Shown here: piece by piece, positions 1 through 34,850 of the stretch | Layout: each line of letters begins with the position of its first letter | Position numbering within the stretch: the first letter of the stretch is position 1 | Assembly: GCA_945878605.1 (NCBI GenBank) | Contig: CAMCTR010000004.1 | Coordinates: forward strand, 1 to 34,850 | Length of the DNA: 34,850 nucleotides | Reading direction: 5' to 3' | Origin: Candidatus Methylopumilus universalis | Lineage (GTDB): Bacteria > Pseudomonadota > Gammaproteobacteria > Burkholderiales > Methylophilaceae | Notes under the pieces: model-generated | What the model was told of the DNA's origin: nothing | Databases searched by the model: none | Seen by the model: the letters and a program-made list of their open reading frames with translations, nothing else | Translations under genes and position numbers: made by a program

Positions 1-2283
1 TTAACCATGGCGGGCTTGGAGGTTGAAGGCCTAGATGGCGTTGGGGCTGAGTTCACCAAAGTAGTAATTGCTGAAATTGTCAGTGCAGAAAAACATCCTG
101 ATGCTGATCGCTTGCAACTGCTTAAAGTGAATATTGGGGCTGCAGAGCCACTGCAAATCGTCTGCGGTGCAAGTAATGCTCGCGTTGGTATCAAAGCGCC
201 TTGCGCATTAGTTGGTGCTGTCTTGCCAGGCTTTGAAATCAAACAAGCCAAAGTGCGCGGCGTTGAGTCATTTGGCATGATGTGTTCAGAGAAAGAGCTT
301 GGCTTGGCTGCCGAGAGCGCTGGCATTTTAGAACTGCCAGCAGATGCGCCTGTTGGGCAAGATATTCGCGAGTTTCTGGGCTTAAACGATCAATTATTTA
401 CGCTTAAACTCACGCCCAACCGCAGCGACTGTTTGAGTCTTGTTGGGATTGCGCGTGAAGTAGCCGCACTCACTGGCGCTGAGTTGGCGTTGCCTAATGC
501 AAAAGCGGTAAAAGCAACGATCGATGACGCCAAGTCAGTCAGCGTTGCTGATAAAGAGGCTTGCGCGATTTATTCAGGCCGTATGGTTAAGGGCGTTAAT
601 GCTAAAGCAATAACGCCTTCATGGATGGTGCGCCGATTAGCGCGGAGTGGCTTACATAGTATTAGCGCCATTGTTGATATTACGAATTACGTATTACTTG
701 AGCTTGGTCAGCCTATGCATGCATTTGATGCGTCGAAACTCTCTGGTGACATTGATGTGCGCTGGGCAAGTCAGGGCGAAGAGATTGTTTTGCTTAATCA
801 GCAAAGGGTGAAGCTAGATAAAGACATGTTGGTGATTGCCGATAATAGCGGCGCGATTGCGTTTGCAGGCGTCATGGGCGGGGCATCGACAGCGGTTTCA
901 GATAGTACGCAAGATATTTTCTTGGAAAGTGCTTTCTTTACGCCTGATACAATTGCCGGCAAAGGTCGCCGTTTCGGTATTAGTACAGACTCATCTTATC
1001 GCTTTGAGCGTGGCGTGGACTTTGGCAGAACATTACAAGCGTTAGAACGCGCGACTGCGTTAGTGCTGGAGATTTGCGGCGGTCAAGCGGGCCCTGTGAC
1101 ATCAGTGAACGGCACGTTGCCAGTGCGCGTGCCTACAAAGCTTCGCATGGCGAAATTGAATTCAATTCTAGGTATTACTTTAGAAGAAAACCTAGTGGCG
1201 AAGTTGTTCGATCAGCTTGGCTTTGAGTATCACTTAAAAGCCGGGGTGCTTGAAGTGTCACCGCCCAGCTATCGTTTTGATATCGAGCGTGAAGAAGATT
1301 TGATTGAAGAAATCGCACGCTTACATGGCTACGACAACATCCCTGCAATTGCCCCAGTGGCTGATTTGCGCATGTTGCCTGACGCTGAAGTTCGCGCTTC
1401 ATGCCATGTTTTTCAAGATGCATTAGTTGCTAATGATTACCAAGAGGTTGTGACTTATAGCTTTGTGGATGAAAGCTGGGAGCGTGACTTATTAGCGAAT
1501 GCCACCCCAATTAAGCTGAAGAATCCAATTGCGAGCAACTTGAGCGTTATGCGCTCGTCCATTTGGGGCGGCTTGCTTGATGTCTTGGTTTATAACCTTA
1601 ATCGTCAACAAACGCGCGTGCGCTTGTTTGAAATCGGTGCAACTTATCATCATGCCGAAAATAACACTTATACTGAAACGAAGTGTATTTCGGGATTGGC
1701 CTATGGTGATGCTCTCCCTGAGCAATGGGGCGAGGGTGCGCGCAGTGTTGATTTTTACGATGTAAAAGCCGATGTAGATCATTTAACATTTGGACGTGCA
1801 GAATATATTGCAACTGAACACCCAGCATTGCATCCAGGCCAAAGCGCAAAAGTCATGCTGAATGGTAAAGTGATTGGTTGGATTGGTAAGCTCCATCCTA
1901 AATGGCAACAGCATTATCAATTGCCAAAAGGCGCGATATTGTTTGAGCTGGATTTTGCCGCATTACGGCAAAGCAAAGTGCCGACTTATTCAGAAGTTTC
2001 TAAATTTCCACCGATTCGTCGGGACATGGCAGTATTGGTTGATGAAAGCGTTTCAGTGGCTCAATTGCTTAGTGCAATACAGAGTGCACAGCTTGAGTTT
2101 ATGAGTGATGTTGGCTTGTTTGATGTATACCGTGGCAAGGGCGTTCCTGATGGTAAGAAAAGTCTTGCATTCTTAGTATCCATGCAGTCTAGCGACAAGT
2201 CGCTGACAGATGCTGACGCAGATAAAGCAATGAATGGTATCTTGGAAATAGTCAAAAATCGGTTTGGGGCTGAATTAAGATAA
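1..2283 (+). CDS. pheT: Phenylalanyl-tRNA synthetase beta subunit, 5'-truncated by window start
   Basis: Reading frame is open from base 1 (L-T-M-AGLEVE...), matching an internal PheT segment. tRNA-binding EMAP-like region (VVIAEIVSAEKHPDADRLQLLKV), B3/B4 and B5 regions, and C-terminal FDX-ACB (SKFPPIRRDMAVLVDE). Followed by ihfA, the usual pheST-ihfA order. Confidence 0.97.
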   Translation, partial: LTMAGLEVEGLDGVGAEFTKVVIAEIVSAEKHPDADRLQLLKVNIGAAEPLQIVCGASNARVGIKAPCALVGAVLPGFEIKQAKVRGVESFGMMCSEKELGLAAESAGILELPADAPVGQDIREFLGLNDQLFTLKLTPNRSDCLSLVGIAREVAALTGAELALPNAKAVKATIDDAKSVSVADKEACAIYSGRMVKGVNAKAITPSWMVRRLARSGLHSISAIVDITNYVLLELGQPMHAFDASKLSGDIDVRWASQGEEIVLLNQQRVKLDKDMLVIADNSGAIAFAGVMGGASTAVSDSTQDIFLESAFFTPDTIAGKGRRFGISTDSSYRFERGVDFGRTLQALERATALVLEICGGQAGPVTSVNGTLPVRVPTKLRMAKLNSILGITLEENLVAKLFDQLGFEYHLKAGVLEVSPPSYRFDIEREEDLIEEIARLHGYDNIPAIAPVADLRMLPDAEVRASCHVFQDALVANDYQEVVTYSFVDESWERDLLANATPIKLKNPIASNLSVMRSSIWGGLLDVLVYNLNRQQTRVRLFEIGATYHHAENNTYTETKCISGLAYGDALPEQWGEGARSVDFYDVKADVDHLTFGRAEYIATEHPALHPGQSAKVMLNGKVIGWIGKLHPKWQQHYQLPKGAILFELDFAALRQSKVPTYSEVSKFPPIRRDMAVLVDESVSVAQLLSAIQSAQLEFMSDVGLFDVYRGKGVPDGKKSLAFLVSMQSSDKSLTDADADKAMNGILEIVKNRFGAELR

Positions 2284-2370
2284 CTACCAAAGTAATTGTT
2301 ATAAAACACTAAGTATTGTTAAATAATGTTAAATCGTAGTATATTAGAATAATATTATCGGTAACATTTT

Positions 2371-2430
2371 TATAGATAATCTTAGATAATCTTAGATAAT
2401 CTTAGATAATCTTAGATAATCTTAGATAAG
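2371..2430. repeat. Tandem 10-bp repeat (cttagataat), four exact copies flanked by near-matching units, in the pheT-ihfA intergenic region
   Basis: Direct reading: tatagataat, then cttagataat at 2381, 2391, 2401 and 2411, then cttagataag at 2421-2430. Confidence 0.97.
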
Positions 2431-2445
2431 CAGCGGGGATTGGGC

Positions 2446-2748
2446 ATGACACTTACAAAAGCAGATATGGCGGAATTGTTATTCGACCAAGTTGGTTTGA
2501 ATAAACGAGAAGCTAAAGATATGGTAGAAGCGTTTTTTGAAGAGATTCGCGTGACTTTAGAGACGGGCGATACTGTAAAGCTCTCGGGCTTCGGTAATTT
2601 TGAATTACGCAAAAAATCAGAGCGTCCAGGCCGCAATCCTAAAACGGGCGAGGAAATTCCAATCACTGCACGTCGTGTTGTTACTTTTCATGCCAGTCAA
2701 AAGTTGAAAAGTAAGGTAGATGAAACTTATGGCGGAGCAAGTACTTAA
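2446..2748 (+). CDS. ihfA: Integration host factor subunit alpha
   Basis: [91 protein letters not shown] at 2446 is preceded by a G-rich SD-like stretch; the ORF track starts 6 nt upstream at a TTG. Confidence 0.96.
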
Positions 2749-3145
2749 TATTGAGCTTCCACCAATCCCAGCAAAGCGCTATTTCACCATCGGTGAAGTA
2801 AGTGAACTTTGTGGGGTTAAGCCGCACGTCTTAAGATACTGGGAGCAAGAGTTTACTCAACTTAGCCCAGTCAAACGTCGTGGTAACCGCCGTTACTACC
2901 AGCACCACGAAGTGCTCCTTATTCGCCGTATTCGAGCACTTTTATATGACGATGGCTTCACTATAAACGGCGCACGCAATTTGCTTGATGCAAAAGGTAG
3001 ATTAAAGTCTGATAAGAACAAAGCACCAGAGGGCGAAGCTGGTGAAGCATTAAACAATGCCCCCTTAAGTCAAGATTCATCTGTTGATGTACAGGTTCTG
3101 CATAACGAGCTAGCTGAAATCTCAGCGATTCTCAAAGTTGATTAG
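2720..3145 (+). CDS. MerR family transcriptional regulator (ihfA-linked type)
   Basis: N-terminal Mer[71 protein letters not shown]. Overlaps the ihfA 3' end; the true start may be 2729. Confidence 0.9.
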
Positions 3146-3172
3146 TAAACTTTCTTAAGTTTAACTTACTTA

Positions 3173-3197
3173 GAAGCCTCAGATTGTCTGGGGCTTC
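3173..3197 (+). terminator. Hairpin downstream of merR, possible terminator without a clear T-tract
   Basis: gaagcctcaga-ttg-tctggggcttc, 11-bp stem with one G-U. Confidence 0.45.
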
Positions 3198-3254
3198 GTC
3201 ATCTCCAGCCTTTCAGCTATAATTCAAGTCTTGTTGCGAAAGCAACAACAGGTT

Positions 3255-3331
3255 CGGGGCGTAGCGCAGCCTGGTAGCGTACTTGTCTGGGGGACAAGGG
3301 GTCGCAAGTTCAAATCTTGCCGTTCCGACCA
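3255..3331 (+). tRNA. tRNA-Pro (anticodon GGG)
   Basis: 77-nt cloverleaf with encoded CCA. Acceptor CGGGGCG/CGTTCCG, anticodon arm CTTGT-CTGGGGG-ACAAG, T-arm with TTCAAAT. TATAAT at 3218-3223. Confidence 0.96.
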
Positions 3332-3360
3332 ATTAAAACGATGAGTTGTAAAATCACAAG

Positions 3361-3380
3361 GCCAGCCTAGTGCTGGTTTT
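3361..3380 (+). terminator. Rho-independent-like hairpin downstream of tRNA-Pro
   Basis: gccagc-ctag-tgctggtttt: CCAGC/GCTGG stem followed by TTTT. Confidence 0.5.
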
Positions 3381-3614
3381 CTACTTAATTGCACAATGCC
3401 TTTTAAAATCACTTTCTGTGTTTTCTAAGCCTTTTTCTTTTTCCAATTCCCAAGACCTCACACATTTATTTTCTTTGCCGCACCATTGATAGCCGGCAGA
3501 TGGGATGCAACCATGTGCATCTTTGTCGCCACCAACCATAGTGGGTGGTTTTGCTTTGCAGGCGGTGATGGTGCTGAGTAAAACAGCAATTAATAGAAAG
3601 TAGCGTTTCTTCAT
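3381..3614 (-). CDS. Small Cys-containing putative lipoprotein
   Basis: [22 protein letters not shown]: signal peptide and lipobox-like TITAC, followed by [22 protein letters not shown], a motif seen in small secreted/peptidase-annotated proteins. Confidence 0.75.
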
Positions 3615-4244
3615 TTATTGATTCCAGTTGCCATAGCCTTTAAATTGATCAAAAACGGCACGCATTTCTTCAGCACTTAAAATGGATGGCTTGCCTATTT
3701 GAAGCGCGCGCCAATATTGTTCACACAAAGTTTCTACCTCCAAAGCCACATCTAAGGCTTGTTGCAAACTCTTACCGACAGCAATCATGCCGTGATTGGC
3801 AAGTAAGCAAGCACGACGGTCTTTGAGCGCTTCAATTGCACTATCAGATAATTTTTGCGTACCAAATAAAGCGTAGTCACTACAGCGGATAGAATCACCA
3901 CCTACGACGGCTATCATATAGTGGAAGGCAGGAATCTCAAGTCGTAAAGTTGCAAGCGTGGTCGCAAACATGGAATGCGTATGAATCACCGCGCCTACTT
4001 CAGGCCTAGCTTGATAAATGTCGCGATGAAAGCGCCATTCAGAAGATGGCTTGCCCGCGTCAATCGCTTCGCCGTGCAGATTCATTTCAACCAAGCTGTT
4101 AGCGCTCATTTCATTGATAGGCATCCCAGATGGTGTGATTAAAAATCCATCGCCATGCCGCTTGCTGGCGTTGCCAGATGTTCCTTGGTTAAGGCTAAGT
4201 GCTTGAAGTGCTAATGTGCTGTTAAGCAGATCTTCACGTGACAT
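3615..4244 (-). CDS. Class II aldolase/adducin family protein (fuculose-phosphate-aldolase-like; candidate Ald2/DrdA-type aldolase)
   Basis: GTSGNASKR, VIHTHSMFATTLATLRLEIPAFHYMIAVVGGDSIRCSDYALFGTQ, ACLLANHGMIAVGKSL. Directly downstream of mtnA on the same strand (9-bp gap). Confidence 0.88.
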   Translation of the reverse strand: MSREDLLNSTLALQALSLNQGTSGNASKRHGDGFLITPSGMPINEMSANSLVEMNLHGEAIDAGKPSSEWRFHRDIYQARPEVGAVIHTHSMFATTLATLRLEIPAFHYMIAVVGGDSIRCSDYALFGTQKLSDSAIEALKDRRACLLANHGMIAVGKSLQQALDVALEVETLCEQYWRALQIGKPSILSAEEMRAVFDQFKGYGNWNQ

Positions 4245-4253
4245 AACGCTCTC

Positions 4254-5354
4254 TTATCTGAATAGTTGTTTTAGATTGCTCGGGTTGGTTACGCCGCGCT
4301 CGGTAATGATGCCCGTGACTAAACGTGCTGGCGTGAGATCAAATGCCGGATTGAGCGCATGACTTTGCTCTGGGGTAACGCGCACAGTTTGAATAGTGCC
4401 GTCGCTAGCTAGGCCTGTCACATAACTCACCTCATCCGCGTCGCGCATTTCAATCTCAATATCACTGCGCCCATCTTTTATCGTCCAGTCAATCGTAGGG
4501 GAGGGAACGGCCGCATAAAAAGGAATGTTATTGTCGAAGGCCGCTAAGGCTTTAAGATAAGTGCCTATTTTATTGCAGACGTCACCTGTACTTGTGACGC
4601 GGTCTGCGCCAACAATCACCATGTCCACTTGACCGTGTTGCATTAGGTGGCCGCCAGCATTATCGCTGATGATGGTGTGCGGAATGCCATGCTTGCCTAG
4701 TTCCCATGCTGTCAGGCTTGCGCCTTGGTTGCGGGGGCGTGTTTCATCGACCCAAATGTGGATGCTCATGCCTGCATCATGCGCGGCGTAAATAGGCGCT
4801 AGCGCTGTGCCCCAGTCTACGGTCGCTAGCCAGCCAGCGTTACAATGGGTCAAAATATTGAAAGATTCATTTGTGTTTTTTGCTGAGGCCGCCTGTATCA
4901 AAGCTAAGCCATGCTGACCGATAGCATGATTGATTTGCTCATCTTCATCGCAAATTAGCGCGGCTTCGCGCCAAGCGGCTTGATTGCGGGCTTCTGAAGG
5001 CAACACAGCTAAAACACTTTGCATACGGTTCACGGCCCAACGCAAATTTATAGCGGTGGGTCGGCTTTGTAATAAAGCTTTTGCAGACTTTTCTATATGG
5101 AGATCACTGACATTTTCTTGCACAGCAAGTGCCATTCCATAAGCGGCGGCTGCACCAATTAATGGAGCGCCTCTAACTTGCATGGTCTTAATGGCGACAA
5201 TCATTTCATCTAGATTTGTTAATTCTTTGACTTCGAAGCGATGTGGAAGGATCGTTTGGTCGATGATACCGACGGAAAAAATTGCATCATTTTTGGGCGA
5301 GTCCGCACCAGTAATGGGCCATATGGTTCGGTAGACTTTTTCGTCAATTTTCAA
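4254..5354 (-). CDS. mtnA: S-methyl-5-thioribose-1-phosphate isomerase (MtnA/DrdI family)
   Basis: MQVRGAPLIGAAAAYGMALA, ILTHCNAGWLATVDWGTALAPIYAAHDAGMSIHIWVDETRPRNQGASLTAWEL, VDMVIVGADRVTSTGDVCNKIGTY. Apparent TTG start with AAGGGAA SD upstream. Confidence 0.94.
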   Translation of the reverse strand: MKIDEKVYRTIWPITGADSPKNDAIFSVGIIDQTILPHRFEVKELTNLDEMIVAIKTMQVRGAPLIGAAAAYGMALAVQENVSDLHIEKSAKALLQSRPTAINLRWAVNRMQSVLAVLPSEARNQAAWREAALICDEDEQINHAIGQHGLALIQAASAKNTNESFNILTHCNAGWLATVDWGTALAPIYAAHDAGMSIHIWVDETRPRNQGASLTAWELGKHGIPHTIISDNAGGHLMQHGQVDMVIVGADRVTSTGDVCNKIGTYLKALAAFDNNIPFYAAVPSPTIDWTIKDGRSDIEIEMRDADEVSYVTGLASDGTIQTVRVTPEQSHALNPAFDLTPARLVTGIITERGVTNPSNLKQLFR

Positions 5355-5431
5355 GTGAAATTCCCTTAAATATTTATTAAATTTTTAAATATTTTTCTTG
5401 CATTTTTTCTACGCTTAAAAACACTCAAAAC

Positions 5432-5466
5432 CTATCCACAAAAACTGTGGATAAAACTGTGGATAC
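5432..5466. promoter_or_regulatory. Cluster of three DnaA-box-like sites, including an inverted pair and a 12-bp tandem direct repeat
   Basis: ctatccaca (5432-5440), tgtggataa (5446-5454, exact consensus complement), tgtggatac (5458-5466). tatccaca/tgtggata is a perfect 8-bp inverted repeat with a 5-nt spacer. Confidence 0.5.
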
Positions 5467-5599
5467 CTGTGACTTAAAAGTGTAACTTACGATTTCGTAT
5501 AGGTTTTTTTAAAACGCTCATTTTTTAATCTATTATTTAACCTATTAAAAACAGTAACTTGTTAGACTGGTGTTGATTCTTAAGGGCATTTAAGATTTG

Positions 5600-6415
5600 T
5601 TAATGTATCACCTGAGGTCGTGTGAATAACTTTGCCAAGTTTGGCATAATTTCTATTGCGTTGTTCGTAGTCATTTCAGTCACTTGAGTGTGATTTATAT
5701 GCCTTAGCGAGGCGATCAATTCTGAAATTTTTAACAATTGATTTGGACTGTTTCTTTTGTCATTTTGTAGCCATTCTGGAGGAATATCTGGTGCATCTGT
5801 TTCAAGCACAACAGACTCAAGTGGAAGCGAAGAAACGAGCTCCCGAATGTTTAAGGCGCGAGAGTAAGTCAGTGCACCGCCAAAGCCTAATTTAAATCCT
5901 AAATCGATAAAAAAATCTGCTTGCTGACGGCTGCCATTAAATGCATGGGCAATGCCGCCGCGCAATTTGTGTTTGCGTAAATGTTTCAAAATATCGTCAA
6001 TAGCACGTCGACCATGCAAAATGACAGGCAAGTCATATTGTTTGGCAATTTTGAGTTGTTCTACAAAGTAATGCTCTTGTAATGCTTTGTTGTAATCTGC
6101 AATAAAGTAATCTAAGCCTATCTCGCCGATGGCGACTGGTGGATGTTCGCTTTGCAGCTGATGGGCGACTTCTTGTTCTAGAAACGCTAAATCCTCTTCT
6201 TGAGATGTTGCCACATACATAGGATGAATGCCCAGCGCATGGGCGCAACATGAATGGGTTTGAGCAAGCGCTGTCACTGCGACAAAGTTGCTGCGATGAA
6301 CTGCAGGCACGACCATCATTTTAATATTGTTGTTAAGCGCGTCTTGAATAACGCTTTCACGGTCTGCCTCGAATTCAGCAGCATCAAGGTGGCAGTGAGT
6401 GTCAATGAGCGCCAT
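5600..6415 (-). CDS. TatD family hydrolase/DNase
   Basis: MALIDTHCHLDAAEFEADRESVI, ALGIHPMY, VAIGEIGLDYF, LPVILHGRRAIDDIL, VVLETDAPDIPPEW. Confidence 0.93.
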   Translation of the reverse strand: MALIDTHCHLDAAEFEADRESVIQDALNNNIKMMVVPAVHRSNFVAVTALAQTHSCCAHALGIHPMYVATSQEEDLAFLEQEVAHQLQSEHPPVAIGEIGLDYFIADYNKALQEHYFVEQLKIAKQYDLPVILHGRRAIDDILKHLRKHKLRGGIAHAFNGSRQQADFFIDLGFKLGFGGALTYSRALNIRELVSSLPLESVVLETDAPDIPPEWLQNDKRNSPNQLLKISELIASLRHINHTQVTEMTTNNAIEIMPNLAKLFTRPQVIH

Positions 6416-6430
6416 ATTGTTTTTTTATCT

Positions 6431-7537
6431 CTATGGTTTGCTAATAGGCTTGGCTATAACACGGATATCTTGGCCAAATTGACGCACATCGATAAAGCTA
6501 AGTTGGGTTCGGTCATCCATGCTTTGCAGGGAAGGAATAGACAACATGCTGAGCGCATCTGAGCCAAATAAAGTTGGGGCGTAATAAAATACAAACGCAT
6601 CTACTAAATTAAGCGCCAGTAGCGCGCCGTTAAGCGTTTGGCCTGCCTCAACCATCACCTCATTAATGCCGCGCTCCGCTAGGTGGATTAAAAGTTGTTT
6701 GAGGCACACTTTATCGTTGTCTGAATGAATGTTTAGCAACGCTGTGCCAGCCTTGATTAAAGCTTCGACTTTATTATTGGGATCTGAAACAAAAGCAATC
6801 AGTGTATTGCCGCCTGCTAAGATTTTAGCTGTGGGTGAAATACGCAATTGGCTATCGACCACAACGCGAAGCGGTTGGCGTGCATTAGGAATATGACGCA
6901 CGTTCATTTGTGGGTCATCTGCGAGCACGGTGCCTATGCCCGTTAAGATAGCACAAGATCTAGCGCGCCAGTGTTGAACATCTTGTCTTGCGGTTTCACC
7001 AGTAATCCATTTGCTTTCGCCGTTGGCGAGTGCTGTCTTGCCATCCAAGCTGGCCGCAATTTTAACGCGTACAAAAGGTCTATTTTTCGTCATACGTGAA
7101 ATAAAGCCAGCATTGAGTTCCTGCGCTTGGGATTCCATTAAGCCGCGTTCAGTCTTAATGCCGGCGGCGGCTAATCTTGCTAGCCCATTGCCAGCAACTT
7201 GCGGGTTGGGGTCATGCATGGCGGCGACTACGCGCTTAACGCCAGCTTTAATTAAAGCGTCAGCGCAAGGCGGTGTTTTTCCAAAATGGCTACAAGGTTC
7301 TAGTGTGACGTAAGCATCAGCGCCTTGAATAAGGTTAGGAAATTTCGCTGCTGCATCTCGTATTGCAATGATTTCAGCGTGTGGTTCACCCGCTTTTAAA
7401 TGCGCGCCTTGCCCGATGATTTGACCGTTGTTAACAAGGACGCATCCGACGCGAGGATTAGGGGTGGTGGTGTATAAACCTTGCTCCGCTAAGCGCAGGG
7501 CAAGGTTCATGTACTCATGGTCGGCTTGGGTAAACAT
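6431..7537 (-). CDS. ribD: Bifunctional diaminohydroxyphosphoribosylaminopyrimidine deaminase/5-amino-6-(5-phosphoribosylamino)uracil reductase
   Basis: Deaminase zinc motifs GEPHAEIIAIRDA and VTLEPCSHFGKTPPCADALI; reductase domain VRVKIAASLDGKTALANGESKWITG. Confidence 0.96.
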   Translation of the reverse strand: MFTQADHEYMNLALRLAEQGLYTTTPNPRVGCVLVNNGQIIGQGAHLKAGEPHAEIIAIRDAAAKFPNLIQGADAYVTLEPCSHFGKTPPCADALIKAGVKRVVAAMHDPNPQVAGNGLARLAAAGIKTERGLMESQAQELNAGFISRMTKNRPFVRVKIAASLDGKTALANGESKWITGETARQDVQHWRARSCAILTGIGTVLADDPQMNVRHIPNARQPLRVVVDSQLRISPTAKILAGGNTLIAFVSDPNNKVEALIKAGTALLNIHSDNDKVCLKQLLIHLAERGINEVMVEAGQTLNGALLALNLVDAFVFYYAPTLFGSDALSMLSIPSLQSMDDRTQLSFIDVRQFGQDIRVIAKPISKP

Positions 7538-7560
7538 GATGTATTATCTAGCGCTGGTCA

Positions 7561-7968
7561 TTAGTGTTGCACGATACGGCTGTGCGTGAGTTGATTGTTT
7601 TCGTTAAAGAATAAACGAAGGCCGTGAATGTCTTGCATGCAGTTACCTAAGTCATATTCCATTTGACCAGCTTCTTCCCAGCTTGGACGGCCAAGCAATG
7701 AAGTTGCGGCTTCGCGCGTGATACCCTCTTGCAAAACATGTTGTTGAAGGTCGTAGGCCATGTCGCCGCGATGGCAGGTTTTGTCTATGGTGCTTGATGC
7801 AGTAATCCAAGCAACTTGGTCAAACTTTTTATCACCAAATGCTATGCGGTCTTTCATTCCCCACCAAGCAAAAAAAACGATCGTCGCCACCACCGCCACC
7901 AACGCAGAAACCCAAGTGATGGTCATGAAAATTTTGGTGACGTCGTTTTGTGATGTTTCGTTGCTCAT
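7561..7968 (-). CDS. Hypothetical membrane-anchored protein with a possible BamE/SmpA-like C-terminal segment
   Basis: One N-terminal TM helix (MTITWVSALVAVVATIVFFAWW), then GITREAATSLLGRPSWEEAGQMEYDLG resembling the BamE-type pattern. Domain call is tentative. Confidence 0.6.
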   Translation of the reverse strand: MSNETSQNDVTKIFMTITWVSALVAVVATIVFFAWWGMKDRIAFGDKKFDQVAWITASSTIDKTCHRGDMAYDLQQHVLQEGITREAATSLLGRPSWEEAGQMEYDLGNCMQDIHGLRLFFNENNQLTHSRIVQH

Positions 7969-7987
7969 CTAAAACCTCAATGATTCA

Positions 7988-8455
7988 TTAAGACTTCTTG
8001 TGTGTTGGTGGATCAAGGTCACGAATGACGTTATTAAAGTCATCTACATCTTGGAAGCTTCGGTAAACTGAAGCAAAGCGGATGTAAGCGACTTTATCCA
8101 TCGCTTTCAATTCGTGCATCACACTTTCACCTAAAGCCCGTGCCATAATTTCGCGTTCGCCTTGGCCAAGTATCTTTTGCAAAATGTGTTCAATTGCTCT
8201 ATCCACATATTCGGTTGGCACAGGGCGCTTGTGCAATGCGCGGGTGAAAGAGCTACGGAGCTTCTCACGATTAAACTCTTCGCGCGTGCCGTTTTGCTTG
8301 ACTACTTGTGGCAAATGTAGCTCAGCGGTTTCGTAAGTGGTAAATCGTTTGTCACACTCAGCACAACGTCGACGACGACGAATGGAATCGCCTTCGTCGT
8401 TTACACGAGAATCAATCACTTGCGTGTCGTCAGCACTGCAAAAGGGACATTTCAT
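7988..8455 (-). CDS. nrdR: Transcriptional repressor NrdR
   Basis: [42 protein letters not shown] zinc ribbon plus ATP-cone. Confidence 0.97.
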
Positions 8456-8463
8456 TAGAGGTG

Positions 8464-9711
8464 TTAAGCGCCGTAAACTGGGAACTGTGAAGTCATCGCG
8501 TGTACTTTTGCTTTGGTTGCCGCAATCACTGCTTCGTCGGTTGGATTGTCCAATACGTCAGCAATCAAATTAGCGACTTGACGTGCCTCTTCTTCTTTAA
8601 AGCCCCGTGTAGTAATCGCTGGTGAGCCAATACGAATGCCAGAAGTCACAAATGGGCTTTCTGGATCGTTAGGGATAGAGTTTTTGTTCACAGTGATGTG
8701 TGCTAAACCCAAAGCCGCATCCGCCGCTTTACCAGTTAAGCCTTTTGGACGTAAATCCACCAAGAAAACGTGTGACTCAGTGCGGCCAGAGATAATGCGT
8801 AAGCCTCTTTTTGCAAGCGCTTCTGCCATCACGCTCGCGTTCTTCAACACTTGCGTTTGATAAGTTTTAAATTCTGGTTGCAAGGCTTCTAAGAAAGCCA
8901 CTGCTTTACCGGCAATCACGTGCATTAACGGGCCGCCTTGCAAGCCAGGGAATACGTATGAATTGATTGATTTTTCAAATTCAGCTTTAGCCAAAATAAT
9001 GCCGCCGCGCGGGCCACGTAATGTTTTATGGGTGGTTGAAGTCACAAAGTCAGCGTGAGGCACTGGATTAGGATAAACGCCGCCAGCAATTAAGCCTGAG
9101 TAATGCGCCATATCCACCATGAAGTACGCGCCTACCTTTTTAGCAATCGCCGCCATACGTTCCCAGTCGAAACGAAGTGAGTAAGCAGAAGCGCCGCCAA
9201 TCAATAGCTTTGGTTTGCATTCAATCGCAATACGTTCCATTTCGTCGTAATCGATTTCTTCTTTATCGTTTAAGCCATAAGGCACGATGTTGAAAAGCTT
9301 GCCTGACAAGTTGGCAGGTGAGCCGTGTGTTAAATGGCCGCCGTGACCAAGGTTCATGCCCATCACGGTATCGCCTGGTTTTAAAATAGAGAAGTAAACC
9401 GCTTGATTAGCTTGTGAGCCAGAGTGTGGTTGCACGTTCGCGTATTCAGCGCCGTATAGTTTTTTAATACGCTCAATCGCGAGTTTTTCAACTTCGTCCA
9501 CGTATTCACAGCCGCCGTAAAAGCGTTTGCCTGGATAGCCTTCAGCATATTTGTTGGTGAGTTGTGAGCCTTGCACTTCCATCACCGCAGGGCTGGTGTA
9601 ATTTTCAGAAGCAATCAACTCTATATGTTCGTCTTGGCGCACGCGCTCAAGTTCTACATATTTTGCTAAATCAGGATCTACAGCACTCAAGGTTTTTGCT
9701 CGGCTAAACAT
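8464..9711 (-). CDS. glyA: Serine hydroxymethyltransferase
   Basis: [47 protein letters not shown] lysine region [14 protein letters not shown]. Confidence 0.98.
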
Positions 9712-9844
9712 AATTCACTTTCTCTAAAGGCTTAAAAAATAATTTCACCACTTTATCATATTGGATGTGATTTTACCCCACCTCTTGACCGCATCCACGC
9801 GGTATAATTCAAGCCAATATTGAATATTTTCTGAGGTAACCAAG

Positions 9845-10036
9845 ATGAAATGGACTGATGTACAAACAATTGCAGAAGCTTTATACGATGCGCACCCTGA
9901 TGTTGACCCTAAAGTCATTCGATTTACCGATTTGCATGCTTGGGTGATGGCTTTAGATGGGTTTGTTGATGAGCCAAACAAATCCAATGAAAAAATTTTA
10001 GAGGCTATTCAACTCGCTTGGATTGATGAAGTTTAA
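9845..10036 (+). CDS. iscX: Fe-S assembly protein IscX
   Basis: 63 aa, acidic: [62 protein letters not shown]. Confidence 0.92.
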
Positions 10037-10038
10037 TC

Positions 10039-11457
10039 ATGCAAATCCCTAAAGAGATTTTTAAAGCCTACGACATTCGCGGCATCGTTGGTAAAACCCT
10101 CACGCCAGAGATTGTTGAAGCCATTGGGCAAGCCCTCGGCTCAGAGGCTTTAGCCAGAAAACAAAACACTATTTGTATTGGGTATGATGGTCGTTTGTCC
10201 GGCCCTGAATTAGCCAGTGCTTTATCAAAAGGGATACGTAAAACAGGGGTGAATGTGATTGGGCTTGGCATGGTCGCCACGCCGATGGTTTACTTCGCGG
10301 CGTATGAGCTAGGCACGGCTTGCGGTGTGATGGTGACAGGCAGCCATAACCCGCCTGATTACAATGGTTTGAAGATGGTATTGGCGGGAGAAACACTCTC
10401 GGGCGAGACCATACAGAGCTTACGAGCACGCATTGAAAATGCTGACTTGGCTATTGCTTCAGATAGCGCTGCTGGCACTGAAAGCTATCACGAAATTGCT
10501 TCTAGCTACATCAATAAAATCACTTCAGATGTAAAACTAGCACGTCCAATGAAAATCACCGTAGATTGTGGTAACGGCGTTGCGGGGGCTTATGCTAAAA
10601 AGCTATATGAAGCGCTTGGATGTGCTGTACAAGAGCTATTTTGTGAGGTGGATGGACATTTCCCTAATCACCATCCAGACCCATCTGTCCCAGAAAACCT
10701 AGCCGACTTAATTGAAGCTTTAGCCAAAGGCGATGCTGAGATAGGCTTGGCTTTTGATGGCGATGGCGACCGTTTGGGAGTGGTCACTAAAGACGGTAAG
10801 ATTATTTACCCAGACCGCCAATTGATGCTCTTTGCGGAAGAAGTGTTAAAGCGCAACCAAGGTGCAACGATTATTTATGATGTGAAATCGACGCGTAACC
10901 TTGCGCCCTGGATTAAAGCGCGCAATGGCAAGCCGCTTATGTGGAAAACAGGCCATTCGCTGGTGAAGGCAAAAATCAAAGAAACCAGTGCTGATTTAGC
11001 AGGCGAGATGAGCGGACACGTGTTTTTTAATGATTTAGTCGATAGCAACAACCCAGATAAAGGCCGCCGCTGGTATGGCTTTGATGATGGCTTTTATTCA
11101 GGCGCACGTTTGCTGGAGATTTTGAGCAAAGTAGCTAACCCAAGTGAAACCTTGAATAACCTGCCTGATAGCGTGAGCACGCCAGAGCAACACATTCAAA
11201 TGCAAGAGGGCGAACCCCATGTGCTGATTGCCGCTTTGCAAAAGTCTGCCAAGTTTGAGGGTGCTACCGAAGTCATTACTATTGACGGCTTGCGTGTGGA
11301 ATATCCCGATGGTTTTGGCCTCATGCGCCCATCCAACACTACGCCGGTGATTGTGCTTCGTTTTGAGGCTGATTCTGAAGACGTTTTGAAGCGTATCCAG
11401 AATGCTTTTAGATTGGTGATTTTAGGTGCGGCACCACAAGTTAAATTTCCTTTTTAG
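10039..11457 (+). CDS. manB: Phosphomannomutase/phosphoglucomutase
   Basis: FKAYDIRGIVGKTLTPE, MVTGSHNPPDYNGLKMV (active-site serine), LAFDGDGDRLGVV, PSNTTPVIVLRFEA. Confidence 0.93.
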   Translation: MQIPKEIFKAYDIRGIVGKTLTPEIVEAIGQALGSEALARKQNTICIGYDGRLSGPELASALSKGIRKTGVNVIGLGMVATPMVYFAAYELGTACGVMVTGSHNPPDYNGLKMVLAGETLSGETIQSLRARIENADLAIASDSAAGTESYHEIASSYINKITSDVKLARPMKITVDCGNGVAGAYAKKLYEALGCAVQELFCEVDGHFPNHHPDPSVPENLADLIEALAKGDAEIGLAFDGDGDRLGVVTKDGKIIYPDRQLMLFAEEVLKRNQGATIIYDVKSTRNLAPWIKARNGKPLMWKTGHSLVKAKIKETSADLAGEMSGHVFFNDLVDSNNPDKGRRWYGFDDGFYSGARLLEILSKVANPSETLNNLPDSVSTPEQHIQMQEGEPHVLIAALQKSAKFEGATEVITIDGLRVEYPDGFGLMRPSNTTPVIVLRFEADSEDVLKRIQNAFRLVILGAAPQVKFPF

Positions 11458-13208
11458 TGTTTCCTAGCATTTACCTTGTGATAAGCCAATAACAATTGCT
11501 TGTGCATCTCGCTGCCTTCCATATTTTCCCCTAGATTATTTAGGCCAAAGTAGCGAGATTGTCGGCTAAGCAATTGCTGTGCTTGTTGTAAGGTTTCGAC
11601 GCCGTACATAAGTGCTAAATTAGCGTTAAATGGCTTGGTGTGGTCTAGCTCAGCCATTTCTTGAAGTTGTACCAAGTCTGCAATACAGCGATAAACGCGG
11701 GCGCGTTTTTCTGGTAGCTCGCCAAATTGGCTAATCCAATCACAGCCTTCTAAAATCACCTCAACATCACCCACGGCTAAGCCTAGCAGGGCCTTTAGCT
11801 CGCCAACACGTAAATCAGCCCAAACGCTACCAGCATCTGCCGCAAGGCCAATTAATGTCGTTACCGGGAGTTCATCTGCTAGCTCAAGGTCTAGCAAGTT
11901 TTCTAGAAGCTCAGCACTTTCTTCTTGTGTCAGGTCTTGGGTGCGCAGCAAGCCATGGCGAACCAAGTTACCGACGGTATTGTTTTCCCATTCGAGCTCT
12001 TCCACAGGGTAGATTTCAGACATGCCGGGTACAAAAATGCGACAAGCATAGACGTCCAAATGAGTGAAGTCTGAAATGTAAATCTCATGACCACTGGCAT
12101 GGATAGAATCGCAACACCATTGGTAGTCCTCATCTGTTGTGGTGCCAAAATTCCAATCTACAAATTCAACATCTGGCGTATCTCGGAGGAAATTCCAGCT
12201 AATTACCCCGCTTGAATCCACAAAGTGGATTTCTAAGTTTTGCGAGTCGGCGATTTCTTCCATATCAAAACCTGGCGCGACAAAGTTTTTAAGACCATCA
12301 ATTGCCCGACCTTGTAGTAACTCGGTTAATGCACGCTCTAGCGCCACTTCAAAGCGAGGGTGGGCACCAAAGCTTGCGAAACAACCTTGGTCTTCAGGGT
12401 GCAAAAGGGTAACGTTCATCACAGGGTATTTGCCGCCTAATGAAGCGTCTTTTACCAAGATGCCGTAGCCTGCGTCACGCAAGCCTTTAATGCCAGCGGC
12501 GATGCGTGGGTAGCGTTTAATCACTGCTTCAGGCACATCTGGCAAGCAAATGCCTTCACGAATGATTTTGTATTTAATGTCGCGCTCAAAAATCTCAGCC
12601 AACGCTTGAGTGCGTGCTTCCTTTAGCGTGTTGCCTGCGGACATGCCATTGCTGACATATAAGTTACCAATCAAGTTTACAGGGAAGAAAGCCACTTCAT
12701 CATCACGCAAACGCGTGTATGGAATAGCGCAAATGCCACGCTTGGCGTTGCCTGAATTTAGGTCAATTAGTTTAGTCGCTGAAACAGTGCCTTCGGGGTT
12801 ATAAAATTTGTGTAGCTCTTTGTTGAGCAAGCCAACAGGCCAGGCATCGCCAGCGAGCGGAAACCATTTTTCATTTGGGTAGTGCACATAATCTTGATTG
12901 CTAATGGCTTTGCCTAAGTAAAAATGCGTCCAAAAGTAATTAGTGCTGAGGCGCTCAAAGTATTCACCAAGCGCACTCGCTCTTGCCGCTAGCTGTGATG
13001 CGCCTTTGCCATTGCTAAATAAACGTGTGCAATCACGGTCTGTGACGTGCACTGACCAAATGCTCTCGATTTCATTGAGCCAGGAACGCTCTTCTACATG
13101 AAAGCCGATATCCAGCAGCTTGGCTTGTAGCGTTTTAATCGAATATTCAAGCGAAGCATCTTTGCTTGGAATAAAGGTTTCGGTGCTGGCGTGAGGTGTG
13201 TTTTGCAT
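11454..13208 (-). CDS. ycaO: E. coli-type YcaO (ATP-dependent YcaO domain plus C-terminal extension)
   Basis: NGKGASQLAARASALGEYFERLSTNYFW, LYVSNGMSAGNTLKEARTQALAEIFERD, SFGAHPRFEVALERALTELLQGR, HLDVYACRIFVPGMSEIYP. Start chosen at the internal Met (MQNTPHASTETFIPSKDA); the ORF track begins 60 nt upstream. Confidence 0.92.
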   Translation of the reverse strand: MQNTPHASTETFIPSKDASLEYSIKTLQAKLLDIGFHVEERSWLNEIESIWSVHVTDRDCTRLFSNGKGASQLAARASALGEYFERLSTNYFWTHFYLGKAISNQDYVHYPNEKWFPLAGDAWPVGLLNKELHKFYNPEGTVSATKLIDLNSGNAKRGICAIPYTRLRDDEVAFFPVNLIGNLYVSNGMSAGNTLKEARTQALAEIFERDIKYKIIREGICLPDVPEAVIKRYPRIAAGIKGLRDAGYGILVKDASLGGKYPVMNVTLLHPEDQGCFASFGAHPRFEVALERALTELLQGRAIDGLKNFVAPGFDMEEIADSQNLEIHFVDSSGVISWNFLRDTPDVEFVDWNFGTTTDEDYQWCCDSIHASGHEIYISDFTHLDVYACRIFVPGMSEIYPVEELEWENNTVGNLVRHGLLRTQDLTQEESAELLENLLDLELADELPVTTLIGLAADAGSVWADLRVGELKALLGLAVGDVEVILEGCDWISQFGELPEKRARVYRCIADLVQLQEMAELDHTKPFNANLALMYGVETLQQAQQLLSRQSRYFGLNNLGENMEGSEMHKQLLLAYHKVNARKH

Positions 13209-13283
13209 AGCGTGGCTTTCAAGCAAAAGAAATAAAAAATGGGCGCCAGCATAGCACGGCCTTGTCAAATTTAAGTGAGATTG

Positions 13284-14930
<1,647 letters not shown>

Positions 14931-14945
14931 TTATTGTTTCTCAGG

Positions 14946-14974
14946 TTGACACTCACCTGCTTTAACTTGATAAT
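14946..14974 (+). promoter_or_regulatory. Sigma-70 promoter of tRNA-Lys
   Basis: TTGACA (14946-14951), 17-bp spacer, GATAAT (14969-14974). GC-rich discriminator-like sequence follows; the mature tRNA starts at 15004. Confidence 0.8.
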
Positions 14975-15003
14975 TTGCCGGCGGTCTTAATAACGCATTC
15001 AAT

Positions 15004-15079
15004 GGGAGATTAGCTCAGTTGGTAGAGCAGTGGACTCTTAATCCATTTGTCGGGGGTTCGACCCCCCCATCTCCCACCA
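15004..15079 (+). tRNA. tRNA-Lys (anticodon CTT)
   Basis: 76-nt cloverleaf with CCA. Acceptor GGGAGAT/ATCTCCC, anticodon arm GTGGA-CTCTTAA-TCCAT, T-arm GGGGG-TTCGACC-CCCCC. Confidence 0.97.
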
Positions 15080-15094
15080 TATTTAGTATTAATT

Positions 15095-15126
15095 AAATGG
15101 CTAGTTAATCAGTAGCCATTTTTTTT
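15095..15126 (+). terminator. Rho-independent terminator of tRNA-Lys
   Basis: aaatggcta-gttaatcag-tagccattt (9-bp perfect stem) within a T8 tract. Confidence 0.88.
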
Positions 15127-15258
15127 GACGATAACTTCACTGTATTTCTTCCTCAAGATTTTAAGCTTTTCCTTTATCTTTGCGTTAGTTTTATTGATTG
15201 GACGCATCAATTGGAATAATGTCATCTATTAGTCATATACTTCCACTATAATGGAAAT

Positions 15259-15594
15259 ATGGAAAATATAACCGCCGTCAAAGCATTCTTAGCATTGGGG
15301 CAGGAAAGTCGCCTTAATGTATTTCGTCTGATTGTTCAAAAAGGCGATGTGGGTCTTACGCCTAAAGACATTATCGAAAAACTAGGTATTCCTAACGCAA
15401 CGCTCAGCTTTCATCTAAAAGAGTTAGTTCAAGCAGATTTGATTGGTGTCGATCGTGTCAGCCGAAATCTGTTCTATCGCCCCAACCCAACCATTATTTA
15501 TGATTTAAGCAGGTTCTTAATGGAAAATTGCTGTGGTGGTGAAAGTTGTGCTCCTCAAATCATGATTAATGAAATAAGTAAGTCAGGTCGATAA
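15259..15594 (+). CDS. arsR: ArsR family transcriptional regulator
   Basis: Winged-HTH ALGQESRLNVFRLIVQKGDVGLTPKDIIEKLGIPNATLSFHLKELVQADLI. C-terminal cysteine cluster ENCCGGESC. First gene of an ars operon. Confidence 0.93.
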   Translation: MENITAVKAFLALGQESRLNVFRLIVQKGDVGLTPKDIIEKLGIPNATLSFHLKELVQADLIGVDRVSRNLFYRPNPTIIYDLSRFLMENCCGGESCAPQIMINEISKSGR

Positions 15595-16082
15595 TGAAGC
15601 AATACAACATTCTTTTTCTTTGTACGCATAACTCTTCTCGCTCTATTTTGGGCGAAGCTTTGGCTTCCACCCATGCTAGTGGTCATTTTGTTGGCTACTC
15701 AGCGGGCTCAACACCTGGCAATACGATTAATCCAATCGCGGAATCGCTTGCGCTTGAAATGGGTTATGCAAAAGAAAAGATGTTTTCCAAAAGCTGGGAT
15801 GTTTTTGCCAAACCAGATGTGCCACAAATGGATTTGATTATTACCGTTTGCGATAGCGCGGCAAGTGAAGCTTGCCCTGTATGGATTGGCCATCCAGCAA
15901 CCGCGCACTGGGGCTTCCCAGACCCATCCAAAGTAGCGGGCAACATGGTTGAGAGAAAAGATGCGTTTATTGCTGTCATGAATGGATTAAAAAAACGGCT
16001 AGATTTATTCGCTGCATTACCACTAGAAAAACTCGATGCCTTAAGCATTCAAACCGAATTAAGAAAGTTAGCAGAACTATGA
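15594..16082 (+). CDS. arsC: Arsenate reductase, low-molecular-weight PTP type
   Basis: P-loop [46 protein letters not shown]. Start overlaps the arsR stop (TAATG). Confidence 0.95.
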
Positions 16083-17119
16083 GCCAAATCACCCAAAAAC
16101 TGTCATTCTTAGATCGCTATTTAACTTTATGGATATTTGCCGCGATGGCGCTGGGAATTGGGCTGGGATACTTCATTCCTGGTGTTGAGGGCTTTGTTAA
16201 TCAATTTCAAAGCGGCACAACCAATATCCCGATCGCGATTGGTTTGATACTCATGATGTATCCGCCGTTTGCGAAGGTAAAATATGAAGAATTGCCTGAT
16301 GTGTTTAAAGATAAGCAGGTGTTTGGTTTAGCGATCCTGCTTAACTGGATAGTCGCGCCAACACTCATGTTTTTGTTGGCGATTACTTTTGTACCGAATC
16401 AGCCTGAGTACATGGCTGGGTTGATTTTAATTGGCATTGCCCCTTGTATTGCGATGGTGATTGTGTGGAACGATATTGCTAAAGGCTCGGCAGAGTATGC
16501 GGCAGGATTGGTCGCATTTAATGCGCTTTTCCAAGTGCTATTTTTTAGTCTTTATGCCTACTTTTTCTTGACAGTATTGCCACCTTATTTTGGTTTCACT
16601 GGTTTGGTTGTCAATATTACGATGGGTGAAATTGCTAAAACTGTATTCATCTATTTGGGCATTCCTTGCATTGCTGGTTTTCTGACCAGATTCGTGATGC
16701 TAAAGTTTGTGTCAAAAAATTGGTATCAACACAACTTCGTGCCCAAGATAGGCAAGCTCACTTTGATTGCATTGTTGTTCACTATCTTGGTGATGTTTAG
16801 CCTCAAAGGGCAATTAATCCTTCAATTGCCTATGGATGTTGTCACCATCGCGATCCCTTTGCTGATTTACTTTGCGGTGATGTTTTTAATCACCTTTGTC
16901 ATCACAGTCGGAATGGACGTTGATTACAAGCGCTGTTGCACGCTGTCATTTACTGCCGCGAGCAATAACTTTGAGCTTGCCATTGCAGTTGCAATTGCAG
17001 TGTTTGGAATTAATTCAGGTGCCGCATTTGCAGCGGTAATTGGCCCGTTAGTGGAGGTGCCGATGATGGTGGGTTTGGTTTCAGTTGCTTTATGGATTAA
17101 AAGCCGATATTTCAAATAG
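16079..17119 (+). CDS. acr3: ACR3-family arsenite efflux transporter
   Basis: Multi-[51 protein letters not shown] (conserved Cys), [44 protein letters not shown] overlap with arsC. Confidence 0.96.
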
Positions 17120-17145
17120 CGGCTCTTTTTAAAGTATTTGAATGC

Positions 17146-17400
17146 TTATGCGCTTCGCTTTTGACGCAGTTGCGATCTCACAAAGTCAATATTGATGCGC
17201 AGTTCGAAGATATACTGCGAGAAGCTAATCGGCAATTTCATACCCCCAACCCTATCCTCAATATCATCTAGTTTTTTATCAAAAAACGACCAGTCTTCAA
17301 TATCGACTTCTTGTTTGATTTGCATTTCAAGAAAACGTAGTTCGCCGTAGTATTTAAATAACCGGAATTTCAAAACCAATTGTAAGCAGCGGGGATTAGC
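17146..17400 (-). pseudogene. Probable 3' remnant of a TAXI-family TRAP transporter solute-receptor-like gene
   Basis: 77-aa frame MVLKFRLFKYYGELRFLEMQIKQ...LDDIEDRVGGMKLPISFSQYIFELRINIDFVRSQL resembles the cytoplasmic C-terminal tail of TAXI-type receptors. No SBP domain upstream: a stop lies at about 17401 and nhaD begins immediately after. Confidence 0.5.
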
Positions 17401-17412
17401 CTAATCAATGAA

Positions 17413-18690
17413 TTACTGGGTTAAATTATATTGAATAATATAAGCTGCAATACCAGCAAAATAACCGATTAATGCTAACCAACTTATTTTTTTAACGTAC
17501 CAGAAGAATGGAATTTTTTCTAAGCCCATTGCCGCAACGCCAGCCGCTGAGCCAATGATTAAAATAGAGCCACCAGTTCCTGCGCAATACGCCATAAACT
17601 CCCATAAAAAGCTATCAGCTGGGTATTGCGCTAAATCGTACATTCCCATTGAGGCAGCAACGAGCGGCACATTGTCGACAATTGCGCTGAGCAAGCCTAA
17701 TAGCGTCACAATTAAATCTTGGCGGCCAATGGCTTTATCTAACATGCCTGCAAATGACTGCAGGATATGGCTATGCTCTAGGGTGGCCACTGCTAAAAGA
17801 ATGCCGATAAAGAAAACGATGGATGACATATCAATCTGCTTTAGCGCATGGACAAGGGTAAGCTCTTCTTTTTCTGAGTCATCTTTTTTGAAGTGCATTA
17901 AGTCGCCAATCAGCCAAAGAAATCCTAAGCCAAATAAAATCCCCATAAATGGCGGTAGATGGGTCAGTGTTTTAAAGACTGGCACTAAAATCAAAATACC
18001 GAGACCTGAATAAAAAACTGTGTTGCGTTCAAGCATTGAGGTGTTTGATGTCTTTAACGTATTGGTTGGTGCTGAAATACTTTTGCCGCGCATTGAGTAG
18101 CTAATGACTAATAATGGCGCGAGTAAGTTTACTACTGAAGGAATAAAGAGGCCTTTAATAATGGCCAGTGTTGTGATTTGTCCTCCAATCCAAAGCATAG
18201 TAGTCGTCACGTCCCCAATTGGAGACCAGGCCCCACCGGCGTTGGCAGCAATGACAATAAGCGCTGCAAACAAAAGTCTGTCACTTGGATCTTTTAATAG
18301 CTTTCTGGCGAGTGAAATCATCACAATGGTGGCGGTTAAGTTATCTAAAACTGCACTTAAAAAGAATGTAAGGAGGCTGATAATCCAAAGCAAGGAAACA
18401 AGCTTTGTGGTTTTAATGCGCGATGTAATGACTTCAAAGCCGTTGTGGGCATCAATCACCTCAACGATAGTCATTGCTCCGATTAAAAAGAAAACAATTT
18501 CTGCTGTGGATGCAATTGTTTCGCTGAGTTGGTGCTTGACCAAGATGTGGTCATTAGTCGCAAGTGCGTAAACGGTCCAAAGCAAGCCAGCGCCTAAAAG
18601 TGCCGTGGCTGATTTGTTAATCTTAATAGGGTGCTCGAGTGTTATCGCAAGATAGGTGATGACAAAAATAATAACGAGTGCACTTAACAT
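17413..18690 (-). CDS. nhaD: Na+/H+ antiporter NhaD-type
   Basis: Multi-TM; SAVLDNLTATIVMISLARKLL, ALIVIAANAGGAWSPIGDVTTTMLWIGGQ, AIVDNVPLVAASMGMYDLAQYPADSFLWEFMAYCAGTGGSILIIGSAAGVAAMG. Confidence 0.92.
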   Translation of the reverse strand: MLSALVIIFVITYLAITLEHPIKINKSATALLGAGLLWTVYALATNDHILVKHQLSETIASTAEIVFFLIGAMTIVEVIDAHNGFEVITSRIKTTKLVSLLWIISLLTFFLSAVLDNLTATIVMISLARKLLKDPSDRLLFAALIVIAANAGGAWSPIGDVTTTMLWIGGQITTLAIIKGLFIPSVVNLLAPLLVISYSMRGKSISAPTNTLKTSNTSMLERNTVFYSGLGILILVPVFKTLTHLPPFMGILFGLGFLWLIGDLMHFKKDDSEKEELTLVHALKQIDMSSIVFFIGILLAVATLEHSHILQSFAGMLDKAIGRQDLIVTLLGLLSAIVDNVPLVAASMGMYDLAQYPADSFLWEFMAYCAGTGGSILIIGSAAGVAAMGLEKIPFFWYVKKISWLALIGYFAGIAAYIIQYNLTQ

Positions 18691-18782
18691 GATTTTTTAA
18701 CCGGTCATTAATGAATTAATTTATGTTTTGATTTTAACAGACTAATCCCTTCAACAACTTATACATGGCTGGCCCAATCGAG

Positions 18783-19154
18783 TTATTTGATTGTTGATGT
18801 TGGTATGTACCGTTCACACATGCCGATAAATTCAATCTTCACGTGTGGCTTTCCATTTTTGAATATCTCGTAAGTATCGACTGTGTAACCGGTTAATTTA
18901 TCGATAATTAACTTGCGGTTAAATTTTTTGCTGGTGCATTGAATTGATCTTGGGTCAATGTCGCATTTAATCTTGTCGGTGTAAAACTCGATTTCATTTC
19001 CAACAAAAGCGTAGGTTTTAGAGTCGGGCTCATCAACATGTGGGCCATCGCCTAAGGTGCGTGTGGTGTCACCATCACAGAAGTAGTTGATGTTCTCTGC
19101 TATCGCTGTTGCGCTGAACGCAAACAATAAAATAAGGAAGTGTTGAGGTTTCAT
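18783..19154 (-). CDS. Hypothetical secreted protein
   Basis: N-terminal signal peptide MKPQHFLILLFAFSATAIAENINYFCDGD; four Cys after cleavage; no recognised family. Confidence 0.6.
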   Translation of the reverse strand: MKPQHFLILLFAFSATAIAENINYFCDGDTTRTLGDGPHVDEPDSKTYAFVGNEIEFYTDKIKCDIDPRSIQCTSKKFNRKLIIDKLTGYTVDTYEIFKNGKPHVKIEFIGMCERYIPTSTIK

Positions 19155-19279
19155 AATGCCTTGCTTTTAGGAAGTGCGTAAATCAAGCATGCTAGACTTC
19201 ATCTTACGATAAAATGTCATCTTTAAGCACAAATACCAGCCAGTCATTGATAGCATGTTGATATGACGCACCTACTTCT

Positions 19280-21838
19280 ATGACCGATAAGCTTAGCCTA
19301 GAAAAAGATAATCTCACGCCGTTTATGCGTCAATATCTTAACGTTAAACACCAGCATCCCGATATGCTGGTGTTTTATCGCATGGGTGACTTTTACGAGT
19401 TATTTTTTGAAGACGCCGAAAAGGCAGCACGGCTTTTAGGCATTACCCTCACTAAGCGCGGCACCCATAATGGTGAGCCGATCAAAATGGCAGGGGTCCC
19501 TTATCATGCGGCTGAGCAGTATTTAGCCAAGCTCACCAAAATTGGCGAAGCGGTGGCGATTTGTGAGCAGATAGGCGACCCAGCAAAAGCTAAAGGCATT
19601 GTTGATCGACAAGTGGTTCGTATTCTCACGCCAGGCACATTAACCGATAGTGCTTTGCTTGATGATACGCGAGATAATTGGCTTCTCGCGCTGTGTCTTG
19701 GCGATGGCTTGGTTGGCTTAGCGCGTATTAATTTAGCTTCGGGAGACTTAATTTTGAGCGAAATTGCGCCAGGGTTGTTGGCGCAAGAGCTTGAGCGTAT
19801 CGCCCCAGCAGAGCTATTGTTTGACGATAATGTAAATCATATTGCTGTTCAAAATGCGGCTTGTTCTAAAAAGCGTTTAAGCGCTTGGCAGTTTGATTTA
19901 GATTCAGCCAAAACTCTCCTCACTAAACAATTTAATACTCATGATTTAGATGGCTATGGCTGCACGGATTTAAACTTGGCAATAGCCGCCGCAGGCGCTT
20001 TGCTGGATTATGTGAAGCATACCCAGCGGACGACCTTGCCACATATCAATGGATTAACCGTTGAGCAATCTAGTCAGTTTGTCCAATTGGATGGCGCTAC
20101 GCGTCGCAATCTAGAAATTGACCAAACTATTCGTGGCGAAGTATCACCAACCCTATATTCACTTCTTAACACCACACAAACGGCGATGGGTGCGCGTTTA
20201 TTGCGCTATTGGTTGCATCACCCATTACGTGATTTAAGCGTTGTTTCAGCTCGACACAAAGCGGTTGCCGCGTTGATGCATGCTGATGAAAGGGCGATTC
20301 GCAATGCCTTACGCAATATTGGCGATATTGAGCGCATTACTACCCGTGTAGCACTAAGAACAGCGCGGCCAAGAGACCTGTCTGCATTGCGTGATAGCTT
20401 GACGCAACTACCTGCTTTGCAAGCATTGCTGAGTAAAGTTGAGGCTGATTTAGTCAGACAAATTGCTGGGCAGTTAAACGTGCCACAAAGCGCACTTAAT
20501 CTGCTTATGCAGGCCATTCAGCCAGAGCCTGCCAGTGTACTAAGGGAAGGTGGCGTGATTGCCGATGGCTATGATGCCGAGCTTGATGAGCTCCGTGGCA
20601 TGCAGGCGAGTTGCGGTGAGTTTTTGCTGAAGTACGAGGCCGAAGAGCGCGAGCGAAGTGGCCTTACGAATTTGAAAGTGGAATACAACAGCGTGCATGG
20701 TTTCTACATTGAGATTAGCCGCGCACAAGCTGAAAATGCGCCTGCCGAATATCGTCGTCGCCAAACGCTCAAAAACGCTGAGCGTTTTATTACACCTGAA
20801 TTAAAAGCGTTTGAAGATAAAGTGCTTTCAGCCAATGATCGTGCTTTAGCGCGCGAAAAAATGCTATATGAAATCGTGCTTGATCATCTAGCTCCAGAGA
20901 TTAATGCCTTGCAAGCGAATGCCATTGCAGTTGGGCAGCTTGATGTATTAAGCACATTTGCAGAGCGCGCGCAGTCGCTCAAATATGTGGCGCCAGAGTT
21001 TGTATGTGAGAACGCCATCAATATTGTGGGTGGTCGTCACCCTGTGGTTGAACAGATTGCTCAGCCATTTATTGCTAACGATGTGGCGTTATCACCTTAT
21101 CGTCAATTGCTACTGATTACCGGCCCAAATATGGGGGGGAAATCTACCTTTATGCGCCAAACAGCGCTGATAGTTCTGCTTGCGCATTGTGGTTGTTTTG
21201 TGCCCGCGCAATCGGCAATACTTGGCAAAATAGACCGTATTTTTACTCGTATAGGCGCTTCGGATGATTTGGCGGGTGGGCGTTCTACCTTTATGGTGGA
21301 AATGACCGAAACCGCTAATATTCTCAATAACGCAACAGCCAATAGTTTGGTCTTGCTTGATGAAATCGGGCGGGGCACATCCACCTTTGATGGTTTAAGT
21401 TTGGCTTGGGCTTGTGCTAAACAGTTGCTTGAAAAAAATCGTAGCTACACGCTTTTTGCAACCCATTATTTTGAGCTGACCAGACTGGTTGAAGAGTTTA
21501 AGCAAGTGGCAAACGTGCATTTAGATGCTGCTGAGCATGGTAATGGCATTGTGTTTTTACACCGTGTGCAAGAAGGCGCCGCAAACCAAAGCTATGGCTT
21601 GCAGGTGGCTGCGCTTGCTGGTATACCAAAGAGCGTTGTGGCTTCAGCTAAGCGTAAGCTCACGCAATTAGAAAAGCAGAATATCGATACAGGCCCGCAA
21701 GTGGATATGTTTGTGGCAGAAGACTCGCCCGAGGCGCTTTTGCATCCAGTGGTAAGTGAACTGGAGATTTTGGACCCTGATGACTTAACGCCTAAGCAAG
21801 CGCTTGAGGCTTTATATAAGCTTAAAAGTTTGTTGTAA
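19280..21838 (+). CDS. mutS: DNA mismatch repair protein MutS
   Basis: [34 protein letters not shown], Walker [45 protein letters not shown]. Confidence 0.98.
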
Positions 21839-21858
21839 GTAATTTAAAGGCAATAAAA

Positions 21859-21880
21859 AAGCACCATTGCGATGGTGCTT
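21859..21880. terminator. Hairpin terminator between convergent mutS and slyD
   Basis: aagcaccat-tgcg-atggtgctt, perfect 9-bp stem. The A-tract on the + strand side gives a T-tract for the minus-strand transcript. Confidence 0.82.
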
Positions 21881-21901
21881 GATCACATCTGCAATACCCA
21901 C

Positions 21902-22381
21902 TTAGTGGTGATGACCGCCAGCGCCGTGCACGTGGCCGTGTGCTACCTCTTCTTCAACCGCTGAACGCACACCAGTAACGGTTGCTTTGAATAGCACGCG
22001 TTCGCCAGCCCAAGGATGATTACCATCAACCACCACTTTGCCGTCATCAATGTTAGTAACGGTGTATAGAATTACATCGCCAGTTTCGTCTTCGCCTTCA
22101 AATTGCATGCCAATTTTTAAGTCTTTACTTGGGAATGCTGCGATCGGTTCCATCTGAACCAATGTCTCATCGTACTCACCAAACGCATCGGCTGGCTCAA
22201 GTGTTATTTCAACTGAATCGCCAACTGCCTTGCCATGAAGCTCTTCTTCTACTCGGGGGAAAATGTTGTCATAACCACCGTGTAAGTAGTTAACTGGGTC
22301 TGTGCTTGACTCAAGCACGGTACCTTCGCTGTCGCAGAGTTCATAGGTCATCGATACTACGGTGTTCATGGCGATTTGCAT
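21902..22381 (-). CDS. slyD: FKBP-type peptidyl-prolyl isomerase, SlyD-like
   Basis: MTYELCDSEGTVLESSTDPVNYLHGGYDNIFPRVEEELHGKAVGDSVEITLEPADAFGEYD; C-terminal His-rich HGHVHGAGGHHH. Start moved to the internal Met (MQIAMNTVV). Confidence 0.94.
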   Translation of the reverse strand: MQIAMNTVVSMTYELCDSEGTVLESSTDPVNYLHGGYDNIFPRVEEELHGKAVGDSVEITLEPADAFGEYDETLVQMEPIAAFPSKDLKIGMQFEGEDETGDVILYTVTNIDDGKVVVDGNHPWAGERVLFKATVTGVRSAVEEEVAHGHVHGAGGHHH

Positions 22382-22464
22382 GGTGGTTTCTTTCAAATGG
22401 AAAAAATTATCATTAAATTTTACCTGATTTCTTGTTGGATATCGCAATGCGCTATCATACAAAT

Positions 22465-23625
22465 ATGAAAAAAAATTCAAATCGACATTCACAGCCGCTC
22501 ACTTTACTTGGTGGCATTAGCGCAGAAACCTTTCTTAAAGAGTATTGGCATAAAAAGCCTTTGTTAATTCGCGGGGCGATGCCTGCGTTTGAAGGTTTCT
22601 TAACGCCGAATGAATTAGCAGGCTTGGCCCGCGAAGAGGATGTACAGTCGCGCTTGATTTCGACTGTTAAAAAAGAATGGAAGCTAGAGCAGGGGCCATT
22701 TTCTGGAAAGCGATTTTCGAAATTGCCTAAACGAGATTGGACTTTGCTGGTGCAAAGCGTGAATCATCATCTCCAAGAGGCGAATGATGTATTGCAGCAG
22801 TTTAATTTTATTCCTTATGCGCGTTTAGATGACTTGATGGTGAGCTATGCGCCTGATGGCGGGGGTGTTGGTCCGCATTTTGATTCTTACGATGTGTTTT
22901 TGTTGCAGGGTTGCGGACAGCGCCTATGGCGCATTAGCGAACAAAAGGATTTAAGTTTGGTGGAGGGAGCACCACTTCGCATTTTACAGAACTTTAATAC
23001 TGAGCAAGAATGGATTTTGTCTGCAGGCGATATGCTTTATTTACCCCCGCACGTCGCGCATTGGGGCATTGCCGTTGGGGATTGCATGACTTATTCAATC
23101 GGCTTTAGAGCGCCTTCTGCCCAAGAGTTAGCGGTTGAATTTTTAAATTACCTGCAAGAACATCGCACGCTTTCAGGCATTTATGCCGACCCAAATTTAG
23201 TTACTCAGAAGCATCCGTCTGAAATAGGTGCCGGCATGATTAATCAAGTGTCATCAATTTTAGATGGTTTGAAGTGGAACGATGCCGATGTTGCTGACTT
23301 CTTAGGGCTATACTTAACCGAGCCTAAATCCCATATTGTGTTTGATGCACCTAAAAATATGACCTTGCAGGCATTTGGGAAGCGCATGAAGCGTGATGGA
23401 GTAAAGCTAAGTTTTAAGAGCCAGTTATTATATGTGAGTAATACTTATTATCTAAATGGCGAGATTGTAGTTTTAGATGCCGACTCTGCAGGTTTGATCT
23501 CGCGATTGGCAGACTGTAGATTGTTGTCTGCGGAAGATTTATCTTTAGCACCGAAAATAAGTGAATATTTTGTGGTGCTAATGCATGATTGGTATTTGGC
23601 AAGCTGTATTATATTTTCAGAATAA
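22465..23625 (+). CDS. roxA: JmjC/cupin-4 ribosomal oxygenase (RoxA/YcfD-like, L16 arginine hydroxylase family)
   Basis: LGGISAETFLKEYWHKKPLLIRGAMP, DDLMVSYAPDGGGVGPHFDSYDVFLLQGCGQRLWRI (HxD Fe site), GDMLYLPPHVAHWGIAVGDCMTYSIGFRAPS. Confidence 0.92.
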   Translation: MKKNSNRHSQPLTLLGGISAETFLKEYWHKKPLLIRGAMPAFEGFLTPNELAGLAREEDVQSRLISTVKKEWKLEQGPFSGKRFSKLPKRDWTLLVQSVNHHLQEANDVLQQFNFIPYARLDDLMVSYAPDGGGVGPHFDSYDVFLLQGCGQRLWRISEQKDLSLVEGAPLRILQNFNTEQEWILSAGDMLYLPPHVAHWGIAVGDCMTYSIGFRAPSAQELAVEFLNYLQEHRTLSGIYADPNLVTQKHPSEIGAGMINQVSSILDGLKWNDADVADFLGLYLTEPKSHIVFDAPKNMTLQAFGKRMKRDGVKLSFKSQLLYVSNTYYLNGEIVVLDADSAGLISRLADCRLLSAEDLSLAPKISEYFVVLMHDWYLASCIIFSE

Positions 23626-23763
23626 TTGTAGAAATTACGATTAAACTACTCGGCAGTTGATAAACTTTTGCAAAAATATGACATTTACTCAATAAAATCA
23701 CCATTAATTGTTAAAAAAGTAGTGTTTTTTTTAAGGGATGCTGTTAAAATTTTCTGACTCGGC

Positions 23764-23775
23764 GCACATATGTGC
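23764..23775. promoter_or_regulatory. 12-bp perfect palindrome upstream of the lipoprotein gene
   Basis: GCACATATGTGC, within the roxA to lipoprotein intergenic region. Confidence 0.4.
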
Positions 23776-23814
23776 CGTACTGGTTTATTTTTTTATATTT
23801 TAAGGAAATTTAAA

Positions 23815-24039
23815 ATGACACGTTCTGCTATCCTTGCTGCTTTGTTAGCTCTTGCTTTAACTGCTTGTGGTCAAAAAGAAGAAGCTGCTCCTGCTGAAGC
23901 TGCACCAGCTGCTGAAGCTGCTCCTGCTGAAGCTGCACCAGCTGCTGAAGCTGCTGCTCCTGCTGAAGCTGCTCCTGCTGAAGCTGCTCCTGCTGAAGCT
24001 GCTGCTCCTGCTGAAGCTGCACCAGCTGCTGCTAAGTAA
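23815..24039 (+). CDS. Small putative lipoprotein with Ala/Glu/Pro low-complexity repeat
   Basis: MTRSAILAALLALALTACGQKEE followed by repeated APAEA/APAAEA to ...APAAAK; lipobox LTAC; SD aaggaaa. Confidence 0.85.
   Translation: MTRSAILAALLALALTACGQKEEAAPAEAAPAAEAAPAEAAPAAEAAAPAEAAPAEAAPAEAAAPAEAAPAAAK
23878..24033. repeat. Tandem GCTCCTGCTGAAGCT-type (15/18-bp) repeats inside the lipoprotein gene
   Basis: Direct reading: repeated gctcctgctgaagct and gctgcaccagctgctgaa blocks. Confidence 0.93.
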
Positions 24040-24080
24040 TTCAGTTCGAGCCTAAAACTAGTTCACTAGTTTAAACTCAA

Positions 24081-24111
24081 CATAAAAGCCGACTTTTAGT
24101 CGGCTTTTATG
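24081..24111. terminator. Bidirectional-looking rho-independent terminator
   Basis: cataaaagccgac-tttta-gtcggcttttatg, perfect 13-bp stem. A second 8-bp hairpin (aaactagt-tc-actagttt) lies just upstream at about 24055-24072. Confidence 0.88.
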
Positions 24112-24159
24112 TTTCTATTAGATATAAAGTGAATTTTTAAGGCTTAAATCTTTTTAGGC

Positions 24160-24927
24160 TTAAATTTCTCTCCAATTGAAGCCAGTTTCTTGGCTGGCAA
24201 TTCCTATCCAATCCCTCTCGCAATTCAATGCGCCAATGAGTGCATCAATGGCTAATTCGGGCTTGTTATTTTTTTCGCTTAAATGCGCCGCTACAATATG
24301 TTTTAGATTGCCGTTATTAAGCTTACTTAAAATCGCCGCCGCACTAGTATTATCCAAATGGCCTAGTCTGCCGCTTACACGTTGCTTGAGTGAAATCGGG
24401 TAGATGCCGTTCATCAGCATGTCGATGTCATGATTGCATTCAAGAACTAGGCCATGGCAGCCACTCAACATTTCTTCGATATAAGGTGTTGAACTTCCTG
24501 TGTCAGTGAGCACCCCTAATTTTTTAGCGCCATTTGAAAAGGTATACTGCACGGGTTCGCGAGCATCGTGTGGCACAGGAAAGGGCGTTACTTCTACATC
24601 GTTGATGTTAAATTTGGTATGACTATCAATAATACGCAAATCAAGCGGTTCGGGGGGTAAAATGCGTTCAACCATTTTTAACGTGCCATGCGTGAGCCAA
24701 ACTGGTAAGCGGTATTTTCGTGCAAGCTTAAACACACCGCCTGCGTGGTCTTCATGTTCGTGTGTGATTAATATGCCTGCCAGTTGATCTGGCATCAGGT
24801 TGATACGCGCTAGGCGCTGTTCGGCGTCTCGTAAACCAAAGCCGCAATCCAAGAGCAGCCTAGTTGATGATTGTTCAACAACTAGGCCATTGCCAGCGCT
24901 ACCGCTGCCGATTGAGGAAAACCTCAT
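24160..24927 (-). CDS. MBL-fold metallohydrolase (YycJ/WalJ-like)
   Basis: MRFSSIGSGSAGNGLVVEQSSTRLLLDCGFGLRDAEQRL, ILITHEHEDHAGG, GVLTDTGSSTPYI, LECNHD, HLSEKNNKPELA. Confidence 0.92.
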   Translation of the reverse strand: MRFSSIGSGSAGNGLVVEQSSTRLLLDCGFGLRDAEQRLARINLMPDQLAGILITHEHEDHAGGVFKLARKYRLPVWLTHGTLKMVERILPPEPLDLRIIDSHTKFNINDVEVTPFPVPHDAREPVQYTFSNGAKKLGVLTDTGSSTPYIEEMLSGCHGLVLECNHDIDMLMNGIYPISLKQRVSGRLGHLDNTSAAAILSKLNNGNLKHIVAAHLSEKNNKPELAIDALIGALNCERDWIGIASQETGFNWREI

Positions 24928-24943
24928 AAATATCCAAGTTGGA

Positions 24944-26221
24944 TTATTTTAATTGCTCGTAAAGCAAGTTGGTGATGACGTTAGCTGTGCTTGAATGGTT
25001 GATATTACCTTCTTTATCAACAATGGTTATTTTAGAGCCGCCATCAGCATTTTCTTCCACTTTTACACGGTATTGTTTAGACGGATCAACCGTTGTTTTT
25101 TCTGCTGGTTTCCAGAATTTGAGTTTATCTGAAATTGAAGATTCTTCTTTTTTCGCTTCTACAACGGGTTCTGGTTTTTTCTCTTCTTTATCGTCACCCC
25201 AGAATTTCAAGCTATCGAGCAAGCCTTTTTTGGTTTTTGGTGCTGTGTCGATATCCACATCTGTATAGCGAACAAAGTAAACGCCATTTGAGCGGTTTTT
25301 GTCTTCAACAACAAAGCCAACACGGTCTAGTGCTAAGCCAATACGGCGCCATGCTCGGTCAAACTCGTCGTTAACCGCTAATGTTAATGTGCCATCCGTT
25401 GCTTTACTTAGTGAAGCGCGAAGTTGTGTAGTGTTGTTCTCCATGATGCTGCGAGATTTTTGATCTTCAACGCCGAGTCTCACCATTAAGCGTCGAAGTA
25501 ACTCTGCATCAAGGTCTTCAGCATCTGCACGTTCTTTATCTGCAATGGTTCTTGCTTGCTTTTGAGGTGCGTATCCCATATCAAACTCACCCAGTCTATT
25601 TCGCACTTTTACTTTACCATCATCAGGCGTATCAGAAACAGCGCGGTGGCTCATGTAAATTTCTGTTGTGCCTTCACTTTCGCCACGATCTAGACGAGTA
25701 CGGAATTTTTGACGATTGGCCAAGGTGTTGAGCCTATCTAGCCAGCCTTGAAATTTGTCTAAGTAATTGCCTTTGTTATCTTTTGTGAGACTGCTTGGGT
25801 CTACCCATTCGGTTTCCATGACGCCTGTATCTGAATTTTCAACGCGCACTGCAAAGCCAAGTTCTGCCCAAAATTCACGGATGACGGGCCAAATTTTCTC
25901 AGGTGGGGCTTGAACAACTAACCAGCGTTGTGAGCCTGCACGTTCTAAATGGACGCTGTCAGGCGTAGGTAATATCTTTTCTTTTACAGCCGGGGTTTCT
26001 TCGCCTTGGCTAAACTCAGAATAAGTCGTTGAGCCGCCAGGGACAGTGTAAGTGTCGTTGGCTGAAATAGAAGTCAAATCTGGAGGCACTTCCAGTGGTC
26101 TTGAACGGCCAGCACCCTTGTAGTCCGGCGTATTGTTCATGAACGGAATGGAGTCGCAACCGCTCACAGTTAGCGCCATTAAGCTAGCCAGGATGAAAGG
26201 TTTGATTTGGTTTTTATTCAT
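24944..26221 (-). CDS. bamC: Outer membrane protein assembly factor BamC (NlpB) lipoprotein
   Basis: Signal and lipobox ASLMALTVSGCDS, PDYKGAGRSRPLEVPPDLT, two helix-grip-like regions, located downstream of dapA. Start at internal Met (MNKNQIKPF). Confidence 0.92.
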   Translation of the reverse strand: MNKNQIKPFILASLMALTVSGCDSIPFMNNTPDYKGAGRSRPLEVPPDLTSISANDTYTVPGGSTTYSEFSQGEETPAVKEKILPTPDSVHLERAGSQRWLVVQAPPEKIWPVIREFWAELGFAVRVENSDTGVMETEWVDPSSLTKDNKGNYLDKFQGWLDRLNTLANRQKFRTRLDRGESEGTTEIYMSHRAVSDTPDDGKVKVRNRLGEFDMGYAPQKQARTIADKERADAEDLDAELLRRLMVRLGVEDQKSRSIMENNTTQLRASLSKATDGTLTLAVNDEFDRAWRRIGLALDRVGFVVEDKNRSNGVYFVRYTDVDIDTAPKTKKGLLDSLKFWGDDKEEKKPEPVVEAKKEESSISDKLKFWKPAEKTTVDPSKQYRVKVEENADGGSKITIVDKEGNINHSSTANVITNLLYEQLK

Positions 26222-26244
26222 GCAAGGTCTCTTAAAGTAATGCA

Positions 26245-27126
26245 TTATTTTGGTGAAATATTCGCGGTTTTCATCGCGTTTAAAAGCGTTTGATGATTTG
26301 AGGCTGAAAGCTGCACAAGTGGCAAACGAATGCCTGTGCCAATTAAGCCCATTTTATTGAGCACCCATTTCACTGGAATAGGGTTGGCTTCGACGAATAG
26401 TTTTTGGTGTAATGCAAAAAGCTTTGCGTTGATAGCGCAAGCTTCAGCCGTCTGACCAGAAATGGCAGCTACGCACATCTCGTGCATCATTTTAGGCGCT
26501 ACGTTGGCGGTGACTGAAATCACACCTTTGCCGCCTATGAGCATAAGCGGCATGCCAGTTGCGTCATCACCGCTGTAAATCGCAAAATCTTTTGGTGCGC
26601 GGATAATTAAATCTATGCCACGTTCGATGCTACCCGTCGCATCTTTAATGCCGACAATATTTGTAATTTCAGCAAGTCGCAGGGTTGTATCGTTTGTAAG
26701 ATCAACCCCGGTGCGACCAGGCACGTTGTATAGAATTTGTGGAATATCTACTGCTTCAGCAACTGCTTTGTAGTGCTGATATAAACCTTCTTGTGTTGGT
26801 TTGTTATAGTAGGGCGCTACAAGCAAACAAGCGTCAGCGCCTAAATCTTTGGCGGCCTGTGTGAGCTCGATGGCTTCACGTGTTGAGTTTGCGCCAGTGC
26901 CAGCAATTACAGGGATGCGACCAGCAACATAATCTACAGTTGTTTTAATGAGTTCGCGGTGTTCATCGTAATCGACAGTCGGCGACTCGCCTGTTGTGCC
27001 AACGATAACGATGCCATCCGTGCAGGCGTTGATATGAAAATCAATCAACTGATGTAATGATGGGATATCAAGACTACCGTCTTTGTGCATGGGTGTGACG
27101 ATAGCGACAAAACTGCCTTGCAGCAT
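26245..27126 (-). CDS. dapA: 4-hydroxy-tetrahydrodipicolinate synthase
   Basis: MLQGSFVAIVTPMHKDGSLD, GTTGESPTV, LYNVPGRTGVDL, VGIKDATGS, YSGDDATGMPLM. Confidence 0.97.
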   Translation of the reverse strand: MLQGSFVAIVTPMHKDGSLDIPSLHQLIDFHINACTDGIVIVGTTGESPTVDYDEHRELIKTTVDYVAGRIPVIAGTGANSTREAIELTQAAKDLGADACLLVAPYYNKPTQEGLYQHYKAVAEAVDIPQILYNVPGRTGVDLTNDTTLRLAEITNIVGIKDATGSIERGIDLIIRAPKDFAIYSGDDATGMPLMLIGGKGVISVTANVAPKMMHEMCVAAISGQTAEACAINAKLFALHQKLFVEANPIPVKWVLNKMGLIGTGIRLPLVQLSASNHQTLLNAMKTANISPK

Positions 27127-27263
27127 GATTAAACCTGACAAATTAATAAAATCGCCTCATTTTAACTGAAAGTGGACTAACTAGAATACGTTTTATTCAT
27201 GATATTGATGGAATTATTCGCTTAATCATCAGTCCTTATAAACATATAAGCAAATGCGATTTG

Positions 27264-27321
27264 GGCGCGGATGTTTTGGCTTTATGATAGAGCCCTCAAA
27301 TAAAGCTAATATCCCCGCGCC
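27264..27321. promoter_or_regulatory. Long imperfect hairpin in the dapA-rnfA intergenic region
   Basis: 27264-27285 pairs with 27300-27321: outer GGCGCGG/CCGCGCC and inner GCTTTAT/ATAAAGC are perfect 7-bp stems, with partial pairing between and a 14-nt apical loop. TATAAT follows at 27347-27352. Confidence 0.6.
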
Positions 27322-27390
27322 TATAAACGAAGGCGCACAAACGCTGTATAATTAGTTTTTCACCCACAACTTAAATTTTTAGCTGAGACT

Positions 27391-27969
27391 ATGGTACAAA
27401 ACTATATTTTGTTGTTCATCGGCGCTGCCCTTGTGAATAACATTGTGCTGGTCAAAATCTTAGGTCTATGCCCATTTATGGGCGTTTCTAAAAAGCTCGA
27501 AGCTTCTGTCGCAATGGCGATGGCAACGGCTTTTGTCTTGACGATAGGTTCAGGCACCAGCTATTTCATTAGCGAGTATTTACTAGGCACAGATTTATTC
27601 TATTTGCGCACGATTTCATTTATTGTGGTGATTGCTGGCGTCGTGCAATTTACTGAAATGTGGATGGAGAAAAACTCTCCAGTGCTTTATCAAGTGCTTG
27701 GCATCTATCTGCCATTGATTACTACTAACTGCGCAGTGCTTGGTATTCCTTTACTCAACGTGCAGCATAAACATAATTTATTTGAGTCATTGGTGTTTGG
27801 CTTCGGCGGGGCAGTTGGCTTTTCATTGGTGCTTATATTTTTTGCCTCTATGCGTGAGCGTTTAGAAGCGGCAGATGTGCCGCCAATATTTCAGGGTGCA
27901 GCGATCGCCATGGTCACTGGTGGTTTAATGAGTCTTGCCTTTATGGGGTTTGCGGGGTTAGTGCGCTAA
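27391..27969 (+). CDS. rnfA: Electron transport complex subunit RnfA/RsxA
   Basis: [59 protein letters not shown]. Confidence 0.96.
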
Positions 27970-28547
27970 TGTTGACAGCTATTTATGTGATGTTAGGTTT
28001 AGCATTAGTGCTTGGTATTTTGCTAGGCTACTCAGCGCTTAAATTTAAAGTCGAAGGTGATCCTTTAGTTGCGCGTATTGATGCGATTCTGCCGCAAACA
28101 CAATGCGGCCAATGTGGATTCCCTGGATGTAAGCCCTATGCAACCGCGATTGCAGCTGGCGAAGCTGATATTAACCAATGCCCACCAGGCGGAGATGCTG
28201 GCGCGCGTGCATTGGCTGATTTGATGGGGGTGGAATATAAACCGCTTAATGCTGAACACGGCATACCAAAGCCTAAATCAGTGGCGCTGATTGATGAAAA
28301 TACCTGTATAGGTTGCACGCTGTGTATTCAAGCTTGTCCTGTCGATGCGATTTTAGGCGCGGCAAAACACATGCACACGATTATAGCTATTGAGTGCACA
28401 GGTTGCGAGCTTTGCCTTGCGCCTTGCCCGGTGGATTGCATTACGATGGAACCCATTGCGGAGTCGCCAGATAATTGGAAATGGCGTTACCCAGTTTTTG
28501 AAATCAAACCTGCTGCCACTAATACCCTAATTGGCATAAGGCACTAA
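27969..28547 (+). CDS. rnfB: Electron transport complex subunit RnfB/RsxB
   Basis: [18 protein letters not shown] four-Cys Fe-S motif, two ferredoxin motifs [15 protein letters not shown] and [15 protein letters not shown]. Confidence 0.96.
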
Positions 28548-28551
28548 AGAT

Positions 28552-30327
28552 ATGAACGCGTTAGTTAATATTGTGAAGCAAAACTTAGGCTTGGGCTCCA
28601 TCGCTGTTAATGGCGGCGTGCATCCGCCTGAGCATAAGCAAGAATCAACCACGCAAGCGATTGGTCAATTGCCACTACCTAAACGTTTGGTATTGCCTTT
28701 GCGCCAGCATGTTGGCAATCTGCCAAAAGTCTTAGTGGCTGTTGGAGACCAAGTACTTAAAGGACAATTACTCGCAGAGGCTGAAGGCAATATTTCCGCC
28801 GCGATTCACGCGCCAACTTCTGGCACGATTGCTGTGATTGGTGATGCCCTCATTCCGCATCCGTCAGGGTTGCCAGATCGTTGTATTACGATAACTGCAG
28901 ATGGTAAGGATGAGTGGATTGCCCATTCACCAAGCGATTGGCGTAAAGAAGATAAAACGACGTTACTTGAACGCCTTCGTCACTCAGGCATTGTAGGTCT
29001 TGGCGGCGCAGCTTTTCCAACGCAAGTGAAATTGCTTACCAATGCTAAATCGCTGGTAGATACTTTGGTGATTAATGCCGCGGAATGTGAGCCTTATATC
29101 ACTTGTGATGACATGCTTATGCGTGAACGTGCTGACCAAATCTTAAAGGGCGTCGAAATCGCTCAGCATCTTTTGGGTGCAAATCAGTGTTTGATTGGCA
29201 TTGAAGACAATAAGCCAGAGGCGGCCGAAGCGATGCGCTTAGCCTGCACGAATAGCCCTTTGGCTCAATCAGTCACCTTGAAAGTTGTGGTTGTTCCTAC
29301 CCAGTATCCAAGCGGCGATGCCCGTCAATTGATTCGCTTGCTCACAGGCATTGAAGTGCCAGCGAATAAACGCTCAACTGATGTTGGTTTGCAATGTTTT
29401 AACGTGGCCACAGTATTAGCCTTGCATCGCTATTTTGATTTTGGCGAGCCAGCCTTGTCACGCATTGTGACGATGACTGGTAACGTAAAAATTCCAGCCA
29501 ACTTTGAAGTCTTGTTTGGTACGCTAGTGACTGACTTAGTCAAGGCTGGCGGTGGCGCTTTGGAAGAGACTGACGATTACATTATGGGTGGCCCGATGAT
29601 GGGCTTTAGTCTGCCATCTGCGGATGTGCCGATTACTAAAGCGGCTAACTGTATTATTGCGAGTGCGCCTAATTTGTTTGCACCCGCGCCTCCAGCAATG
29701 CCTTGTATTCGTTGTGCGCGTTGTGCCGATGTTTGCCCGGTGAGTTTGCAGCCTCAAGAGCTTTATTGGTTTGCTAAATCAAGCAATTTAGAAAAAGCAC
29801 GTGATTACAACTTGTTTGATTGTATCGAGTGTGGATGTTGCACTTATGCTTGCCCAAGTAATATTCCGTTGGTGCAATATTACCGCTTTGCTAAAAGCGA
29901 AATTATTGCGCAAGATCGTGCAAAAGAGGCGGCTGATTTGGCGCGTGAACGTAACGATTTCCGATTGATGCGTATTGAACGCGAAAAACAAGAGCGTGCA
30001 GAAAAGCATGCGCAAAAAGCTGCAGGTGCTAAAGCTGAGGTCGCAAATGCTGAAGCCGCTAAAACCGACGCTGCGCCGGTAAATGAAACGCCTGATGACT
30101 CTGCAATGGCCGCTAAGAAAGCTGCAATTGCTGCGGCGATTGAGCGTGCAAAAGCACAAAAGGCTTCCGCTACCGCGCCTCAGAATGTGGCGGATGCAAA
30201 ACCTGCGGTGCAAGCTGAAATCGCAGAAATTGATGCAAGACGTGAAGCCGCAAAACAAGCGGTAAGTGAGCAAACACTAAGCGAACAAGCACTTGATAAC
30301 ATCGCCAGCACACAGGATGAAAAATGA
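28552..30327 (+). CDS. rnfC: Electron transport complex subunit RnfC/RsxC
   Basis: GGVHPPEHKQEST, GIVGLGGAAFPTQVKL, NAAECEPYITCDD, CIRCARCADVCPVSLQP, CIECGCCTYACPSNIPLVQYYR; Ala/Lys/Glu-rich C-terminal tail. Confidence 0.97.
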   Translation: MNALVNIVKQNLGLGSIAVNGGVHPPEHKQESTTQAIGQLPLPKRLVLPLRQHVGNLPKVLVAVGDQVLKGQLLAEAEGNISAAIHAPTSGTIAVIGDALIPHPSGLPDRCITITADGKDEWIAHSPSDWRKEDKTTLLERLRHSGIVGLGGAAFPTQVKLLTNAKSLVDTLVINAAECEPYITCDDMLMRERADQILKGVEIAQHLLGANQCLIGIEDNKPEAAEAMRLACTNSPLAQSVTLKVVVVPTQYPSGDARQLIRLLTGIEVPANKRSTDVGLQCFNVATVLALHRYFDFGEPALSRIVTMTGNVKIPANFEVLFGTLVTDLVKAGGGALEETDDYIMGGPMMGFSLPSADVPITKAANCIIASAPNLFAPAPPAMPCIRCARCADVCPVSLQPQELYWFAKSSNLEKARDYNLFDCIECGCCTYACPSNIPLVQYYRFAKSEIIAQDRAKEAADLARERNDFRLMRIEREKQERAEKHAQKAAGAKAEVANAEAAKTDAAPVNETPDDSAMAAKKAAIAAAIERAKAQKASATAPQNVADAKPAVQAEIAEIDARREAAKQAVSEQTLSEQALDNIASTQDEK

Positions 30328-31337
30328 GTCGATCCCCTTATTTAAGTGGTGCGCCAAGCGTGAGCGTCATCATGGTCAAAGTGATGCTTGCCCTTGTGCC
30401 AGCCATTGCAGCCTATGTGTGGGTGTTTGGCGCTGGCATTTTGGTGGTGCTCGCTCTGGCCTCTGTCACGGCTTTAGCGGCAGAAGCTTTAATGCTCAAG
30501 CTACGTAATCGTCCAATAAAGCCCTTCTTGATGGATGGCAGTGCTTTGCTTGCTGCGTGGTTGTTGGCGCTCTCATTGCCGCCGCTTGCGCCTTGGTGGT
30601 TAGTGGTGGTTGGGACCCTCTTTGCGATTGTGATTGCAAAACAGCTCTATGGCGGTTTGGGTTACAACCCCTTTAATCCAGCCATGGTTGGGTATGCGGT
30701 GTTGCTGATTTCATTTCCAGTCATCATGACGCATTGGCCTGCACCACTTGAGTTGGCGCAAGCTAACCTCAGTTTTGCGAATCAGCTTCAATATATTTTT
30801 GGCGCGAGTAATGGCTTAAGTTTAGATGCGGTTAGCATGGCAACACCGCTTGATTATTTAAAAACACAATTAACACTGCATCATTCAGTGCAGGAAATTA
30901 CATCTGCACCGCAATTTGGTCTTTTGGGTGCACAAGGGGGTGAGTGGGTCGTGGGCGCCTATTTGTTGGGCGGCTTGTATTTGCTTCAACAACGCCTGAT
31001 TACATGGCATTTACCAACCGCATTTTTAAGTGTATTAGCTTTAATAGCGGGCGCTTTTTACTTGGTTGATGCGACACATTTTGCACATCCGCTTTTCCAT
31101 CTGTTTACGGGTGCCTCAATGCTGGGTGCATTCTTTATTATTACCGACCCGGTGAGTGGACCAACTACGCCAAAAGGTAAGTTAGTCTTTGCTGCAGGTA
31201 TTGCAGTACTGACCTATTTAATTCGTGTGTATGGTGGTTATCCAGACGGCGTTGCATTCTCAGTTTTGCTGATGAATATGTGCGTGCCATTGATTGATGC
31301 GTGGACCCAGCCACGTGTATTTGGGCACAAAAAATGA
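30324..31337 (+). CDS. rnfD: Electron transport complex subunit RnfD/RsxD
   Basis: RSPYLSGAPSVSVIMVKVMLALVPA, GGLGYNPFNPAMVGYAVLLISFP, ATPLDYLK, FFIITDPVSGPTTPKGKL. Confidence 0.96.
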   Translation: MSRSPYLSGAPSVSVIMVKVMLALVPAIAAYVWVFGAGILVVLALASVTALAAEALMLKLRNRPIKPFLMDGSALLAAWLLALSLPPLAPWWLVVVGTLFAIVIAKQLYGGLGYNPFNPAMVGYAVLLISFPVIMTHWPAPLELAQANLSFANQLQYIFGASNGLSLDAVSMATPLDYLKTQLTLHHSVQEITSAPQFGLLGAQGGEWVVGAYLLGGLYLLQQRLITWHLPTAFLSVLALIAGAFYLVDATHFAHPLFHLFTGASMLGAFFIITDPVSGPTTPKGKLVFAAGIAVLTYLIRVYGGYPDGVAFSVLLMNMCVPLIDAWTQPRVFGHKK

Positions 31338-31981
31338 ACCCAACCATTTTAAAACATGCCGTAAAAACTGCTTGGGTGATGATTGCGTTCACCATTTTGA
31401 GTACATTGGGTTTAGTAGTGATTTACCACTCGACGAAAGCGCCGATTTCTAAGGCCGAGGCCGAAGTACGTATGCGTTTGTTTGGTCAGATTTTGCCAGC
31501 AGATTTATACGATAACGATTTGCTTCAAGATGCAATTAAACAGCCTGCTGGTGGCGATTTAGGTAATCGCGATGAAACCATGATTCACCGTGCCCGTATA
31601 AAAGGCGAGCCTGCCGCGGTGATTTTAGAAGCAACTGCGCCAGATGGATACAGTGGTGACATCAAGTTACTAGTGGCGATTAAATCGACAGGTGAAATTG
31701 TTGGGGTGCGTGTGTTAGACCACAAAGAAACCCCTGGCTTGGGCGACTATATTGATACAGGCCATAGCAATTGGGTTAGGAACTTTGATGGGCAATCTCT
31801 AGAAAAAACTAAAGATGATGCTTGGTTTGTGAAAAAAGACGGTGGTCAGTTTGACTTTACAACTGGTGCAACAATTACGCCACGTGCGGTCGTTAAAGCA
31901 GTTCACAAAGTGCTAAAGTTTTATCAAGTGCATCAACAAGCTATTTTTGAGACAGTATCGGGTCAAGCATTGGCGCAGTAG
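31334..31981 (+). CDS. rnfG: Electron transport complex subunit RnfG/RsxG
   Basis: APDGYSGDIKLLVAIKSTGEIVGVRVLDHKETPGLGDYID, FDFTTGATITPRAVVKAV (FMN-binding SGAT-like). Start at ATG overlapping the rnfD stop. Confidence 0.95.
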   Translation: MNPTILKHAVKTAWVMIAFTILSTLGLVVIYHSTKAPISKAEAEVRMRLFGQILPADLYDNDLLQDAIKQPAGGDLGNRDETMIHRARIKGEPAAVILEATAPDGYSGDIKLLVAIKSTGEIVGVRVLDHKETPGLGDYIDTGHSNWVRNFDGQSLEKTKDDAWFVKKDGGQFDFTTGATITPRAVVKAVHKVLKFYQVHQQAIFETVSGQALAQ

Positions 31982-32006
31982 TCGCCAATTGCATAAAGGA
32001 AATCAG

Positions 32007-32753
32007 ATGAGTGAAATTAATCAGGAAATAACACCAGAGGTCGCGCAAAAGACGGAGGTAAAAGCACAACCAAAAGTCTTTTACAGCGAAATTGTCGAAA
32101 ATGGCTTGTGGAAACAAAACCCAGGCTTGGTTCAACTCTTAGGTTTGTGTCCAACGCTTGCGATGACAGTAAGTTTGGTGAATGGTTTTAGTTTGGGTGT
32201 GATGACAGCATTGGTGATGGCGGCCAGTAACGCCAGTGTTGCACCTATTCGTCAATGGGTGCCGACTGAAATTCGCATTCCAGTGTTTATTCTGATCATC
32301 GCGGCCTTGGTTACGATGATTGATTTGTCTATGCATGCCTATTTGCAAAGCTTGCACGCTGTTTTGGGTATTTTTATCCCGCTCATTGTGACGAATTGTA
32401 TTGTGCTAGCTCGTGTTGAAGCATTTGCCGCTAAAAATCCTGTCGTGCCATCAGCGCTAGATGGATTTATGATGGGCTTTGGTTTGGCACTTGTGCTTGC
32501 AACACTTGGCGGTGTGCGTGAAATTATCGGGAAAGGCACATTATTTTCAGGCATTGATTTAGTGTTCGGGCCATCAGCAAAATCGTTGGTATTGAACGTT
32601 ATTCCTGATTATCAAGGCTTCTTGTTAGCCATCTTGCCACCGGGCGCATTTATTGGCTTGGCCTTATTAATTGCAGTTCGCAATTGGATGGCACAGCGCA
32701 AAGTGGCGCGCGAGGCTGCAGCGCCAACTTCAGCTAATCTTGTAGCGCCCTAA
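32007..32753 (+). CDS. rnfE: Electron transport complex subunit RnfE/RsxE
   Basis: SEIVENGLWKQNPGLVQLLGLCPTLAMTVSLVNGFSLGVMTALVMAASN. SD aaagga upstream of ATG 32007. Confidence 0.95.
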   Translation: MSEINQEITPEVAQKTEVKAQPKVFYSEIVENGLWKQNPGLVQLLGLCPTLAMTVSLVNGFSLGVMTALVMAASNASVAPIRQWVPTEIRIPVFILIIAALVTMIDLSMHAYLQSLHAVLGIFIPLIVTNCIVLARVEAFAAKNPVVPSALDGFMMGFGLALVLATLGGVREIIGKGTLFSGIDLVFGPSAKSLVLNVIPDYQGFLLAILPPGAFIGLALLIAVRNWMAQRKVAREAAAPTSANLVAP

Positions 32754-32770
32754 ATCTAAATAAACTCTCA

Positions 32771-33403
32771 ATGAATGCTGAAAAACGCTATGAGATTTTT
32801 CGTCGATTAGCGCTTGCCATTCCTGAACCAAAAACGGAACTTAATTACAACAGTGTATTTGAGCTTTTGATTGCGGTTATTCTCTCGGCTCAGGCTACTG
32901 ATAAAGGTGTGAACCTTGCCACAACAAAGCTATATCCAGTTGCTAATACGCCGTCCGCTATTTTGGCTTTGGGCGTTGAGGGATTAGAGCGATATATCAA
33001 AACTATCGGGCTTTATCACAGCAAAGCAAAAAACGTGATTGCCACTTGTCAGATATTGGTTGAGCGTTTTGAAAGCGTCGTGCCTAACACCCGTGATGCT
33101 TTAGAAAGCTTGCCTGGCGTTGGGCGTAAAACGGCTAATGTGATTTTGAACACAGCCTTTGGTCAGCCAACCATTGCTGTCGACACACATATATTCCGCA
33201 TCGGTAATCGCGTTGGTCTTGCGCCAGGAAAAACCCCTTTGGCAGTTGAGCTGAAGCTGATGAAAGCGATTCCTAAAGAATTTATGCAAGATGCGCATCA
33301 TTTATTAATTTTGCATGGGCGCTATACTTGCATAGCCCGGCAACCAAAATGTGGAGAATGTGTTATTCGGGACTTGTGTGGATATAAAGCGAAAGCGGCA
33401 TAA
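32771..33403 (+). CDS. nth: Endonuclease III
   Basis: SAQATDKGVNLATTKLYP, LESLPGVGRKTANVILNTAFGQPTIAVDTHIFRIGNRVGLA, C-terminal 4Fe-4S cysteines CIARQPKCGECVIRDLC. Confidence 0.97.
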   Translation: MNAEKRYEIFRRLALAIPEPKTELNYNSVFELLIAVILSAQATDKGVNLATTKLYPVANTPSAILALGVEGLERYIKTIGLYHSKAKNVIATCQILVERFESVVPNTRDALESLPGVGRKTANVILNTAFGQPTIAVDTHIFRIGNRVGLAPGKTPLAVELKLMKAIPKEFMQDAHHLLILHGRYTCIARQPKCGECVIRDLCGYKAKAA

Positions 33404-33408
33404 TAAAT

Positions 33409-33843
33409 ATGGCCTTATTTAATCCAACTCGCGACCAAGTAAGACAATTCTTTTTTGATACTTGGGCTAAATTTAACGCTAATCAAACGCTTACGGATTT
33501 GGAGGCGATTGCCTTGCAGATCATCCATATGCATCCTGAGTACCATGGAGTATTAGATGCTCCAGAGCGTTATATTGAGCAAGCTTACTTTCCTGAGATG
33601 GGCGAAACCAACCCGTTTTTGCATATGAGTTTGCATATATCCGTGCTTGAGCAAGTGGCGATTAATCAACCGATTGGAATTGCACCTGCTTATCAGGCAC
33701 TCAAGCTCAAGCATGGCAACGAATCAGACGCACAGCATGATTTAATGGATTGCCTCGCTGAAACGATTTGGCAAGCCCAGCGCGATAGTGCGCCACCTAA
33801 TTCCGAAGCTTATGTGGCGTGTTTGCAAGCCAAAGTTTATTAG
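33409..33843 (+). CDS. DUF1841 family protein
   Basis: MALFNPTRDQVRQFFFDTWAKFNANQTLTDLEAIALQIIHMHPEYHGVLDAPERYIEQAYFPEMGETNPFLHMSLHISVLEQ. Confidence 0.88.
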   Translation: MALFNPTRDQVRQFFFDTWAKFNANQTLTDLEAIALQIIHMHPEYHGVLDAPERYIEQAYFPEMGETNPFLHMSLHISVLEQVAINQPIGIAPAYQALKLKHGNESDAQHDLMDCLAETIWQAQRDSAPPNSEAYVACLQAKVY

Positions 33844-33859
33844 CTAACAAATTTTAGTC

Positions 33860-33884
33860 GGAACCAAACTTTTTTTATTGTCTA
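33860..33884 (+). promoter_or_regulatory. Candidate ECF-sigma-type promoter for the bufferin-like gene
   Basis: GGAAC (33860-33864), 15-nt spacer, GTCTA (33880-33884); ATG at 33938 with SD AGGGAGA. Confidence 0.3.
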
Positions 33885-33937
33885 TGTTGTTTAAAGCTAC
33901 TCATGCGGTAAAGTTCTATTCTTATAGGGAGAAATTC

Positions 33938-34297
33938 ATGTCTGCATCAAAAAATACCTTAGCATTAATGGTTGGCAGTGCATTGGCTGCAACAGTTTTA
34001 TCAACATCAGTGCAAGCAAATGAAAATCCATTTAGCGCAAAGCCTTTGGCTTCTGGCTATATGGTGGCCGATGCAAGTAATCCCAACAAAATGAAAGATG
34101 GACAGTGTGCTGCAGGCAAATGCGGTGCAACGCAAAAGCCAAAGAAGGAAAAAGCTAAAGAAGGCTTGTGCAATGCTGAGAAAATGAAAGATGGTGCTTG
34201 CAGTTCGGAAATGCGTAATACTGCTAAAAAAGCTAAAGAGGGCGCTTGCCATGCTGAAAAAGCCAAAGAAGGCGCTTGTCACGCAGATAAGAAATAA
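33938..34297 (+). CDS. Sec-exported Cys-repeat small protein, bufferin/HvfA-like MNIO (DUF692) substrate candidate
   Basis: Signal peptide [27 protein letters not shown], then [16 protein letters not shown] and six Cys in DGQC, AGKCG, EGLC, DGAC, EGAC, EGAC. Followed immediately by a DUF692 gene. The ORF-track start at 33878 is a TTG upstream of the SD-preceded ATG. Confidence 0.82.
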
Positions 34298-34314
34298 GCG
34301 CTGATACAAAGCTG

Positions 34315-34850
34315 ATGCAGCAATTTCAAAATAAGCATACTGCTGGATTGGGCTTGAAGCGTGAATTAATTCCGCAAATTCAAGCGCAGTTTGGCAAACC
34401 AGAAATTGCTGCCATTGATTTTTTAGAAATCGCGCCAGAAAACTGGATAGGGGCTGGCGGTAAAGGGGCTAAACAACTTGATTGGTTTGCCGAGTGGTAT
34501 CCTCTAGTTTGTCATGGATTGTCGCTTTCACTCGGCGGGCCTGATCCGCTTAACATTCCTTTTTTACATCAAGTAAAACACTTTCTCGACACCCATCAAA
34601 TATCGCTTTATACCGAGCATTTAAGTTATTGCGCGGCTGATGGCTTTTTGTACGATTTATTGCCAATTCCTTTTACCGAAGAAGCTGTGCATCATGTGGC
34701 AAGCCGCATTAAGCAGACTCAGGATATTTTAGAGCGACGGATTGCAGTGGAAAACGCTTCTTACTATGTCGCAGCGCCAATCTCTGAAATGGACGAACTC
34801 AGCTTTATTAAAGCGGTGCTTCAAGAAGCCGATTGCGATTGGCATTTGGA
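34315..34850 (+). CDS. DUF692/MNIO (multinuclear non-heme iron oxidative) family enzyme, 3'-truncated by window end
   Basis: Translated directly, not in ORF track: [49 protein letters not shown]...[15 protein letters not shown]...LYTEHLSYC...[27 protein letters not shown]...IAVENASYY...EADCDWHL. Frame open to the last base. Confidence 0.92.

Follow-up and report, generated by a model that had tools for sequence, protein, structure and literature searches.

At the right end of the window (the whole stretch of 34,850 nucleotides analysed here, which is one entire contig, C4, of a draft genome that is 81% complete) a small gene encoding a cysteine-repeat peptide lies just ahead of a DUF692 gene, and it raises the question of what happens to a substrate of this type when the glycine that commonly follows its cysteines is nearly all replaced. 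What has been learned to date about how thiooxazole-forming MNIOs choose their cysteines comes mostly from mutants of a single enzyme. The sequence-only reading had recognised a DUF692/MNIO substrate whose characterised relatives carry EGKCG-like repeats, which agrees with the published systems (PMC12668002, PMC13419390, PMC12538549), and had proposed that it might represent a divergent class. The window gene is a genuine variant, shared across its lineage, of a system already known, and it is matched by a change in the MNIO pocket; from the sequences compared, the likely mechanism is conversion of its cysteines to 5-thiooxazoles for binding of copper, with an altered preference for the residues around them. 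A search of the open literature found nothing on Methylophilaceae together with DUF692 or MNIO, and the supplementary datasets of PMC12668002 may list the variant.

The precursor gene and its neighbours

The relevant features of the window are as follows.

33409..33843, + strand: DUF1841 gene (Pfam), the upstream neighbour
33938..34297, + strand: HvfA-type precursor peptide gene; 119 aa, ATG start, six Cys in [E/D/A]G-x-C units
33938..34018, + strand: residues 1-27, probably a Sec signal peptide with SVQA at its end, from reading of the sequence
34097..34126, + strand: N-terminal Cys doublet, the part nearest to canonical [D/E]GKCG-xGKCG
34154..34183, + strand: unit with Asn at Cys+1; Asn kept in four congeners
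34184..34213, + strand: unit with Ser at Cys+1; Ser kept in four congeners
34232..34261, + strand: first unit with His at Cys+1; L002 has Gln, and L003 and L004 are without the unit
34262..34291, + strand: second unit with His at Cys+1; His kept in four congeners
34315..34848, + strand: HvfB-type MNIO (DUF692) gene; 178 aa present, cut by the contig end

Retranslation reproduces exactly the six cysteine contexts reported earlier, which from the N- to the C-terminus are QCA, KCG, LCN, ACS, ACH and ACH, with Gly at Cys+1 for one cysteine of the six (the single GKCG), and the last two units do read AKEGACHA(E/D)K. The frame [E/D/A]G-x-C is retained despite there being one GKCG per six cysteines. 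Cys57 and Cys62 form a doublet (QCAAGKCG) with a spacing of five residues, tighter than the later singleton units at Cys78, Cys88, Cys104 and Cys114, which are 10–16 residues apart. The putative signal peptide probably doubles as the leader, by analogy with HvfA (PMC13419390). At an E-value of 1 or better, no NCBIfam model recognises the window precursor, NF050137 and NF050188 included, and the precursor of a close relative (L003) scores 18.7 bits against the HvfA model, for which the cut-off is 95. KCG-based profiles miss such precursors, and the class is therefore wider than those models report.

The precursor stop codon and the MNIO start are separated by 17 bases. The fold of the MNIO is settled by family models (Pfam PF05114 at 3.1e-58; NCBIfam NF003818 at 4.3e-72), although the fragment falls under the NF003818 cut-off because it is truncated. 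Three congeneric contigs from uncultured Methylophilaceae (L002-L004) carry a counterpart of the precursor at 82–85% identity, a complete MNIO, and downstream of it a DUF2063/HvfC-type partner; the window ends before that position. The order precursor, MNIO, HvfC-type partner is seen directly in the intact relatives, and nearly always so across the Methylophilaceae. The intact L003 MNIO reaches 391 bits with the HvfB equivalog model (cut-off 360) but only 249 with that of BufB (cut-off 310), and the L003 partner reaches 251 with that of HvfC (cut-off 142).

The gene is best explained as coding for an HvfA/oxazolin-type ("captophorin") precursor, from which a secreted RiPP that would bind and handle copper is made. 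The MNIO and its HvfC-type partner would oxidise the repeat cysteines to 5-thiooxazoles before Sec export. We consider it very improbable that the enzyme's product is instead a different heterocycle, or a peptide serving some metal other than copper. Many reactions are represented across the MNIO superfamily (PMC12452194), pocket residues differ in the Methylophilaceae (see below), and a His beside Cys could suit another metal, but L003 passes the equivalog cut-offs for both HvfB and HvfC, the MNIOs conserve the catalytic Asp and the metal-ligand motifs, and 5-thiooxazole is made by all characterised MNIO-PME1 pairs (PMC12668002).

The DUF1841 gene is present upstream at 25 of the 30 Methylophilaceae loci with enough upstream DNA. 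In most Methylophilaceae a zf-HC2 anti-sigma gene, present upstream at 90 of 106 loci, directly precedes the precursor, often with an ECF sigma gene before it; both are absent from the window's genus (window 33843-33938; L002-L004), in which DUF1841 abuts the precursor. GGAAC-N-TC, as an ECF-type promoter ahead of the precursor gene, was considered and dropped, its frequency being no higher than in shuffles. The nth-DUF1841 neighbourhood is shared by two gammaproteobacterial loci (L007 and L008), whose precursors have acidic EF-hand-like inserts between the Cys repeats.

Residues flanking the repeat cysteines

The three congeners keep the Cys pattern, with six cysteines, or five in the two relatives without one unit, and most of the Cys+1 residues (A, G, N, S, H) are maintained across them. 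A related precursor was found in 104 of 187 Methylophilaceae genomes. The motif is thus not noise of one MAG: related precursors occur in the three congeners and in roughly a hundred other members of the Methylophilaceae.

Precursors were collected by a search with the window protein or with one mixed profile, giving 106 from Methylophilaceae for comparison with a set of 116 drawn from other families within this order and class; profile matches had to contain [x]G/A-x-C units and adjoin an MNIO, with Cys+1 left free. Gly occupies Cys+1 at only 277 of 582 repeat cysteines in the Methylophilaceae, compared with 667 of 690 (97%) in the other families; the Methylophilaceae substitutes include Ser (231), His (42), Ala (18) and Asn (8), and His at this position (42/582 vs 0/690) is confined to the Methylophilaceae in this sample. 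Loci of other families lacking a paired MNIO or precursor, which were left out of the count and served as a check on collection bias, are also mostly Cys-Gly. Scoring of Cys+1 in precursors beside DUF692 genes, as the sequence-only reading had proposed, thus makes the non-Gly form the family norm. Its suggestion of a divergent class stands, given the 97% Cys-Gly outside the Methylophilaceae, but not as something peculiar to this gene, since at least one non-Gly Cys+1 occurs in 81 of the 106 family precursors. The motif therefore departs from the class as a whole but is typical of the Methylophilaceae. Two loci, L005 (a Methylovulum MAG, with an incomplete enzyme) and L123, have GGCSGK units.

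The remainder of the unit is conserved. Cys is retained in 416 of 432 E/DG units of the Methylophilaceae precursors, and Gly at Cys-2 accompanies 569 of 589 cysteines, so that Gly has been lost at Cys+1 in particular and not in general. The second Cys of the doublet has Gly at +1 in 89 of 106 precursors. In four precursors (L028, L074, L091 and L094) the Cys of later units is lost and the N-terminal doublet kept. Lys at Cys-1 never occurs with His, Asn, Gln or Lys at +1 in the Methylophilaceae (0/324 vs 54/258), as would be expected if both side chains occupy a shared pocket.

Probable substrate-contact positions of the MNIO

The enzyme for which such a pocket has been modelled is FonB, where Phe250 contacts substrate Lys3 and Gly5, and Arg15 and Arg16 flank substrate Glu1 (PMC12668002). 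When the change was made in both repeats, Gly and Ala were the only residues that FonB accepted at Cys+1, and its F250D variant had a broader tolerance at Cys-1; a single repeat was left unmodified in the minimal FonA assay (PMC12668002).

Columns 15 and 260 of our MNIO alignment rank first and second for difference between Methylophilaceae and other families, and by alignment and motif they are FonB Arg15 and Phe250; the RR pair is found only at 15-16 and the DF pair only at 259-260, and Asp259 aligns with MbnB Asp240. Column 15 is Arg in 94% of enzymes outside the Methylophilaceae and Lys in 101 of 102 (99%) inside. Column 260 is Phe in 92% outside (Phe or Tyr in 107/114) and in 1 of 101 inside, where Ser, Asn or Thr replaces it. 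Across the MNIOs, the His/Glu/Asp residues of the metal-ligand motifs vary little or not at all, and the same holds for Asp259. The window MNIO has Lys in the motif GLGLKR where other families have Arg15; residue 260 lies beyond its fragment, and is Thr in the nearest relatives L002-L004, such that the congeners have Lys15, Arg16 and Thr260 and do not match the FonB set of Arg15, Arg16 and Phe250. Further columns separate the Methylophilaceae, with Arg56 lost, Asp80 to Asn, His111 to Tyr and His190 to Phe (L003 numbering).

The sole Methylophilaceae enzyme with Phe at column 260 (L048) pairs with a precursor in which every repeat Cys is followed by Gly. Outside the family, non-Gly sites are present in 4 of 7 precursors with non-Phe/Tyr enzymes and in 7 of 107 with Phe/Tyr enzymes (Fisher p=0.0015), although repeats and relatives are not independent and p-values of this kind therefore overstate the case; one of these loci, L224, has Leu at column 260 and KCA or KCS at all six sites. 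As a counter-example to a strict Phe rule, Phe260 is retained in the L123 enzyme, yet its precursor has GGCSG units. Within the Methylophilaceae, non-Phe enzymes accompany 24 precursors that have Gly throughout, and enzymes with Ser260 give a mixed picture, so that loss of Phe looks permissive and not sufficient.

The Methylophilaceae MNIOs form one clade with 98% SH-aLRT support in a quick tree with long branches, and most of the association between enzyme and motif is therefore one event. The tree requires seven changes at the Phe column; among four well-supported independent pairs three are concordant and none opposed, too few for significance. One could accordingly suppose that one ancestral enzyme acquired several substitutions and that selection on the repeats relaxed separately, as unrelated drift of the lineage. 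The single clade, the strong differences at columns 80, 190, 56 and 111 and the small number of independent pairs fit such a history, which we nonetheless judge quite unlikely. Of three sites already named as substrate contacts (PMC12668002), two take the first two ranks in the column comparison, Phe losses outside the clade lean toward non-Gly contexts too, and the exclusion between -1 and +1 suggests a shared pocket.

A different possibility is that only the doublet cysteines, Cys57 and Cys62, become thiooxazoles and that the later Cys-Asn, Cys-Ser and Cys-His sites are free thiols, serving as thiol/His metal ligands or as spacers. We regard this as unlikely, if well short of negligible. FonB was blocked by +1 variants other than Ala in the double-variant test and left a single-repeat minimal peptide unmodified (PMC12668002), and the later units of the window precursor are singletons; the doublet is also the most conserved part, and the four precursors noted above lost later cysteines. 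FonB, however, is a Phe enzyme whereas the Methylophilaceae enzymes are without Phe, minimal substrates differ from full-length multi-repeat ones, and the later cysteines are kept in almost all units, with Gly at -2.

We favour, as rather probable, a lineage-wide captophorin variant in which the MNIO pocket and its substrate evolved in step and conversion presumably still reaches most cysteines or all of them. The pocket contacting the Cys-flanking residues has been altered by replacement of Phe260 with a smaller or polar residue and of Arg15 with Lys, which may permit the new contexts, and the substrate would have drifted alongside from EGKCG to EG[S/A/N/K]C[S/H/N/A/G], with cysteines in the new contexts still modified and the product still handling copper. 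Relaxed enzyme specificity, suggested earlier from the precursor, or a shifted one, gains support from these changes at the equivalents of FonB Arg15 and Phe250. A stronger version, in which a Lys15, non-Phe MNIO defines a distinct subclass forming 5-thiooxazoles at Cys-Ser, Cys-Asn and Cys-His, with the thiooxazole sulfur and adjacent His binding copper, is possible but tentative. The Methylophilaceae appear to be a natural experiment, in which about a hundred enzyme-substrate pairs have changed at the same two contacts.

Relationship to characterised MNIO systems

Among systems with varied Cys flanks, the bufferins Buf1 (DUF2282) and Buf2 (Cys-Lys) resemble this locus in having an MNIO and a DUF2063 partner, and in copper buffering, which here would be by extension. 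Membership of the DUF2282 bufferins is rejected, the window precursor being without a DUF2282 or other Pfam match. The Buf_EGKCG/oxazolin family (PMC12452194) similarly has precursors bearing Sec signals (here a probable one), an MNIO and a DUF2063 partner, but it is defined by EGKCG, and one of its types has 17-residue repeats with two motifs each, in contrast to the single-Cys units of about 10 residues in the window precursor.

The closest comparisons are with fontiphorin and HvfA. Fontiphorin FonABC and the captophorins (PMC12668002) share the type of enzyme and partner and the E-G-x-C frame; FonB has Arg15 and Phe250 and took only Gly or Ala after Cys when both repeats were varied, whereas the Methylophilaceae have Lys and a non-Phe residue with Ser, His or Asn after Cys. 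HvfA/oxazolin of the Haemophilus influenzae hvf operon (PMC13419390) is alike in its Sec-type N-terminus, a probable one in the window precursor, its Cys repeats and the order of precursor, MNIO and partner, and has HvfB and HvfC family matches in common with the relatives of the window locus. It differs in that HvfA has three AEGKCGEGKCG motifs, whereas the window precursor has one Cys-Gly followed by more widely spaced units.
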